64,000 nucleotides of DNA from Pleomorphomonas sp. PLEO. Lineage in GTDB: Bacteria > Pseudomonadota > Alphaproteobacteria > Rhizobiales > Pleomorphomonadaceae. Both the position numbers and the translations under genes were made by a program. Location of the stretch: NCBI RefSeq assembly GCF_041320595.1, contig NZ_CP166625.1, positions 248,001 to 312,000 on the forward strand, in the 5' to 3' direction. Shown in pieces: positions 1-64,000 of this stretch; the first letter of the stretch is position 1, and each line of letters opens with the position of its first letter. The notes under the pieces were generated by a model, which was not told the DNA's origin, did not search any database, and saw only the letters and a program-made list of their open reading frames with translations.

Positions 1-1577
1 AGCGCCACCGCCACCGAAAACCATAGGATGAAGATTAACGGATCCATCAGGAAGGTTTCCCAACGGAAATCGCTGACCAGAGCCGACAGCACGGCGAGCA
101 GGTTCACCACCGAAAGCTGCGCGTTGGCGTACCAGCCGATGAACACCAGCGTGAAGGCCAAGTAAGAAAGACGGATGATCCGGAACACCCGCTCGTTCTT
201 CGTCGCAAAGGTCTGGAAGAAGAAGATGCCGGACAACACCGCCAGCGCGGTGACGAGAATGGCGACCTCGGTGCGTTTGGACTGCCAAATGCGAAGCCAC
301 AGGCGGTCACGAGCCGGGGCCGCGTCGTCGGCAGAGGCATCCTGGGCTGGCATCGATGTGGGCGCAACCACAGCGAGCGCCGACCGTGGAGCAGCGGCGA
401 GATAGGGCGGCGGCAGCGTATAATCGACGTCGTAGGTCAGGAACAGTTTGTCGATGGCGCCGACGGCTCGAGACACCAGCAGCTGTAGTCGCCAAGGCGC
501 GGCCGCGTCGAAAACCGATGCCTTGGGGATGACGAAGAGGTCCATCTCGCTGAAGGTCGGCGCATCAGCAGGCGCCATTCGGACAACGCGCAAGTGATCC
601 TTGTCGCGGAAACGAATCGTGCTCTCGCCCTGCAGCAAGGTGATGCGATCGAAAATGCCGCCGCGCACGTAGCCCGAGCCTTTGAAGGACCAGCGGCCAG
701 TGCTGGCCACGAAGATTGCCTCGTCGCCCTCGCCGAGCCGGCTCTTCAGATTGGCATAGGCGGCGTCGCCAAGCAGAGTGCGGCCGATCGACGGCTGGCT
801 GACCAAGCCGACGTAAATGTCGATGTAGGGATCGGTGTCGGCGCCCGCCTCGCGATGGTCGGCGGCACGCGGGTCGGCTAGCTTGCCAAAAGCGGCGTTG
901 ATCTCAGCCACCGACAGGCTGAACCGCCGTACCGAACCATCGCCGGTGAGTTTCGTCCAGTCCGCCACCGCATCCTTGCTGCGATCCACCACCTTCAGGT
1001 CGGCGACCGGACCGGATCCGGCGGAAAAGCCTTCAAGCCCCAGGGCGCGCGCGGCCTTGATGCCGGACCGGCGGATCGAATCGTCGATCACCATGATGGT
1101 GACGGTGGCGCCGGAAACGATGTCGAGATCGTGGGCGGAGCCGGCTGCTTCCCGCTTGAGATCGAGTCCGGTGTATTTCTCGATCACCGCCCTGATCTTA
1201 GCTTCGGGAATACCGACCAGCACGATGGGTTCGGAGTGCTTGACGAGGCGAGCACCGGTGATCACCGCCTTGTCGTCAACACCAATCACAACGTTGATCG
1301 GCTTGCCGGAATAGCCGGTCGTCGGCACGAAATCAGTGTTGAGGAACACCCAACCGACGCGAGTGCCCGCCTTGAGGGCCGGCGCAGCGGGCATATCGGA
1401 GCGAATGGCGCCGTAGGCGTCGGCTCCAGGCACCAGATCCGAAGGAGCGACTTTGCCGAGAAAATCGGTGAGGCTGGCCGCCTTGGACGGCGTCGCGGCG
1501 AGAACCAAGGCGATTGCCAGGCAAAATGCTGCCATCACCCTGATAAGGCCGTTTGCCGTTTTTCCTGCCGGTTTCAT
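1..1577 (-). CDS. nosR: NosR-type regulator/electron donor of nitrous oxide reductase (3' end outside window)
   Basis: NosR is a membrane flavoprotein needed for nosZ expression and for electron delivery to nitrous oxide reductase. The ATG at 1577 opens a signal peptide (KTANGLIRVMAAFCLAIALV). A periplasmic FMN-binding domain follows, with the flavinylation motif SGATVT in the context DIVSGATVTIMVIDDS, about 165 residues in. The first membrane segments lie near the window edge (AILVTALAVLSGIFFF, LAFTLVFIGWYA). About 525 residues are visible; the C-terminal polyferredoxin part is beyond position 1. It lies downstream of nnrS and pseudoazurin on the same strand, separated by a 97-bp gap with its own FNR-type box. 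NirI is a close paralogue; the absence of nir genes here makes NosR the better name. Confidence 0.88.
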   Translation of the reverse strand, partial: MKPAGKTANGLIRVMAAFCLAIALVLAATPSKAASLTDFLGKVAPSDLVPGADAYGAIRSDMPAAPALKAGTRVGWVFLNTDFVPTTGYSGKPINVVIGVDDKAVITGARLVKHSEPIVLVGIPEAKIRAVIEKYTGLDLKREAAGSAHDLDIVSGATVTIMVIDDSIRRSGIKAARALGLEGFSAGSGPVADLKVVDRSKDAVADWTKLTGDGSVRRFSLSVAEINAAFGKLADPRAADHREAGADTDPYIDIYVGLVSQPSIGRTLLGDAAYANLKSRLGEGDEAIFVASTGRWSFKGSGYVRGGIFDRITLLQGESTIRFRDKDHLRVVRMAPADAPTFSEMDLFVIPKASVFDAAAPWRLQLLVSRAVGAIDKLFLTYDVDYTLPPPYLAAAPRSALAVVAPTSMPAQDASADDAAPARDRLWLRIWQSKRTEVAILVTALAVLSGIFFFQTFATKNERVFRIIRLSYLAFTLVFIGWYANAQLSVVNLLAVLSALVSDFRWETFLMDPLIFILWFSVAVA

Positions 1578-1664
1578 CCGCCCCTCCGGATCCGTTCAAC
1601 ATGAATTATGTTTTCATGTTTTCACGAGATGCAGAGGCGGACGTTGCGTTGGCACAAACTCGGC

Positions 1665-1678
1665 TTGACTTAGGTCAG
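1665..1678 (-). promoter_or_regulatory. FNR/DNR-type box upstream of nosR
   Basis: TTGAC-TTAG-GTCAG is a near-perfect inverted repeat of the Crp/FNR superfamily (TTGAC-N4-GTCAA type). It overlaps the nnrS stop codon. Its centre lies about 94 bp upstream of the nosR ATG, a usual distance for a class II site at -41.5. Control of nosR by FNR/NnrR-family proteins is well known; use of this exact site is inferred. Confidence 0.55.
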
Positions 1679-2853
1679 TCCCGTCCGTTGGCGCGCGGTC
1701 CGGTAAGGATGCCGGCATAGCCCACGGCGAAGGTGAGGAAGGCCGCCGCCCACAGAACGCCGGCGCAGGCGAGGACGTGGAAATAGGCGTCGCCTGAGTA
1801 GGGTGCCGCCATGCGCAGAAGAGCCCCGGCCGACACCAAGGCGTAGATGGCAATCTCGAGCCGTCCGGCGGCGAGCGGCCGGCCGGTGTGGCCACGGCTC
1901 ACCCGCGTCATGACGCCGAGCACGGTGAGTCCGACGCTGCCGGCCGTCCAGAGATGCAGCGCCGCCGTCGGGTCGACGATTTCTGGCCAAAGGATGGACA
2001 GCGCTTCGACGATGAAGCCGATAGCGATCGTTGCGATGGCAACATGCAGGACGAGAAGGAGTGGTTCGCTTCGGGTAGCCAGGCCGCGCCAGCGCGTGAG
2101 GCGAGCGGCCGTTGCCAAGCCGGCGAGCCCAAGAAGGACAACCGTGCCGACCCAGGCGGGCGCCACGGTCCATGCAACGAAGGCGAGTCCAGAGACGACC
2201 ATTGCTGAGGCATCGAAACGATCGAAGGGTGCCGGTAGTCGGCTTTCGCCACGCATCTTCAGCCAGTTACGGGTAAAGGCGGGTATGATACGCCCTCCCA
2301 TCAGCAGAATGAGCATCAGCACCGCCGACAGCGCCGCTCTGACGGACAGGTCGGCAAGGCCGCGTCCCATCGCCTCGGCGTGGAACCCGGCATCGGCGAG
2401 GGCCAGAAGGAGGACGAGACCGACGACGCGCAGATTGCGCCAGTTGCCGGCCAGGATCACTTCACGGCCGAGCACCGCTGCGAGCGCGAGGGGGAAAGCA
2501 AGATCAATGAGGGCTGCCGCGAAGGGCCCGATCAGTGCCGAGACGGAAACGGCAATCCGGCCGGCGACCCAGATCAGGACCAGAAGCGCCAGCGGCCGGC
2601 CGGTCATGGTGGGTCGGCCGGTCCAACTGGATACGGCGGTCAGCGTGAAGCCGGCGATGATCGCCGGTATGCCGCCGAACAGCATGGCGTGAATATGCCA
2701 ATCGCGCGGAGCAAAGGCGGTAGGCAGCGCGGCGTGTCCCATGTAGAGGGGCACCCAGACGAGTATCGAGCCTGCCATCCATAACGCGGCCAGCAGGAAG
2801 AACGGCCGGAAGGCGCCTGAAAACAGGCGCCCCCACCGCGCGGTATCTGCCAT
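1675..2853 (-). CDS. nnrS: NnrS family membrane protein
   Basis: NnrS is a haem- and copper-containing multi-pass membrane protein that protects cells from nitric oxide during denitrification. The 392 residues are almost entirely hydrophobic helices (about 12). The early motif FRPFFLLAALW and the following WHIHAMLFGG, with its His pair, are typical of the family, as is MGGRIIPAFTRNW near the middle. The ATG at 2853 (MADTARWG) is chosen because it starts one base after the pseudoazurin stop codon; a longer frame to 3009 would read back through that gene. Co-transcribed with the pseudoazurin gene. Confidence 0.9.
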   Translation of the reverse strand: MADTARWGRLFSGAFRPFFLLAALWMAGSILVWVPLYMGHAALPTAFAPRDWHIHAMLFGGIPAIIAGFTLTAVSSWTGRPTMTGRPLALLVLIWVAGRIAVSVSALIGPFAAALIDLAFPLALAAVLGREVILAGNWRNLRVVGLVLLLALADAGFHAEAMGRGLADLSVRAALSAVLMLILLMGGRIIPAFTRNWLKMRGESRLPAPFDRFDASAMVVSGLAFVAWTVAPAWVGTVVLLGLAGLATAARLTRWRGLATRSEPLLLVLHVAIATIAIGFIVEALSILWPEIVDPTAALHLWTAGSVGLTVLGVMTRVSRGHTGRPLAAGRLEIAIYALVSAGALLRMAAPYSGDAYFHVLACAGVLWAAAFLTFAVGYAGILTGPRANGRD

Positions 2854-2854
2854 A

Positions 2855-3283
2855 TCAGAGGCCGCCAAGAAGTTCGGCGAACACCTTGCCGGCCTTGCCG
2901 GGATTCTTCGCCGCCTTGGCTGCCTCGAGGTTGACGGCAGGGTCGCCGACCACCACGGCAGCCACCATTCCCATGACGTAGTGCGGCTTGCACTTGACGC
3001 CATAGACACCCGGTTGGGTGAAGGTCACCGTGAGGTCTTTGCCGATCTTGCCTTCGAAGGGCTGGACACCATCCGGCAACATGCCGGGCACGCTCATGGC
3101 GTCATGACCGGGGTCGGTCGCAACGAAGGTGACGGTATCGCCCGGCTGGACCTTCACGAGATCCGGCTCGAAGACCATCATGCCCTTGGCGCCCTTGTTG
3201 AGCATCTTGACCTGATAATCGGCGGCAGTGGCGGGAAGGATGGCAACCGCGAGGGCAGCAGCGGCGAGGAGGATCGTTTTCAT
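2855..3283 (-). CDS. paz: Pseudoazurin (type 1 blue copper protein)
   Basis: A small periplasmic cupredoxin of 142 residues that donates electrons to nitrite and nitrous oxide reductases. It has a clear signal peptide ending ILPATAA. The four copper ligands are visible: His in DPGHDAMS and Cys, His and Met in [10 protein letters not shown]. The C-terminal helical extension ([14 protein letters not shown]) is typical of pseudoazurin rather than plastocyanin or amicyanin. First gene of a unit paz-nnrS with nosR behind it. The promoter has a perfect NnrR-type box, so expression should follow nitric oxide or low oxygen. Confidence 0.93.
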
Positions 3284-3315
3284 GTTTCAGCCTCGTTATG
3301 TGGATTCTGAGGTTC

Positions 3316-3356
3316 AATATAAAGAGCGCCGCGTCTCGGACGTTGCGAAAACGCAA
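3316..3356 (-). promoter_or_regulatory. Pseudoazurin promoter with perfect NnrR-type box
   Basis: A perfect 14-bp palindrome TTGCG-AAAA-CGCAA lies at 3343-3356. Reading on the minus strand, a TATATT -10 hexamer is at 3321-3316, placing the transcription start near 3309 and the palindrome centre at about -41. This is the class II architecture of FNR-family activators, and TTGCG-N4-CGCAA is the half-site pattern known for NnrR in alphaproteobacteria. Confidence 0.75.
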
Positions 3357-3459
3357 ACTTCTGTTCCGAGTTTCCGATTTCCGGACAGGGCATGTCTGGG
3401 GGTAGTCGGTGTCGCTTGCTCGACGATGCAATCTTAAGCCACCGAGTGCAGTGCACCGA

Positions 3460-3473
3460 TTGATCTGCCTCAA
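3460..3473. promoter_or_regulatory. Second FNR-like box in the paz/araC intergenic region
   Basis: TTGAT-CTGC-CTCAA differs from the FNR consensus TTGAT-N4-ATCAA at one base. It is about 183 bp upstream of the pseudoazurin ATG and 150 bp upstream of the divergent AraC-type gene, so its target is unclear. The rest of 3284-3622 holds the paz promoter and no gene that I can see. Confidence 0.35.
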
Positions 3474-3622
3474 AGACAACCTTGCGGGGTCCTGTCTATT
3501 GCAAACGCCTCTCAATGCCAGAAACATTCGCATACATAGGTAATCAAGCTTATAAACTTGATTTATTTATTCAACTTTTTTAGCCTCCGATTGATAGGCG
3601 ATAATCGGATGGGAAAGAGGCG

Positions 3623-4606
3623 ATGGCGACCGACTTTCGGCCACAGATGGTCAGCAGCATTTCCGGCATTACCATACGCAACGATCTGCGATGGCGCGCC
3701 TGGAGCGGCTGCGTCGCCGACCTCTGGGACGTCAGATGCGAGGCCGGAGCCTCAGGCACCTATGTATCGCAAGCACCACGCCTGTTCGTGCTGCTCGGCG
3801 AGATTGGCGACGGCGGCATCGACATTCGAGACGCCGTAGGAAGGCAACACCGGCTCGACGATGAGCGGCGTTTCTGCTTCGTGCCGGCCGGCTACCCGAT
3901 CGAGGGTTTCATCGACCGGCTCGACGAACTCAGACACCTCGATCTGCATTTCGACATCGGGGCGCTGGCCGCGCAGTCCGGAGGTCGCATTCACCCCTGC
4001 CAGTTCCTTTCCCCCCGGATCGGCTTTTCGGCGCCAAGCCTTTCCGCTCTCGCTTCGCTGATTGCCAGCGACTGCGCCGAGAGCCGGCGCGACGATCTCT
4101 ACGGGGAAAGCCTCGTGCTGGCGATGCTGGCCGATCTCCTCGACCTGCGTCAGGTCGCCGGGCCGCAGCCTGACACCGGCCTGTCGCGCTGGCAGATGAA
4201 CCGCGTGATCGACCATATGCGAGCCAACGTCGCTCGCAACGTATCGCTGGCCGAGCTGGCGGCGCTGGTGGGACTGTCGCCGGATCATTTTGGGGTCGCG
4301 TTCCGGATGGCGGTCGGCAAGACGCCGCATCAATTCCTGCTCTATTGCCGCGTCGAAGCGGCGAAGGACATATTGGTGCGGGAAGAGGCCAGCCTGTCGG
4401 CGATTGCCATCGACACCGGCTTTTCCGACCAAGCGCATTTCACGCGCGTGTTCCGCCGGCTGACCGGCCAGACACCGGCTCTCTGGCGGCGCGAGCAACG
4501 CATCCAGCATTCCCTCGCGCAGGCGACCTCGGTGGAAAGAACCGAACTTCATCCCGCTTTCATTCCAAGCACCCCGGCTTCGTTCAATCGGCAGATCACG
4601 ACTTGA
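3623..4606 (+). CDS. AraC family transcriptional regulator (siderophore-type)
   Basis: A 327-residue regulator with a variable N-terminal sensor half and a C-terminal AraC DNA-binding domain. The double helix-turn-helix runs from about residue 190 to 290: VSLAELAALVGLSPDHFGVAF, then ASLSAIAIDTGFSDQAHFTR followed by FRRLTGQTPALWRR. It sits 89 bp upstream of a TonB siderophore receptor on the same strand. This is the arrangement of PchR/AlcR-like activators that respond to the incoming siderophore. Function is inferred from that context; the ligand cannot be read from the sequence. Confidence 0.85.
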   Translation: MATDFRPQMVSSISGITIRNDLRWRAWSGCVADLWDVRCEAGASGTYVSQAPRLFVLLGEIGDGGIDIRDAVGRQHRLDDERRFCFVPAGYPIEGFIDRLDELRHLDLHFDIGALAAQSGGRIHPCQFLSPRIGFSAPSLSALASLIASDCAESRRDDLYGESLVLAMLADLLDLRQVAGPQPDTGLSRWQMNRVIDHMRANVARNVSLAELAALVGLSPDHFGVAFRMAVGKTPHQFLLYCRVEAAKDILVREEASLSAIAIDTGFSDQAHFTRVFRRLTGQTPALWRREQRIQHSLAQATSVERTELHPAFIPSTPASFNRQITT

Positions 4607-4695
4607 CCTATCGAGTCGGCTCAGGAACGACCGTGGCGCCTTATGCCGGACCGGCTATGCACGCGCCGCGGTCGACGTCACCGGAGAACCGATCG

Positions 4696-6831
4696 ATGCC
4701 GTCCGACCGCAACGCCTTTACCCGCGCCTTGGCGCTGACGCTCGCCACCTTGCCGCTTGTCGGCGCGGCCCATGGCCAATCGACGACAACGACGGTCGAA
4801 CTGGATGAGATCGTCGTCCAAGGCGAAGGTGGAGCCGGCACCGCACCGGTGAAAGGCTATGTTGCCAAGGCCACCACGGCCGGAGCCAAGACCGACCTGC
4901 CGATCGAAAAAATCCCGCAGTCGGTGTCGGTCATGGGGCGCGAGGAGATCGATGCCCGCGCTGCCGACAAGGTCGACGAGGCACTGCGCTACACCCCTGG
5001 CGTCTTCACCCAGCCGTTCGGAGCGGACAGTGATACAGACTGGCTGTACATCCGTGGCTTCCAGGCAACTCAAAGCGGCATCTACCTCGACGGGCTGCAG
5101 AACTACAGCTACGCCTTCGGTGGTTTCCTGGTCGACAGCCACGACCTGGAACGCATCGAGACGCTGCGCGGAGCCTCCTCCGTTCTCTACGGTGGCAGCA
5201 ATCCCGGCGGCCTGGTCAACATGGTCTCCAAGCAGCCGACCGGCGAGCGCATCCGCAAGATCGAGACCAGCATCGACAATAATGGTTATGCCTCGCTCGG
5301 CTTCGATATCGGCGACAAGCTCAACGATACGGTCGCGGCCCGCGTCAGCGGTCGTATCGCCGGTGGCAACGGCTATACCGATTTCGAGGAAAATTTCCGT
5401 GGCACGGTGTCGCCATCGCTCAAGGTCGACCTCAGCGATACGACGCAACTGACGGTCCTTGCCAACTACACCCACCTTGACGGCGTGCACAACGGCAACG
5501 CCTTTCTGCCCTATGTCGGCACGGTGGTGGCGGCACCGTTCGGCACGATCGACCGGGACGCCAACTTCACCGAGCCCGACGTTGATGATTATGACCGTGA
5601 GCAGGGAGCGCTTGGCTACGAGCTGAAGCACAATTTCGGTGACGGCTGGAAGGCGACGCAGGCGATGCGGGTCGCCTACAGCGACGTCGAGGAGTCCATG
5701 CTCTATCCTTACGGTTACAGCGGCTATTCCGCCTCTCCGGCGGCCGGCACCGACACGCTCGCCCGCATCAACTTTGCCCACCACAGCAAGACCTTCGCCA
5801 TCAACACGGATAATCGCGTCGAAGGCACGGTGGACACCGGCCCGCTCGAGCACAAGTTGCTCCTCGGCATCGACTACCGCCTGTATGACCTCGACCAGAT
5901 GCAAGCGTCATCCAGCGGCACCGACATCTCGGCAACCAATCCGATCTACGGATCGGCCCAGTCCACGCCGGTCGCTTACATCGACCAGACGCTACGCCAG
6001 CATCAGTTGGGCTTCTACGCTCAGGACCAGATCGCCTTTGGCGGCGGCTGGCTTGCCACGCTGAATGGCCGCTATGACCATGTCTGGACCGATGCCGTCG
6101 GGACCCCCGCCTATTCGGGAGACGAAGGAGAATGGAGCGGTCGTGCCGGCCTTGCCTACGAATTCGACAACGGCCTGACGCCCTATGCCAGCCTTTCCAC
6201 TTTCTTCAACCCAGTGCTCGGCGCCAACGGCAGCGGCGTGTTCCTGCCGGAGACCGGCTACCAATACGAGGCCGGCCTCAAGTACAGGCCCGATTGGGTC
6301 GACGGTCTCTTCACCCTCTCCCTCTTCGACCTGACCAAGCAGAATGTGCTGACCGGCCCTTGGTACGCCCAGTCGCAAATCGGCGAAGTCAACTCGAAGG
6401 GTGTCGAGCTGGAGGCCAAGGTCAACCTGACCGAAAACTGGAAGCTCACCGCCTCGGCCGCCGTCATGGACGTCGACATCACCGAGGATGCCGACGCCGC
6501 GCTCATCGGCAATACGCCCTACGTCATCCCTGAGACGATGGCATCGGTCTGGCTGGACTATGCCTTCTCCACCGGCGCGTTCGAGGGCTTCACGGTGGGC
6601 GGTGGCCTGCGTTACGTCGGCTCATCGTGGGCCGACAATGAGAATACGCTGAAAGTGCCCGACGTGCTGCTGGCCGATGCCAGGATCGGCTACAACCGCG
6701 GCAACTGGGGCGTCGATCTCAACGCCAACAATATCTTCGACACCGAGTATGTCGCGTCCTGCCAGACCGCCTATTCCTGTGGCTATGGCGAAGGACGGGT
6801 GGTCAAGCTGACCGGCCACTTCAGCTGGTGA
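4696..6831 (+). CDS. TonB-dependent siderophore receptor
   Basis: An outer-membrane receptor of 711 residues for ferric siderophores. The ATG at 4696 is chosen because GGAG lies about 10 bp upstream and the protein then begins with a good signal peptide ending VGAAHGQ. A TonB-box-like stretch (VELDEIVVQG) follows. The plug domain carries IEKIPQSVSVM and later LRGASSVLYGGSNPGGLVNM, both family hallmarks. The 22-strand barrel ends in the usual aromatic terminus, HFSW. An ATG at 4657 would add 13 residues before the signal peptide. Probably regulated by the AraC protein just upstream; I see no obvious Fur box in the 89-bp gap. Confidence 0.93.
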   Translation: MPSDRNAFTRALALTLATLPLVGAAHGQSTTTTVELDEIVVQGEGGAGTAPVKGYVAKATTAGAKTDLPIEKIPQSVSVMGREEIDARAADKVDEALRYTPGVFTQPFGADSDTDWLYIRGFQATQSGIYLDGLQNYSYAFGGFLVDSHDLERIETLRGASSVLYGGSNPGGLVNMVSKQPTGERIRKIETSIDNNGYASLGFDIGDKLNDTVAARVSGRIAGGNGYTDFEENFRGTVSPSLKVDLSDTTQLTVLANYTHLDGVHNGNAFLPYVGTVVAAPFGTIDRDANFTEPDVDDYDREQGALGYELKHNFGDGWKATQAMRVAYSDVEESMLYPYGYSGYSASPAAGTDTLARINFAHHSKTFAINTDNRVEGTVDTGPLEHKLLLGIDYRLYDLDQMQASSSGTDISATNPIYGSAQSTPVAYIDQTLRQHQLGFYAQDQIAFGGGWLATLNGRYDHVWTDAVGTPAYSGDEGEWSGRAGLAYEFDNGLTPYASLSTFFNPVLGANGSGVFLPETGYQYEAGLKYRPDWVDGLFTLSLFDLTKQNVLTGPWYAQSQIGEVNSKGVELEAKVNLTENWKLTASAAVMDVDITEDADAALIGNTPYVIPETMASVWLDYAFSTGAFEGFTVGGGLRYVGSSWADNENTLKVPDVLLADARIGYNRGNWGVDLNANNIFDTEYVASCQTAYSCGYGEGRVVKLTGHFSW

Positions 6832-6941
6832 TCGGATATCCGAAAGACCTCCAATAGCCATCCGCGAATCTCGGCCTGCCGAGATCGCTGACGGCGCGCG
6901 TAACGGGACCTGACTTACCCCGGCCGGACAAGGGGCGCCGC

Positions 6942-7400
6942 CTATTGACAGACGTCGACCCAGGTGGCGCCGACGAGTTCGGCCAAGCGCTCGGTGCCGA
7001 TGCGCACCGCCGCGTTGGTGGCGCCAGCCGCCGGCAGAACTTCGGGAAAGCGGCGCAGCGACAGATCGCAGTAGATCGGCAACGGCGATTTCAAGCCGAA
7101 GGGACAGACACCACCAATCGGATGGCCCGTCAGCTCGACTACCTCATCGAGACCGAGCATGCGCGCCTTGCCACCGAAAGCTTCCCGGGCCTTGCGGTTG
7201 TCGAGCCGGCTGGTACCACCGGCCACCAGCAGCATGGCCTGCTCGCCGACCCTGAGGCAGATGGTCTTGGCGATTTCCGCCGGATCGACACCATGGGCGG
7301 CAGCGGCGTCGGCAACGGTGGCCGATGACGCTTCCGTCTCGATCACTGCGATATCGGGCGCCTTCTCGGCGAAGAAGGCCTTGACGCTTTCGAGGCTCAT
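6942..7400 (-). CDS. YbaK/EbsC family protein (tRNA-editing-like)
   Basis: A 152-residue stand-alone member of the YbaK/ProX family, which hydrolyses mischarged aminoacyl-tRNAs. The family core is visible: ICLRVGEQAMLLVAGGTSRLD, GHPIGGVCPFGL and the closing LAELVGATWVDVC. The ATG at 7400 is chosen because it begins immediately after the stop of the upstream DUF1737 gene, which suggests translational coupling; upstream in-frame starts would overlap that gene. The tRNA substrate cannot be assigned from sequence. Confidence 0.85.
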   Translation of the reverse strand: MSLESVKAFFAEKAPDIAVIETEASSATVADAAAAHGVDPAEIAKTICLRVGEQAMLLVAGGTSRLDNRKAREAFGGKARMLGLDEVVELTGHPIGGVCPFGLKSPLPIYCDLSLRRFPEVLPAAGATNAAVRIGTERLAELVGATWVDVCQ

Positions 7401-7401
7401 C

Positions 7402-7608
7402 TCACCACTCGCCCAGCTTGATATCCGGCGTGTAGTCGACACCCTCGACTTCCTTGACCACCGGCTGGCCACAAATCACACGTCCCTGTACGGGATCGAA
7501 GGTGAGCGCCGGCGAGCCGGCGAGCTGCCAACCCTTGTTGAGTGCCTGGGTGACGCGATGGCAGAAGGCCGCGTCGTCGGGACCGGTCAAGAAACGGTAG
7601 AGCTTCAT
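7402..7608 (-). CDS. DUF1737 domain-containing small protein
   Basis: A 68-residue protein of the DUF1737 family (MKLYRFLTGPDD..., GWQLAGSPALTFD). No signal peptide or membrane segment is visible. Its stop codon is one base from the ATG of the YbaK-type gene, so the two form an operon. Function unknown; the N-terminal GWQL...G pattern resembles small cytosolic proteins found beside many unrelated genes. Confidence 0.8.
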   Translation of the reverse strand: MKLYRFLTGPDDAAFCHRVTQALNKGWQLAGSPALTFDPVQGRVICGQPVVKEVEGVDYTPDIKLGEW

Positions 7609-7818
7609 CAGATATTATCCTCACGGAACGGGTTGGATTGCAGGAAATAGGTCCGCCCGTCATAAGCTTGTCAAGGCAAGGCGCCGCCGCCGGAGTACGC
7701 TATGCCGCTCATTCCTTTTGGTGATCGCGCTGGCCGACAGGCTTAAAGGAGCGTTAAAGTTTGAGGGGCAGGCTTTGATTATCGGATTGTCCGGTCCGCC
7801 TCGGCGGCCGACGCGGGA

Positions 7819-9723
7819 GTGAATGCGCTGGCTACCCCTGTTTCCTCCATGCGTAGCTTCTGGGGGCTGCTCAAGGCCTATTGGGTCTCGGACAGGTGGC
7901 GCGAGGCCTGGGCGCTGACGATCGCGGTGGCGCTTCTGTCGGCGGCGGCCAGCAAAAGCGGCGTCTGGCTGGCGCAGGCTTCCGGCACTTTCATCGCCAC
8001 CATCGCATCCTTTCACGACCTCGGTGTCTCGGCCATCACCGACGTACTGACGGCGGCCAGCGTTCTGGTTGGGCTCGCCCTTCTGAAATTCGCGGTGTTT
8101 CTCGGTTTCCGGCACTATTTCTCGAGCACGCTGCACCGCAGATGGCGCCAGTGGCTCGACGGTCGTTTCAATGCGGCGCTGCTGTCCGACCGTCGGCCCT
8201 ATTATCATCTTCTGGTGATGGGCTCCGCCGACGAGGGATCGAACATCCCCGACAATATCGACCAGCGCATCCAGGAGTCGATCAAAGCGATGACCGGCAA
8301 TGCGCTCGGCATGGCCATGGGTCTCATCTCGGTGGTGACGTCGGTCTATTTCGTCGGTGAAATGCTGCTCTCGACCTCGGTCGCCATTCACGGCCTTGAT
8401 TTCCTGGGATCTTATGCCAGCGCCGTTTTGGTGTTCGCCCTCGCCGTCACCTATGTGCCGATATCGACGGCGATCGCCCTCAGGATCGGTCGCGCCATCG
8501 AGACGCTCAACATGGCCATGCTGCGCTACGAGGGCAGCTACCGCGCCGAGCTGTCGATGCTGGTGCGCCGCGTGCTGCCGATCGCCGCCGCCCAGGGCGA
8601 GAACGTGCAGGCGTCCATCCATCGCCGGCAATATCAATCGATTGATCGTACCTGGGGCGTTCAGAACAAGATTTCGGCCATCTTCCTCGCATTCAACGGC
8701 GCCTATACCTACATCACCCAGAAGGTCGTGGCCTATTTGCCGAACATGCCCGCCTATATGCAGGGCGGCATGACCTTCCGCACCTACATTACCGGTTCGG
8801 AGCTGGTCAGTGAGCTGATCAGCGACTGCTCCTGGGTCATCCAGGTGATGCCGGACATCGCCAACCTTCGCGCCAACGTCAATCGGGTGGTCGAGCTTGC
8901 CGACGCCATCGAACGGGTGCAGGACGCGCAAGCCTTCTATCGCGAGAGCGGCGTCTCGGAGTTCCGCTACGATCAGCAGCCGCCGGAGCGAGGCCTCTCC
9001 GTCCAAGGCCTCGAACTGATGTTTGCCGGCAAGGAAGCGCAACCCTTCCTGCGTGTCGCCCGTCTGTCGATCAAGCCGGGGCAATGGGTGTTCGTGCGCG
9101 GCCCGTCTGGCTCAGGAAAGTCCTGCCTCATCAAGGCGCTGAATGGCCTTTGGCCTTATGGGCGCGGCCGGGTGACTATGCCCGAGGGGATGAAGGCGCT
9201 CTATGCCTGCCAGGATACCCGCCTGCCGCAGGCCAGTCTCAAGCAACTGATCGCCATGCCCGAGGATGAGCATGAGCACCGCGACCTCGAGGTGGCAGCC
9301 ATCATGAGCGCGGTCGGCCTCAGCGACTTCATTCCGTCGATGGGCAATCCCTATTATCGCGGCCGGCGCTGGGACGACGTGCTGTCCGGCGGCCAGAAAC
9401 AGAAGGTGGTGCTTGCCCGCATCCTGCTGCATACACCGGACGTGCTGTTCCTCGACGAAGCGACCGCTGCGCTCGACCCCGAGGCGCGCACCGAGTTCCA
9501 TCGCCTCATCCGCCAGTATTGCCCGAAGGCAACCGTGCTTTCGGTGATGCACGAGCAGACACCACCTGCCGACAGCCTCGGCCGTCCGTTTTATCATTCC
9601 ATCCTCAACATCGAAAACGGACGCGCCGGCCTCGAACCGGTGGTCATACCGGCACCACCACCACCCCGCGACATGCGCGGCGGCCTCCGCTCCATGCTGT
9701 CGGTGATGCGCCATCTTCCCTGA
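7819..9723 (+). CDS. SbmA/BacA-like ABC transporter (fused permease and ATPase)
   Basis: A 634-residue half transporter of the YddA/BacA-related family (SbmA_BacA transmembrane domain fused to an ATPase). The N-terminal ~370 residues hold the membrane domain, with an RPYYHLLVM...NIPDNIDQRI segment typical of the family. The C-terminal ATPase has Walker A GPSGSGKS, signature LSGGQKQK and Walker B VLFLDEAT. The start used is a GTG at 7819; GGGAG lies directly before it, too close for a good ribosome site, so the ATG at 7849 is an alternative. It is 39 bp upstream of a GH3 gene and may be co-transcribed. Relatives move peptides, cobalamin or fatty-acyl compounds; the substrate here is unknown. 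Confidence 0.85.
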   Translation: MNALATPVSSMRSFWGLLKAYWVSDRWREAWALTIAVALLSAAASKSGVWLAQASGTFIATIASFHDLGVSAITDVLTAASVLVGLALLKFAVFLGFRHYFSSTLHRRWRQWLDGRFNAALLSDRRPYYHLLVMGSADEGSNIPDNIDQRIQESIKAMTGNALGMAMGLISVVTSVYFVGEMLLSTSVAIHGLDFLGSYASAVLVFALAVTYVPISTAIALRIGRAIETLNMAMLRYEGSYRAELSMLVRRVLPIAAAQGENVQASIHRRQYQSIDRTWGVQNKISAIFLAFNGAYTYITQKVVAYLPNMPAYMQGGMTFRTYITGSELVSELISDCSWVIQVMPDIANLRANVNRVVELADAIERVQDAQAFYRESGVSEFRYDQQPPERGLSVQGLELMFAGKEAQPFLRVARLSIKPGQWVFVRGPSGSGKSCLIKALNGLWPYGRGRVTMPEGMKALYACQDTRLPQASLKQLIAMPEDEHEHRDLEVAAIMSAVGLSDFIPSMGNPYYRGRRWDDVLSGGQKQKVVLARILLHTPDVLFLDEATAALDPEARTEFHRLIRQYCPKATVLSVMHEQTPPADSLGRPFYHSILNIENGRAGLEPVVIPAPPPPRDMRGGLRSMLSVMRHLP

Positions 9724-9762
9724 CCCCGAAGAAGCGGGGGAACCAAACGCGGACATCCGGAC

Positions 9763-12048
9763 ATGAAGAAGGACAAGGATTTCATCGACGGGCTACTCGG
9801 CCGGATGACCCTTTCGGAGAAGATCGGCCAGCTCAATCTCGTCACCCCTGGCGGCGAGACGCTGACTGGCACCGTCGTCAATACCGACGTTGCCGAGAAG
9901 ATCAGGACGGGCCGCATCGGCGGTATCTTCGGTGTGAAATCAGCTGAGGCGGTGCGCGTCTTCCAGGACCTCGCCCAGGAAACGCGCCTGAAGATCCCGT
10001 TGATGTTCGCCGAGGACGTCATCCACGGCCAGAAGACTATCTTCCCGCTGCCGCTAGCGCTCGCCGCCAGTTGGGATATGGACCTCGTCCGCGCCACCGC
10101 CCGCGTTGCCGCCCAGGAGGCGGCATCGATTGGCATCGACCAGGTCTACTCGCCCATGGTCGACGTCTGCCGCGATCCCCGCTGGGGGCGGATCGCCGAG
10201 AGCCCCGGTGAGGATCCACTCCTCGCCAGCCGCTTTGCCGAGGCGATGGTCGAGGGCTATCAGGGCGGAGATCTTTCCAACCCCGACGCGGTGATGGCCT
10301 GCCTCAAGCACTTCTGCGGCTATGGTGGCGGCATGGGCGGCCGCGACTATGACGCGGTCGATCTGTCGCCCGCCACGCTGCACGACGTGGTGTTGCCGCC
10401 CTTCGTCGCCGGCATTCGGGCTGGCGCCGGCTCAATCATGGCGTCCTTCAACACGCTGAATGGTGTGCCGATGCACGCCAATCGCGCCGTCATCACCGAG
10501 TTGTTCCGAGAAAAGCTCGGCTATGACGGTCTTGTCGTTGCCGACTACACTGGCATCCTCGAACTCATCTCCCATGGTGTCGCGTCCGACCGAGCCGAGG
10601 CCGCCCGCCTCGGTCTGACGGCCGGCGTCGACCTGGACATGGTGTCGGAGACCTATCTCGAAACGCTCGAGGAGAGTGTCAAAGCCGGCCTTGTCGGCGA
10701 GGCCGAGATAACGGCCGCCTGCCGCCGCGTACTGGAAGCCAAGCTGAAGCTTGGCCTGTTCGACGATCCCTACCATCGGCTCGACTGGGGCCGCGCAGCG
10801 CAGCCCATCCTGACCGCCGCCAATCGGCAGCTTGCCCGGCAGGCAGTGGCGGCCGCGACGGTTGTCCTCAAAAATGACGGTGGCCTTCTGCCCTTGCCGG
10901 CGCCCGACAGCGGCAAGATCGGAACCATAGCTCTCATCGGTCCCTTCGTGGAGGACCGCGTCAACATGAACGGCACCTGGGCGGTAGCCGGCTCGCCATC
11001 CACCGTCGTTCCCATCGCCGATGGGCTGCGTGAAGCGGCGGGCAACGCATTGGGCATCATCACCGCCAAGGGCGCCAATATCGTCGACGAGCCATGGCTT
11101 GCCACACGCCTCAATGTCCACGACTGGAAGGATCTCTCCGTCGTCATCGACGTGCGGTCGCCAGAGGCGATGATTGCCGAGGCAGTCGCTGTCGCTACCG
11201 CTGCCGACATCACGGTGGCCGTGGTGGGCGAAGCGCGCGAGTATTCCGGCGAATCCTCATCGCGTACCGACCTTTCCATCCCCGAATCCCAGAAGAAGCT
11301 GCTTCGCGCCCTGAAGGCGACGGGCAAGCCGCTCATCGTCGTTATCATGACCGGCCGCCCGCTGGCGCTTGCCGAGGAATCGCTGCTCGCCGATGCGTTG
11401 CTGATCGCCTGGTTCGGCGGCACCGAGATCGGCCATGGTCTCGCAGATGTGTTGTTCGGCAAGGCCGAGCCATCCGGTCGCCTGCCGGCGACGTTCCCCT
11501 ATAGTGTCGGCCAGGTGCCGGTGACCTACGCCCACCGGCCAACCGGCCGGCCGACGCCCGGCCGCTTCCAGAAATTTACCTCCGGCTACGTCGACCTGCC
11601 CGACGACGTGACGCAGAACAACGGTCTCTATCCGTTCGGCTTCGGTCTCGGCTATGGCAAGGTGGCCTACGGCCCGCCACGCGCTGACAAGACAAAACTG
11701 ACCGGCGACGATCGGCTCGAAGTGACGCTCACTGTCACCAACCTCGGCGATCGCCCCACGAACGAGACCGCGCAGCTCTATATCGGCGACCCCGTGGCGA
11801 GCGTCAGCCGGCCGGTGAAGGAGCTCAAGGGCTTCCGAAAAGTGGCGCTTGGTGCCCGCGCCACCGAGACGGTCAGCTTCATCGTCACCGCCACCGATCT
11901 GGATTTCTCGGTGGCGGAGACGATCACCGACACACGCCGTCTCTCGGAGAGCGGCGCCTTCGATATCCATGTTGGTCCAAACTCCCGCGATACCCAGGCG
12001 GTGCGCGTAATCTGGAACGACCCTCAGTCTGAAGGGAAACGGTCATGA
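9763..12048 (+). CDS. GH3 family beta-glucosidase (BglX-like, cytoplasmic)
   Basis: A 761-residue glycoside hydrolase family 3 enzyme that removes terminal beta-linked glucose from oligosaccharides. It has the N-terminal barrel (LLGRMTLSEKIGQLN, DPRWGRIAESPGEDP, CLKHFCGYG), the nucleophile Asp in VVADYTG (residue 261), and the second domain with the acid/base Glu region EYSGESSSRTDLS. A fibronectin-III-like C-terminal domain follows. No signal peptide is present, so it acts in the cytoplasm on imported oligosaccharides. Its stop overlaps the start of the next gene by four bases. The neighbouring GH144-like enzyme suggests sophoro-oligosaccharides as substrate (inference); beta-xylosidase activity is a less likely alternative. 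Confidence 0.9.
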   Translation: MKKDKDFIDGLLGRMTLSEKIGQLNLVTPGGETLTGTVVNTDVAEKIRTGRIGGIFGVKSAEAVRVFQDLAQETRLKIPLMFAEDVIHGQKTIFPLPLALAASWDMDLVRATARVAAQEAASIGIDQVYSPMVDVCRDPRWGRIAESPGEDPLLASRFAEAMVEGYQGGDLSNPDAVMACLKHFCGYGGGMGGRDYDAVDLSPATLHDVVLPPFVAGIRAGAGSIMASFNTLNGVPMHANRAVITELFREKLGYDGLVVADYTGILELISHGVASDRAEAARLGLTAGVDLDMVSETYLETLEESVKAGLVGEAEITAACRRVLEAKLKLGLFDDPYHRLDWGRAAQPILTAANRQLARQAVAAATVVLKNDGGLLPLPAPDSGKIGTIALIGPFVEDRVNMNGTWAVAGSPSTVVPIADGLREAAGNALGIITAKGANIVDEPWLATRLNVHDWKDLSVVIDVRSPEAMIAEAVAVATAADITVAVVGEAREYSGESSSRTDLSIPESQKKLLRALKATGKPLIVVIMTGRPLALAEESLLADALLIAWFGGTEIGHGLADVLFGKAEPSGRLPATFPYSVGQVPVTYAHRPTGRPTPGRFQKFTSGYVDLPDDVTQNNGLYPFGFGLGYGKVAYGPPRADKTKLTGDDRLEVTLTVTNLGDRPTNETAQLYIGDPVASVSRPVKELKGFRKVALGARATETVSFIVTATDLDFSVAETITDTRRLSESGAFDIHVGPNSRDTQAVRVIWNDPQSEGKRS

Positions 12049-13313
12049 CTTTCTCGCCCGCCGCCGTCGCGGCGATGAGTGACGACGCGCTGATGGACCT
12101 CGTACAGCAGGCGACGCTGAGCTATTTCTGGGACTACGGCCATCCAGTGAGCGGCATGGCGCGCGAACGAGATAACGACGCCTTCGGCTACTCCCCCGAC
12201 AACACGGTGACCACCGGCGGCACAGGCTTCGGCGTGATGGCGTTGATTGCCGGCGTCGAGCGCGGCTTTCTTCCCCGCGACGAGGTCGTCGAGCGCATCG
12301 TCAAAATTACCAATTTTCTGGAAACGGCGGATCACTTCCACGGCGTCTTCCCGCATTTCATGAACGGAGAGACCGGCAAGGTCATTCCGTTTGGCGAAAA
12401 GGACGATGGCGGCGATCTCGTCGAGACCTCCTTCCTGATGGCCGGCCTGCTGACCGTACGCCAGTGGCTCATCCCGACACGGCCGGACCTCGCCGCCCGC
12501 ATCGATCGGCTGTGGCGCGAAGTCGAGTGGAGCCATCATCTCAGGGCCGACGGCGCCCTGTTGTGGCACTGGAGCCCAACCCACGGCTTTGCCATGAACC
12601 ATGCCATCACTGGCTGGAACGAATGCCTGATCACCCATGTGCTAGCCGCCGCCTCGCCAACGCATGCAGTGCCGGTCTCGACCTACCATCAGTCATGGGC
12701 CAAGGGTCGTGATTTCCTGAACGGTCGCAACTACGGCGGCGTGACGCTGCCACTTGGGCCCGACTACGGCGGACCGCTGTTCTTTGCCCACTATTCCTTC
12801 ATGGGGCTCGATCCGCGCGGCCTGTCCGACTCCTATGCCGACTATTTTGCCCAGAATACGGCACATGCGCTGGTCAACCGCGCCCACTGCCTCACCAATC
12901 GCGGCAACTTCGATGGCTACGGCGCGGACTGTTGGGGATTGACGGCATCGGACACCTTCGACGGTTACAATGCCCACTCACCGACCAATGACACCGGCGT
13001 CATCACCCCGACGGCGGCCCTCGCTTCGATGCCTTACGTGCCCAAGGAGGCAATGGAGGCGCTTCGTGGCTTCCTGACGACTTTGGACGGGCGGCTGTTC
13101 GGGCCGCGCGGATTTGCCGACGCCTTTTCGCCGGGACGGAACTGGGTGGCATCAAGCCATCTTGCCATCGACCAGGGACCGATCGTCGTGATGATCGAGA
13201 ACCACCGGTCGTCGCTCCTCTGGACGCTGTTCATGTCGGCCCAAGACGTTTTGGATGGTCTGACAAAGCTCGGCTTGTCGAGTCCGCATCTCACCAAGGC
13301 CGCCGTCGCATGA
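12045..13313 (+). CDS. Glycoamylase-like / GH144-type glucanase
   Basis: A 422-residue protein of the family annotated as putative glucoamylase (PF10091), which includes GH144 endo-beta-1,2-glucanases. The family pattern is clear: QQATLSYFWDYGHP near the N-terminus, TGGTGFGVMALIAGVERGF, GGDLVETSFLMAGLL, and HGFAMNHAITGWNE. The C-terminal GPIVVMIENHRSSLLW is also typical. There is no signal peptide, unlike most characterised GH144 enzymes, so it should act inside the cell. It overlaps both neighbours by four bases (ATGA), giving a tightly coupled three-gene unit. The beta-1,2 specificity is inferred from the family, not read from catalytic residues. Confidence 0.8.
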   Translation: MTFSPAAVAAMSDDALMDLVQQATLSYFWDYGHPVSGMARERDNDAFGYSPDNTVTTGGTGFGVMALIAGVERGFLPRDEVVERIVKITNFLETADHFHGVFPHFMNGETGKVIPFGEKDDGGDLVETSFLMAGLLTVRQWLIPTRPDLAARIDRLWREVEWSHHLRADGALLWHWSPTHGFAMNHAITGWNECLITHVLAAASPTHAVPVSTYHQSWAKGRDFLNGRNYGGVTLPLGPDYGGPLFFAHYSFMGLDPRGLSDSYADYFAQNTAHALVNRAHCLTNRGNFDGYGADCWGLTASDTFDGYNAHSPTNDTGVITPTAALASMPYVPKEAMEALRGFLTTLDGRLFGPRGFADAFSPGRNWVASSHLAIDQGPIVVMIENHRSSLLWTLFMSAQDVLDGLTKLGLSSPHLTKAAVA

Positions 13314-14116
13314 TACCCGAAATCGTGCCGCTCGGCGTGTCGGCCGATCCGGACGCCGACGACGCCCGCATGAGCGTCGAGCTGTGGCGGACCAACGCGC
13401 CCTCTCCTCGCCTTGCGATCACCGCTCACGGGCGCAACGGCGCGGCGCGGGCCCCGCACATGCAAAAGCTGATCGACGCCTATCGCGCTCGAGATTATGT
13501 CGTCGTATCCCCTGATTGCTGCGCCTCGGCTTGGAATGACAGCGCCGGCAACGAAGCGGATTTCCTTTTGGAAAATCATGTGCGGGATGTGCGCCGTACC
13601 GTCGAGTGGGCCATTGCCAATGCTGCCTCCCTGGGCTGGAGCGGTGCCCACCTTGCCCTCTGTGGCCATTCCATGGGCGCTTATGCCGTTGCCCGGCTCG
13701 CCGCCAGCGACTATGCCGGCCAGATCGCTCACCTACTGCTGGTTTCTCCCTTCACTTCTGGCGTCCGCCAAATCGAAGCGCGCGCAAAATACCATCCGGA
13801 CGGCATTGCCAATCTCCAGCGTGACGTGCCGCGCGCCCTCGACGAATGGCCTCGCCATGACATCTTCGCGGTGAGCGATCGGTTGACGATGCCGGTGGCT
13901 GTATTCGCCGGCGGCAAGGACATCGTGGCGCCGCCCGAAAATGTCGCCGAATTGGTGACGCGGCTACCGTCGCCACCGTTGTATTGGCTGTTGCCGGAGG
14001 CCTCGCATTGCCTTGAGGGGGGCGATTATCAGGTCGAACTCCTCGACGCCATCGACCGGCTCGATGCGGCCGCTCGCCCCCCCTGCATTGCACGCGTAAT
14101 CCCTTCTGAGGCTTGA
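13310..14116 (+). CDS. Alpha/beta hydrolase (dienelactone hydrolase/acetyl-esterase-like)
   Basis: A 268-residue alpha/beta hydrolase. The nucleophile elbow GHSMGAY gives Ser at about residue 122; Asp and His of the triad probably lie in FAGGKDIVAPPENV and ASHCLEGGDY. HGRNGAARAPHM supplies the oxyanion-hole region. Its start overlaps the GH144-like stop by four bases. In this setting a likely role is removing ester groups (acetyl or succinyl decorations) from glucan fragments before cleavage; this is inference from context only. Confidence 0.75.
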   Translation: MIPEIVPLGVSADPDADDARMSVELWRTNAPSPRLAITAHGRNGAARAPHMQKLIDAYRARDYVVVSPDCCASAWNDSAGNEADFLLENHVRDVRRTVEWAIANAASLGWSGAHLALCGHSMGAYAVARLAASDYAGQIAHLLLVSPFTSGVRQIEARAKYHPDGIANLQRDVPRALDEWPRHDIFAVSDRLTMPVAVFAGGKDIVAPPENVAELVTRLPSPPLYWLLPEASHCLEGGDYQVELLDAIDRLDAAARPPCIARVIPSEA

Positions 14117-14260
14117 CGAAGCTTCAGATCAACCGCCTCACATGCTAAGCATATAGTCGTATTTTCCCCTACACTTTATCGTTTCGCATCACCCATTGAG
14201 TGTTTTGTCTTTGACGACCCACCTCCGAGAAGGTACTTACGACTCAGGCTTTTGCTGCAT

Positions 14261-14278
14261 GTTGACGTTAACGTCAAC
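14261..14278. promoter_or_regulatory. Perfect 18-bp palindrome upstream of sdhC
   Basis: GTTGACGTTAACGTCAAC is a perfect dyad, followed directly by a third GTCAAC half-site at 14279-14284. It lies 58 bp before the sdhC start codon. Its layout resembles operators of MerR-family regulators of branched-chain amino acid and fatty-acid catabolism (LiuR type, from memory). The protein that binds it is not in this window. Confidence 0.5.
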
Positions 14279-14336
14279 GTCAACAGATCGCGCCAAGGGA
14301 GCGTTCGTCTCCCACCTCATGAGGGAACATCATTCG

Positions 14337-14735
14337 ATGGCCGACGCCCGCCTGGCGGCTTCCCGCCCGCTCTCGCCGCATCTCCAGGTCTTCCGCTTCA
14401 TCCTGACCATGGCGATGTCGATCGTTCACCGCATGACCGGCGGCTTCCTCTACGTCGGAACGGTGTTCGTTGCCGTCTGGCTGATAGCGGCGGCGAGCGG
14501 CCCGGAATGGTTCGCCCGTGTCGACGGCGTCTACCAGAGCTGGATCGGTCGCTTGATCCTCCTCGGTCTCGTCTGGTCTCTGATCCATCACGCCATCGGT
14601 GGCGTCCGCCATTTCATCTGGGACCTCGGCTACGGCTTCGACAAGAAGACCGCCGATCGCATGGCCCTGTTCAATCTGGTGGCCGGCGTGGTGCTGACGG
14701 GTGTCGTCGCCATTGCCGCCTTCGTCTTTGCCTGA
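14337..14735 (+). CDS. sdhC: Succinate dehydrogenase cytochrome b556 subunit
   Basis: A 132-residue membrane anchor subunit of complex II with three transmembrane helices. Family marks are RPLSPHLQVFRF at the N-terminus, SIVHRMTG before helix 1 and the haem-ligand region IHHAIGGVRHFIWD. The ATG at 14337 is chosen because GAGGG lies 11 bp upstream and the protein then starts MADARLAASRPLSPHL, as in relatives; in-frame starts further upstream would add a non-conserved extension across the palindrome. First gene of sdhC-sdhD-sdhA-DUF3052-sdhB. Confidence 0.93.
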   Translation: MADARLAASRPLSPHLQVFRFILTMAMSIVHRMTGGFLYVGTVFVAVWLIAAASGPEWFARVDGVYQSWIGRLILLGLVWSLIHHAIGGVRHFIWDLGYGFDKKTADRMALFNLVAGVVLTGVVAIAAFVFA

Positions 14736-14743
14736 GGTCCGCC

Positions 14744-15136
14744 ATGAGCAAGTCCTTTCGCTTCCAGACATCGCTGAAGCACGCCCGCGGCTTCGGTTCC
14801 GGCAAATCCGGCACCGGACATTTTTGGCAACAGCGGGTGACCGGCGTCGCCGCGCTGCTTCTGTCGCTGGTCTACGTCGTGCTGCTGATCAAGCTGCAGG
14901 GCGACGACTATGGAGCGGTGATCGCCACGCTCGGCAATCCCTTCGTCGCCGTGCTGATGCTCGCCTTCCTGGGTGTCAGCGTCTGGCACATGAAGATCGG
15001 CATGCAGGTCATCATTGAGGACTACGTCAATCAGCCGCTGCTCCGGATGCTGGCGCTGATGGCCAATTCCTTCTTCTCGGCGCTGGTCGGCATCGCATCG
15101 GCCGTGGCGCTCATCAAGATTACCTTCGGAGCCTGA
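14744..15136 (+). CDS. sdhD: Succinate dehydrogenase hydrophobic membrane anchor subunit
   Basis: The second membrane anchor of complex II, 130 residues with three helices. The N-terminus has the family motif [18 protein letters not shown], and [15 protein letters not shown] carries the region that faces haem and quinone. It starts 9 bp after sdhC and ends 3 bp before sdhA. Together with SdhC it binds haem b and ubiquinone. Confidence 0.92.
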
Positions 15137-15138
15137 CC

Positions 15139-16980
15139 ATGGCCGTTGCCTCAGAGACCACCGGCGGTAAACAGACCGCCTTCAATGTCGGCGGCCATGC
15201 CTATCAGTTCATCGACCACACCTTCGACGTTGTGGTGGTGGGCGCTGGCGGTGCCGGCCTCAGGGCCGTCGTTGGCGCCTCGGAAGCCGGCCTGACGACC
15301 GCCTGCATCACCAAGGTGTTCCCCACCCGCTCGCATACCGTGGCGGCCCAGGGTGGCGTTGCCGCCTCGCTCGGCAACATGGGGCCGGACGACTGGCGCT
15401 GGCACATGTACGACACCGTCAAGGGGTCCGACTGGCTGGGTGATCAGGACGCCATTGAATATCTGGTGCGCAACGCGCCGGCCGCCGTCTACGAGCTGGA
15501 GCACTGGGGCGTGCCCTTCTCCCGCACCGAGGAAGGCAAGATCTACCAGCGTCCGTTCGGCGGCATGACCACCAACTTCGGCGAGGGCATCGCCCAGCGC
15601 ACCTGCGCCGCCGCCGATCGTACCGGCCATGCCATGCTGCACACCATGTACGGTCAGGCGCTACGGCATTCGGCCGAGTTCTTCATCGAATATTTTGCCA
15701 TCGATCTGATCATGGAGAACGGCGCCTGTCGCGGCGTGGTCGCCCTCGACATGGAAACCGGCACGATCCACCGTTTCCGCGCCCACAAGACGGTACTGGC
15801 GACCGGCGGCTATGGCCGCGCCTATTTCTCCTGCACCTCGGCCCACACCTGCACCGGCGACGGCAACGCCATGGTGCTCCGCGCCGGCTTGGCGCTGCAG
15901 GACATGGAATTCGTGCAGTTCCACCCGACCGGCATCTATGGTGCCGGCTGCCTGATCACCGAGGGCTCGCGTGGCGAAGGCGGCTATCTCACCAACTCCG
16001 AGGGCGAGCGCTTCATGGAGCGCTATGCGCCGTCGGCCAAGGATCTTGCCAGTCGCGACGTCGTCTCCCGCTCCATGACCATGGAAATCCGCGAGGGACG
16101 CGGCGTCGGCAGGCTCAAGGACCACATCTACCTGCATCTTGACCATCTCGACCCGGCGATCCTGGCCGAGCGCCTGCCGGGCATCTCGGAGAGCGCCAAG
16201 ATTTTCGCCGGGGTTGATGTGACGCGCGAGCCGATCCCGGTTCTGCCGACCGTCCACTACAACATGGGCGGCATACCAACCAATTATCATGGCGAGGTGC
16301 TGGCCAAGATCGATGGCGATCCCGACCGGACCGTGCCAGGCCTGATGGCCGTCGGCGAGGCGGCCTGCGTGTCGGTGCATGGCGCCAATCGCCTCGGCTC
16401 CAATTCGCTGATCGACCTCGTGGTGTTCGGCCGCGCCGTCGGCCACCGCTGTGCCGAGACCATCGACAAGGGCGGCCGCATTGCCGACCTGCCGAAGGAT
16501 GCCGGCCTCAACTCCCTCGAGCGGCTAGACCGCGTGCGCCATGCTTCCGGCTCGACACCGACTGCCGAGCTCAGGCTGTCCATGCAGAAGACGATGCAGT
16601 CGAACTGCGCTGTGTTCCGCACCGGCGAGGTGCTGGAAGAGGGCGTCAAGCTGATCCACAGCTGCTGGGCAGCCGGTGACAATCTCAAGACCACCGACCG
16701 CTCACTGATCTGGAACACCGACCTCACCGAGGCTCTCGAATACGAGAACCTAATCGTGCAGGCCGTCGTCACCATGGAAGGCGCGTTCAACCGCAAGGAA
16801 AGCCGTGGGGCGCATGCCCGCGAGGACTATCCCAACCGCGACGACGGCGAATGGATGAAGCACACGCTGGCCTCGATCGATACCAGCGCGCGGACCGTCG
16901 GCCTCGATTACCGGCCGGTGCATGCCTACACGATGACCTCCGAGATCGAATACATCAAGCCGAAGGCGCGGGTGTACTGA
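15139..16980 (+). CDS. sdhA: Succinate dehydrogenase flavoprotein subunit
   Basis: The catalytic subunit that oxidises succinate to fumarate, 613 residues, full length. The FAD-binding motif GAGGAGLRA is near residue 35, and the covalent flavin His is in the [12 protein letters not shown] motif near residue 65. Substrate residues appear in QFHPTGIYG and in [18 protein letters not shown]. The C-terminal [10 protein letters not shown] is typical of alphaproteobacterial SdhA. No anomaly seen. Confidence 0.97.
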
Positions 16981-16996
16981 GAAACGGGAGGTGGCG

Positions 16997-17422
16997 ATGC
17001 CGGCAGGCTATTCCGGAACGCCGCTATCGCGGAAACTGGGACTGAGGGACGGCCAGCGCGTCGCCTTCATCGGGCTGCCCTCGGACCTCGGGTGGCTGAC
17101 GTCGGCGGCGGGGTTTGCGGAGGTGGCGCTGGAGTCGGGCGTCGACGGATTCGGCCCGGCGCGGCCGCTGGACGTGATCCACCTGTTCACGGCGCGGCGG
17201 TCATCGCTCGAAGACGGGCTGCAGGACCTCATGAACTCGATCACGCCGGACGGCATGATCTGGGTGTCATGGCCGAAGAAGGCATCGAAGGTGGTGACCG
17301 ACGTTACCGAGGACGTCGTGCGCGAACTGGCACTGCCGATCGGCCTTGTCGACGTCAAGGTCTGTGCTATCGATGAGGTCTGGTCGGGATTGAAACTGAT
17401 GGTTCGGCGCGAGCTGCGCTGA
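16997..17422 (+). CDS. DUF3052 family protein inside the sdh operon
   Basis: A 141-residue protein of the DUF3052 family. The pattern GYSGTPLSRKLGLRDGQRV opens it, and DGMIWVSWPKKASK and GLVDVKVCAIDEVWSGLKLM follow. The ATG at 16997 is used because GGGAG lies 6 bp upstream. It sits between sdhA (17-bp gap) and sdhB (27-bp gap) on the same strand and must be co-transcribed with them. The fold is probably methyltransferase-like without a binding motif (inference). Function unknown; a role in assembly or regulation of complex II would fit the position. Confidence 0.85.
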   Translation: MPAGYSGTPLSRKLGLRDGQRVAFIGLPSDLGWLTSAAGFAEVALESGVDGFGPARPLDVIHLFTARRSSLEDGLQDLMNSITPDGMIWVSWPKKASKVVTDVTEDVVRELALPIGLVDVKVCAIDEVWSGLKLMVRRELR

Positions 17423-17449
17423 AGCGACTGCGGCGAAGGAAGAGGCGAC

Positions 17450-18229
17450 ATGGTTCAGCTCACGCTGCCGAAGAACTCGAAGATCAAGGCTGGCAAGGTC
17501 TGGCCGAAGCCGGAAGGTGCGACGCATGTTCGCGAGTTCCGCATCTATCGCTGGGACCCGGAGGACGGACGCAACCCGAGGCTCGACACCTTCTTCGTCG
17601 ATCTCGACGACTGCGGGCCGATGGTGCTCGACGCGCTCTTGTGGATCAAGAACAAGGTCGATCCGACGCTAGCGCTGCGCCGCTCCTGCCGCGAAGGCAT
17701 CTGCGGCTCCTGCGCCATGAATATCGACGGCATGAACACCCTTGCCTGCACCAAGGGCATGGACGAGATCTCCGGTCCCATCAAGGTCTACCCGCTGCCG
17801 CACATGAACGTGGTGAAGGACCTCGTACCCGACCTCACCCATTTCTATGCACAGCACAAATCGATCGAGCCGTGGCTGCACACGTCGTCGCCGACGCCGG
17901 AGACCGAATGGCTGCAAGGCCACGACGACCGGCAGAAGCTCGATGGCCTCTACGAGTGCATCCTCTGCGCTTGCTGTTCCACCTCCTGCCCGAGCTATTG
18001 GTGGAACGGCGACCGCTATCTCGGCCCCGCCATCCTGTTGCAGGCCTATCGCTGGCTGATCGACAGCCGCGACGAGGCAACCGGCGAACGGCTCGACAAT
18101 CTCGAGGATCCGTTCCGCCTTTATCGCTGCCACACCATCATGAACTGCACCCAGACCTGCCCGAAAGGTCTCAATCCGGCGAAGGCCATCGCCGAGATCA
18201 AAAAGATGCTGGTCGAGCGGCAAATCTGA
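17450..18229 (+). CDS. sdhB: Succinate dehydrogenase iron-sulfur subunit
   Basis: The electron-transfer subunit of complex II, 259 residues. The [2Fe-2S] motif is [12 protein letters not shown]. The [4Fe-4S] and [3Fe-4S] ligands are in [16 protein letters not shown] and [17 protein letters not shown]. The C-terminus ([13 protein letters not shown]) is complete. A strong intrinsic terminator begins 23 bp after the stop, closing the operon. Confidence 0.97.
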
Positions 18230-18252
18230 CCTTTTCTTCATCTTTTCAACCC

Positions 18253-18285
18253 AAAGGCGGCCCGGCTTGCACGGTGCCGCCTTTT
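18253..18285 (+). terminator. Rho-independent terminator of the sdh operon
   Basis: AAAGGCGGC pairs with GCCGCCTTT around a 14-base loop, followed by T residues. It lies directly after sdhB. Confidence 0.85.
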
Positions 18286-18953
18286 GTCGTTGCCGCGACA
18301 ACACCTTGTCCGCGACCCGCTTCCGTCGCCTTTCCTCCGCAATGCCGGCCGCTTCCCAGGGTCTAATGCCATCATTGCCGGGTTGTCCGGTGCCCCTGGA
18401 AGCTAAGATGATGTTCGTCCAGAAATTACTCGTCAGCCTCGTGTTCGCCGCCGTTTTCGCCGAGGCTCTCGCTGCCCTTGCCGAGCACGCCGTTGTGGAA
18501 AGCGCAGCCGCGACCACCACGGTCGGAACTATGGTCGCCGCTTCGGAAGCGCCGGTCTCCTGATCGCATTTGTGGCTGCACGATGCCCAGAAAGCCATCA
18601 ACGGTAGCAGCAGCAGGCGGTCGATGGCGCCGCCTAATCTGGCGAAGCAATAGACTCGCTTCGCCCTTCGGCGGGCTTGAAGATACCCTCCAGAGACTAT
18701 ACCTCGCCATCCGTTGGTTAGTGTTGTGTCGATTCCGCTTTAAAGATTAATAGCTTAGACTTTTGTCTAGGTGGCTTATCCGAAAAGTGGGGCTTGATGG
18801 CGCGCTTTATGCATTTGCGTTTTCCGAGAGGCGCGTCATCAGCCTGTCTAGGAAACGTCATGGAGACTCCATCGGCGAGGCGCAGAGGAGTGCTCGCGGC
18901 ACCACCACTCGAATGAGCGGCGGCGCCAGAGCATGACGAAGAGAGGCAGGACA
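18286..18953. other. Mostly non-coding region between sdhB and the phosphatase-like gene
   Basis: Apart from one doubtful small frame at 18408, I see no gene here. A short inverted repeat TAGAC-TTTT-GTCTA at 18756-18769 and an AT-rich stretch around 18720-18780 could be part of a promoter for the phosphatase-like gene downstream. Confidence 0.5.
18408..18563 (+). CDS. Possible small secreted or membrane protein (doubtful)
   Basis: A 51-residue frame starting MMFVQKLLVSLVFAAVFAEA, which looks like a signal or membrane segment, followed by an Ala/Thr/Val-rich tail. The ribosome site is weak (GGAAG). I do not recognise it. It could be a real small protein or chance in high-GC DNA. Confidence 0.2.
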   Translation: MMFVQKLLVSLVFAAVFAEALAALAEHAVVESAAATTTVGTMVAASEAPVS

Positions 18954-19484
18954 ATGGTTTTGGCGACACCTCCGAGCGTCAGGGGCTTGTTCACGATGCA
19001 GACCGTCGATGTGCTGTTTCTTTGCGAAACCAACAGCGCGACCAGCTTAATGGCCGAGGCGTTGCTCAACCAACGCGGCGACACGCGCATCCGCGCCTTC
19101 AGCGCAGGCAACCGACCAGCCTCCGCCCTGCTGCCGGAAGCCGCGCAGGCACTCAGCCAGCGCGTCATTGCCACCGATGGTCTGGAGCCGAAGTCCTGGA
19201 CCATATTCGCCTTACCGGGGGGGCTGAGGCCGCACATCGTCGTTGACCTCGCCACCGTCACCTGGACCGAGCCCGACTGCGCCCGTCTAGCCGAATATGC
19301 GACGCTGCGCTGGCCGTTGCGAGATCCGGCGCTGGTCGAGCGCAAGGCAGACCGCCGCGCCGTCACCGAGATCGTCCTCAACGCGCTGGAGACTCGCATC
19401 TCCGGAGAGTTGATGCGGCGTATCGACAGTGTGCGTCAGGCCATTGATGGCGAGCATCCGCCGGCTTCCAAACTTTGGGCCTAA
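18954..19484 (+). CDS. Low-molecular-weight phosphatase/ArsC-like protein with degenerate P-loop
   Basis: A 176-residue protein with the fold signature of low-molecular-weight tyrosine phosphatases and thioredoxin-type arsenate reductases: VDVLFLCETNSATSLMAEAL, then an AFSAGNRPAS segment. The catalytic loop should read C-x5-R; here it is C-E-T-N-S-A-T, so the phosphate-binding Arg is replaced by Thr. The Cys is kept. The DP acid motif of the family is WPLRDPALVE. The ATG at 18954 has GAGAGGCAGG upstream and is preferred to that at 18933. Probably not a standard phosphatase; binding-only or a different thiol role is possible. Confidence 0.7.
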   Translation: MVLATPPSVRGLFTMQTVDVLFLCETNSATSLMAEALLNQRGDTRIRAFSAGNRPASALLPEAAQALSQRVIATDGLEPKSWTIFALPGGLRPHIVVDLATVTWTEPDCARLAEYATLRWPLRDPALVERKADRRAVTEIVLNALETRISGELMRRIDSVRQAIDGEHPPASKLWA

Positions 19485-19647
19485 AAGCGCGGCTGTACGG
19501 ACATCCGTGCTGTGCCACACCCGCCGACAACCATTGTCGGCGGCGTTGTTGAGATTTTTCTGGCGCGAGTAACGTCATAAAAACAAAAAGTTGGCACGCG
19601 ATCCGGATGTTATTTGACAGACTTTTTCTCTGAGCCGTATCACCCTC

Positions 19648-19675
19648 TTGCGCTCCCAACGAACATCGCTATATT
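19648..19675 (+). promoter_or_regulatory. Probable promoter of tRNA-Ser
   Basis: TTGCGC at 19648-19653 and TATATT at 19670-19675 are 16 bp apart. The predicted transcription start is about 25 bp before the mature tRNA. Confidence 0.5.
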
Positions 19676-19706
19676 GCGCGGCCACGAGCCGGGGCGCCGG
19701 CCGTGT

Positions 19707-19796
19707 GGAGAGGTGGCCGAGTGGTTTAAGGCGCACGCCTGGAACGCGTGTATAGGGGCAACCCTATCGAGGGTTCGAATCCCTCCTTCTCCGCCA
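19707..19796 (+). tRNA. tRNA-Ser (anticodon GGA)
   Basis: A class II tRNA with a long variable arm and encoded CCA end. The acceptor stem GGAGAGG pairs with CTTCTCC (one G-U). The anticodon arm CACGC-CTGGAAC-GCGTG gives anticodon GGA, reading UCC/UCU serine codons. The T arm is GAGGG-TTCGAAT-CCCTC. Confidence 0.97.
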
Positions 19797-20484
19797 TAAA
19801 CCGCAAACCGCCCTAGCAACGACGCCACCCCAGGCAATGGACATGCATGGTTTGTGATTCGTCGGATACTCCGACGGGCCGACTGCGCGGCTGAATTCAA
19901 CCCCTCCTCCGATTTCTTCTTCCGCCACCGCCATGGTGTTGCCGCGAGCACTCGGCAACAGCCTAAATGGTCTGAAACGGCTCGATCCGCCGACATGCCC
20001 GTCAAGCCGAGAGACTTGGTTCGGCTATCATCGGGATCAGCGCCGCCTGCTCAGGCTCAGGGCATTCCTGGATGTGATCATCCAGAGCGTCGGCAGGGCC
20101 TGAGCAGACCTCCGGGCATCACGCTATAAAGCCGAACTGCCTGTCAAAGCTCTCGGTTAGCATGGGCAGCTGACCGTTGCTTCCCGATGCGGGAGCATCA
20201 GCGCCCGACGAACCATCACTCTGCGGCGCCTGTAGTAAATCTGGATAATTGCGGACGGCATTTCCGCCAATAGACATTCTTTTCTGTCAAAAAAATGTAT
20301 TGAACGAAATCGTAAAAAACAAAAAGAGCGCTGAAGCACGCTTAACTAAACGACAGGGATTATAGTTCAGCTTGACTACTTGCCATAACGGACGGTTCGG
20401 CAGCGCCGGTTGTGCTGTCGTATCGTTCTTGCGCTGGTGATGGGCGGAGGAGTCCGCGCCCCGGAAGCCATGGCTGGAGGCCTC
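19797..20484. other. Non-coding region downstream of tRNA-Ser
   Basis: About 690 bp with no convincing gene. The half nearest the chemoreceptor (20250-20400) is AT-rich and probably holds its promoter. I looked for a duplicated tRNA 3' end that would mark an integrated element and saw none. Confidence 0.5.
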
Positions 20485-22473
20485 ATGTTCGATCGTCTAC
20501 GCATCATTTCCCGTATTGCCCTGATCTGTGGCGTCATGATCATTCCGGTCCTCACTTTCGGAACGATTTTCTTTCAACAGTCGCAGGAACAGACACGGCA
20601 GACGACCTCCGAGATGAAGGGCATGGAGCATTACCGGCTTGGCTTCGCCCTGTGGGAAGCCCTGCTCGTCGAAGAGCGGGCGCCAGGGGCCGCCATGTCG
20701 CAGCCGGTGGCCGATAACCGCAAAGTCTACGCCGAGAGGACGGCCGCCTATGACGGGCTGCACGGCACAGACAAGCTCTCGAAGGATTTCATCTCAGCCG
20801 CCGAAGTTGGTCGTGGCAACGAAGCCAAGGTCAAGGGCCTGGACCTGCTCAACGTGGTGCGGAACGCGTCCGAACTGACGCTCGATCCAAAGGCAGCCAG
20901 CTATTATCTGATCGATGCAGCGACGTCGCAGATGCCGACGCTGTTGATGGCATCGAGCAATCTAGGCGATCTCTTCGATCTCGCCGACCGCACCAAGGGC
21001 TTCATCACGCCGCAGCAGCGCGTCGACATCGTCGGCGCCCTGCACGACATCGACCGAAGTGCCGCTGCCCTCACCTATGACTTCGAAATCGGCTTGGCCA
21101 ATGTCACCGACGGCAATGCCGCCGACCTCAAGGCCAAGGTGGCGAATCTCACCAAGACGGCCACTGGGTTCGCCGATAAGCTCAGGCCGTCCGTGAAGGT
21201 ACTGGCGACTGGTAAGTTCCCTCAGGATCTCAACGCCGGTGTCACCGACGCCAAGAGCGCCTTGCGCACCGAGACTCTGGCGCTCTGGCATCAGACGGCC
21301 GACGAGGTGGACGCCCTGCTCGGCAATCGTCTCGGCAGCCTCAGTTGGGCCATCTACAGCAACCTTGCCATCATCGCCGTGATCCTGACGATCGCTGGCG
21401 TGCTCGCCTATATCGTCACACGCTCCATCTCCCGGCAGCTCACACGCCTTACCGGCGTGCTTGGCGATATCGAGACCGGCCGGCTCGACGTCGACATCCC
21501 CTATGCCAACCTCGGGAACGAGATCGGTACCATGGCGAAGAGCTTCGCGGTTTTCCGCGATGGCCTCGCCGAAGCCGAACGCATGCGGCTCGACCGAGAA
21601 GATCAAGGCGCCGAGGCGGTCCGCGCCGCTGGTCGTCGCATGCAGCTGGTCGCATCCTTCACGGACCGGATGACGGCGCTGGCCAGCGCTTTCACCGCCT
21701 CGTCGGGCGAAGTGAACACCGCCGCCGACGGCCTGTCGGCCAATGCCCGACATTCGGCCGACCGCACCGACGTGGTCAACACCGCCGCCGAGGAAGCCTC
21801 GGTCAACGTCAACACCGTCGCTTCGGCTACGGAGGAACTGGCGGCGTCGATCGGCGAGATCGCCGGTCAGGTTCGCAAATCGGCCGACGTGGCGGCGACT
21901 GCCGTGGATGACGCAACCCTGTCCGAACAGAGCATCGGTGAGCTGTCGTCGGCCGCAGAGAAGATCGGCGACGTCGTCAGCCTGATTTCAGCGATCGCCG
22001 AGCAGACCAATCTCTTGGCACTCAATGCGACCATCGAGGCGGCACGGGCCGGCGAGGCCGGTCGTGGCTTTGCCGTGGTGGCTTCGGAAGTGAAGCAGCT
22101 CGCCTCCCAGACCGCCAAGGCCACGTCCGACATCTCGCAGAAGATCGTCGAGATCCAGACGCAGACCTCGACCTCTGTCGAGGCGATCGCCCGCATCGTC
22201 GGCACCGTCCGTTCGCTGGGCGAAATCACCCAGACCATCTCCGCCGCTGTCGAGGAGCAGGGGGCTGCCACGCGCGAGATCGCCGTCAACTGCCAACGCG
22301 CAGCCACAGGCGCCGGTGCCGTCACCGAGAATATCGGCGAGGTCGCGGCGGCGGTCGATCTGACGGGCACGTCGGCCGGCCGGCTGACCAATCTCGCGCA
22401 TGATCTCGCCCACCGCGCTGAAGAGCTGAACCACGAAGTCAAAGCCTTCGCCGAACAGTTGGCGGCCGCCTGA
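20485..22473 (+). CDS. Methyl-accepting chemotaxis protein
   Basis: A transmembrane chemoreceptor of about 662 residues. The first helix is near the N-terminus ([19 protein letters not shown]). A roughly 260-residue periplasmic, mostly helical sensor domain follows. The second helix ([18 protein letters not shown]) leads into a HAMP domain ([20 protein letters not shown]-like). The cytoplasmic signalling tip is [20 protein letters not shown] with [22 protein letters not shown] 20485 is preferred because CTGGAGG lies 4 bp upstream; ATG 20470 is possible. The ligand is not evident. No CheR/CheB pentapeptide is seen at the C-terminus. Transcribed alone, with a terminator after the stop. Confidence 0.92.
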
Positions 22474-22492
22474 CAGGGCATGCGGTGAAACA

Positions 22493-22523
22493 ACAAGGGA
22501 TCGGCCTGTGGTCGATCCCTTGT
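22493..22523 (+). terminator. Intrinsic terminator after the chemoreceptor gene
   Basis: ACAAGGGATCG pairs perfectly with CGATCCCTTGT around a 9-base loop, followed by CTTTCCT. The long stem is clear; the T run is modest. Confidence 0.7.
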
Positions 22524-22605
22524 CTTTCCTAAAAAGCCGTTCCACGCCCGTCCAGGCATCTCGCGCCGATATCCGCGCGCTCGATAGCCGAATGGCGCCT
22601 CTCGA

Positions 22606-23697
22606 TCAGTATTCGTAGTACATGGTCTGGATCGCCTTGGTATCGGTGGTCTTGGTCAGCGCCAGCATGAGAAGGATGCGGGCCTTCTGCGGGTTGAGCG
22701 TGTCGGACACCACGAAATCAAGCTCGTCGTCATTGGCCTCGCCATTACGCGCCACAATGCCATTGCCGACGCGCGAGGAGCGGACCACGACGACACCCTT
22801 CTTGCGCGCTTCGATGAGGTCGGGCTTGATGCTGGCGCCCAAGCTTCCGTCGCCGACAGCCGCGTAGACGACACCCTTGTCGCCGGCGCCGACAAAGGCG
22901 TTGAGGGCGATCGGGTTGACGTTGGCATAGCCATAGACGATGTCCACCGCTGGCAGCTGCTCGAGGTTGCCGACGTCGAACTCGGCCTCGGTGGTGTGCT
23001 TGCGCAAGGACTCCCGATAGAAATGCGGGGTGTTGTTCTGCATGTAGCCGATGACGCCGAGCTCCGGCGTGCGGAACGTGCTGGTCAGCGATGTGTTGGT
23101 CTTGGTGACGTCACGGGCAGCGCTGATCTCGTCGTTCATGGCGATCATGACACCCTTGCCCTCGGCGTCCTTGGAGCCGGCCAGCACGACGGCATTATAG
23201 ATGTTAACAGGGCCATCGGCCGAAATTGCCGTCGATGGACGCATGGCGCCAACCATCACCACCGGCTTTTCGGACTTCACCGTCAGGTCGAGAAAATAGG
23301 CGGTTTCTTCGAGCGTATCGGTGCCGTGCGTGATGACGATGCCGTCAATATCCGGCTGGGCCAGCAGAGCGTTGACGCGTTTTGCCAGCTTAAGCCAATG
23401 GTCGTTGGTCATGCTTTCGCTGGCGATCTGGAAAATCTGCTCTCCCCTGACGTTGGCAACCTTCTTGATTTCCGGGACGGCGTCGATCAACGCCTCGACC
23501 CCGACCTTGGCGGCGGTGTAGCCGACCGTGGTGGTGCTGGTGGCGCCGGTGCCGGCAATGGTGCCGCCGGTGGCGAGAATCGTTATGTTCGGCAAGTGAC
23601 CGGGTTCGGCGGCCTCCGTGGCATAGCCAGACCAGGCCAGCGACAGCGCAAATACCGGCGCGACGGCAAACCTCGTCATGAACTCAATCTTGGTCAT
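22606..23697 (-). CDS. ansB: Type II L-asparaginase (periplasmic)
   Basis: Hydrolyses asparagine (and often glutamine) to the acidic amino acid plus ammonia in the periplasm. The 363 residues begin with a signal peptide (FAVAPVFALSLAWSGYATEA). The first catalytic threonine motif is ILATGGTIAG, the second is VITHGTDTLEET. The C-terminal MYYEY matches the type II end. The ATG at 23697 has GGAGG 6 bp upstream. A sigma-54 promoter and an AauR-like site precede it. With fumarase, aspartase and the dicarboxylate carrier next door it forms an asparagine-to-fumarate pathway. Confidence 0.94.
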   Translation of the reverse strand: MTKIEFMTRFAVAPVFALSLAWSGYATEAAEPGHLPNITILATGGTIAGTGATSTTTVGYTAAKVGVEALIDAVPEIKKVANVRGEQIFQIASESMTNDHWLKLAKRVNALLAQPDIDGIVITHGTDTLEETAYFLDLTVKSEKPVVMVGAMRPSTAISADGPVNIYNAVVLAGSKDAEGKGVMIAMNDEISAARDVTKTNTSLTSTFRTPELGVIGYMQNNTPHFYRESLRKHTTEAEFDVGNLEQLPAVDIVYGYANVNPIALNAFVGAGDKGVVYAAVGDGSLGASIKPDLIEARKKGVVVVRSSRVGNGIVARNGEANDDELDFVVSDTLNPQKARILLMLALTKTTDTKAIQTMYYEY

Positions 23698-23781
23698 GCG
23701 TTCCTCCGCTTATGCTTTATCAATTCCGAGATCTCTCGGCGTCGGTCCGTCCTCCTTGGCAGCCCGACGCAAAATGGATTG

Positions 23782-23797
23782 AGCAAGCCATATGCCA
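23782..23797 (-). promoter_or_regulatory. Sigma-54 promoter of the asparaginase gene
   Basis: On the minus strand the sequence reads TGGCAT-ATGGC-TTGCT, with GG and GC exactly 10 bases apart. The predicted start is near 23772, 75 bp before the ansB ATG. A poorer overlapping candidate (TGGCAC...CCGCG) starts at 23813. Confidence 0.75.
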
Positions 23798-23872
23798 GCG
23801 CGGATCATGTGCCACAGGCAATCTAAGTCCCTGAAATAATGCTTCTTTCTGAACGACCGAGACTTGTATGGC

Positions 23873-23888
23873 GTTCGGATCTCCGAAC
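23873..23888. promoter_or_regulatory. AauR-like activator site 1 (asparaginase)
   Basis: Perfect inverted repeat GTTCGGA-TC-TCCGAAC, containing TTCGG-N4-CCGAA. Its centre is about 109 bp upstream of the predicted sigma-54 start of ansB, a normal enhancer distance. Confidence 0.75.
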
Positions 23889-24101
23889 AACCGCTTTTGG
23901 GTGTTCGAGAAGCCGGATGCGACAGGATATCTACCCGCGGAGAATTCGAGGCGCTTATGCCGTCCGGGCATGCATCGCGGCGGAATGACGCGCATTTCCA
24001 TCGGGCGCAGTGACGGGCGCCGCCTGAAAGGCGTCGATGAGGTGTGTTTTAGGGGACTGGAACAGCCGTTTAGCGCCGACATTGGCTTGGAAGCCGACAG
24101 C

Positions 24102-24117
24102 GTTCGGCTTTCCGAAT
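24102..24117. promoter_or_regulatory. AauR-like activator site 2 (asparaginase/fumarase gap)
   Basis: GTTCGGC-TT-TCCGAAT keeps the core TTCGG-N4-CCGAA exactly but loses outer symmetry. It lies just past the fumarase stop and about 338 bp upstream of the ansB start. The remainder of 23698-24153 shows no gene. Confidence 0.55.
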
Positions 24118-24153
24118 GGCCCGCGCCTGCGTGGATGCGCCGCGAGCGACTGC

Positions 24154-25770
24154 TCAGCCGAGGTTGAGTTCGGCGAAGAAATCGTTGCCCTTGTCGTCGA
24201 TAACGATGAAGGCCGGGAAATCGACAACGTCGATCTTCCAGACTGCCTCCATGCCGAGCTCTGGAAACTCTAGGAGTTCCACCTTCTTGATGCAGTCAAG
24301 GGCGAGTCGCGCGGCCGGCCCGCCGATCGAACCGAGGTAAAAGCCGCCATGCCGGGCGCAGGCATCGCGCACCGCACGCGAACGGTTCCCCTTGGCCAGC
24401 ATGACCATCGAACCGCCAAAACTCTGGAACTGATCGACGTAGGAATCCATGCGACCGGCAGTGGTGGGCCCGAACGAACCGGAGGCATAGTTCCGCGGCG
24501 TCTTGGCCGGACCGGCATAATAGATCGGATGGTTCTTGAAATAGTCGGGCAGCGGCTCGCCCCGCTCCAATCGTTCGCGCAGTCTGGCGTGAGCGAGATC
24601 CCTTGCAACGATCATCGGGCCACTGAGGCTGAGGCGGGTGCGGATCGGATGGCGGGACAGCGCCTTGAGAATCTCGGCCATCGGCTGGTTAAGGTCGATC
24701 TCCACTACCGGTCCGCCGAGGCTGCGTGCGTCGATGTCGGGCAGGAAGCGAGCCGGGTTGCGCTCAAGTTCCTCAAGGAACACGCCGTCACGGGTGATCT
24801 TGCCGAGCGCCTGCCGGTCGGCCGAGCAGGAAACGCCGATACCGATCGGCAACGAGGCACCATGGCGCGGCAGGCGAATGACGCGCACGTCGTGACAGAA
24901 ATATTTGCCGCCGAACTGGGCACCGACCCCGATCGCCTGCGTCGCCTTGAATACCTCAGCCTCGAAGGCAAGGTCGCGGAAGGCGTGGCCGGCTGGCGAG
25001 CCGGAGGTCGGCAGTCCGTCGAGCGCCTTGGTGGAGGCGAGCTTCACGGTCTTGAGGTTCATCTCGGCCGATGTCCCACCAATCACGATAGCCAAATGAT
25101 ACGGCGGGCAGGCGGCGGTCCCGAGCGTCAGGATCTTTTCCTTGATGAACGCCAGCATGCGATCGTGGGTCAGCAGCGATGGCGTGCCCTGGAAAAGGAA
25201 GGTCTTGTTGGCCGAGCCGCCGCCCTTGGCGACGAATAGGAATTTATAGGCATCCTCCCCCTCGGCGTAGATGTCGATCTGGGCCGGCAGGTTGTCACCC
25301 GTGTTGACCTCGTCGAACAGGGTCAGCGGTGCGAGCTGCGAGTAGCGCAGGTTCTTGGTGGCGTAGGCATCGCGCACACCCTGACCAAGCGCCGCGTGAT
25401 CGCCGCCGGGTGTCCAGACGCGGCGCCCCTTCTTGGCCGAGATGATGGCCGTACCGGTATCCTGGCACATGGGCAGCACGCCGCCGGCCGAGATGCAGGC
25501 GTTCTTCAAGAGATCATAGGCGACGAAGCGATCGTTGTCGGTCGCCTCGGGATCGTCGAGGATCCCGGCGAGCTGAGCAAGATGGGCCGGCCGCAGCAGA
25601 TGGTTGATATCGTCAAACGCGGTCGCGGCAAGAAGCCGCAGTGCCTCAGGCTCGACCTTCAGGATGGCTTCGCCCTCGAACGAAGCCCTGCTCACCAGAT
25701 CGCCGGTCAGTCTCCGATAAGGCGCATTGTCTTCGGCGAGGGGGAACAGGCCGCTGTTGTCATCGGACAT
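24154..25770 (-). CDS. fumA: Class I fumarate hydratase (iron-sulfur type)
   Basis: Converts fumarate to malate with an oxygen-sensitive [4Fe-4S] cluster. The 538 residues match the class I length. Candidate cluster cysteines are in [25 protein letters not shown] and [14 protein letters not shown]. The C-terminal beta domain has the family segments [20 protein letters not shown] and MLAKGNRS. The ATG at 25770 has GGAGG 8 bp upstream. It lies between ansB and the divergent aspA. Its product malate is the logical next step after aspartase, so it serves the same pathway. Confidence 0.93.
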
Positions 25771-25801
25771 TGGATCATCCTCCACCTGAGGAATCGGCTG
25801 G

Positions 25802-25817
25802 CGCAATATCACCGCCG
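25802..25817 (-). promoter_or_regulatory. Weak sigma-54-like promoter for fumarase
   Basis: On the minus strand, CGGCGG-TGATA-TTGCG keeps GG and GC 10 bases apart and a good -12 element, but the -24 element is poor. It lies about 33 bp before the fumarase ATG. Low confidence without transcript data. Confidence 0.3.
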
Positions 25818-25946
25818 GGAAGTAGGTGGCGGCCTCTCTAGCGCGACGTCGCAGCGGGGCCAATACCGAGCGCCTCGTCCAATGGGATGATCGAAGCTGG
25901 CCACGTTTTTGCCGCCGTTCGCGACGTCGAACGCGCCAATCTCTCC

Positions 25947-25962
25947 GTTCGGATTTCCGAAC
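25947..25962. promoter_or_regulatory. AauR-like activator site 3
   Basis: Perfect inverted repeat GTTCGGA-TT-TCCGAAC between the divergent fumarase and aspartase genes. It is 136 bp from site 4 centre to centre (about 13 helical turns), about 240 bp upstream of the aspA start and about 160 bp upstream of the weak fumarase promoter. Confidence 0.75.
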
Positions 25963-26082
25963 GAACGACAGCCTGTCGATAAAATAGTCATTGATTACAA
26001 TGATCTATCTATATGCACATAGGAACAGGTCGCAAGTAACTGCGCTGCCTAACCAACCCCAAGGCCACAATACGGCCACATC

Positions 26083-26098
26083 GTTCGGATTTCCGAAC
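26083..26098. promoter_or_regulatory. AauR-like activator site 4 (aspA proximal)
   Basis: Perfect inverted repeat GTTCGGA-TT-TCCGAAC, identical to site 3. Its centre is about 104 bp upstream of the predicted aspA sigma-54 start. Confidence 0.78.
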
Positions 26099-26168
26099 AA
26101 CTCTCCAATATCGTCACAAATTATCGTTTTAAATCAAACGCTTATCTAGGCAACCCTTTCACCACGCA

Positions 26169-26184
26169 TGGCACGCCTCTTGCC
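26169..26184 (+). promoter_or_regulatory. Sigma-54 promoter of aspA-dctA
   Basis: TGGCAC-GCCTC-TTGCC matches the -24/-12 consensus with GG and GC 10 bases apart. The predicted start is near 26195, 41 bp before the aspA ATG. Confidence 0.85.
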
Positions 26185-26235
26185 GATATAGCTCCGCCCT
26201 CCTGGGCTAAGGGGGCTGAAAACTGGGAGAGAGTG

Positions 26236-27669
26236 ATGCCCACTGATAAAATAAGGATCGAACACGATCTGCTGGGTGACCTGGAGGTTCCCGACAGCGT
26301 CTACTACGGGGTTCATACCCTGCGCGCCGTCGAAAACTTCCCCGTCACCGGCACGCCGATTTCGCATTATCCAGACCTGGTCAAAGCGCTGGCCATGATC
26401 AAGCAGGCGGCTGCGCGCGCCAACGCCGAACTCGGGCTGCTGCCGCCGCCGATCGCCGACGCGATCGTCGCCGCCTGCCGCGAAATCCGGGATGGCCGGC
26501 TCAACGAACAGTTCGTGGTTGACGTGATCCAGGGAGGCGCCGGCACGTCGACCAACATGAACGCCAATGAGGTGATCGCCAACCGGGCGCTCGAAATCAT
26601 GGGAGCCAAGCGCGGCGAGTACAAGCGCCTGCACCCCAACGAACATGTCAACATGAGCCAGTCCACCAATGACGTCTATCCGACGGCGCTGAAGGTGGCG
26701 ACCTACGCCGGAATCTATCGGCTGGTCGATGCCATGGCCTATCTTCGGGCGGCGTTCCAACGCAAGGCCGACGAATTCCGCGACGTTCTGAAGATGGGCC
26801 GCACCCAGCTCCAGGACGCCGTGCCGATGACGCTCGGCCAGGAGTTCGCCACTTATGCGGTGATGCTCGAAGAGGATGAGGATCGGCTCAAGGAGGCTGC
26901 TCAGTTGATCCGCGAGATCAACCTCGGTGCCACCGCCATCGGCACCGGCATCAACGCCCATCCCGGTTACGCGGCGCTGGTCTGTCGCCACCTCGCCGAG
27001 GTCTCAGGCATTCCCGTGGTGACCGCGCCCAACCTCATCGAGGCGACGCAGGATTGCGGTTCGTTCGTGCAGCTGTCGGGGGTGCTGAAGCGCGTCGCCG
27101 TCAAGCTATCAAAGGTGTGCAACGACCTGCGTCTCTTGTCGTCCGGCCCGCGCGCCGGCTTCGGCGAGATCAACCTGCCGGCCCGTCAGGCTGGCTCGTC
27201 GATCATGCCGGGCAAGGTCAACCCGGTGATTCCGGAAGTGGTCAACCAGATCGCCTTCGAGGTGATCGGCAACGACATGACCGTGTCGCTTGCCGCCGAA
27301 GCCGGCCAGCTGCAGCTCAACGCCTTCGAGCCGATCATCGCCCACAGCCTCTTCAAGTCGATCACGCACTTGAGGCAGGGTTGCACCATCCTCGCCGACA
27401 AATGCGTCGATGGCATCACGGCCAACCGTGACCGCCTTGAAGCCATCGTTCGCGACTCGATCGGCATCGCCACCGCTCTCAACCCGTTCATCGGCTACGC
27501 CAACGCCACGGAAGTCGCGGTGGAAGCCCACCGCACGGGACGCGGCGTCGCCGAATTGGTGCTGGAACGCGGGCTGATGAGCGAGGAGGAACTCGCCGAC
27601 GTGCTCCGTCCCGATGTTCTGACCCATCCTCGTCTCTTCAAGGCCAAGTCTGAAGCCTTTGCAAAATAA
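26236..27669 (+). CDS. aspA: Aspartate ammonia-lyase (aspartase)
   Basis: Splits L-aspartate into fumarate and ammonia. The 477 residues carry the superfamily signature GSSIMPGKVNPVIPEVVNQ and the conserved TSTNMNANEV and HVNMSQSTNDVYPTA blocks. Those blocks are closer to aspartase than to class II fumarase, which usually has a shorter substrate loop. The ATG at 26236 follows GGGAGAGAG; a GTG two codons before is less likely. It is preceded by a sigma-54 promoter with two upstream activator sites and followed after 29 bp by the dicarboxylate carrier. Confidence 0.92.
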   Translation: MPTDKIRIEHDLLGDLEVPDSVYYGVHTLRAVENFPVTGTPISHYPDLVKALAMIKQAAARANAELGLLPPPIADAIVAACREIRDGRLNEQFVVDVIQGGAGTSTNMNANEVIANRALEIMGAKRGEYKRLHPNEHVNMSQSTNDVYPTALKVATYAGIYRLVDAMAYLRAAFQRKADEFRDVLKMGRTQLQDAVPMTLGQEFATYAVMLEEDEDRLKEAAQLIREINLGATAIGTGINAHPGYAALVCRHLAEVSGIPVVTAPNLIEATQDCGSFVQLSGVLKRVAVKLSKVCNDLRLLSSGPRAGFGEINLPARQAGSSIMPGKVNPVIPEVVNQIAFEVIGNDMTVSLAAEAGQLQLNAFEPIIAHSLFKSITHLRQGCTILADKCVDGITANRDRLEAIVRDSIGIATALNPFIGYANATEVAVEAHRTGRGVAELVLERGLMSEEELADVLRPDVLTHPRLFKAKSEAFAK

Positions 27670-27698
27670 ACAAAGTCGGGAACCCAAGGTACAAACAA

Positions 27699-29006
27699 AT
27701 GCACGCAATCAATACGACACCGCAGAAGAAGTCGCGCCAGTCGACTTACATTCTCGTCGCCATGCTCCTCGGCATTCTCGCCGGCTACATTTGCAACAAG
27801 ACAGCGGCAACCCCGGACGAAGCCAAGTCGGTCGCCAGCTATTTTGCGATGATGACCGATATCTTCCTGCGCCTCATCAAGATGATCATCGCACCGCTGA
27901 TCTTCTCGACGCTGGTGTCCGGTCTCGTCAACATGGGCGACGCAAAGACCGTCGGCCGTATTGGCGGACGGGCCATCGGCTGGTTCCTGATGGCTTCGCT
28001 GCTATCGCTCACCATCGGCCTCATCCTTGCCAACGTTCTTCAGCCGGGCGGTAGCCTCAGCATTCCGCTACCCGACGTCAACGCCGCCGTCGACCTCAAG
28101 ACGTCGTCGTTGAACCTCAAGGACTTCCTGACCCACGTCTTCCCGCGCAACATCTTCGAGGCGATGGCGGGTAACGAGATCCTGCAGATCGTCGTGTTCT
28201 CGGTGTTCTTCGGCCTGGCGCTCGGCAACGTTCGCCACATCAAGGCGGCCGACACGCTGGCCACCACCATCGAAGGCGCCGTGCCGGTGATGCTCAAGGT
28301 AACCGGCTACGTCATGCTGTTTGCCCCGATCGGCGTGTTCGCGGCCATCGCCAATGTCGTCACCACACAGGGCCTCGGCGTGCTGATGGTCTATGGCAAG
28401 GTCATGGGCGGCTTCTACTTCGCGCTGTTGGTCCTTTGGGCGGTGCTGATCGGCCTTGCCTACATGGTGCTGAAGAACAAGGTGTTCCCGCTGCTCAGCG
28501 CCGTTCGCGACCCGATGATCCTCGGGTTCTCGACCGCGTCCAGCGAGGCTGCCTATCCGCGCGTCATGGAAGCGCTGCGGCGGCTTGGCATTTCCGAGCG
28601 CGTCATCGGCTTCGTGCTACCGCTCGGCTATTCGTTCAACCTCGACGGCTCGATGATCTACACCACCTTCGCCGCCCTGTTCGTGGCGCAGGCCTATAAC
28701 ATCCCGATGGATCTCGGCACCCAGATCACCATGCTTCTGGTGCTCATGGTGTCGTCGAAGGGCATCGCCGGCGTACCGCGTTCGGCGCTCGTCGTCGTTG
28801 CCGCGGTGATGCCGATGTTCAATCTGCCGGAAGCCGGCGTGCTCTTGATCATGGGCATCGACGTGTTCCTCGACATGGGCCGCACCGCCACCAACGTGCT
28901 CGGCAATTCGATCGCCACGGCCGTCATCGCCAAGTGGGAGAATGCCTACGACGAGCAGGACAGCGGTGTGGAAATCGAGGCGGATACCGCCCCGGAAGCC
29001 GCCTGA
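27699..29006 (+). CDS. dctA: Dicarboxylate/amino acid:cation symporter (DctA/GltP family)
   Basis: Imports C4-dicarboxylates or acidic amino acids with protons or sodium. The 435-residue inner-membrane protein has the family blocks FLRLIKMIIAPLIFSTLVSG, FSTASSEAAYPRVMEALRRLG, PLGYSFNLDGSMIYTT and the C-terminal MGRTATNVLGNSIAT. The context (aspartase, asparaginase, AauR-like sites) fits aspartate/glutamate uptake as well as succinate or fumarate, so the exact substrate is open. It is followed by a hairpin and then the two-component pair that probably controls it. Confidence 0.88.
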   Translation: MHAINTTPQKKSRQSTYILVAMLLGILAGYICNKTAATPDEAKSVASYFAMMTDIFLRLIKMIIAPLIFSTLVSGLVNMGDAKTVGRIGGRAIGWFLMASLLSLTIGLILANVLQPGGSLSIPLPDVNAAVDLKTSSLNLKDFLTHVFPRNIFEAMAGNEILQIVVFSVFFGLALGNVRHIKAADTLATTIEGAVPVMLKVTGYVMLFAPIGVFAAIANVVTTQGLGVLMVYGKVMGGFYFALLVLWAVLIGLAYMVLKNKVFPLLSAVRDPMILGFSTASSEAAYPRVMEALRRLGISERVIGFVLPLGYSFNLDGSMIYTTFAALFVAQAYNIPMDLGTQITMLLVLMVSSKGIAGVPRSALVVVAAVMPMFNLPEAGVLLIMGIDVFLDMGRTATNVLGNSIATAVIAKWENAYDEQDSGVEIEADTAPEAA

Positions 29007-29013
29007 CGCACCG

Positions 29014-29045
29014 ATGCGCCGCCTGTCGCAAGGCGGGCGGCGCAT
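29014..29045 (+). terminator. Hairpin terminator after the dicarboxylate carrier gene
   Basis: ATGCGCCGCC pairs perfectly with GGCGGCGCAT around a 12-base loop. There is no long T run, so it may act as a processing or attenuating hairpin before the sensor kinase gene. Confidence 0.5.
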
Positions 29046-29183
29046 TCCGCCGACAAGCGCCGGCGCCGAGCCGGATCGCTTTAGGCGATGCGGGTCCTTC
29101 GTCGGCGCATCTGGACAAGCGGGCTGGCGGGTGCCAAGCAGAGATCGTCGCTCAGACGGAGCCGGCCGGAGGCCTTGCGGCCC

Positions 29184-30998
29184 ATGACCCAACGCCACGC
29201 GCAGCGATCGCTCGCCCTCGTGCTGCCCGCCATCCTCGCACTGGCGCTGGCACTGAGCTTTGTCGGCTTCAAGGTCAGCGAGGGCACGAGCATTGACCAT
29301 CTTGTGGAACGCGGGCGTCAGCGCCTCGACCTCTACGAGACCAGCCTGGAGCGGGAGATCGACAAATATGCCTTCTTCCCGGCAACGCTCGGCCTTGAGC
29401 GCGATGTCGTCGACCTGCTCGTCAACGGCGGCGAAGAACTGACGCAGCGGATCAACCGCTATCTCGCCGAACTCAACAAGCGCGCCGGCTCGCTATCCAT
29501 CTATGTGCTCGATTCGCGCGGACACGTCATCGCTACCAGCAATTGGGACCAACCGGACAGCTTCATCGGCGAGGATCTGTCCTACCGGCCGTATTTCCAT
29601 GATGCCATGGTCAAGCGGACGGGGCGCTTCTTCGGCATCGGCACGACGCGTGGCGAACCGGGTTATTATCTATCCTCGCCGATATTCGTCGACGACCACT
29701 CGGTGGGGGTGGCGGTCGTCAAGGTGAGTCTCGAGCAGCTCGAGCAGTCCTGGTCGACCGTCGAAGCGCCGGTGCTGGTCACCGACGAGAACGGCGTCGT
29801 CATTCTCGCCTCGGTCCCCTCCTGGAAGTTTACGACGCTGGTGCCACTCACCCAAGAGCGACGCGGGGAACTTGCGCAGTCCCTGCATTACAACGCTCGT
29901 CCGTTGCCGCCGCTCGGCCTGCGGTCGCAGGGCGCTGTCGAGTTTGACAAGGCCGAGATCGTTCAGCTCGTCCGACCTGATATCGAAGCTTCGCAGACCT
30001 TCCCTGTCTCCGGCCTGTTCCTGTCGCAGTCGGAGCCGCTCCGAGGTACCGACTGGCGCCTGACCGTGCTCTCGCCGTTCGGCGACCTGCGCACCATGGC
30101 ATGGCTGAATGCCGCGCTCGCCGCGGCCGCCGGCGTCATCCTGTGCATCGCCGTGATCGCCCTCTATCTGCGACGCGTCCGCCTATGGGAAAGGTTGCGC
30201 GCCCGCGAGGCTTTGCAGCGAGCCCATGACGAATTGGAGCGCAAGGTCGAGGAGCGTACGCGTACGCTAAAGGAGGCGCAGGACGAACTGGTGCATGCCG
30301 GGAAACTCGCGGTCATCGGCCAAATGTCGGCGGGCCTTGCCCACGAGCTCAACCAGCCGCTCGCCGCTTTGCACACGCTGTCCGACAATACCGTGAAATT
30401 CATGCAGCGCGGTCTTCTTGAAGAGGCGGAGAGCAATCTCACGCTGATCTCCGAACTCGTGACCCACATGGGCACGCTGACCAGTCAGCTCAAGTCGTTC
30501 GCGCGCAAATCGACCGGCGCGCCGCGCCCCGTCGAGGTCCGGCCCTCACTGGAGAACGCCCTGTTCTTCCTTGACCGCCGCCTGTCACAGCGCTCCATCC
30601 GACCAGAGATCGACATCGATTCCGGCGATCTTGCCGTCCTCGCCGATCCCAATCGGCTCGAGCAGATCCTGGTCAACGTCCTCGCCAACGCCATCGATGC
30701 GGTCGATGGGGTCGAGGCGCCGCGCCTTAGTCTTTCGGCCCGCCGCGACGGCGATCGGGTACGCATCGAAGTGCGCGACAACGGACCAGGATTTAGCGAG
30801 AGCGTGCGCACCCGGCTGTTCGAACCCTTCTTCACGACCAAGGATTCGGGGGGAGGCCTCGGGCTGGGGCTTGCCATCTCCGCCGGTATTGCCAGAGACT
30901 TCGGTGGCTCGCTGTCGGCCGTCAACCTCGACCATGGCGGCGCGCTTTTTGTGCTCGACCTGCCGTATGCGGCCGCTTCGGAGATCATCGATGCCTGA
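29184..30998 (+). CDS. dctB: DctB/AauS-type sensor histidine kinase
   Basis: A membrane sensor kinase of 604 residues. Helix 1 is LALVLPAILALALALSFVG. The periplasmic double-Cache domain has the DctB-family stretch SFIGEDLSYRPYFHDAM and FFGIGTTRGEPGYYLSSP. Helix 2 (AALAAAAGVILCIAVIALYL) is followed by a coiled coil and the histidine box GLAHELNQPLAAL. ATPase boxes are NAIDAVDG, DNGPGF and GGGLGLGLAIS. The ATG at 29184 has GGAGG 11 bp upstream and gives the usual short N-terminus. It overlaps the regulator gene by 8 bp. The ligand is probably a C4-dicarboxylate or acidic amino acid. Confidence 0.9.
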   Translation: MTQRHAQRSLALVLPAILALALALSFVGFKVSEGTSIDHLVERGRQRLDLYETSLEREIDKYAFFPATLGLERDVVDLLVNGGEELTQRINRYLAELNKRAGSLSIYVLDSRGHVIATSNWDQPDSFIGEDLSYRPYFHDAMVKRTGRFFGIGTTRGEPGYYLSSPIFVDDHSVGVAVVKVSLEQLEQSWSTVEAPVLVTDENGVVILASVPSWKFTTLVPLTQERRGELAQSLHYNARPLPPLGLRSQGAVEFDKAEIVQLVRPDIEASQTFPVSGLFLSQSEPLRGTDWRLTVLSPFGDLRTMAWLNAALAAAAGVILCIAVIALYLRRVRLWERLRAREALQRAHDELERKVEERTRTLKEAQDELVHAGKLAVIGQMSAGLAHELNQPLAALHTLSDNTVKFMQRGLLEEAESNLTLISELVTHMGTLTSQLKSFARKSTGAPRPVEVRPSLENALFFLDRRLSQRSIRPEIDIDSGDLAVLADPNRLEQILVNVLANAIDAVDGVEAPRLSLSARRDGDRVRIEVRDNGPGFSESVRTRLFEPFFTTKDSGGGLGLGLAISAGIARDFGGSLSAVNLDHGGALFVLDLPYAAASEIIDA

Positions 30999-32322
30999 CA
31001 CGTTCAAGGTCTTGATCGTCGAGGACGACCCCAATGTCAGGCGCGGTTGCCAGCAGGCGCTGGTGCTGGAGGGGATTGTCGCCGATGCCGTCGATAGCGC
31101 CGAGAATGCCTGGCGCTACATCGCCGACAACGCGCCGGCGGTGGTGATTTCCGATATTCGCCTGCCCGGCATGGACGGCATGGCGTTGATGGCGCGCATC
31201 CGCGCCTTCGATGCCGACCTTCCGGTTGTACTGATGACCGGGCATGGTGACATCTCGCTTGCCGTGCAGGCCATGAAAGAAGGAGCGCAGGACTTCATCG
31301 AGAAGCCGTTCTCTTCGATCCATCTCGTTGAGGTCACGCGCCGCGCGCTTGAGAAACGGCGTCTGGTGCACGAAGTCCGGGAACTGCGCAACCAGCTCAA
31401 GAATGGTCAGAACCTGGAGACCCGAATCATCGGCAAGTCTCCGCAGATCCAGATGGTGCGGCGACGCATCATTGATCTCGGCCAGGCCTCCGCCGACGTG
31501 CTGATCACCGGCGAAACTGGAACGGGCAAGGAACTTGTTGCCCAATGCCTGCACGATTCCAGTCCGCGCCGGAACGGCAACTTCGTAGCGCTCAACTGCG
31601 GCGGGATGCCGGAGAACCTGATCGATAGCGAGATCTTCGGCCACGAGGTCGGTGCCTTTACCGGTGCCGCCAAGAAGCGCATCGGCAAGATCGAGCACGC
31701 CAATGGCGGTACGCTGTTTCTCGACGAGATCGAGAGCATGCCGATGGCCATGCAGATCAAGCTGCTGCGCGTGCTTCAGGAGCGGACAATCGAACGACTG
31801 GGCTCCAATCAGATCATAGAGATCAACTGTCGGGTGATTGCCGCCGCCAAGGCGGACCTGCGCGAGCTTTCCGACCAGGGGCGCTTCCGCCCCGACCTCT
31901 ACTACCGCCTCAATGTTGCAACCCTACGCCTGCCGCCATTGCGCGAACGGCGCGACGATATCGGCCTGCTCTTCGAGCATTTCGCCCATCAGGCAGCGGC
32001 ACGCTACGGACGGCCAGTCCCTCGCGTCGACAGCGAGAAGCTGCAGGCGCTGATGGCCTACCAATGGCCAGGCAATGTGCGCGAACTGAAGAACGCCGCT
32101 GATCGCTGGGTGCTCGGCGACGTCGAAGGCTTCCCACTCGACGATCCGGACGGCGAAAACCGCAGGTCGCTGACGGAAACGCTGGAGGTGTTCGAGCGGC
32201 GGCTGATTTCCGAAGCGCTCCGCCGCAACGGCATGTCCCTGTCCCGCGCCGCCGAGGATCTGAAAATGGCCAAGACCACGCTGCACGACCGTATCAAGAA
32301 ATACAAACTCTCGGTGCGCTGA
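30991..32322 (+). CDS. dctD: DctD/AauR-type sigma-54-dependent response regulator
   Basis: A 443-residue NtrC-class activator. The receiver domain has the acidic pair VEDDP and the phosphorylation Asp in VVISDIRLPGMDG. The AAA+ domain has Walker A GETGTGKE, the sigma-54 contact loop GAFTGA and Walker B GGTLFLDEIE. The Fis-type helix-turn-helix ends the protein (LSRAAEDLKMAKTTLHDRI). Its partner kinase overlaps upstream. It is the obvious candidate to bind the four TTCGG-N4-CCGAA sites in front of ansB and aspA, which match the motif known for AauR rather than the rhizobial DctD sites (inference). Confidence 0.92.
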   Translation: MPDTFKVLIVEDDPNVRRGCQQALVLEGIVADAVDSAENAWRYIADNAPAVVISDIRLPGMDGMALMARIRAFDADLPVVLMTGHGDISLAVQAMKEGAQDFIEKPFSSIHLVEVTRRALEKRRLVHEVRELRNQLKNGQNLETRIIGKSPQIQMVRRRIIDLGQASADVLITGETGTGKELVAQCLHDSSPRRNGNFVALNCGGMPENLIDSEIFGHEVGAFTGAAKKRIGKIEHANGGTLFLDEIESMPMAMQIKLLRVLQERTIERLGSNQIIEINCRVIAAAKADLRELSDQGRFRPDLYYRLNVATLRLPPLRERRDDIGLLFEHFAHQAAARYGRPVPRVDSEKLQALMAYQWPGNVRELKNAADRWVLGDVEGFPLDDPDGENRRSLTETLEVFERRLISEALRRNGMSLSRAAEDLKMAKTTLHDRIKKYKLSVR

Positions 32323-32406
32323 CGCGGTCCTCTTGCGAAAAACATCATTGAAATCACCGGTGACCGGGCTATGCATAAGCGGCGCAATTGAACCCCCGAG
32401 CCCAAC

Positions 32407-33408
32407 GTGAAGCCGCGCACGACAATCCGTGATGTTGCCAGCAAAGCCGGCGTGTCCGTTGGAACGGTTTCGCGGGTCGTCAACGGCCATCCATCGGTCA
32501 CCGAAGCCAAGAAGCGCATCGTCCTGCAAGTTATCGCCGAACTGGGCTTCCAGCCGGACGCCGCCGCGCAAAGCCTGAGGCGAGGCACCAACCGCACGCT
32601 CGGCGTGATCATCCCCGACCTGCGCAACCCTTTCTTTGCCGAGCTCATGCAGCGCATCGAACTGAGGGCCAAGGAGAGCGGTTATAGCGTATTGTTCGCC
32701 AGTTCCGACGAGCAGGCCGATAGCGAGGCAGAGCTGATCGCCAACCTTGCACGCCGCAAGGTCGAAGGCGTGGTCGTGGTGCCAAGCAATCGCGCCGAGA
32801 CGATCGCCAATCCCGATGGCGTGCGCCTCGTTATTGTCGACCGCAGGATTGCCGGTCACCCCTTTGTCGGCGCCGACCACAGGGCCGGAGCGAGGATGGC
32901 GGCGAAATATCTGGTGTCGCTCGGTCACCGGCGCATCGCCTGCATATCGGGACCAGAGAATTCCTTTGTCGCCCGCGAGCGTCTCGCCGGCTTCATGGAC
33001 GTCATGGCCGCCCGCTTCACCGAAATCGGACTTGACCCCACCTCTTGCGTCATCTCCGCGCCCTTCGATTACGAAGGCGGGCGTCAAGCGGCAGAAACGC
33101 TACTCGCCGAGGAAGGCCTGAAGCCGACGGCGGTATTCGCCTGCTCGGACCAGCAGGCTATCGGCGTGTTGCGCGCCGCCTTCGACCGGCGCCTCGCCAT
33201 ACCGGACCAGCTTTCGGTCGTTGGCTTCGATGGCATCCTGATCTCGGACCTGGTGGCGCCACGCCTGACAACGGCCGCCCAACCTCTTGCCTTGATCGCC
33301 AACTGCGCCACCGACCTGTTGATCGGTGGGAAACAACTCGATGGCGCCGCCAGTCACATCTTTCCTTGTGCGATGGTACTGCGCGAAACTTGCGCGCCGC
33401 TGCTCTAG
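32407..33408 (+). CDS. LacI family transcriptional regulator
   Basis: A 333-residue repressor. The N-terminal helix-turn-helix is TTIRDVASKAGVSVGTVSRV with the hinge helix region after it. The rest is a periplasmic-binding-protein-like sugar sensor (LGVIIPDLRNPFFAELM, LGHRRIACISGP, VGFDGILISDL). It sits directly upstream of a ribose-type ABC transporter and likely represses it through the palindrome at 33537. Confidence 0.92.
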   Translation: MKPRTTIRDVASKAGVSVGTVSRVVNGHPSVTEAKKRIVLQVIAELGFQPDAAAQSLRRGTNRTLGVIIPDLRNPFFAELMQRIELRAKESGYSVLFASSDEQADSEAELIANLARRKVEGVVVVPSNRAETIANPDGVRLVIVDRRIAGHPFVGADHRAGARMAAKYLVSLGHRRIACISGPENSFVARERLAGFMDVMAARFTEIGLDPTSCVISAPFDYEGGRQAAETLLAEEGLKPTAVFACSDQQAIGVLRAAFDRRLAIPDQLSVVGFDGILISDLVAPRLTTAAQPLALIANCATDLLIGGKQLDGAASHIFPCAMVLRETCAPLL

Positions 33409-33516
33409 GCGGCGAACCGTGCCAGCGGGCCTGACAAGCCACTGATAATACTTGCTTATCTCGCCCCACCTCGTCCTTTGGTCGTATTGCTGTCTCTCGC
33501 CTTGATGCCGCTATGC

Positions 33517-33546
33517 TATACTGATAGCGTCATTTGGAAACGTTTC
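33517..33546 (+). promoter_or_regulatory. Promoter and LacI-type operator of the sugar ABC operon
   Basis: A -10-like TATACT lies at 33517-33522. The palindrome GAAACGTTTC with the central CpG typical of LacI-family operators is at 33537-33546, just after the expected start site. No strong -35 hexamer is visible. Confidence 0.55.
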
Positions 33547-33601
33547 ATCGGGCCGGTACATTGGGTCCGGCTCAACGAAAACGTTCGCTTGGGAGGGTAA
33601 A

Positions 33602-34582
33602 ATGACTTCATTTTCTTCGGACGGGCGGACTCTATCTGGCGTAAGCCGTCGCCAATTGCTGTTGGCTGGCGCCGCCGGTTCGCTGGTCCTGGTTTCGGGT
33701 GGCCTTCCTGTGCTGGCCGCGGGTAAGAAGCCCAAGGTCGGCCTGGTCATGAAGTCGCTTGCCAACGAGTTCTTCAAGCAGATGCAGGCCGGCGCCGAAA
33801 AATACGCGGCGGAAAACAAAGACAAGTTCGACTTCAAAGCCGTTGGCATGAAGGACGAGCGTGATTTCGCCGCCCAGGTCGACGCGGTCGAGAATTTCGT
33901 CACGCAGAAGTATGACATCATCGTCGTTGCTCCGGCCGATTCCAAGGCCATGGTCACCCCGCTCGCCAAGGCACTGAAAGCCGGCGTCAAGGTCATCAAC
34001 ATCGACGTGGAACTCGACGCCGGTGCAAAGAAAAGCGCGGGCATCGATCTGGCCTTCTTCGGTCCGGACAATCGCGGCGGCGCCAAGCTCGCCGGCGATG
34101 CGCTGGCCAAAGCGCTGGGTGCTGGCGGCAAGGTGGTCATCCTCGAGGGCAACCCGGAAGCTGACAACGCCCAGCAGCGCAAGGCTGGCTTCATGGATTC
34201 GATCGGCGAGGGCAAGCTCAACCTGCTCGACAGCAAGACAGCCCATTGGGAAACCGAGGAGGCCAACACGCTGATGACCAACTTCCTCACCCAGCATCAG
34301 GACATCCAGGGCGTGATGGCCGCTAACGACTCCATGGCGCTTGGCGTCGTCAAGGCGCTGGACGCCGCCGGTCTCGCCGGAAAGATCCTGGTGGTCGGCT
34401 TCGACAACATCCCGGCCGTGCAACCGCTGATCAAGGGCGGCAAGATGCTGGCCACTGTCGAGCAGTATGGCGCCAAGATGGCCGCTATGGGCGTCGACTA
34501 TGGTCTGCGCGAAATGGCCGGCGAGACGTTCACCGGCTGGGTGAAGACCGACATCAAGCTGATCACCGCCGCCGATCTCTGA
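33602..34582 (+). CDS. Ribose-type ABC transporter substrate-binding protein
   Basis: A 326-residue periplasmic sugar-binding protein of the RbsB cluster. The N-terminus has a twin-arginine motif, SRRQLLLAGAAG, so it may be exported folded by the Tat system, which is common for alphaproteobacterial members. Binding-protein landmarks are KPKVGLVMKSLANEFF, DIIVVAPADSKAM, and VVGFDNIPAVQPLI. First gene of the transporter operon; a perfect intercistronic hairpin follows. The sugar is not identifiable. Confidence 0.9.
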   Translation: MTSFSSDGRTLSGVSRRQLLLAGAAGSLVLVSGGLPVLAAGKKPKVGLVMKSLANEFFKQMQAGAEKYAAENKDKFDFKAVGMKDERDFAAQVDAVENFVTQKYDIIVVAPADSKAMVTPLAKALKAGVKVINIDVELDAGAKKSAGIDLAFFGPDNRGGAKLAGDALAKALGAGGKVVILEGNPEADNAQQRKAGFMDSIGEGKLNLLDSKTAHWETEEANTLMTNFLTQHQDIQGVMAANDSMALGVVKALDAAGLAGKILVVGFDNIPAVQPLIKGGKMLATVEQYGAKMAAMGVDYGLREMAGETFTGWVKTDIKLITAADL

Positions 34583-34606
34583 TCGGTCGACGTTGCTTCA
34601 TCCTCA

Positions 34607-34636
34607 GATCCGGCACGGGGTAACCTGTGCCGGATC
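34607..34636 (+). promoter_or_regulatory. Intercistronic hairpin between binding protein and ATPase genes
   Basis: GATCCGGCAC pairs perfectly with GTGCCGGATC around a 10-base loop. No T run follows. Such hairpins often stabilise the 5' mRNA and raise binding-protein output over the membrane components. Confidence 0.65.
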
Positions 34637-34678
34637 CTCTGCCCCTGCCGCGCCACAGCATTCAGGGTACCTTCTCCC

Positions 34679-36247
34679 ATGACCACAGACTTCAAGGAAA
34701 CGGCGCCGGTCGCAATTGCGCAGCGCGATCAGACCGATGAGGCCGGACCGATCCTGAGGCTTCAGGGCGTCGGTAAGCGCTTTCCGGGCGTGGTCGCCTT
34801 GCGCAACGTCACGTTTGAGATAGAGCGCGGCGAGGGCCACGTGCTGCTCGGCGAAAACGGCGCCGGCAAATCGACGCTCATTAATCTGCTCGGCGGTCTC
34901 TTCCCGCCTGATGAAGGAAGTATCTGGTTCAACGGCGCGCCCTATCGTCCGGCCTCGCCGCTCGAAGCGTTTTCCAAAGGCATCCGCGTCGTTCACCAGG
35001 AACTCAATCTCCTCTCCAACTTGACTGTGGCCGAAAACCTGCTGTTCGAGCAACTGCCGAGCCGGCGCGGTCTGGTCAATTTCCGCGAAATGAACCGGCG
35101 TGCCGCCGAACTTCTGGCAGAAGTTGGCCTCGACATTTCGCCTTCGACGGTGGTGAGCCGGCTTGGCGTCGCGCAGATGCAACTGGTGGAGATCGCCAAG
35201 GCGCTCGCCCACGAAAGCAAGTTGCTGGTGCTGGACGAGCCGACGGCGACACTGACCTCCAAGGAGGTCGACCGCCTGTTCGAGATCCTGCATCGCCTCA
35301 AGAAACGCAAGGTCACCACGCTCTACATTTCGCACCGTCTGCAAGAGATTTACGAGGTAGGCGACCGTGTCACCGTGCTGCGTGACGGCCAGCACGTGAC
35401 GACACGTCCGCTTCAAGGCCTCGGTATCCCCGACATCGTGCGTCTGATGGTTGGCCGTACCGTTGAGGATCAAGGCGTGTTCCGCGAGGACATCCAGCCC
35501 TCGGGCGAAGCGCTTGCCGTCGACAACCTTCGTTTGACCGAGACGAGCCCGCCGATCAGCTTTTCAGTGCGCAAGGGCGAAATCGTCGGCATTGCCGGCC
35601 TGGTCGGCAGCGGCCGGACCGAGGCGGTGCGCGCCATCTTCGGTGCCGACCCCAAGGCAGCCGGCACCATTCGCGTCGGAGGCCGCCCCGTCACCATCGC
35701 CTCGCCAAAGGACGCCGTCGCCGCCGGCATCTGCCTGATGACCGAGGATCGCAAGCAGCAGGGCCTGCTGCTCGATATGAGCTGCGCCGAGAACATTACC
35801 ATTACCGATCTGAAGCGCTTGTCGCGCCGGGGGCTGCTCGACCGCGCCGCCGAGAACGTTGCCTCCGAAAAGCTGGTTGCGAGCTTACGCGTCAAGACAC
35901 CGACCATCTTCCACAAGGTCGGCACTTTCTCGGGCGGCAACCAGCAGAAGGTGGTGATTGCCAAATGGCTCTATCGTGGCTCAAGCGCGCTGATCTGCGA
36001 CGAGCCGACGCGCGGTATCGACGTGGGCGCCAAGGCCGAAATCTACGAATTGATGGGGCGTCTCGCCGCCGACGGCAAGGGCATCCTCGTGGTGTCCTCT
36101 GATCTGCCGGAGCTGATGTCCATCTGCCATCGCATCCTGGTCTTCTCCAATGGGCGCATCGCCGGCGAGGTGCCGCGCGCCGAGTTCGACCAGAACCGCA
36201 TTCTCTCGCTTGCCTATGAGGAGTATGGACGTGCCCGAGGGAACTGA
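34679..36247 (+). CDS. Sugar ABC transporter ATP-binding protein (RbsA-type, two domains)
   Basis: A 522-residue tandem ATPase that energises sugar import. Domain 1 has Walker A GENGAGKST, a variant signature LGVAQMQLVEIAKAL and Walker B LLVLDEPTA. Domain 2 has the degenerate loop GLVGSGRTE, normal for RbsA, and signature FSGGNQQKVVIAKWL. Its last 23 bases overlap the permease gene. Works with the binding protein upstream and the permease downstream. Confidence 0.93.
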   Translation: MTTDFKETAPVAIAQRDQTDEAGPILRLQGVGKRFPGVVALRNVTFEIERGEGHVLLGENGAGKSTLINLLGGLFPPDEGSIWFNGAPYRPASPLEAFSKGIRVVHQELNLLSNLTVAENLLFEQLPSRRGLVNFREMNRRAAELLAEVGLDISPSTVVSRLGVAQMQLVEIAKALAHESKLLVLDEPTATLTSKEVDRLFEILHRLKKRKVTTLYISHRLQEIYEVGDRVTVLRDGQHVTTRPLQGLGIPDIVRLMVGRTVEDQGVFREDIQPSGEALAVDNLRLTETSPPISFSVRKGEIVGIAGLVGSGRTEAVRAIFGADPKAAGTIRVGGRPVTIASPKDAVAAGICLMTEDRKQQGLLLDMSCAENITITDLKRLSRRGLLDRAAENVASEKLVASLRVKTPTIFHKVGTFSGGNQQKVVIAKWLYRGSSALICDEPTRGIDVGAKAEIYELMGRLAADGKGILVVSSDLPELMSICHRILVFSNGRIAGEVPRAEFDQNRILSLAYEEYGRARGN

Positions 36248-37253
36248 AAGCGCCGGCGAGCGCAAGACGGCTACCATGTGGGACAACTTCCTGCGCATCT
36301 CGATGCGCGAGGCGGGCGTTGCCATAGCGCTGGTGATCATTGTTGTGTTTTTCTCGGCGACCGCGCCCTATTTCGCGACGCCTGAGAACTTCCTGAAGAT
36401 CTTCGTGCAAATTGCCATCAACACCGTGCTGGCAGCCGGCATGACCTTCGTCATCCTGACCGGCGGCATCGACCTGTCGGTCGGCTCGGTATTGGCGCTG
36501 TGCACGGTGGTGGGCGCCACCATCATGGTTCGCGAGGACCTGTCGCCCTGGGCGTCGATCCCGTTGGCACTCCTTGCCTGCATGGCCACAGGCGCGGCCT
36601 GCGGCGCCATCAACGGCTGGGTCTGCGAGAAATGGAAATTGCCGTCGTTCATCGTGACGCTCGGCATGCTCAACGTGGCGAGCGGCCTCGCCCGCGTGGT
36701 GTCCGATAACTCCACCATCACCGGCCTGCCGCAGCCCTTCGTCGACTTCGGCAACCAGATCTATTTCGGCGTCCTGCCCTCGATTTTCCTGATTGCGATC
36801 GTCGTCATCCTGATCGGCTGGTTCATCCTGCGCTTCACCGTATTCGGCCGCTTCATCTTTGCCATCGGCACCAACGAGGAGGCAGTGCGCCTCTCTGGCC
36901 ACAATCCGCGCGTCTTCAAGATCGCCGTATTCACGATCAGCGGGCTGACCGCCGGCATTGCCGCCATGGTGTTCCTGCTGCGCCTCAACGTCGGCAGCCC
37001 GATTGCCGGCATCGGCTATGAACTCAACGCCATCGCGGCGGTGATCATCGGCGGCACATCGCTATCGGGCGGCAAAGGCTCGATCATCGGCACGATGGTT
37101 GGCGCCTGCATTCTTCAAGTGCTGGCGACAGGCCTGCAACTGCTCGGTGCCGAGGACAACGTCAAACCGATCGTCATCGGCACGGTGATCGTGCTCGCCG
37201 TGGTGCTCGACACCTACCGCAACCGCCTGCTTCGTAATCTTGAAGCGCGCTGA
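36225..37253 (+). CDS. Sugar ABC transporter permease (RbsC-type)
   Basis: An inner-membrane permease with about ten helices and the family stretch MTFVILTGGIDLSVGSVLAL; the EAA-like region is FTISGLTAGIAAMV. The ATG at 36225 has GAGGAG only one base upstream; the in-frame GTG at 36231 has ideal spacing from the same GAGGAG and may be the real start. 342 residues from the ATG. A terminator follows 7 bp after the stop. Confidence 0.9.
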   Translation: MDVPEGTESAGERKTATMWDNFLRISMREAGVAIALVIIVVFFSATAPYFATPENFLKIFVQIAINTVLAAGMTFVILTGGIDLSVGSVLALCTVVGATIMVREDLSPWASIPLALLACMATGAACGAINGWVCEKWKLPSFIVTLGMLNVASGLARVVSDNSTITGLPQPFVDFGNQIYFGVLPSIFLIAIVVILIGWFILRFTVFGRFIFAIGTNEEAVRLSGHNPRVFKIAVFTISGLTAGIAAMVFLLRLNVGSPIAGIGYELNAIAAVIIGGTSLSGGKGSIIGTMVGACILQVLATGLQLLGAEDNVKPIVIGTVIVLAVVLDTYRNRLLRNLEAR

Positions 37254-37260
37254 CTGGTGG

Positions 37261-37290
37261 CCTGCTCCCGTCTGAAATGGGAGCAGGTTT
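37261..37290 (+). terminator. Terminator of the sugar ABC operon
   Basis: CCTGCTCCC pairs perfectly with GGGAGCAGG around a 9-base loop and is followed by TTTA. Confidence 0.75.
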
Positions 37291-37326
37291 ACGCCCTGGC
37301 CGTCAACTCGCGACGTCGTCATTGGC

Positions 37327-39219
37327 TCAGCCAGTCATAATCGCCTGTCTCATGGACCCCACCAAGGGAGGCGGAACGATATTGAAGGCCTCGGCAAAGT
37401 AGGACGACAACATCGGCTTTCCTAAAAGGTAACCCTGACCTTCGTTGCACCCTTGGCGCAAAAGACTGTCGCGCTCCGGCTCCCTTTCGATGCCCTCGGC
37501 GATCGTCTCCAGATCAAAGGCTCTCGCCATATCCAAAATAGCCCGAACCACCGAGGCGTCTTTCTTGGAGGTGAGCATGCCATCGACAAAGGAACGGTCG
37601 ATCTTGATGCGCGTAAGCGGATAGCGCTTCAGCAAGCTGAGCGACGCATAACCGGTTCCGAAATCGTCAAACGCAATTCCGACGCCATAGGCCCTGAGGT
37701 CTCGCAGCTTTTCCAGCACGACATCATCGTGATCCAGTACGATGTTTTCGGTGATTTCGAGCTCAAGGGAACCGGGAGGCAACCCATGCTTTTCAAGGGT
37801 GTCGATGACTTCCTTGGCAAAATCACTACTTCGGAACTGCGCGCCGAACAGGTTGACCCCCATGCGGAAGGCTTTCATGCCATTGCGCCGCCAAAGAGCC
37901 GCCTGAGCGCAGGCTTCGTCGAGAACCCATGACCCGACGGTCGCAGCCAGGGGACCGCGCTCAAGCGCCGGCAAAAAGGCGGCGGGTGCCAGAAGCCCGC
38001 GTATTGGATGCCGCCAGCGGATCAAGGCTTCCGCGCCGGTAAGCGCCCCGTCGCTCAAGCGAATTTGCGGCTGATAAACCAACAGGAATTCGCCTTCCTT
38101 GACTGCCCTGTGGATTTCCATGCCGTAGAGGCGCCGCGCCGCGGCCTCCATGCGAAGTGATGGTTCGAAAACAAGCGACCTGCCGCGCCGGTTCGTCTTC
38201 GCTCTGAACAGGGCAAGATCGGCGTTACCAAGCAGCTCCACAGGATTGTTCGTGTGAAGAGGGGCCAGCGCGACACCGCAACTTGCCGCGATGCGAATCT
38301 CCTGCCCATCAATGATGATCGGCTTGGCGATGGCGTCATTCACCTCGTTGGAAAATTCCAACGCCCGCTGCGGGTCGGTGACCTCATTCAGCAACAAGGC
38401 AAACTCGTCTCCACCGATCCTGGCCGCTGTTCCCGTATCTCCGACATAGGTCTCAAGCCGCTGAGCGACTTCCTGGAGAATGTGGTCGCCAACCGCGTGG
38501 CCCAAGGTATCGTTGACATCCTTGAAGCCATCGAGATCGATCATCACGACTGCGACGTCGAGGGGCCACGTCAGGGCCTCCTCCACCTGCCGGAAGAACC
38601 TGCCGCGATTGGCAAGGCCGGTGAGAATGTCGAAGTTGGCTAGCTTGTAAAGCTCCTTGGCATCGCCTTGATAGGCCGCGGCGTACCCAGGCGTACCCAA
38701 CCGGACGGCATGTTCGGCAGATACCTCGATGCGACGCAACTCAAGCCTGTCGGAAGCCATATTTGCCAGCTCGCGAAGGCGGCTCTGATCCTCCGGAGAG
38801 AAATCCGCGTGTGGCTTGCTATCGATCACGCAGAGGGCGCCGAGCGCCAAGCCATTGGGAGAGAGAAGCGGAACGCCGGCATAGAACCGGAGCCCGGCCG
38901 AGCCTGTTACCAGCGGGTTATCGTGGAACCGCTCGTCGACGGCTGCATCCGGAATGACCATCACATCGTCCTGAGCGATGGCGTGCGCACAAAACGACGC
39001 GTCACGGCTCATGTCGACTTCGCCAATACCGGTACTCGCAGCGAAGAACACATGATCGCTGCCGATCATGTTCACGGCAGAGACAGGCATGCCGAACATG
39101 CGCGCCGCAATCCGAACCACGGAGTCCAGACTGGGTAGCGGCTGTTCATCGGCCAGCCCGTATTCTGATAGCGCCTTCAGTCTCTCCACTTCCGTCGGCA
39201 ATATTGGAGGACACTTCAT
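37327..39219 (-). CDS. GAF-GGDEF-EAL cyclic-di-GMP protein
   Basis: A 630-residue soluble protein that may both make and degrade c-di-GMP. The N-terminal GAF domain spans about residues 25-165 (SFCAHAIAQDDVMVIPDA, FYAGVPLLSPNGLALGALCV). The GGDEF motif is intact (ARIGGDEFALL). The EAL domain begins GALTGAEALIRW and keeps ELEITENIV, FDDFGTGYASL and KIDRSFV, so phosphodiesterase activity is plausible. ATG 39219 is chosen because GAGG lies just upstream; ATG 39240 would add seven residues with a poor ribosome site. No membrane segment, so the GAF domain probably senses a cytoplasmic signal. Confidence 0.92.
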   Translation of the reverse strand: MKCPPILPTEVERLKALSEYGLADEQPLPSLDSVVRIAARMFGMPVSAVNMIGSDHVFFAASTGIGEVDMSRDASFCAHAIAQDDVMVIPDAAVDERFHDNPLVTGSAGLRFYAGVPLLSPNGLALGALCVIDSKPHADFSPEDQSRLRELANMASDRLELRRIEVSAEHAVRLGTPGYAAAYQGDAKELYKLANFDILTGLANRGRFFRQVEEALTWPLDVAVVMIDLDGFKDVNDTLGHAVGDHILQEVAQRLETYVGDTGTAARIGGDEFALLLNEVTDPQRALEFSNEVNDAIAKPIIIDGQEIRIAASCGVALAPLHTNNPVELLGNADLALFRAKTNRRGRSLVFEPSLRMEAAARRLYGMEIHRAVKEGEFLLVYQPQIRLSDGALTGAEALIRWRHPIRGLLAPAAFLPALERGPLAATVGSWVLDEACAQAALWRRNGMKAFRMGVNLFGAQFRSSDFAKEVIDTLEKHGLPPGSLELEITENIVLDHDDVVLEKLRDLRAYGVGIAFDDFGTGYASLSLLKRYPLTRIKIDRSFVDGMLTSKKDASVVRAILDMARAFDLETIAEGIEREPERDSLLRQGCNEGQGYLLGKPMLSSYFAEAFNIVPPPLVGSMRQAIMTG

Positions 39220-39555
39220 AGACCTCGCTCCCGAGCGCATTGATCAGAAAGCACCACGCCTGCGCGACTCTATGGTCGTACCTATTTATATCGCGTGCAT
39301 CCGCTTAAGGCTTTCAACGGCTGGTCCGTATGCTGATGAAACATCGCCCATCTCTCAAGTAGCGCAATGGTCCTATTGTCGGATCTCTTGATCGACGAAT
39401 GGTCCATCGATCGTCGGCGCCTCTGCTCGCGAAAGCCCGTCTCATTGCCAACAGGCTGGTGAGCGGCGCGAAAGCGGATCCGGCTCGCATGCGAGGGCAC
39501 ATTTCAGACGCACCATCAAAGCCGTGTCGCCGCAGAGCCAAACTTCAAAACAACC
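39220..39555. other. Intergenic region upstream of the GGDEF-EAL gene
   Basis: About 336 bp that must hold the promoter of the c-di-GMP gene on the minus strand and the end of the AraC-type gene transcript. I see no gene, terminator or clear operator in it. Confidence 0.5.
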
Positions 39556-40350
39556 TCAGCCCTCTCCGAGCCAGTCGCGCATGCGCAGCTTGCGGGGGGA
39601 CAGGCCGTATTGTCGCAGGATCAACCTGGAGAAATGGTTCGGCGTCTTGAAGCCGTTGCGATAGGCGACCTGGCTGATCGGCATGCCGGTGTGCCTCAGC
39701 ATGAAGGCGCCGCGCCGCACCCGGAGATTCCACAAATAGTCGAGCGCATTGACGCCATAGGCGGCGCGAAACAGCCGGTTGATGTGCTGTGGCGTCAAGG
39801 CAAAGGCTTCGCTGAGTTCGCGCATGCCGAGAGCCTGCTCGAGATTGTCTTCGAGATAGCGGCCGATCACGGTGACACGACTCTCGCCTTTCGGCGCACG
39901 ATCACCGGCCGCGCGGCGACCAACAATCTCCTGCGCCAATGTCTCAGCGAGACTTGCGACAAAATCAAGCATGCCGTCGCTGACGCGGAGTGGCAGCTCG
40001 GCACCGAGCCGAAACAGCGTCGAAGCCGCCTCTGACACCGCTATCACGCCATTGTGGACGCTCAGGCGCTGGACCAGCGCCTCACCAATCGACGGTCCTA
40101 GGCACTGACACCAGAACACGTCGCAGATATCATCGCCCCCATAGCGGTATTCGAGCTGTCGCCCAACGGCGACGAAAAAGATGGCCGGCGCAACGATGTC
40201 GTGGGATACGCCATCGGCAATGACCTCGACTTGTCCCGTGCGAAGGTGGACCATCTCGATCTGGCTGCCGTGTAGCGGGCCAAATCGCTCCCGATCCATA
40301 TAGCGGCTCTGGCCGAAAACAAACCTGAGTTCATCAGGGAATAATTTCAT
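39556..40350 (-). CDS. AraC family regulator divergent from adenine deaminase
   Basis: A 264-residue regulator with an N-terminal cupin-like sensor (MKLFPDELRFVFGQSRYMD...) and a C-terminal AraC DNA-binding domain: LGMRELSEAFALTPQHINRLF, then MPISQVAYRNGFKTPNHFSR and YGLSPRKLR. It is divergent from the adenine deaminase-nucleoside transporter operon, with a 205-bp shared region containing direct repeats. Likely activates that operon in response to a purine or nucleoside (inference). Confidence 0.87.
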   Translation of the reverse strand: MKLFPDELRFVFGQSRYMDRERFGPLHGSQIEMVHLRTGQVEVIADGVSHDIVAPAIFFVAVGRQLEYRYGGDDICDVFWCQCLGPSIGEALVQRLSVHNGVIAVSEAASTLFRLGAELPLRVSDGMLDFVASLAETLAQEIVGRRAAGDRAPKGESRVTVIGRYLEDNLEQALGMRELSEAFALTPQHINRLFRAAYGVNALDYLWNLRVRRGAFMLRHTGMPISQVAYRNGFKTPNHFSRLILRQYGLSPRKLRMRDWLGEG

Positions 40351-40396
40351 TCCAGATACCTTTGTTAGGCTAGGCCATGCTGAAGCAATCCAGAAA

Positions 40397-40414
40397 AGCC
40401 AAAATCAGCCAAAA
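40397..40414. promoter_or_regulatory. Direct repeats in the AraC/ade intergenic region
   Basis: AGCCAAAA occurs at 40397-40404 and 40407-40414, exactly 10 bp apart, on one face of the helix as expected for an AraC-type site. A second pair, GACAAGT at 40470 and 40489, lies nearer the deaminase start. Binding by the divergent AraC protein is inferred. Confidence 0.4.
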
Positions 40415-40555
40415 ATTAGGCAATTTCCGTCCCCTACGCCTGCCCACTCAATCAGCATGGTTCATTTGGGACAAGTATTCACTTTGAAGACAAGTTTGCT
40501 GCCTTGAGCCGCGTGCCTCTCTTGCGGCATTCTGCAAGAAAATCGGGAGGGCAGC

Positions 40556-42316
40556 GTGAGCCTCAAGCAACTGATCCGTGCCGGGCATGGCAGCGTTAAG
40601 TCGGACTTGGTGATTGCCAACGGCAAGCTTATCAACGTTGCCTCGGCCGAGATCTATCCGGCCGACGTCGCCATTAAGGACGGGCATATCGTCGCAATCG
40701 GTGATGTCAGCCATTGTATTGGGCCCAATACAGTCATCCACGATGCCAGCGGACGCTATCTTGCCCCCGGTCTTATCGACGGCCATCTCCACGTCGAGTG
40801 TTCCAAGCTATCGGTCACCAGCTTTGCCAAGCTGGTGGTTCCCTTGGGCACAACCTCGATCGTCTCGGGCCTCGACCAGATTCTGGTGGTTGCCGGCCTT
40901 GAAGGATCGCGGCATTTTCTCGATGAGGCCAACGCCAGCCCGCTGACCATTCACTGGGGTGCCCCCTGCAAGACGCCCTACACCATGCCACGCTCCACCG
41001 TCGGCCATTATTTCAGCCCGGCCGACCACCGCGTCGCTCAAGAGTGGCCGGAGTGCGTTGGTGTTTGGGAAACGGTGCGCGAATTCATCCAGGAAGAGGA
41101 CGCCGACGTCCTCGAAGCCCTGGAAATCGCGCAGAAGAACAAGCTGCCGGTCTTCGGCTGCGCGCCGATGTGCCGCGGCCACAAGCTGGCTGCTTATGCC
41201 AGCGCCGGCATTCGGCTCGATCACGAAAGCTACACCGTCGAGGAAACGCTGGAGAAGCTGCGCAACGGCATGTTCGTGGTCATTCGCGAGAGCTCGATCA
41301 GCCATTTCCTCAAGGAGAACATTCAGGTCGCGACCAAGCTGGCGCCCAAAGCGTCCCATCGCGTCAGCTTCTGCACCGACGATGTGGTGGCCACCGACGT
41401 TCTGAAGCGCGGCCACGTCGACAATATGGTTCGCATGGCGATCGCCGAAGGCGTGCCGCCGATCGAAGCGATCCAGATGGCAACCATCAATTCGGCCGTC
41501 GCCTATCGCATCGACCATAAGGTCGGCCTGATCGCGCCGGGGCGCCAAGCCGACATTCTCATCGTCGACAGCCCCGAAAGCTTCCATGTCAAAGAGGTGA
41601 TCGCCAAGGGCGAGCTGGTGGCGCGCGGCGGCAAGATGGTGAAGACGCTCGTCCCACCGCTTCGCCCGGCTTTCCTGACCGATACCATCAAGGCCAAGCC
41701 GGTGTCGGCCGCCGATCTCGAGGTTCGGTCCGACGCCGGTGCCGTCAAGGTGCTGGCCATGAACATGTCGCTCGACGTGCCCTTCGTGCGCAACCGGCGC
41801 GACGCGGTGCTGAAGGTCAGCGGCGGGATCGTCGCGCCGGATGTCGCCCAAGATGTTCTCTACGTCACGGTGGTCGAGCGCTACGGCAAGACCACCAACA
41901 GGCCGGTTGCCTTCGTATCGGGGTTCGGCCTCAAGCGCGGCGCCATGGCGACCTCGACGGCGCCCGATGACAACAACATCGTCTGCATCGGCACCAACGC
42001 CGCCGACATGGCGGTGGCCATCAACTGGATCATCGAGAAGGGCGGCGGTCAGGCCTTTGTCGAGGATGGCAAGGTGACGGTGGGCCTGGAGCTGCCGATC
42101 GGCGGCATCGTCTCGGACATCGATCCCGAGGAGATGGCGGTGAAGGAAGACGCGCTTGACGCGGCGGCCCGCGCTGCCGGCTGCACGCTCGAATGGCCGT
42201 TCATGAACATGTTCGTGCTGTCGATCACCGCCATTCCCGAATATGCGATTACCGATATCGGCGCCATTGATTGCGTCGGCCTCAAGGTGTTCGACCCGAT
42301 ACTTGAAAACATCTGA
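40556..42316 (+). CDS. ade: Adenine deaminase
   Basis: A 586-residue metal-dependent amidohydrolase that converts adenine to hypoxanthine and ammonia. The metal-binding HxH is in GLIDGHLHVECSK, where most relatives have IHIES; later family blocks are VFGCAPMCRGHKLAAYASAG, VSFCTDDVVATDV and GSNNIVCIGTN-like DDNNIVCIGTNAADM. The C-terminal domain (EEMAVKEDALDAAARAAGC) is complete. The start is a GTG with GGGAGGG 5 bp upstream. It is the first gene of an operon with a nucleoside-type ABC transporter, so it probably feeds imported purines into salvage or nitrogen use. Confidence 0.9.
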   Translation: MSLKQLIRAGHGSVKSDLVIANGKLINVASAEIYPADVAIKDGHIVAIGDVSHCIGPNTVIHDASGRYLAPGLIDGHLHVECSKLSVTSFAKLVVPLGTTSIVSGLDQILVVAGLEGSRHFLDEANASPLTIHWGAPCKTPYTMPRSTVGHYFSPADHRVAQEWPECVGVWETVREFIQEEDADVLEALEIAQKNKLPVFGCAPMCRGHKLAAYASAGIRLDHESYTVEETLEKLRNGMFVVIRESSISHFLKENIQVATKLAPKASHRVSFCTDDVVATDVLKRGHVDNMVRMAIAEGVPPIEAIQMATINSAVAYRIDHKVGLIAPGRQADILIVDSPESFHVKEVIAKGELVARGGKMVKTLVPPLRPAFLTDTIKAKPVSAADLEVRSDAGAVKVLAMNMSLDVPFVRNRRDAVLKVSGGIVAPDVAQDVLYVTVVERYGKTTNRPVAFVSGFGLKRGAMATSTAPDDNNIVCIGTNAADMAVAINWIIEKGGGQAFVEDGKVTVGLELPIGGIVSDIDPEEMAVKEDALDAAARAAGCTLEWPFMNMFVLSITAIPEYAITDIGAIDCVGLKVFDPILENI

Positions 42317-42375
42317 GCGGAACCGCCGTGGGTGCCGGTACCAAGTCCGGGACGGCAAAAAAGGGGAACGGAACC

Positions 42376-43389
42376 ATGAAACTCGCCTTCCTGGGGGCGG
42401 CTGCCCTCGCCTCACTGAGTCTTATCAGCGGAGCCGCGCAGGCCGGAGCGCCGACCAAGCTCGGCATCGGCATGATCCTCGCCACCGGCCCCGAAGCCGA
42501 CTGGGACGCCACGCTGCTGCGCGACATCGATACTGTTACCAAGGAGGCCCCGCACGGCCTCAAGATTACGACCAAACACGTTGACGGCGTCGAGGGCGAG
42601 AAGGCCAAGGACGCCATGGAACTGCTCGCCAAGTCGGGCAAGTACCAGGTGATCTGGGCGCATAGCTCCTATTCCGATCAGGTGAAGGCGCTGAAGGACA
42701 AATATCCGGACGTGCTGTTCGTGGTGGTCGGCTCGGGCAACGAGGGACTCGGTGGCAACGTCTATTATGACTACAAGCGGGTGCACGAACCGTCGTACCT
42801 GCTCGGTGTGCTGGCCGGCCGGCTGACCAAGTCGGATACCGTCGGCGTGGTCGGGCAGTTTCCCTCCGAGGACGTCAACGATCAGATCAACTCCTTCTTC
42901 GCCGGCGCCAAGTCGGTCAATCCCGACGTCAAGCGGAAGGTGGCCTTCATCGAGAGCTGGTACGATCCGGCCAAGGCTGAGCAGTTCACCAACGCGCAGA
43001 TCTCGGCCGGTGCCGACCTGATCTTCCAGCTCGCTGGCAGTTTCGAGACCTGCGAGAAGGCCAACATCAAGTGCTTCGGCAACTATGTCGACCAGGGCGA
43101 ACGGGCGCCGGCCTCGGTGGTCGCCTCCTCGCTGATCTCCTGGGAACCCGACCTCAAATGGGTGATCGACGCCTGGTACGATCATGCCGCCAACGGCAAG
43201 CCCTATGAGGGCAACGTCAAGGAGCGCTGGTTCTCGCAGGCCGAAGGCGGCAGCAGCCTTTCCGGCTACCACGCCTATGATGACAAGATCCCGGCCGAAG
43301 TGAAAACTGAAGTGAAGGGGCTCGAGGCCAAGATCAACTCCAAGGAGCTGGTTATCCCCGTCGACCTCGCGGTTCCCACTTCGGACTGA
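42376..43389 (+). CDS. BMP family ABC transporter substrate-binding protein
   Basis: A 337-residue periplasmic binding protein of the BMP/PnrA family, which binds nucleosides or purines. The signal peptide (LAFLGAAALASLSLISGAAQA) has no lipobox Cys, so it is soluble. Core blocks: VIWAHSSYSDQVKALKDKYP, PSYLLGVLAGRLTKSDTVGVVG, and YVDQGERAPASVVASSLISW. The ATG at 42376 has AGGGGA upstream. It follows ade by 59 bp. Confidence 0.9.
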   Translation: MKLAFLGAAALASLSLISGAAQAGAPTKLGIGMILATGPEADWDATLLRDIDTVTKEAPHGLKITTKHVDGVEGEKAKDAMELLAKSGKYQVIWAHSSYSDQVKALKDKYPDVLFVVVGSGNEGLGGNVYYDYKRVHEPSYLLGVLAGRLTKSDTVGVVGQFPSEDVNDQINSFFAGAKSVNPDVKRKVAFIESWYDPAKAEQFTNAQISAGADLIFQLAGSFETCEKANIKCFGNYVDQGERAPASVVASSLISWEPDLKWVIDAWYDHAANGKPYEGNVKERWFSQAEGGSSLSGYHAYDDKIPAEVKTEVKGLEAKINSKELVIPVDLAVPTSD

Positions 43390-43397
43390 CGCGGGAA

Positions 43398-43423
43398 GTG
43401 CCCGGCGAGCCAGCGCCGGGCAC
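43398..43423 (+). promoter_or_regulatory. Intercistronic hairpin after the BMP binding protein gene
   Basis: GTGCCCGGC pairs perfectly with GCCGGGCAC around an 8-base loop, with no T run. It parallels the hairpins after the two other binding-protein genes of this window. Confidence 0.6.
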
Positions 43424-43437
43424 CCATCCATCAGGAC

Positions 43438-44952
43438 ATGACGATGCAACGCCAGCCCGTGCTCTCGGTTCGCGGCCTTACCAAGGCTTTCGGCCCGGTC
43501 CGCGCCAACGACGCGGTCAGCTTCGACGTCGCAGCCGGCGAACTCGTCTGTCTGTTCGGTGAAAACGGGGCCGGAAAGTCGACGCTGTCGGCCTGTCTCG
43601 CCGGCCTCCATGCGCCCGACGGCGGCGAAATCGTGCTCAACGGCAAGCCGGTTCGCTTTTCAACGGCCGCCGATGCCATCGGCGCCGGCATCGCGCTGGT
43701 GCACCAGCATTTCGTGCTGGTCGACGATTTCACGGTTCTGGAAAACATCGTCCTTGGCCACGAGCGCGGCCTTTTCGTGAACTACCGAACAGCTGAGAAG
43801 AAGCTACAAGCTCTTTGCCGGCGCTATGATATTTCCGTTCAGCCGAATGCACGGGTCGGCGATCTCACGGTGGGCGAGTGCCAGTGGGTCGAGCTGCTGA
43901 AGGCGCTCTACCACGAAGCCGTCGTGCTCATTCTTGACGAGCCAACCGCGACGCTCGACCTCAGGGAATCGCGCAAGCTGTTCCGCATCATCGACGAGCT
44001 GAAGGCAGCTGGGGTCGCCGTCATCCTCATCTCGCATTCGCTCAACGAAGTGATGCAGTCCGACCGCGTCATTGTGCTTCGGCAGGGTCGGGTCGTCGGC
44101 GAGCGAGCCACGTCGGGCACCACGCCGCAGGAACTGACGCGGCTGATGATCGGCAGGGAAGTGGAGCGCAAACGCCGCGACAGCTCCCGTCCGGGGCGCC
44201 CCTGTCTTGATGTCGAACGCGTCACCATCCGCCGTTCTGGCGGCACGCCGATCCTCGACGAGGTCAGCTTTTCCGTCGCCGAGGGCGAAATCTTCGGTCT
44301 TGCCGGGGTTGCCGGCAATGGCCAGAAGCCGTTGATGGAGGCTATCGCCGGTGTCCTGCCACTTTCGTCCGGTCGCATTCTGATCGACGGCGAGCTTTTG
44401 GCCGATCTCGATGTTCACGGCATCCAGAAACTCGGCGTCGGCCATATTCCAGAGGATCGCCTGAGCGAGGGACTGGTGGGCGACTTCTCGATCGCTGAAA
44501 ACATCGCGCTCGGCAGCCATCGGGATGTTTTTGCCAGCGGACACTTCCTCAATCGTGGCGCCATCCGGGCCGCCGCCACGGCAGCGATTGCCGATTATCA
44601 GATCGCCGCGCCTTCCGCCGAAACGCGCGCCCGAGCGCTGTCTGGCGGCAATGCCCAACGCGTCGTGCTCGCCCGCGAACTGGCGGCAGCGAGCCGAGTG
44701 CTTCTGGCCAACCAGCCGACTCGTGGGCTCGACGTCGGCGTGATCGAATATATCCACGCTCGTCTCGTCGAAAAGCGGGCCGCCCGCTGCGCCGTGATCC
44801 TCGCCTCGTCCGAGCTCGAAGATCTTCTCAACCTCTGTGACCGTATCGGTGTGATGTTCCAGGGCCGTCTGATGGGCATCGTCGATGCCCATGCTACCAG
44901 CATCGAAGAGATCGGCCTGATGATGGCCGGCCAAAAGCGGGAGGCGGCATGA
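43438..44952 (+). CDS. Nucleoside-type ABC transporter ATP-binding protein (two domains)
   Basis: A 504-residue tandem ATPase of the YufO/NupA type. Domain 1 has Walker A GENGAGKST and Walker B VLILDEPTATLD. Its signature region, VGDLTVGECQWVELLKALY, is variant as usual for this family. Domain 2 has GVAGNGQKPLME and ALSGGNAQRVVLARELA. An ATG two codons later (43444) is also possible. Its stop overlaps the first permease by four bases. Confidence 0.9.
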   Translation: MTMQRQPVLSVRGLTKAFGPVRANDAVSFDVAAGELVCLFGENGAGKSTLSACLAGLHAPDGGEIVLNGKPVRFSTAADAIGAGIALVHQHFVLVDDFTVLENIVLGHERGLFVNYRTAEKKLQALCRRYDISVQPNARVGDLTVGECQWVELLKALYHEAVVLILDEPTATLDLRESRKLFRIIDELKAAGVAVILISHSLNEVMQSDRVIVLRQGRVVGERATSGTTPQELTRLMIGREVERKRRDSSRPGRPCLDVERVTIRRSGGTPILDEVSFSVAEGEIFGLAGVAGNGQKPLMEAIAGVLPLSSGRILIDGELLADLDVHGIQKLGVGHIPEDRLSEGLVGDFSIAENIALGSHRDVFASGHFLNRGAIRAAATAAIADYQIAAPSAETRARALSGGNAQRVVLARELAAASRVLLANQPTRGLDVGVIEYIHARLVEKRAARCAVILASSELEDLLNLCDRIGVMFQGRLMGIVDAHATSIEEIGLMMAGQKREAA

Positions 44953-46016
44953 TCGCCTTCGAACGCCGCGAGAGCGCCGGCTGGGTCGCGCAGAGCGTAG
45001 CCTATGTCCTGGCCATCGTGGCCGGCCTTATCGCGTCGGTATTGCTGATCATGATCGCCGGTGCCGACGTTGCCGAAGGCCTGGGCGCGCTCTGGCAGGG
45101 GGCGTTCGGCGATGCCGAGGCAGTCGGCCAAAGCCTGGTGGCGGCCATTCCGTTGGTGTTCACCGGCCTGGCCACCGTCGTCGCCTTCCGGGCCGGCATC
45201 TGGAATATCGGCCAGGAGGGGCAGGTCTTTGCCGGCGCCATGGCCGGCTACTGGATGTCAATGCAACTTCAAGGTGCACCGGCGATTGTCGCCGTGCCGG
45301 CCGTCGTGATCGCGGCCATCGTCGGCGGCGCGGCCGTCGCCGCCGCTTGCGCCGTGCTCAAGACGCGTTTCGAGGTCAACGAAATCATCTCGACGATGAT
45401 GCTGAACTACATCGTCGTCTATCTCCTGTCCTATCTCCTGGCGGGCGGGCCATGGATCGAAGCCGGTTCGACCGCCTACCACCAGACGCCACTGATCGCC
45501 GACAACTTTCACCTGCCGGAACTCTATGGCCTGCACCTCGGCGCTCCGCTGGCGCTGCTGGCAACGGCAGCGGTGGCGTTCGTTATCGCGCGCACGCCAC
45601 TCGGCTTCGAATTGCGCGGGCTCGGCTTCAATCCGATCGCCATGCGTTACAAGGGCGTTCGGGTCGCAACGACCATCATCATGGCCATGGCAATCTCAGG
45701 CGCTCTGTCGGCCATGGCCGGTGTTTCGGAGGTGTTCGGGATCAACTTTCGCCTGCGAGCCGAAGTACTGAACGGCCTCGGCTATACCGGCATCATCGTC
45801 GGCATGATCGGTGCGCTCAACCCTTGGGGAACACTCGTTGCTGCCCTCGCCTTTGGCGCCATGGCCAACGGGGCGCTTTACATGAGCGTGCTGACCGACG
45901 TCCCGTCGGCACTTGTGCCGGCCATGCAGGGCATTCTGTTGCTGTTCGTGCTGGGAGCAACCGTACTCACGAGATACCGGCTTCGCTTCGGTCGCAAGGA
46001 AGGTCGCCATGGCTGA
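44949..46016 (+). CDS. Nucleoside-type ABC transporter permease 1
   Basis: A 355-residue inner-membrane permease of the YufP/NupP type with the family segments VVAFRAGIWNIGQEGQVFAGAM and NEIISTMMLNYIVVYLLSYL, and RGLGFNPIAMRYKGV near the C-terminal half. It overlaps the ATPase gene by 4 bp and the second permease by 8 bp. Confidence 0.9.
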   Translation: MIAFERRESAGWVAQSVAYVLAIVAGLIASVLLIMIAGADVAEGLGALWQGAFGDAEAVGQSLVAAIPLVFTGLATVVAFRAGIWNIGQEGQVFAGAMAGYWMSMQLQGAPAIVAVPAVVIAAIVGGAAVAAACAVLKTRFEVNEIISTMMLNYIVVYLLSYLLAGGPWIEAGSTAYHQTPLIADNFHLPELYGLHLGAPLALLATAAVAFVIARTPLGFELRGLGFNPIAMRYKGVRVATTIIMAMAISGALSAMAGVSEVFGINFRLRAEVLNGLGYTGIIVGMIGALNPWGTLVAALAFGAMANGALYMSVLTDVPSALVPAMQGILLLFVLGATVLTRYRLRFGRKEGRHG

Positions 46017-46941
46017 GCTTCTCACCCCGGCCATCCTCTTGTCGATCCTGAGCGCGTCTGTCGGCGCGGCCACCATCATCCTGCTGGCGGCGCTCGGCGA
46101 ACTCCTCACCGAACGGGCCGGCATCTGGAACATGGGCGTCGAAGGCACCATGCTCTGCGGTTGCCTGGCCGCTTATGTCGCCATGTGCGAGACGGGCTCA
46201 CCGGTTGCGGCAGCGGGGGCCGCGATGCTGGCCGGCGTAGCGGCAGGACTGGTCATAGGGCTCCTCACCGTGAGCCTGAAAGTCGACCATTTCGTCACAG
46301 GCCTCGGCTTCAACTTGCTGGCAAGCGGGCTGACGCTGTTCCTGTTCCGCAGCTACACCGCCGGTGGCAAGCCGGCCGGCTACGGCACGATCGACCGCTG
46401 GCCCATACCCTTCCTCTCCGAAATCCCCGGCATCGGCCCAATCCTGTTCAACCAGCATCTTCTGACCTATGCCGCCTTCCTCCTGGTGCCGCTGGTGTCG
46501 ATCTTCCTGTCCCGGACTCGGCCGGGACTTGAGTGTCGCGCCGCCGGCGAGAACCCGGAGTTTCTGGAAGCCAAAGGCATCTCGGTGGCAAAGCGACAAT
46601 ATGGCGCGTTGCTGGTCGGATCGGCGCTGACGGCGCTTGGCGGCGGCTTCATGATGCTGGCCTTCGCCACCGAATTCCGACCCGACATCTCGGGCGGGCG
46701 CGGCTGGCTCGCCATCGTCGCGGTGATCGCCGGCAATTGGCGACCGCTCCGAACAATGATCGCTGTCATCGTCTTCGCCGTGCTCGACAGCCTCGCCATC
46801 CACGCGCAGGGGGTGGGCGTCGCCATCCCCTATCAGTTCTTCCTGATGCTTCCCTACGCTGCCTCGATCCTGCTACTCGCAGTGTTGCGCACGCGCTCCG
46901 GCCAGCCGGCACGGCTCGGCATTCCCTTCCTGAGACGCTAA
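46009..46941 (+). CDS. Nucleoside-type ABC transporter permease 2
   Basis: A 310-residue inner-membrane permease of the YufQ/NupQ type. It carries the characteristic ALGELLTERAGIWNMGVEGTM and CRAAGENPEFLEAKGISV. The ATG at 46009 overlaps the preceding gene; a longer frame would extend further into permease 1. Last gene of the ade operon. The 67-bp gap to the convergent amide operon shows no strong terminator. Confidence 0.9.
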   Translation: MAELLTPAILLSILSASVGAATIILLAALGELLTERAGIWNMGVEGTMLCGCLAAYVAMCETGSPVAAAGAAMLAGVAAGLVIGLLTVSLKVDHFVTGLGFNLLASGLTLFLFRSYTAGGKPAGYGTIDRWPIPFLSEIPGIGPILFNQHLLTYAAFLLVPLVSIFLSRTRPGLECRAAGENPEFLEAKGISVAKRQYGALLVGSALTALGGGFMMLAFATEFRPDISGGRGWLAIVAVIAGNWRPLRTMIAVIVFAVLDSLAIHAQGVGVAIPYQFFLMLPYAASILLLAVLRTRSGQPARLGIPFLRR

Positions 46942-47008
46942 ACAACCGGGGTCGCAAGGCCGAAGTCCCTTTGTGAGGAGCTTGGGCTAACCTTGCCGGC
47001 GATCTCTA

Positions 47009-48715
47009 TCAACACGCCATGGCAAGGCGTCGCTGAGACGGATCGGGGATCGGCACGGCGGCGATCAGGCGCCGGGTATAGTCCTGCTCGGGATTTTCGA
47101 AGACGGCACGCCGCGATCCGTGCTCGACGATCCTGCCCGCGTTCATCACCGCCACGTCATGCGACATACGCTCGATGACCGCCATGTCGTGCGAGATGAA
47201 CAGATAGGCGAGCCCTTCGGTCTCCTGCAACTCCAGCATCAGATCGAGCACTTTGGCCCGGACAGATACGTCGAGCGCGGCGACGCTTTCGTCGGCGACG
47301 ATCAGTTTAGGCTTCAGCGACAGGGCGCGGGCGATGCAGATGCGCTGTCGCTGGCCGCCGGAGAACTCATGCGGGTAGCGGCTCGCCACATCCGGCGTCA
47401 TGCCGACGCGGCGTAGCAGCTCCGCCACGCGGTCGGTGCGATCCGACCGGTCGCCGATGCCGTGGATCGCCATCGGTTCGGCAATGGCGGCGCCCACCGT
47501 CATGCGGCTGTCGAGGGAGGCATAGGGATCCTGGAAGATCATCTGGGCAAGGCGCCTCACCGGCCGCATGGCCTTGACGGAAAAATCCATCAGTTCCTCG
47601 CCACCGATGGCGACATAGCCCTCATAGGGAATAAGGCCGAGCACTGCCTTGCCGGTGGTCGATTTGCCCGAACCGCTCTCCCCGACGAGGCCGAGGGTAC
47701 GGCCGGCTCTCAGCTCGAACGACACGCCGTTAACCGCCGTCTGCCCGACCTTGCGGCCGAACAGACCAGCGCGGGCACCATAAGTGACTTTGAGATTCTG
47801 AACCGCGAGGACCGGCTCCAGCGATTTTTCGGCTGGTGGCGCGGCTTTCGCCGCTGCCGTGACGGCGGGCGGCCCGTCAGTACCGGCGCGGGCGCCGATG
47901 CGCGGCACGGCGGCGATCAGCTCTCGCGTGTACGTCTGCGTTGGCCGCTCGAACACATCGACCGTCGGCCCTATCTCGACGAGACGGCCGTCCTTCATGA
48001 TCGCCACGCGGTCGGCCATCTCGGCGACGACACCCATGTCATGGGTGATCAGGATGATCGACGTGCCGAATTCACCCTTCAACTCACGCATCAGCTTCAG
48101 GATCTGGGCCTGCACAGTGACATCGAGGGCGGTGGTCGGCTCGTCGGCGATCAGCACTTTCGGCTGGCAAGAGAGAGCCATGGCGATCATGACGCGCTGA
48201 CGCATGCCGCCGGACAATTCATGCGGATATTGGCTGAGACGGCGGGCGGGCTCGGTGATCTGCACCGCCTGCAGCATGCGGAGCGCTTGCGCCCGCGCCG
48301 AGGCTTCATCGCCGCCCTGATGGATCAGAATGGGCTCCAACAGTTGCTTGCCGATAGTCATCACCGGGTTGAGCGACGTCATCGGCTCCTGGAAGATCAT
48401 GGCAATGTCGCGGCCGCGCACTTCCCGCATCGCTCGCTCGCCGAGACCGGTGAGGTCGCGATCGCCAAGCCGGATCGAACCGGAGACGATGCGCAGCGAG
48501 GCGCGCGGCAGAAGGCGCATGATCGACAGTGACGTCACCGATTTGCCTGATCCGCTTTCTCCGGCAAGGCAGAGCGTCTCCCCGAGACCGAGGTCGAAGC
48601 TGATGGCGTCGAGCACTCGCTTCGCACCGCGTTCGGTCAATGCATCGACGGTGAGCCCGTCGACGCTGAGAACCGGTGCATCCGCCTCCCTGAAATCTCC
48701 GCTCGCATCGGTCAC
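47009..48715 (-). CDS. Peptide/amide ABC transporter ATPase (DppD-DppF fusion)
   Basis: A 568-residue fusion of two Dpp/Opp-type ATPases. The first domain has [12 protein letters not shown], signature [16 protein letters not shown] and Walker [13 protein letters not shown]. The second has [27 protein letters not shown] and [12 protein letters not shown], where the usual DEP is DES. Fusions of this type (GsiA-like) are common. The ATG overlaps the amidase stop by four bases. Last gene of the amide operon that reads amiC-amiR-permeases-binding protein-amidase-ATPase. Confidence 0.92.
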
Positions 48716-49656
48716 GACAGCACGATCCTCGGGAAATAGAAGCTCACCACGACGTTGGGCATGTCGACGATCTCGGAGATTCGGAGATCGCCTGCGACCG
48801 AGCAGAGCATATAGGCATCGGCCGGTGTGTAGCCGTGTTCGGCAGCGAGGAGGTCGATCATCCGGCTGAGCGACTCGCGCGCCGCTGTCATGAGATCGGG
48901 GCCGACACCGGTGGTCACCTCATAGCCGGCGGCGTCGAGATGGCGCGTGACCGGACCGGGGGTGGTGAAGCGCGGGCTTTCGAGCTTGCGCCCCTTCAGC
49001 ACGTCCAGCGTCAGCGTTACGTTCATGGCGCTTTCGATGGCGGTGCCGCAGACTTCGCCGTCGCCCTGGGCGGCGTGAGTATCACCGACCGAGAACAAGG
49101 CACCTTCCACCTCGACCGGCAGGTAGAGCGTCACACCGGCCGAGAGGTCGCGGATGTCGAGGTTGCCACCGACCCGACGCGGCGGGACGACCGAGTGGAC
49201 GCCCGGCTCGGCCGGCGCGACGCCGATGGTGCCGGCAAATGGCTTCAGCGGCACGCTACCGCCCGGACCGAACAGCGAAGGCGCAAGCGTGCCGGGATCG
49301 TATGTCCAGATATGCAGCGCCGGATCGGTGAACTGATCGGCGAGCAGGCCGAAGCCGGGAATCACCGCCGTCCAGCCGATACCCGACGGAATGAATTCGC
49401 GGATCTCGACTTTCAGCACATCGCCGGGTTCGGCGCCTTCCACATAGACCGGACCGGTCACCGGGTTGACCTTGGCGAAATCGAGGTTGACCACATCGGC
49501 CGCCGTCGAACCGATACCAAGCTGGCCGCCGGAGCTATCGAGGCATTCGAAGTGGATGGTCGAGCCGGATTTTGCCAAGACGGCCGGCGTGAAGTCCCGG
49601 CTCCAGCCATAATGGTGGTCGCGGCGATGGATGGTGTAGTCGCAGGCAAGGCACAT
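48712..49656 (-). CDS. Acetamidase/formamidase (FmdA/AmdA family)
   Basis: A 314-residue amidase of the FmdA_AmdA family that hydrolyses short-chain amides to acid and ammonia. Family blocks: GPVYVEGAEPGDVLKVEI, PFAGTIGVAPAEPGVHSVVPP and FSVGDTHAAQGDGEVCGTAIE; the C-terminal YMLCSVAGDLRISEIVD is typical. Placed between the binding protein and the ATPase of a peptide-type transporter and under an amide sensor, it is the operon's catabolic enzyme. Whether the substrate is formamide, acetamide or a larger amide is open. Confidence 0.9.
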   Translation of the reverse strand: MCLACDYTIHRRDHHYGWSRDFTPAVLAKSGSTIHFECLDSSGGQLGIGSTAADVVNLDFAKVNPVTGPVYVEGAEPGDVLKVEIREFIPSGIGWTAVIPGFGLLADQFTDPALHIWTYDPGTLAPSLFGPGGSVPLKPFAGTIGVAPAEPGVHSVVPPRRVGGNLDIRDLSAGVTLYLPVEVEGALFSVGDTHAAQGDGEVCGTAIESAMNVTLTLDVLKGRKLESPRFTTPGPVTRHLDAAGYEVTTGVGPDLMTAARESLSRMIDLLAAEHGYTPADAYMLCSVAGDLRISEIVDMPNVVVSFYFPRIVLS

Positions 49657-49682
49657 GGCGGTTCATCTCCCTGGGGCCGATC

Positions 49683-49710
49683 GGCGGGGGAGAATCTCTC
49701 CTCCCCCGCC
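49683..49710 (-). promoter_or_regulatory. Intercistronic hairpin after the amide-operon binding protein gene
   Basis: GGCGGGGGAG pairs perfectly with CTCCCCCGCC around an 8-base loop. It lies between the binding-protein stop and the amidase start. Confidence 0.6.
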
Positions 49711-49738
49711 TTGGCGCGGACTTACGGTCAAGTCCTTG

Positions 49739-51355
49739 TTATTGCTTCACATAGATGGCGTCGTAGTTGATGACGCGCGTCGGGTCGATGTAGAAGTTGC
49801 CCGGCCCGCCCATGCGCTTCGACTTGGCGACCACGCGGCGCTCGTTGAACACCGGGATCCACGGCGCGTCGGCCATCAGGTCGGTGAACACCGAGCCCCA
49901 GAGCTTGGCGCGCTCGTCCTTCTTGGCGGGATCGGACATTGAATCCGCCGCGATGGCGCGAGCATCGAGGTCCTTGTTGCAGTACCAGGACCAGTTCCAG
50001 CCGCCCTGCACCGCCCCGGCGCAGCCGAGAATGGGGCCGTAGAAGTTGGAGGGATCGGGGAAATCGGCGATCCAGGCCATGCCACCAGACCAGATCATTG
50101 GCGCCTCGCCCTCGGTACCACCGGCAGCGATGACGTTGGCGTTGGCCAGCGCCTTGATCTCCGCCTTGACGCCGATGGCGGCAAAGTCCTGCTGCAGCGC
50201 CTGGGCGATACGCGGGTTGGGATCGGTCGACGAGGCGTAGAGCGCCGTCTCGAAGCCGTTGGGGAAGCCGGCTTCGGCAAGCAGCGCCTTGGCCTTCTCA
50301 ATATCGTAGGCATAGCCCTTGAAGTTTTTGTCATAGCCCGGCATCAGCGGCGGCAGCGGCTGGTTGGCCGGCGTGGCGCGGCCGTTGACGATGCGGGTGA
50401 TGCGCTCCTTGTTGACGCCCATGTTGAGGGCCTGGCGCACCTTGACGTTGTCGAGCGGCTTGACGCGGGTGTTGAGCGCGACATAGCCGGTCTGCAGTTG
50501 CTCGCCATCGACGATGATGTCGGCGGCGTCCGGACCATTCTTGATCTCAAGGAACTTGGCCGGCGGAATGCCATCACCGGCGATATCCACTTCGCCTTGC
50601 TGCAAGCGCAGCAGCGCCACCAGCGGCTCCTGGCCGACCTCAACAGTGAAGCCGTCGATCTTCGGCGTATCCTTGACGTAGAAATTCGGGTTCTTCTCGA
50701 ACACCAGCTTCTGGCCGATCACCCAGTCTTTCAGGACGAAGGCACCGGAGCCGACCGGCTTCTTGCCGAAATCCTGGCCTTCCGCTTCAACGACCTCCTT
50801 CGGCACGATCGAGGAGAAGTTGATGGCAAGCACGTGCAGGAAGGTAGCGTCGGGGCGGCTGAGCTTGAAGACCACCGTGTGCTCGTCCGGCGTCTCAATG
50901 CCGGAGAGTTCTTCTGCTTTGCCACCGGAGACATCGTCGAAGCCGGCGATGGCGCCAAAGAAGCCTGCGCCTGGCCCTTGCGTCTTCGGATTGACGGCGC
51001 GCGAGATCGAGTACTTGACGTCGGAGGCCACCACCTCCCGGCCGTTGGAGAACTTCACGCCTTGCCGCAGCTTGAACGTATAGGTGAGACCATCGGGCGA
51101 AACGGTGAAGCTCTCGGCCAGCGACGGCACCAGATCGGCGGTGCCGGGGGTGTACTCCATCAGGCGGGAAAACAGGCTCTTGATCATCGACCAATTCTGC
51201 CAGTCGTAGCCGATGGCCGGGTCGAGGGTGGCGATATCGTCTTTGTAGGTGACGGTGATGGTGGCGCCCTTGACGGGCGTCTCCTCGGCCAGCGCGGCGA
51301 GCGGCATCAGCGTAATCAGGCTGGCCAGCGCGGTTCTTTGCAGCCAATGGGTCAT
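49739..51355 (-). CDS. Peptide/amide ABC transporter substrate-binding protein (DppA family)
   Basis: A 538-residue periplasmic binding protein of the SBP_bac_5 family. The signal peptide is TALASLITLMPLAALAEE. Family blocks: LVPSLAESFTVSPDGLTYTF, KFSNGREVVASDVKYSISR and VGSGAFVLKDWVIGQKL; the C-terminal ADAPWIPVFNERRVVA is complete. The ATG at 51355 follows AGGGGA; a longer open frame upstream has no coding signal. The ligand is unknown; the amidase next door suggests an amide or N-acyl compound. Confidence 0.92.
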   Translation of the reverse strand: MTHWLQRTALASLITLMPLAALAEETPVKGATITVTYKDDIATLDPAIGYDWQNWSMIKSLFSRLMEYTPGTADLVPSLAESFTVSPDGLTYTFKLRQGVKFSNGREVVASDVKYSISRAVNPKTQGPGAGFFGAIAGFDDVSGGKAEELSGIETPDEHTVVFKLSRPDATFLHVLAINFSSIVPKEVVEAEGQDFGKKPVGSGAFVLKDWVIGQKLVFEKNPNFYVKDTPKIDGFTVEVGQEPLVALLRLQQGEVDIAGDGIPPAKFLEIKNGPDAADIIVDGEQLQTGYVALNTRVKPLDNVKVRQALNMGVNKERITRIVNGRATPANQPLPPLMPGYDKNFKGYAYDIEKAKALLAEAGFPNGFETALYASSTDPNPRIAQALQQDFAAIGVKAEIKALANANVIAAGGTEGEAPMIWSGGMAWIADFPDPSNFYGPILGCAGAVQGGWNWSWYCNKDLDARAIAADSMSDPAKKDERAKLWGSVFTDLMADAPWIPVFNERRVVAKSKRMGGPGNFYIDPTRVINYDAIYVKQ

Positions 51356-51428
51356 GCGGTTCCCCTTTTTGTTGGAGCGGTTCTTGTTATCGTTGGCCGG
51401 GCCGTGGCCTGGCGTCATCGGGGCTATC

Positions 51429-51470
51429 AACGGGCCCGAATACTTTTTCCCAGGCCCTAACGGGCCCGAA
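51429..51470. repeat. Duplicated 12-bp word at the dppB-type stop
   Basis: AACGGGCCCGAA occurs at 51429-51440 and 51459-51470. The second copy encodes the last residues of the permease; the first lies in the 101-bp gap before the binding protein gene. The GGGCCC palindromes could pair and form an intercistronic hairpin. Confidence 0.5.
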
Positions 51471-52377
51471 TTCTGGGATCGATCAGCGGTGCCACGAGAT
51501 CGGCGACCAAATTGCCGATCACGATGGCGAGCGAGGAGATCAGCGTGACGCCCATGATGATGGGGATGTCGACCTGCTGGATGGCCTGCCAGGCGAGTTG
51601 ACCGATGCCCGGCCAACCGTAGACGGCCTCCACCACCACCACGCCACCCATGAACTGACCGATGTCGATGCCAATCATGGCGACGATCGGCAGGAGAGCG
51701 TTGGGCACGGCGTGGCGCAGCACGACAGAGCGCTCCGAGACACCCTTGGCGCGGGCCGTGCGGACGTAGTCCTGATTGAGTACGTCGATCATGGCCGAGC
51801 GCACCATACGTGCGTACCAGCCAGCCCCCAAGACACCGAGCGTCAGCGCCGGCAGCACGACATGGCGAATCGTTCCGAAACCGGACATCGGGAACCATTG
51901 CAGCGTCGCCGCGAAAACGTAGAGCAGCAGCAGCGCCACGACGAACTGCGGTGCCGACACCCCGATAAAGGAGACCGTCATTACCAGCCGGTCGACGAAA
52001 CCACCCCGACTGAGCGCGGCGATGGTACCGAGCGTCAAGCCGATCGCCACCTCGATCACGATGCCGGCCACCATTAGGATCAGCGTCGCCGGCAGGCGGG
52101 CGAGGATCAGCGCCATCACCTCGGTTTTCTGGGTGTAGGAACGGCCGAAGTCGCCCTGGACGAGGTTGCCGAGATAACGGACGAATTGCAGAAGCAGCGG
52201 CTGGTCGAGGCCGAGCTGATGACGGATGTTGGCGACGGTCTGGGCGGTGGCGGAGCGGCCGGCGAGCTGTACCGCCGGGTCGGCCGGCAGCGCGTAGAGC
52301 AGCACGAAGGTGATGGCCGCGACGCCAAACAGGATCATCAACGCGCCGCCGAGCCGGCGCAGGATCAGCTCGATCAT
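51457..52377 (-). CDS. Peptide/amide ABC transporter permease (DppB-type)
   Basis: A 306-residue inner-membrane permease with six helices. The start MIELILRRLGGALMILFGV and the block GLDQPLLLQFVRYLGNLVQGDFG are typical of DppB. The EAA loop is [20 protein letters not shown]. The ATG at 52377 begins one base after the DppC-type stop, which fixes the start. Confidence 0.92.
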   Translation of the reverse strand: MIELILRRLGGALMILFGVAAITFVLLYALPADPAVQLAGRSATAQTVANIRHQLGLDQPLLLQFVRYLGNLVQGDFGRSYTQKTEVMALILARLPATLILMVAGIVIEVAIGLTLGTIAALSRGGFVDRLVMTVSFIGVSAPQFVVALLLLYVFAATLQWFPMSGFGTIRHVVLPALTLGVLGAGWYARMVRSAMIDVLNQDYVRTARAKGVSERSVVLRHAVPNALLPIVAMIGIDIGQFMGGVVVVEAVYGWPGIGQLAWQAIQQVDIPIIMGVTLISSLAIVIGNLVADLVAPLIDPRIRAR

Positions 52378-52378
52378 C

Positions 52379-53227
52379 TCACATCCTTCCGCGCTGGGTG
52401 GGGTCGAGGATGTCACGCAACGCGTCGCCGACCAGGTTGAAGGAGAGAGCCGTCAGCAGGATGGCGATGCCGGGAAACACCACCAGCCAGGGTGCCGAAG
52501 TGAAGAAGCTCTGGCTTTCGAAGATGATGTTGCCCCAGGAGGGCTCCGGTGGCTGCACGCCGACGCCGAGGAAGGAGAGTGTCGCCTCGAGCAACACCGT
52601 GGTGGCGATGCCGAGCGTGCCCCAGACGATGGCCGTCGGCATCAAGTGCGGCAGGATATGGCGGAAGATGATGCGACCGTGCCCCGCCCCCAGCGAGCGT
52701 TCGGCCAGGATGAAGTCACGCTCCACGAGGCCACGGGTCTCCGTGTAGACGATGCGCGCCACCTGCACCCAGTTGACCATTGCAATCACCATGGCGACGA
52801 TCCAAAGGCTGGGGTGGAACAGCGCCGCCAGCACGATGGCGAGCAACAACGCCGGGAAAGCCATCATCAGATCGGTGAAGCGCATCAGCGCATTGCCCAT
52901 GGGGCCGCGTAGGTAGCCGGCCAGCATGCCGACGCCAAGGCCAATGACGACGGCGGTGCCGTTGGCGACAACGCCGATGATCAGCGACGTGCGGGCGCCG
53001 AACAGGAGTCGGGTCAGAAGATCGCGGCCCAGCGTGTCGGTGCCCAGCAGGAAGGCGGCATTGGGGCCGATCGGCGCGCCTTCGAGCGTGAGGCCGTCGA
53101 ACAACTGGTCATCAGGCGCATAAGGCGCGATCAGAGGCGCCACCAAAGCGCCGATCACGACCAGCAGCACCACAACAACGCCGAAGACGGCTGTGGGACG
53201 GCGCAGGAATTCGCGGGCGATGCGCAT
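52379..53227 (-). CDS. Peptide/amide ABC transporter permease (DppC-type)
   Basis: A 282-residue permease with the DppC marks GTDTLGRDLLTRLLFGARTS and the EAA loop ERDFILAERSLGAGHGRII, ending NLVGDALRDILDPTQRG. Its ATG overlaps the stop of the ANTAR gene by one base (TGATG), so the two should be translationally coupled. Confidence 0.93.
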   Translation of the reverse strand: MRIAREFLRRPTAVFGVVVVLLVVIGALVAPLIAPYAPDDQLFDGLTLEGAPIGPNAAFLLGTDTLGRDLLTRLLFGARTSLIIGVVANGTAVVIGLGVGMLAGYLRGPMGNALMRFTDLMMAFPALLLAIVLAALFHPSLWIVAMVIAMVNWVQVARIVYTETRGLVERDFILAERSLGAGHGRIIFRHILPHLMPTAIVWGTLGIATTVLLEATLSFLGVGVQPPEPSWGNIIFESQSFFTSAPWLVVFPGIAILLTALSFNLVGDALRDILDPTQRGRM

Positions 53228-53772
53228 CAGCCGGCCTCCGACAGGGGAATGACGCCGGCCAGCATCTCGGCTGCGGTCTGTTCGATGGTGATGCGGCGCT
53301 TCATGGCCGCCCGGCGCAGGACGGCGTAGGCAGCCTCCTCGTCACAGCGCACGGCCATCTCGATGGCCCGAACGGCGGCATGCACCAGAGGCCGCATGCG
53401 AAGCCGCTCTTCGAGGCGTTCGATGCGGACAGCCACCTCGGTAGCGCGAGTATGGGCGGTGACGGCAAGCACCAGTGCCGGGTAAACCGCCGCCGGCACC
53501 ACCGGTTTGGGCAGGATAGCGAGCGCGCCTTCCGAGATCGCCCAGGCCACGCGCCCTGGCGCTTCTGACTGCAGCAGCGCCACCAGCGGGACTGGTGCCG
53601 GCTCGCCCGACCAAGGTAGCAGCCCCGACCAGCCCTGATCGGCATCGACCAGCACGAACTCGGCCGGCGTCTCCTCAAGGTCTAGCGAAGCCCACTGCAC
53701 ATGAGCGTCGAGACCAAGCAGCCCGAGCTGACGGACGAGACGCTGCGTGTTCTCGTCGGGACGGTGGAGGAT
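53227..53772 (-). pseudogene. amiR: AmiR-like ANTAR antiterminator, 3' part, interrupted by IS110
   Basis: AmiR-type proteins bind nascent RNA through a C-terminal ANTAR domain and prevent termination. That domain is intact here (RPLVHAAVRAIEMAVRCDEEAAYAVLRRAAMKRR). The receiver-like N-terminal half is cut at 53772 by an IS110-family element. Joining 53772 to 54985 restores one frame beginning MTAIPDLVGRRAVILHRPDE. The remaining open frame can restart at GTG 53700 (VQWASLDLEE), which would lack the first 37 residues but keep the ANTAR domain, so partial function is possible. It is the gene between amiC and the transporter. Confidence 0.85.
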
Positions 53773-53801
53773 TGTTCGTCTGCGTTGTCTTAAGATGAAG
53801 G

Positions 53802-53990
53802 CGGCCTCTCCGGCCGGTTGGTTTGACGACCCCGGAGAGGCCGGTGGCAGGCGACCGTGCGGAGGATCGGGTTTTCACCCGTTGTCATCAAGGCTCCCTG
53901 CCATCTTCCATCATTCGCTTGGAGAGTTGATGGGGTCTCTGGGGGCTGACCCTTGCCGATCAGACCCACGCCCGAGAACAATCCGAAGCT
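53802..53990 (+). ncRNA. IS110 bridge RNA with readable target and donor guides
   Basis: Three stem-loops. Stem 1: CGGCCTCTCCGG (53802) with CCGGAGAGGCCG (53832). Target loop: outer stem TGGCAGG (53845) / CCTGCCA (53897), inner hairpin CGGGT-TTTC-ACCCG (53868-53881). GGAGGAT at 53861-53867 equals the left target at 53766-53772, and GTCATC at 53884-53889 is complementary to the right target GATGAC at 54982-54987. Donor loop: AGAGTTGAT (53923-53931) equals the element's right end at 54976-54984, and GAACAATC (53976-53983) is complementary to GATTGTTC at 53770-53777; GGGTCT/AGACCC forms the inner stem. This is the layout of bridge RNAs described for IS110. The ends of the transcript are estimated. 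Confidence 0.85.
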
Positions 53991-54023
53991 CATGGTGGCC
54001 TAACTTGGGAAGGATAGCACATC

Positions 54024-54983
54024 ATGACCTTTTTGCAGAAGGCTCCCGAGATCGTTCTGGGCTTCGATGTCTCCCAGGACACGCTGACGGTCTTCCAAGC
54101 CCTTTCCTCGTCTGCCTGTCCGAAGCCTTGCGTCATCGACAATACCGCCGCCGCCATCCGCCGCTTTCTGAAGAGTCTTGAGCGGATAGACCTTGCGGTC
54201 TGCGAGCCGACCGGTGGCCATGAGCATGTCCTTGTGGCCGAACTGATGGCCGCAGGCATTGCCTGCCACCGGGTGGATGCCTTGAAGGTAAAGGCTTTTA
54301 TCCGCTCCTTCGGCACCCTGGCCAAGACGGACGCTCTCGATGCCGAAGCGCTGGCCCGCTACGGGCAGGATCGCTGGGATCGGCTTTCCCTCTTCCTGCC
54401 GAAAGAGGCCGACCAGAAGATCTTGACCGATCTGGTTGCCCGGCGCGAGGACCTGGTTGCCCTCAAGGTGGCCGAGCAGAACCGGGCAAGAGCGCCGGCC
54501 AGCAAGGTGATCAAGGCGTCCTGTGACGCCATCCTGCGGGCCATCGTCCGCCAGATCAAAGCCATTGAGGCGGAGACGAAGGCGCTGATCGACAGAACCC
54601 CGCAGCTCAAGGCTGCCTTCCGGGAAATGCAGAGCTTGCCCGGTGTCGGGTCGCTGACCGCGATCGCTCTTCTCGCCCACATGCCAGAGCTGGGCAGCCT
54701 GCAGCGAAGGCAGGCGGCCTCGCTGGCCGGCGTGGCCCCACACGCCAATGACAGCGGTCTGTTCAAGGGACACAGGACGATGCGCGGTGGACGCTCTGAG
54801 GTGCGTCGTCTCCTCTTCATGGCAGCCCTGGCCGCAAGCCACGCAAAGGGACCATTACGTGAGGTCTATCAACGCCTTGTTCAAAACGGAAAGAAGCCAA
54901 TCGTCGCCATCGGAGCCCTCATGCGCAAGATCATCGTCATCCTCAATGCAAGACTGAGAGACCTCAATGCCCAACAGAGTTGA
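54024..54983 (+). CDS. IS110-family transposase/bridge recombinase
   Basis: A 319-residue recombinase. The RuvC-like DEDD half has Asp in VLGFDVSQDTL, Glu in AVCEPTGGHEH and the Asp pair in KTDALDAEALA. The Tnp20 half has LPGVGSLTAIALLAHMPEL and the serine region RQAASLAGVAP, followed by RGGRSEVRRLLFMAAL. Full length, no frameshift. The bridge RNA region lies just upstream on the same strand, the arrangement of the IS110 group rather than the IS1111 group. It probably guides excision and insertion with that RNA. Confidence 0.93.
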   Translation: MTFLQKAPEIVLGFDVSQDTLTVFQALSSSACPKPCVIDNTAAAIRRFLKSLERIDLAVCEPTGGHEHVLVAELMAAGIACHRVDALKVKAFIRSFGTLAKTDALDAEALARYGQDRWDRLSLFLPKEADQKILTDLVARREDLVALKVAEQNRARAPASKVIKASCDAILRAIVRQIKAIEAETKALIDRTPQLKAAFREMQSLPGVGSLTAIALLAHMPELGSLQRRQAASLAGVAPHANDSGLFKGHRTMRGGRSEVRRLLFMAALAASHAKGPLREVYQRLVQNGKKPIVAIGALMRKIIVILNARLRDLNAQQS

Positions 54984-54984
54984 T

Positions 54985-55023
54985 GACGGCCCGGCGGCCG
55001 ACGAGGTCGGGGATCGCCGTCAT
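54985..55023 (-). pseudogene. amiR: AmiR-like ANTAR antiterminator, first codons (5' part)
   Basis: The ATG at 55023 overlaps the amiC stop (ATGA). It encodes MTAIPDLVGRRAV before the IS110 junction; translation would continue a few codons into the element (INSVGH) and stop. Together with the 3' part this is the original amiR. Confidence 0.8.
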
Positions 55024-56162
55024 GACACCACCCTCAGGCTGGAACGGCCGCCATCGCGTGAGGCCGTCATGTAGGGATCGGCAGCGATGGCGGGGCGGCT
55101 GGCGATGATGTCGAAGTCGCCGTCGTCGCGGATACGGCCAAGGTGGAACGGCAACGCGGCATGATTGGTGCGCGGATCGATGCGCATCGAGCCGTGCGGT
55201 GTTTCGAACAGGCTGGCATGGATCGCCGAGCGCACCGCCGCCGGCTCGTCGGAGCCGGCAGAGCGGACCGCGTCCATCAGCATGTGGACGGCAACATAGG
55301 CGCCCTCGACGAAGGAAGAGAGCCGGCGGGCTGGTCCGAACGCGGCGGCGGCGCGGGCGCGGAAGCGCTCGTTCTCTGGCGTTGCCAGCGTGCCGAAGTA
55401 GCTTGCCACCGACAGGTGACCGGTGGAGAGACCAAGGCCGATCTCACCGATCTCCGCCTCGGTGAGATCGCAGCTGACCACCGGCCGCACCTCCGGCCGA
55501 AAAGCGGGATCGGCATCGCCGAGCGCCTTGTAGGCACGCAGGAAGGCGTGGCTTGAAGGGCCGATCAGATTGTTGAGGATGAAGTCGGGTCGACGGCTCC
55601 GGATGTCGGCGATCAGCCGGTCGACGTCGGTTTCCTCGATGGGCAGATAGCGCTCGCCCACCACCTCGCCGCCAGCCTCGCGCAGAAGGTCGCGGGCGAT
55701 GCGGTTCATTTCCCAGCCCCAAACGTAGTTGGCGCCGAGAAGATAGACCCGCCGCCCCTGGCGCGGCAGCAGATGCTCGAACAGCGGCATCAAGTGCTGG
55801 TTGGGACAGGTGCCGGTGTAGATGACGTTCTCGTTGGCCTCGAAGCCCTCGTAAGGGCAGATGTACCAGAGCAGACCGTCATGCTTTTCGATAAGCGGGA
55901 TGACTTCCTTGCGGGCGAGCGAAGTGATGGTGCCGATGATATGCCGGCAGCCCGCATCGCGCAGCATGGCACGCGCCTGTTCCAGATAGGCGCGCGGTTC
56001 TCCCTCCGGATCGGCATAGACAGGCTCGAAGGATATCGCGTCGCCGGACTTTTGGGCGACTTCATCAAAGGCAAGAGCCGCCCCGTCACGACAGTCGCGC
56101 CCTATGGCGGCGTAGGGACCGGTACAGGAAAACAGAATCCCGACCTTGACGGTGTCGGCCAT
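55020..56162 (-). CDS. amiC: AmiC/FmdD-like amide sensor protein
   Basis: A 380-residue member of the type I periplasmic-binding fold without a signal peptide (MADTVKVGILFSCTGPYAAIG), so it is cytoplasmic like AmiC. Family blocks: GTITSLARKEVIPLIEKHDG, NVIYTGTCPNQHLMPLFEHLL, GANYVWGWEMNRIARDLL and AAVRSAIHASLFETPHGSMRID. AmiC holds AmiR inactive until an amide binds. The ATG at 56162 has GAGG 6 bp upstream; the next gene, amiR, overlaps its stop by four bases. An intrinsic terminator sits 30 bp before its start. Confidence 0.88.
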   Translation of the reverse strand: MADTVKVGILFSCTGPYAAIGRDCRDGAALAFDEVAQKSGDAISFEPVYADPEGEPRAYLEQARAMLRDAGCRHIIGTITSLARKEVIPLIEKHDGLLWYICPYEGFEANENVIYTGTCPNQHLMPLFEHLLPRQGRRVYLLGANYVWGWEMNRIARDLLREAGGEVVGERYLPIEETDVDRLIADIRSRRPDFILNNLIGPSSHAFLRAYKALGDADPAFRPEVRPVVSCDLTEAEIGEIGLGLSTGHLSVASYFGTLATPENERFRARAAAAFGPARRLSSFVEGAYVAVHMLMDAVRSAGSDEPAAVRSAIHASLFETPHGSMRIDPRTNHAALPFHLGRIRDDGDFDIIASRPAIAADPYMTASRDGGRSSLRVVS

Positions 56163-56191
56163 CGCAAACCTCAACACTGCGGGCGAAATGC

Positions 56192-56248
56192 AAAAAGCCC
56201 CACGACGCAGTCCGGATCGATCGCGCGATCACCGGAAGGTCATGGGGC
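56192..56248 (-). terminator. Leader terminator before amiC (ANTAR antitermination target)
   Basis: On the minus strand GCCCCATGAC pairs with GTCGTGGGGC (one U-G pair), with an inner ATCGCGCGAT hairpin, followed by TTTTT. It ends 30 bp before the amiC ATG, after the predicted promoter, so transcription must pass it to reach the operon. This is the place where an AmiR-type protein acts. I could not identify the two hexaloop hairpins of the ANTAR RNA motif with confidence. Confidence 0.8.
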
Positions 56249-56327
56249 CATGCTGCCCGTCGCTCTGGAAGAGCCATGTTAGCGAGCCAAGGGATATTAT
56301 CCTGCGGCTCACTTATTAGGCATGAAT

Positions 56328-56355
56328 GTTATCTGAGCTTTTTCGCGCCTGTCAA
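56328..56355 (-). promoter_or_regulatory. Promoter of the amide operon
   Basis: On the minus strand TTGACA (56355-56350) and GATAAC (56333-56328) are 16 bp apart. This predicts a leader of about 155 bases with a GAGCC...GGCTC hairpin, a GCTCT...AGAGC hairpin and the terminator. Confidence 0.55.
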
Positions 56356-56476
56356 GGCGGGAGGTGAGGCAGGAGGGCGCCAAGGGAGGAATCATCGCCG
56401 CTTTTTTCGCCAGCCACACAGGCCCACTCGTTCGATAAACGCAGTTAGCGAACGTGTGAGATCACATGTCGTTTGC

Positions 56477-56526
56477 CGGGATTAAGCGGGATTAAGCGGG
56501 ATTGTCCGGGATTTGGCGGGATAGAG
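56477..56526. repeat. Five tandem 10-bp repeats
   Basis: CGGGATTAAG, CGGGATTAAG, CGGGATTGTC, CGGGATTTGG, CGGGATAGAG: five units of exactly 10 bp sharing CGGGAT, one per helical turn. They lie upstream of the amide operon promoter in an otherwise empty stretch (56360-56640). Could be a protein-binding array or a chance microsatellite. Confidence 0.8.
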
Positions 56527-56640
56527 CGATGAAGATCGCTTGGCACAGCCGCTACCTAAATCGATAGGGAAAATTTGCCCCAAACATTCCGGCTATTGAA
56601 AGCAGTTGCAGAATACGCAGCCAGGGGACATTTTGTCCGC

Positions 56641-56697
56641 GCGGCGGTAGAAGTCTGTGCCATCGCCACTGAGGGAGATCAGCGCCCTCCCGCCGCA
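56641..56697. repeat. Structured repeat, left copy
   Basis: An outer stem GCGGCGG/CCGCCGC encloses AAGTCT-TGCCA-type sequence and an inner hairpin GAGGG-AGATCAGCG-CCCTC. A related copy is on the other side of the IS5-family element with the same inner hairpin and a different but still perfectly paired outer stem. Confidence 0.65.
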
Positions 56698-56717
56698 CCT
56701 TTCGCTAGGGCGTAGAC

Positions 56718-57188
56718 TCATAAGCTCTGGCACCAGATCTTCGCTGCGACAAGCTTTACGGCAGCGAGGTAGTTTTCTGGCCGCTTGTCGTAACGCGTTG
56801 CGATGCCCCGGAACTGTTTGATCCGATTGAAGAACCGCTCCACGAGGTTTCGCTGCCGGTAGACCCAACGCGAGAACGAGAAGGTGCCCTTGCGATTGGT
56901 CTTCGGCGGAATGTTGGCCCAGGCCTTCCGTTCAGCCGCTTTGGCCCGAATGGCATTGCTGTCATACCCCTTGTCGGCCAGTAGGATGTCGCCTTCGCCG
57001 AGGTCATCGGTGAGGGCGTCGGCTTCGGTGCAGTCGGCAACCTGTCCGCCCGTCAGACGGAGGGTGACGGGGCGACCTTCAGCGTCGACGAGCGCGTGGA
57101 TTTTGCTCGTAAGTCCACCGCGGGAACGCCCTACGCAGCCATTCCAGCGATCTTGCAGATCGCCGGAACCTTTGTCTGCTCCGCCCAT
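56718..57188 (-). CDS. IS5-family transposase, second frame
   Basis: The catalytic C-terminal half of a DDE transposase: GGLTSKIHALVDAEGRPV, DILLADKGYDSNAIRAK (second Asp) and the YRQRNLVERFFNRIKQFR block with the catalytic Glu, ending at the left inverted repeat. It is expressed as a fusion with the first frame; the apparent start at 57188 is probably not used. Confidence 0.88.
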   Translation of the reverse strand: MGGADKGSGDLQDRWNGCVGRSRGGLTSKIHALVDAEGRPVTLRLTGGQVADCTEADALTDDLGEGDILLADKGYDSNAIRAKAAERKAWANIPPKTNRKGTFSFSRWVYRQRNLVERFFNRIKQFRGIATRYDKRPENYLAAVKLVAAKIWCQSL

Positions 57189-57535
57189 GCCGCCATCGTA
57201 TCCATCCCCCTTTTTCCCGTGGCGGCGTGCTGGTGAACGCGGACACAGGTCGAGTCGATCATGACGATGTCGCCGTCGTAGGCGGAGGAAACCGCTTCAA
57301 GAAGCCGATCCCAGACGCCGGCCTTCCGCCAGCGAACGAAGCGATTGTAGCAAGTGGTCGGCGGGCCGTAGCGCTCGGGGACTTCCGCCCAAGGCGATCC
57401 TGTCCGGAAGCGCCAAAGGATGCCGTTCATCACACGACGATCATCGACGCGAGGAACGCCACGCGGCTTGTTGGGCAATAACGGCGACAGGATCGACCAT
57501 TCATGGTCGGTGAGTTCGTACCGGCGACGCGTCAT
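57131..57535 (-). CDS. IS5-family transposase, first frame
   Basis: The N-terminal half: MTRRRYELTDHEWSILSPLL, WRFRTGSPWAEVPERYG and the first catalytic Asp in IVMIDSTCVRVHQHAA. A run reading GGGAAAAAGGGGG on the minus strand near 57210 is the likely slip site; a -1 shift there gives KKGDGYDGGMGGADKGSG and joins the second frame. The ATG at 57535 matches family starts. Confidence 0.87.
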   Translation of the reverse strand: MTRRRYELTDHEWSILSPLLPNKPRGVPRVDDRRVMNGILWRFRTGSPWAEVPERYGPPTTCYNRFVRWRKAGVWDRLLEAVSSAYDGDIVMIDSTCVRVHQHAATGKRGMDTMAAWAEQTKVPAICKIAGMAA

Positions 57536-57674
57536 CAAGGCTTCCCCTTTCGGAAGCCTTGAATCATGCGATCCAACAAACGCCAAGCGAATTTATGAGT
57601 TTACGGCCTAAGACTGTCATCGCGCTTCCAATGGCAGTATCGCGCAAAGCGCCCTAGGTGTACATGCTTGGACT

Positions 57675-57733
57675 GGGCGGCTGAAAGTCTTTGCCAATTG
57701 CACCTGAGGGAGATCAGCACCCTCCAGCCGCCT
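57675..57733. repeat. Structured repeat, right copy
   Basis: Perfect outer stem GGCGGCTG (57676-57683) / CAGCCGCC (57725-57732) and inner hairpin GAGGG-AGATCAGCA-CCCTC. It shares AAGTCT, TTGCCA-like and TGAGGGAGATCAGC with the left copy. With the IS5 element removed, the two copies would be about 71 bp apart. No gene is visible in 57611-57775. Confidence 0.65.
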
Positions 57734-57775
57734 ACTCACCGTACATACACAGGCCAACGGGTCGCATCGGCGCAG

Positions 57776-58024
57776 TTATGACCTATCGGCAGCCTCCCGC
57801 ATGCGAATACCTGGCCTGTCTTCCGCGGAGCCAACAAACTCTACCCCCGCATCTTCAAGCGCAGCTCGGACCGCCGCGAGCGTCGCGGATCGACTTGGCG
57901 GGATGCCATCGACGAGCTCAAAACGCTTGATGGTCTGCTGTCCCACGCCGGCCACACGAGCCAGCTCAGCAGAAGACATCCTAAGCGCTGCGCGGGCCGC
58001 TCTGATTTGAGCCCCGGTGATCAT
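57776..58024 (-). CDS. XRE-type small DNA-binding protein
   Basis: An 82-residue protein with a Cro/C1-type helix-turn-helix (MSSAELARVAGVGQQTIKRFEL) and the short C-terminal tail ALEDAGVEFV. This form is common in alphaproteobacterial mobile regions. It is divergent from the tyrosine recombinase, with only 44 bp between the two starts, and probably regulates both. Confidence 0.82.
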   Translation of the reverse strand: MITGAQIRAARAALRMSSAELARVAGVGQQTIKRFELVDGIPPSRSATLAAVRAALEDAGVEFVGSAEDRPGIRMREAADRS

Positions 58025-58037
58025 TGAACTTGACTCA

Positions 58038-58055
58038 TTGGTACATTTGGTACCA
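58038..58055. promoter_or_regulatory. Operator-like repeats between XRE and recombinase genes
   Basis: TTGGTAC at 58038 and TTGGTACC at 58047 are 9 bp apart; TGGTACCA (58048-58055) is a palindrome. A TATAGA -10-like element at 58057-58062 would start the recombinase transcript at or next to its ATG, suggesting a leaderless mRNA. Confidence 0.45.
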
Positions 58056-58068
58056 CTATAGAAACCAA

Positions 58069-59010
58069 ATGGATCATTTATCTGCCACTAACCGAGTCGC
58101 CACCTCGAATGCGCTCACTTGGCGCGAAGCCATAGACCGCCTCGAAGGAGCATACTCTGAACACACACTTCGAAGCTATCGCGCTGATTTCACGATCTTC
58201 GACAGTTGGTGCATTGCCAACAACCTTTGCTCATTGCCAGCTTCACCTAGCACGCTTGCCGCTTTCATCGCGGCCCAAGCGCCCGAGCTTGCAGCCAACA
58301 CATTACGCCGCCGCTTGGCTGGCATACGCAAAGTTCATCGTTTGTTCCACCTACAGAATCCCGCTGACGACGAGGAAGTGTTGATTGCTATGCGCCGAGC
58401 GCTCCGGAGCAAGAAGCGCCGCCCTCGCCAAGCACTCGGCCTTACCAAGGAGCTCAGAGACCAGCTCGTCGCTGCCTCTGGCGATGACCTCGCCGGTCTT
58501 CGCGACCGAGCGCTCATCATGGTCGGCTATGACACCATGTGTCGCCGATCGGAACTCGCCGCCTTGCGGGTCGAAGACCTGACCCCGCTTGATGACGGGA
58601 GCATGCTGGCGTTGATCCGGCGAGCCAAGAACGACCCATTCGGCGACGGACGTGACGGCTTCGTATCGGCAGCTGCTGCCGAGGCGCTCAAAACATGGCT
58701 TGAAGCGGCGAACATTTCAGAGGGGTGGCTGTTTCGACGCGTGAATCCCGGATGGGCTGGGCTGGACGCCCTTCACCCACATTCGATCGGCCGCATTTTG
58801 AAGCAGAGGGCGGTCGCCGCAGGCCTTCCGGCCGAAATCGTCAGTCGCCTCTCCGGGCATTCGATGCGTGTTGGCGCCGCGCAGGACATGGTGGCGAACG
58901 GTGCAGATATCCTGCCGATCATGCGAAGCGGTGGCTGGAAGTCGATTAACGTGGTCGCACGATATGTACAGAGCGTGGAACTGGCGAAGCTCGCTAGTTG
59001 GCGACAGTGA
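58069..59010 (+). CDS. Tyrosine recombinase/integrase
   Basis: A site-specific recombinase of 313 residues from the ATG at 58069 (MDHLSATNRV). The N-terminal SAM-like core-binding domain (EGAYSEHTLRSYRADFTIFD) is followed by the catalytic domain. The first Arg is in DTMCRRSELAALRVEDL, the H-x-x-R box in SGHSMRVGAAQDM, the Trp region in MRSGGWKSIN and the catalytic Tyr in VVARYVQS. A TTG at 58024 would add 15 residues but overlaps the XRE start. The target site is unknown; the structured repeats 340 bp upstream are candidates. Confidence 0.9.
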   Translation: MDHLSATNRVATSNALTWREAIDRLEGAYSEHTLRSYRADFTIFDSWCIANNLCSLPASPSTLAAFIAAQAPELAANTLRRRLAGIRKVHRLFHLQNPADDEEVLIAMRRALRSKKRRPRQALGLTKELRDQLVAASGDDLAGLRDRALIMVGYDTMCRRSELAALRVEDLTPLDDGSMLALIRRAKNDPFGDGRDGFVSAAAAEALKTWLEAANISEGWLFRRVNPGWAGLDALHPHSIGRILKQRAVAAGLPAEIVSRLSGHSMRVGAAQDMVANGADILPIMRSGGWKSINVVARYVQSVELAKLASWRQ

Positions 59011-59366
59011 CCGAGAGGCGTTGCCGTTCGAGCTTGCTCGACACAAACACCTGCGTGAAAGCTCGAACGTATTGCAGTGAAGTAGCCATCAAGAAGCGGT
59101 GAATTCCTGAAGGAGTCAGCCTGCCGCAAAAGCTATCGTCGATGCGTGCGCTGGTGAAGAGGTGACATTTCCTAGCTATTTCAATTCTTTGCCTTGGCAT
59201 ATATCATTGATAGCTTTGGCTCTCCTAACTGTTCAGCTTCAAGCTTCGGGACGGGCGCGACCTTTCGCGGGTTGCCAATCTACGATCAGGGCTTTACCTT
59301 ACTGGGAGATTTTAATTTGCGGCCGTTTCGGCCGAATTGCATATGTAATTCAAAATTGGAGGCGTC
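59011..59366. other. Intergenic region upstream of the Sel1-repeat gene
   Basis: About 356 bp, with lower GC near the Sel1 start. A TATATC-like element around 59200 could be part of a promoter. I see no gene, tRNA or IS remnant. Confidence 0.45.
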
Positions 59367-62300
59367 ATGCGCACCCTTGGAATTCTCCTTGCGTCATCAG
59401 CCCTAGTTTTCGCTGCAAACGGGTTTGCGCAACAGAGCACCGCTGGGATATCCCAAATTGATATCAAGGCGCTGACCGACACAATCAAGTCGTCCCCTGC
59501 GTCGCCAGATGCAAAGGCTGCAATGGAACAGCTTCAGCAAGCCGCAGACAGCGGCAACGCTAGCGCGCTCTATCAGCTCGGCGATCTCTATACCCGTGGC
59601 GGTGCAATTCCCGTAGACGGAACGAAGGCAGTCGAGCTCCTGCAGAAGTCGGCAGACGCCGGCAATGCCTCTGCCTATGTTCGCCTGGGCGAACTTTATC
59701 GCGACGGTACCGTGGTGGCCGCCGACAGTGCCAAAGCTGCCGAATTGTTCCAGAAGGCGGCTGATGCGGGTATTTCCTCAGGAAAGCTCAGTCTTGGCCT
59801 TATGATGGCCAAGGGACAAGGCATTCCCGCCGATGCCGAGAAGGGACTTGCCCTCGTTCAAGAGGTTGCCGACAGCGGCAACGCCGGTGCGCTCTATCAG
59901 CTCGGCGATCTCTACACCCGTGGCGGTGCAATTCCCGTAGACGGAACGAAGGCAGTCGAGCTCCTGCAGAAGTCGGCGGACGCCGGCAACGCAGCGGCCT
60001 ATGTTCGCCTGGGCGAACTTTATCGCGACGGTACCGTGGTGGCCGCCGACAGTGCCAAAGCTGCCGAATTGTTCCAGAAGGCGGCTGATGCGGGCATTTC
60101 CTCAGGAAAGCTCAGTCTTGGCCTTATGCTAGCCAAGGGACAAGGCATTCCCGCCGACATCGAGAAGGGGCTGGCCCTCGTTCAAGAGGTTGCCGACAGC
60201 GGCAACGCAGGTGCGCTTTATCAGCTCGGCGATCTCTATACCCGTGGCGGTTCAGTTCCCGTGGATGGAGCTAAGGCAGTCGAGCTCCTGCAGAAGTCGG
60301 CGGACGCCGGCAACGCAGCGGCCTATGTTCGCCTGGGCGAACTTTATCGCGACGGTACCGTGGTGGCCGCCGACAGTGCCAAAGCTGCCGAATTGTTCCA
60401 GAAGGCGGCTGATGCGGGTATTTCCTCAGGAAAGCTCAGTCTTGGCCTTATGCTAGCCAAGGGACAAGGCATTCCCGCCGACATCGAGAAGGGACTGGCC
60501 CTCGTTCAAGAGGTTGCCGACAGCGGCAACGCCGGTGCGCTTTATCAGCTCGGCGATCTCTACACCCGTGGCGGTGCAATTCCCGTAGACGGAACGAAGG
60601 CAGTCGAGCTCCTGCAGAAGTCGGCAGACGCCGGCAATGCCTCTGCCTATGTTCGCCTGGGCGAACTTTATCGCGACGGTACCGTGGTGGCCGCCGACAG
60701 TGCCAAAGCTGCCGAATTGTTCCAGAAGGCGGCTGATGCGAGTATTTCCTCAGGAAAGCTCAGTCTTGGCCTTATGATGGCCAAGGGACAAGGCATTCCC
60801 GCCGACATCGAGAAGGGGCTGGCCCTCGTTCAAGAGGTTGCCGACAGCGGCAACGCAGGTGCGCTCTATCAGCTCGGCGATCTCTATACCCGTGGCGGTG
60901 CAATTCCCGTAGACGGAACGAAGGCAGTCGAGCTCCTGCAGAAGTCGGCAGACGCCGGCAATGCCTCTGCCTATGTTCGCCTGGGCGAACTTTATCGCGA
61001 CGGTACCGTGGTGGCCGCCGACAGTGCCAAAGCTGCCGAATTGTTCCAGAAGGCGGCTGATGCGGGTATTTCCTCAGGAAAGCTCAGTCTTGGCCTTATG
61101 ATGGCCAAGGGACAAGGCATTCCCGCCGATGCCGAGAAGGGACTTGCCCTCGTTCAAGAGGTTGCCGACAGCGGCAACGCCGGTGCGCTCTATCAGCTCG
61201 GCGATCTCTACACCCGTGGCGGTGCAATTCCCGTAGACGGAACGAAGGCAGTCGAGCTCCTGCAGAAGTCGGCGGACGCCGGCAACGCAGCGGCCTATGT
61301 TCGCCTGGGCGAACTTTATCGCGACGGTACCGTGGTGGCCGCCGATGGTGCCAAGGCAGCCGAGTTGTTCCAGAAGGCCGCCGACGCAGGATCAAAGGCA
61401 TCCTTTGTGAGCCTCGCCGATGCGGCCTTTCAAGGTATCGGCCAACCGCGTGATGCCGACAAGGCCGTGGCTCTCCTGGAGGAAGGTATTTCGCAGGGAG
61501 ATACCGGCTCGATCCTTAAGCTTGCCGACGTTCTCTACAATGGCGAGTACGTCAAGACAGATCCAGAACGAGCCGTGCAGCTCTATCGGCAAGCCACCGA
61601 CCAGGGAAATACCGCGGCGCGGTATCAGCTTGCCATGATCTACCGCGATGGCGGCAGGGGCATTCCCAGCAATTCCAAGCAAGCCATTAGCCTGCTGCAG
61701 CAGAACGCCGATGCCGGCCACGCACAGAGCCTTTTGGCACTGGCAGATGGGCATATCAACAAGCGGTTCGGTTCCTTGTCGAACGCCAAGCTGGGTCTCG
61801 CAGCACTCGATAAGGCGCTAGCGCTCAAGGTCGATGGAGCCGCGCCAGCTCTTGCTAACGTTTATATCTACGGCCAAGGCGGACTTGCCAAAGCGCCCAA
61901 GAAGGGCATTAAAATCCTGACGGATGCGGCGGAGAGTGGAAACCGCCAAGCAGCTCGGACCCTTGTCGCTATTTATAGGACCGGTCGCGGCGACCTGATT
62001 CGGAAATCTCCCACTACTGCGGCTCACTTGCTAGACCGTTACTCGGCTCTCTATGATCCGAACAGCCTATTGCAGGAAAAGCTGCTAATCGAGGCGGCGA
62101 CCGCCACGGGACCGAAGGACTACATCAAACTAGCGAAGCTGGTGTGGGATGCACCAGTATCAATGCAGTCTGGACTCCTTAATGGCATGCGTTGGACTAA
62201 TGAAAACGCCTTCGTCTACGTGCTTCAGGCTAAGATGAAATCAGGCGGGCTATATAACGGCCCCCTCAACGGCCTTCTTACGTCGGCGACTATTAAATCC

Positions 62301-62405
62301 TTGGCTGCTCTTTGCGACCAGGGTCCGGCGGGTGATCGCTGCCGACTGGGGCCCTTAAGCAATGGGGCCGTTCGCGTCCTTTCAATTCGAGCCACAGGTA
62401 TGTGA
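59367..62405 (+). CDS. Large secreted Sel1-repeat protein
   Basis: A 1,012-residue protein with a signal peptide (MRTLGILLASSALVFAANGF). From about residue 50 it is made of 36-residue Sel1-like repeats (AxYQLGDLYTRGG, AAYVRLGELYRDGT, GKLSLGLMMAKGQGI), grouped in nearly identical 108-residue triplets. After about residue 675 the repeats become diverged. The C-terminus (VYVLQAKMKSGGLYNGPLNG) resembles a peptidoglycan-binding domain and has two Cys that could form a disulfide. Relatives include ExoR and PodJ-type periplasmic proteins, which mediate protein contacts. Function here is unknown. Flanked by mobile DNA on both sides. Confidence 0.85.
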   Translation: MRTLGILLASSALVFAANGFAQQSTAGISQIDIKALTDTIKSSPASPDAKAAMEQLQQAADSGNASALYQLGDLYTRGGAIPVDGTKAVELLQKSADAGNASAYVRLGELYRDGTVVAADSAKAAELFQKAADAGISSGKLSLGLMMAKGQGIPADAEKGLALVQEVADSGNAGALYQLGDLYTRGGAIPVDGTKAVELLQKSADAGNAAAYVRLGELYRDGTVVAADSAKAAELFQKAADAGISSGKLSLGLMLAKGQGIPADIEKGLALVQEVADSGNAGALYQLGDLYTRGGSVPVDGAKAVELLQKSADAGNAAAYVRLGELYRDGTVVAADSAKAAELFQKAADAGISSGKLSLGLMLAKGQGIPADIEKGLALVQEVADSGNAGALYQLGDLYTRGGAIPVDGTKAVELLQKSADAGNASAYVRLGELYRDGTVVAADSAKAAELFQKAADASISSGKLSLGLMMAKGQGIPADIEKGLALVQEVADSGNAGALYQLGDLYTRGGAIPVDGTKAVELLQKSADAGNASAYVRLGELYRDGTVVAADSAKAAELFQKAADAGISSGKLSLGLMMAKGQGIPADAEKGLALVQEVADSGNAGALYQLGDLYTRGGAIPVDGTKAVELLQKSADAGNAAAYVRLGELYRDGTVVAADGAKAAELFQKAADAGSKASFVSLADAAFQGIGQPRDADKAVALLEEGISQGDTGSILKLADVLYNGEYVKTDPERAVQLYRQATDQGNTAARYQLAMIYRDGGRGIPSNSKQAISLLQQNADAGHAQSLLALADGHINKRFGSLSNAKLGLAALDKALALKVDGAAPALANVYIYGQGGLAKAPKKGIKILTDAAESGNRQAARTLVAIYRTGRGDLIRKSPTTAAHLLDRYSALYDPNSLLQEKLLIEAATATGPKDYIKLAKLVWDAPVSMQSGLLNGMRWTNENAFVYVLQAKMKSGGLYNGPLNGLLTSATIKSLAALCDQGPAGDRCRLGPLSNGAVRVLSIRATGM
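59550..61385 (+). repeat. Tandem 324-bp coding repeats (5.7 copies)
   Basis: Units start at 59550, 59874, 60198, 60522, 60846 and 61170, each 324 bp (three Sel1 repeats); the last is cut to about 216 bp before diverging. Copies differ at only a few positions (for example A/S at the ASAY/AAAY site, MM/ML in LGLM, DAEKG/DIEKG), including at synonymous sites. Confidence 0.95.
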
Positions 62406-62524
62406 AGTCGCAACAATCTAACACAGCATGAATGAGACACGCCATGGCTTGGTCCGCGCGATAATCTTCTGCTATACTTATCGATGGTGCAGCGCTTCGA
62501 TCATCTCCAAAACGAAGGCCTCAT

Positions 62525-62773
62525 GTAACCGTCCGGTGGGGGAGCCTTTGTGATTTCGGATTTCTCGGCTTAGTTACGGAATTAAATAGGTAATTAATTC
62601 TGTAACTTGGGTGAGAGATGACGCGGGTGGAGATTTTGACGGGGCGGGAGCGCCGCCGCTCCTGGTCGAGCGAGGAGAAGCTGGCGATCCTTTCGGAAGT
62701 GGCGTCCGGCGAGGGGATGGTCGCCGAGATCGCCCGGCGCCACGATATCCTGGCACCTCAGATTTATGCCTGG
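62525..62773 (+). mobile_element. IS66-family left-end fragment
   Basis: GTAACCGTCCGGTGGGG at 62525 resembles the terminal repeat of IS66-family elements (GTAAGCG-type). It is followed by the start of an IS66-type small gene that breaks off at 62773, where the IS3-family element begins. The bases 62517-62524 would be its 8-bp target duplication if the other end can be found. Confidence 0.5.
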
Positions 62774-62776
62774 TGA
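62618..62776 (+). pseudogene. IS66-type TnpA fragment cut by IS3 insertion
   Basis: A 52-residue frame (MTRVEILTGRERRRSWSSEE...) matching the start of the IS66 accessory protein TnpA, with the helix-turn-helix AEIARRHDILAPQIYAW. Translation stops at TGA 62774-62776, which is the first three bases of the IS3-family end. Not functional as it stands. Confidence 0.7.
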
Positions 62777-62837
62777 CATTGCCCCTTGCGCCTAATCCAG
62801 TTTGAAGTTCGTTCTGGCCCATTGAGAGGACCAGGAC

Positions 62838-63104
62838 ATGAGACGCAGTCGTTTCACCGAAGAGCAGATCATCGGCATCCTGAAGGAGCACGAGAGCGGC
62901 GTGCTTGCGGCACAGCTCTGCCACAGGCACGGCGTCAGCGACGCCAGCATTTACAAATGGAAAGCCAAGTACGGCGGCATGGATGTCAGCGAGGCCAAGC
63001 GGTTGAAGGCACTTGAGGACGAGAACGCCAAGCTGAAGCGAATGCTGGCCGAGGCCATGCTCGACAATGTCGCACTGAAAGATCTTCTGGAAAAGAAATG
63101 GTAG
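62838..63104 (+). CDS. IS3-family transposase OrfA
   Basis: An 88-residue protein: helix-turn-helix ([37 protein letters not shown]) followed by a leucine-zipper-like segment ([19 protein letters not shown]). It precedes orfB with a -1 frame overlap at GAAAAGAAATGG, the likely slip site for the OrfAB fusion. Confidence 0.92.
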
Positions 63105-64000
63105 CGCCCGCTGCCGAGCGGAAGGCTGTCGCTCACCTGGTGGAGCACCACGGGATGAGCGAACGGCGGGCGTGTAAAGCCATCGGCTGTAGCCGCATGA
63201 CGGTGAGATACCTCTCTACCCGACCCGACGACCGGGACCTCCGGGAGCGTATGATCGCGCTTGCCCACGAGCGGCGTCCCTTCGGCTACCGACGCCTGCA
63301 CGTGTTGCTGCGCCGGGAGGGCTATGAGGTCAACTACAAGAAGTTGTTCCGCCTTTATCGGGAGGGGAAGCTGAAGGTGCGGCGGCGTGGTGGCCGGAAG
63401 CGGGCGATCGGCACACGGGCACCGATGCTGTTGCCGCTCGCCCCCAACGAACGCTGGAGTCTCGATTTTGTCTCGGACCAGTTCACCGATGGACGGCGAT
63501 TCCGCATCCTCACGGTTGTCGACGACTGCACGCGGGAATGCCTGAGGCTGTTGGCGGACACCTCACTGTCGGGTGTCCGTGTGGCTCGCGAGCTCGATCG
63601 GCTGATCGCCGAACGCGGCAAGCCGAAGATGATCGTCTCCGACAACGGCACCGAGTTCACCAGCAACGCCATCCTCACATGGGCAGAAGGCGCTGGCGTC
63701 GAATGGCACTACATTGCGCCGGGCAAGCCGATGCAGAACCGCTTCACCGAGAGCTTCAACGGCCGCCTTCGCGACGAGTTGCTAAACGAGACACTGTTCT
63801 CCTCGCTGGCCCACGCAAAAGCTGCGCTGGCGAATTGGAGGGCCGATTACAACACGTCTCGCCCGCATTCCCAGATCGACTGGTGTACGCCGTCCGAGTT
63901 TGCGGCTACCTTCCCATCCCGTCGGGCTCTGGCGCTCCGCCAAATGACAGCTCCGCGCCGACGCCCGACACCACCGTCCGTCAGGACAAAGCCAACGCCG
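63098..64000 (+). CDS. IS3-family transposase OrfB (partial)
   Basis: An integrase-type DDE catalytic subunit running off the window after 301 codons. N-terminal HTH_21 region [19 protein letters not shown]; catalytic residues Asp in WSLDFVSDQ, Asp in [12 protein letters not shown] and Glu in [15 protein letters not shown]. The C-terminal [13 protein letters not shown] is the family end, so only a few residues are missing. Confidence 0.92.

What the first reader, a model, noticed from the sequence alone, without database searches (positions are those of the whole stretch)
53766..54987. Complete IS110 bridge RNA whose guides match its own insertion site in amiR
Seen directly: in the 250-bp non-coding left end, an internal loop carries GGAGGAT (53861) equal to the left flank (53766-53772), and GTCATC (53884) complementary to the right flank GATGAC (54982). 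A second loop carries AGAGTTGAT (53923) equal to the element's right end (54976) and GAACAATC (53976) complementary to its left end (53770). All four guides share the GAT junction. Known: IS110 recombinases use such a bispecific bridge RNA. Inference: this is an intact, programmable element that targeted GGAGGAT-GAC in amiR. The guide set and GAT core appear to be specific to this element.
Basis: partly seen in the sequence, partly recalled or inferred. Interest (0 to 1): 0.9.

Follow-up and report, generated by a model that had tools for sequence, protein, structure and literature searches.

The report
REP-targeting IS110 element, strayed into amiR
This is a jumping gene of a recently described RNA-guided kind; its guide RNA appears to be aimed at a small repeated palindrome of its host, and the copy in the amiR gene looks like a secondary insertion rather than the intended target.

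Summary
Four segments of the 251-nt left end match the two flanks and two ends of the element in the order expected of an IS110 bridge RNA; 0 of 20,000 random bodies reach all four lengths. The fold is supported by compensatory changes among 14 aligned RNAs. The recombinase frame is open and homologous to IS621/ISCro4.

The interpretation needs correcting. The genome holds five identical copies. Four sit in a REP-like palindrome, GGTCCYCYGCCTKCGCRGAG|GAT|GACA; only the window copy is in amiR, with a shorter right-hand match. A 94%-identical relative has the amiR site uninterrupted. The guide set is not private: eight same-genus RNAs share donor guides and core, while the most variable 6-column window overlaps the left target guide, which covaries with the flank (24 rows: 120/144 matches, permuted mean 77.6, 0/20,000). 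Six guide variants are each also a REP stem sequence.

Bridge RNAs, REP targeting by IS110 elements and natural reprogramming are published. New member of a known kind; a clean natural guide-target series. Expression and activity untested.

The parts
53773..54984 (+). IS110-group insertion element, 1212 bp counted from the base after the left GAT to the end of the right GAT
   Evidence: five 100% identical copies in the genome, flanks, uninterrupted site in relatives
53770..53772 (+). left junction GAT (core AT by analogy with the CT core of IS621; inference)
54982..54984 (+). right junction GAT; overlaps the recombinase stop codon TGA at 54981-54983
53791..53796 (+). -10-like TAAGAT, 17 bp from a -35-like TTGATT that exists only when right and left ends are joined (54980-54984 plus 53773)
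   Evidence: motif match only, weak
53803..53842 (+). 5' stem-loop of the predicted bridge RNA
53843..53905 (+). target-binding stem-loop
53859..53867 (+). left target guide GCGGAG plus GAT
53882..53889 (+). right target guide TTGTCATC (complement of GATGACAA)
53907..53998 (+). donor-binding stem-loop
53923..53931 (+). left donor guide AGAGTTGAT, equal to the right end 54976-54984
53976..53983 (+). right donor guide GAACAATC, complement of the left end 53770-53777
54024..54983 (+). DEDD/serine recombinase, 319 aa; D15, E61, D103, D106, S244 as counterparts of IS621 D11, E60, D102, D105, S241
   Evidence: IS621 residues from PMC11208158 passages; the printed alignment covers residues 55-306, so D15 was placed by motif
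53227..53772 (-). 3' part of amiR (ANTAR domain), cut at codon 14 counted from the ATG at 55021-55023
54985..55023 (-). first 13 codons of amiR, beyond the element

Best explanation
An IS110-group insertion sequence that works like IS621. Its recombinase and a bridge RNA from its left end join the element's circular junction (AGAGTT-GAT-TGTTC, read by the donor loop) to a target (read by the target loop). The target loop is programmed for GCGGAG-GAT-GACA, the 3' half-stem and tail of a REP-like palindrome of this genus; the copy in amiR is a secondary insertion at a partly matching site. In relatives the left target guide changes to match other stem variants of the same repeat, while donor guides and core stay fixed. 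Shown here: sequence matches, copies, flanks, uninterrupted site, covariation, fold, homology. Inferred: RNA expression, RNA-guided catalysis, circular intermediate, activity today.
For: Four ordered guide matches, 0 of 20,000 random bodies. Five identical copies, four in REP-like palindromes, five of five with GAT and GAC. Guide-flank covariation: 120 of 144 positions in 24 of 25 rows, permuted mean 77.6 sd 6.3, 0 of 20,000; 10 distinct same-genus pairs 52 of 60, permuted mean 35.0, 0 of 20,000. Among 8 same-genus RNAs donor guides and core do not vary and the most variable window overlaps the left target guide. Fold: 8 of 39 pairs with kept double changes; 98.2% of cells paired against 34.9-49.4% when slid, covariation score reached by 0 of 500 shuffles. 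PF01548 and PF02371; ISCro4 1.8e-26, IS621 3.5e-25. Uninterrupted amiR site in L133 and L134. In G013 the guide's stem GCGTAG is the commonest repeat stem, 9 of 37.
Against: No expression or activity data. 24 of 144 guide positions do not match: one each in L002, L003, L005, L045, L060, L046, L047, L122, L124, L118, L130, L126; two each in L044, L052, L128, L129, L117, L116; mismatches at -1 or -2, next to the core, in L044, L052, L128, L129 and L116. In this genome the perfectly matched stem GCGGAG is 2 of 23 repeats found by the pattern, GCAGAG 13 of 23; in G010 the guide's stem is 1 of 27. Ten non-repeat copies of the amiR 10-mer GGAGGATGAC are empty. Rows are related by descent, so permutation counts are not probabilities. 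In the structure control the number of further pair types was reached by 62 of 500 shuffles, and a structure taken from the consensus exceeds slid versions partly for that reason. No Rfam family reached its gathering score.
Confidence: 0.92

Rival explanations
1. amiR is the programmed target, and the REP-like copies are incidental.
For: The amiR site matches 7 nt in a row on the left and 6 on the right including GAT; on the left it equals L002 and L003 in number of matches and has a longer unbroken run next to GAT.
Against: Four of five copies lie in the repeat; two match the left guide 6 of 6, and all four keep GACA where amiR has GACG. Related elements with other guides also sit in the same repeat family.
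Confidence: 0.06
2. The protein alone recognises GGATGAC or the palindrome; resemblance between RNA and flanks is descent or chance.
For: GAT-GAC is constant in nearly all rows, so this part carries no covariation signal.
Against: The variable left bases follow the guide across elements with very similar recombinases, e.g. GCGGAG to GCGTAG at 94% identity; L062 sits in a context without the repeat's left half (judged by eye) but at a 6 of 6 match to its guide; random bodies do not give four matches.
Confidence: 0.03
3. The element is a dead remnant with a decayed bridge RNA.
For: Activity not shown; the relative L060 carries an internal insertion.
Against: Five copies identical over 1217 bases in one genome, open reading frame and catalytic residues present, which suggests recent spread.
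Confidence: 0.05

Closest known systems
IS621 (E. coli; IS110 group), bridge RNA and structures 8WT6 etc.
   Same: Recombinase domains and catalytic residues; bridge RNA in a long left end; 5' stem-loop, target loop, donor loop; guide order; promoter-like pair across the joined ends; REP elements named as IS110 targets (PMC11208160: abstract, passages, sections 5, 6 and 12; PMC11208158: passages)
   Different: Junction GAT (core AT by analogy, where IS621 prefers CT; AT cores were reported to work for IS621, generally less efficiently: passages); a different REP-like repeat; no non-coding bases in the right end, the stop codon overlaps GAT
ISCro4 (structure 9T56)
   Same: Best sequence match among solved structures, 1.8e-26
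   Different: Guides and target not compared here
ISRm19 (Sinorhizobium meliloti), ISPpu9, ISPpu10, ISPa11
   Same: IS110-family elements found in REP sequences (ISRm19 4/4, ISPpu9 7/7, ISPpu10 7/7, ISPa11 6/6 in PMC1525189, passages)
   Different: Sequences not compared here; ISPa11 is placed in the IS1111 group by PMC11187229 (passages)
seekRNAs of ISEc21, ISEc11 and relatives
   Same: RNA-guided site choice and natural reprogramming between relatives (PMC11187229, passages)
   Different: The pair described in the passages (ISEc11/ISXne4, 72% identical) differs widely in its target-detecting region; here several guides follow stem variants of one repeat family

Membership tests
[quoted passage not shown]
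   319 aa, both domains above cut-off; IS621/ISCro4 homologue over residues 55-306; D15 (by motif), E61, D103, D106, S244
IS110 family, IS110 group | Long non-coding left end upstream of the gene, short right end | tested here: met
   251 bases 53773-54023 before the start codon; stop codon overlaps the right GAT
IS110 family, IS110 group | Structured RNA with two internal loops pairing to target and donor, guides for the bottom strand on the 5' side and for the top strand on the 3' side | tested here: met
   (computed structure and pairing only)
IS110 family, IS110 group | Clean insertion around a short shared core | tested here: met
   uninterrupted site L133 reads GGAGGAT-GAC; GAT at both junctions of the window copy
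IS110 family, IS110 group | Circular intermediate with a promoter formed across the joined ends | tested here: inconclusive
   TTGATT-17-TAAGAT on joining; 859 of 20,000 shuffled left ends also give a -10-like 4 of 6 at spacing 16-18; no circle data
IS110 family, IS110 group | RNA bound by recombinase and directing recombination | not testable with these tools
   needs biochemistry
IS1111 group | Long non-coding right end carrying the RNA | tested here: not met
   RNA is in the left end and there is no non-coding right end
IS1111 group | Sub-terminal inverted repeats of 7-17 bp | not tested
   not searched for
REP/BIME-like repeats (the target) | Short, numerous palindromes, often in neighbouring opposite-strand pairs | tested here: met
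   23 in own genome, up to 327 in a relative, 0 for the reversed pattern in all 14 genomes; opposite-strand neighbours visible in the listings, which are capped
REP/BIME-like repeats (the target) | Mostly extragenic position; a transposase that spreads them | not tested
   neither was examined

The most novel reading that the evidence does not exclude
The left target guide is under selection to follow stem variants of a host REP-like repeat: elements retarget themselves by one-base changes or a one-base length change while keeping the donor side fixed, giving a natural guide-evolution series. The boldest form, guide rewriting by copying from the repeat itself, is not excluded but has no direct support.
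Probability: 0.45. Interest if true: 0.5.

Novelty: new member of a known kind. Interest (0 to 1): 0.36.

Why it matters
It gives a natural data set for bridge-RNA specificity: one genome with five identical elements (two left flanks fully matched, two with one mismatch in the repeat, one in a gene), and a genus in which six guide variants go with matching repeat variants. It suggests which guide positions tolerate mismatches in nature, and how an RNA-guided element may limit damage by aiming at host repeats yet sometimes break a gene.

Tried and rejected
Rfam: three matches, all below gathering score and to unrelated families (53000-56000 only). The idea that amiR is the programmed site was rejected on flank comparison. 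That all five copies lie on the + strand was dropped as weak (5 of 5). No match in the plasmid collection (blastn; records of this genome may be left out there). Short right-end-only copies in G012 and G013 were suspected to be non-autonomous elements; the exact left-end 8-mer GATTGTTC was absent from the six loci read, so they stay unexplained. Occupancy of repeats in this genome (GCGGAG 2 occupied, 4 empty; GCAGAG 2 and 13; GCGAG/GCGGG 0 and 8) is suggestive but small and was not tested. More distant or partial elements L010 and L099 were looked at but not put in the guide table.

Full report
Observation. In 20,000 first-order Markov bodies the four lengths are reached 1367, 1376, 29 and 41 times singly and never together. 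The two target matches alone would be weak; the donor matches carry most of the weight.

The element. The open reading frame 54024-54983 has PF01548 and PF02371 above their cut-offs and matches the solved ISCro4 and IS621 recombinases (1.8e-26 and 3.5e-25, over residues 59-306 and 55-306). The catalytic residues given for IS621 in PMC11208158 (passages) have counterparts D15, E61, D103, D106 and S244 (D15 by motif, outside the printed alignment). The stop codon TGA overlaps the right GAT, so there is no non-coding right end.

Copies. The genome has five copies, 100% identical over 1217 bases, all on the + strand. Their left flanks show that L001-L004 lie in a palindrome of the form GAGGTCCYCYGCCTKCGCRGAG|GAT, and L005, the window copy, in amiR. 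All five have GAC after the right GAT; four continue GACA, amiR GACG. Against the left target guide GCGGAG, L001 and L004 match 6 of 6, L002 and L003 5 of 6 (GCAGAG), and amiR 5 of 6 (GTGGAG) with a shorter right match. amiR is thus lowest in total, but it ties with L002 and L003 on the left and has a longer unbroken run beside GAT (4 bases against 3); that it is secondary rests mostly on where the other copies and the relatives lie. The amiR gene is cut at codon 14. Nine same-genus relatives examined at this place are all uninterrupted; L133 (94% identical over 543 bases) and L134 carry exactly GGTGGAGGAT-GAC, and L135-L141 differ at the site or nearby.

The repeat. The pattern GGTCCN{0,6}GCCTKCGCN{0,6}GATGAC finds 23 places in this genome and matches in 11 of 14 genomes of the genus, with 0 matches for the reversed control in each (its list of places is capped, its counts are whole). 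Stem variants in this genome: GCAGAG 13, GCGAG 4, GCGGG 4, GCGGAG 2 of 23. In G013 the guide's stem GCGTAG is commonest, 9 of 37; in G010 the guide's stem GCGAG is 1 of 27. The 10-mer GRAGGATGAC occurs at 29 places in this genome (reversed control 4). Fourteen are GGAGGATGAC: four in REP-like GCGGAG repeats, two of which the longer pattern also found, and ten elsewhere and empty, although they carry the same 10-mer as the amiR site.

Guide-target covariation. Related elements were found in the genus and order. Nine of 397 order genomes and 2 of 385 class genomes hold the exact donor-loop pattern, own genome included both times, reversed control 0. Twenty-five copies gave guides, five of them the identical copies of this genome; L006-L009 are named twins of copies already in the table and were not counted again. 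L131 was dropped because its flank is cut, and seven rows lack a right flank. In the remaining 24 rows 120 of 144 left positions match, against a permuted mean of 77.6 (sd 6.3; 0 of 20,000). For 17 distinct pairs: 83 of 102 against 52.9 (0 of 20,000). For 10 distinct pairs within the genus: 52 of 60 against 35.0 (0 of 20,000). Guide then flank: GCGTAG/GCGTAG (L043), GCGCAG/GCGCAG (L057, L064), GCGGG/GCGGG (L045), GCAAG/GCAAG (L060), GCGAG/GCGAG (L046). L045 and L060 are two copies in one genome, each matching its own site. Against: L044 and L052 mismatch at -2 and -6, L128 and L129 at -1 and -5, L116 at -2 and -3, L117 at -5 and -6, L047, L118, L126 and L130 at -5, L122 and L124 at -6. L062 lies in a context that by eye lacks the repeat's left half but fits its guide 6 of 6, a second insertion outside the repeat. 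Rows are related by descent, so the permutation counts are a guide and not a probability.

Where the RNA varies. Among eight same-genus RNAs the most variable of 163 six-column windows is columns 16-21 (0.286 against a mean of 0.055), which overlaps the left target guide; the exact guide columns 17-22 average 0.19, and a stretch near the 3' end (columns 159-165) reaches 0.20. Donor guides and core do not vary. In the more distant RNAs the left donor guide is still identical and the right donor guide differs only in its first bases. This contradicts the statement that guide set and junction are private to this element.

Fold. The single sequence folds at -106.4 kcal/mol, z -3.37. In 14 aligned RNAs the consensus has 39 pairs, 8 with kept double changes; 98.2% of cells pair, against 34.9-49.4% when slid by 1-3 columns. 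No shuffle of 500 reaches the covariation score or the number of double-changed pairs, but 62 of 500 reach the number of further pair types. Because the structure was taken from the same consensus, the slide control favours it somewhat. Seven of the eight double-changed pairs lie in the outer stems of the two loops (helices 1 and 4), one in helix 7; the inner donor stem (helix 5) has no double change.

Joined ends. Joining right to left end creates TTGATT, 17 bp, TAAGAT. In 9 of 10 copies examined the best -10-like hexamer lies at 17 or 18 bp with 3 or 4 of 6 matches; the tenth (L131) gives its best at 15. For this element 859 of 20,000 shuffled left ends do as well, so this is weak evidence, in line with the junction promoter described for IS621 (PMC11208160 section 5).

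Known or new. REP targeting by IS110-family elements is published (PMC1525189 passages; PMC11208160 section 5), as are bridge RNAs with guide-target covariation over thousands of elements (PMC11208160 section 6) and natural reprogramming (PMC11187229 passages). Searches listed no paper whose title or abstract start concerns this element or IS110 elements of Pleomorphomonas; the listings were capped, and the library lacks many subscription journals. The genus name rests on named twins of the relatives (contig lengths and positions: P. oryzae, P. carboxyditropha) and is an inference for the window. The element is a new member of a known kind.

Noticed in passing
own genome G000, 1.688-2.056 Mb (L068-L090): All 23 pattern-defined REP-like repeats lie within 0.37 Mb of a 5.48 Mb chromosome; in relatives the listed ones also appear bunched on a few contigs (capped list, and 47). 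Cause unknown.
   Followed up: partly
L048, L055, L058, L063, L065 (G012) and L059 (G013): Right-end-only copies of 39-52 bp with two kinds of shared sequence upstream, next to REP-like repeats and without the left-end 8-mer nearby: possibly remnants amplified together with repeat units.
   Followed up: partly
L060 positions 1550-1675 (G008): A relative of the element carries 126 extra bases inside the 5' stem-loop of its bridge RNA.
   Followed up: no
L062 (G016): A related element inserted outside the repeat (by eye) at a 6 of 6 match to its guide: a second example of a site outside the repeat.
   Followed up: partly
window 56718-57586, - strand: Two adjoining reading frames that look by eye like an IS5-type transposase in two parts; not searched.
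   Followed up: no
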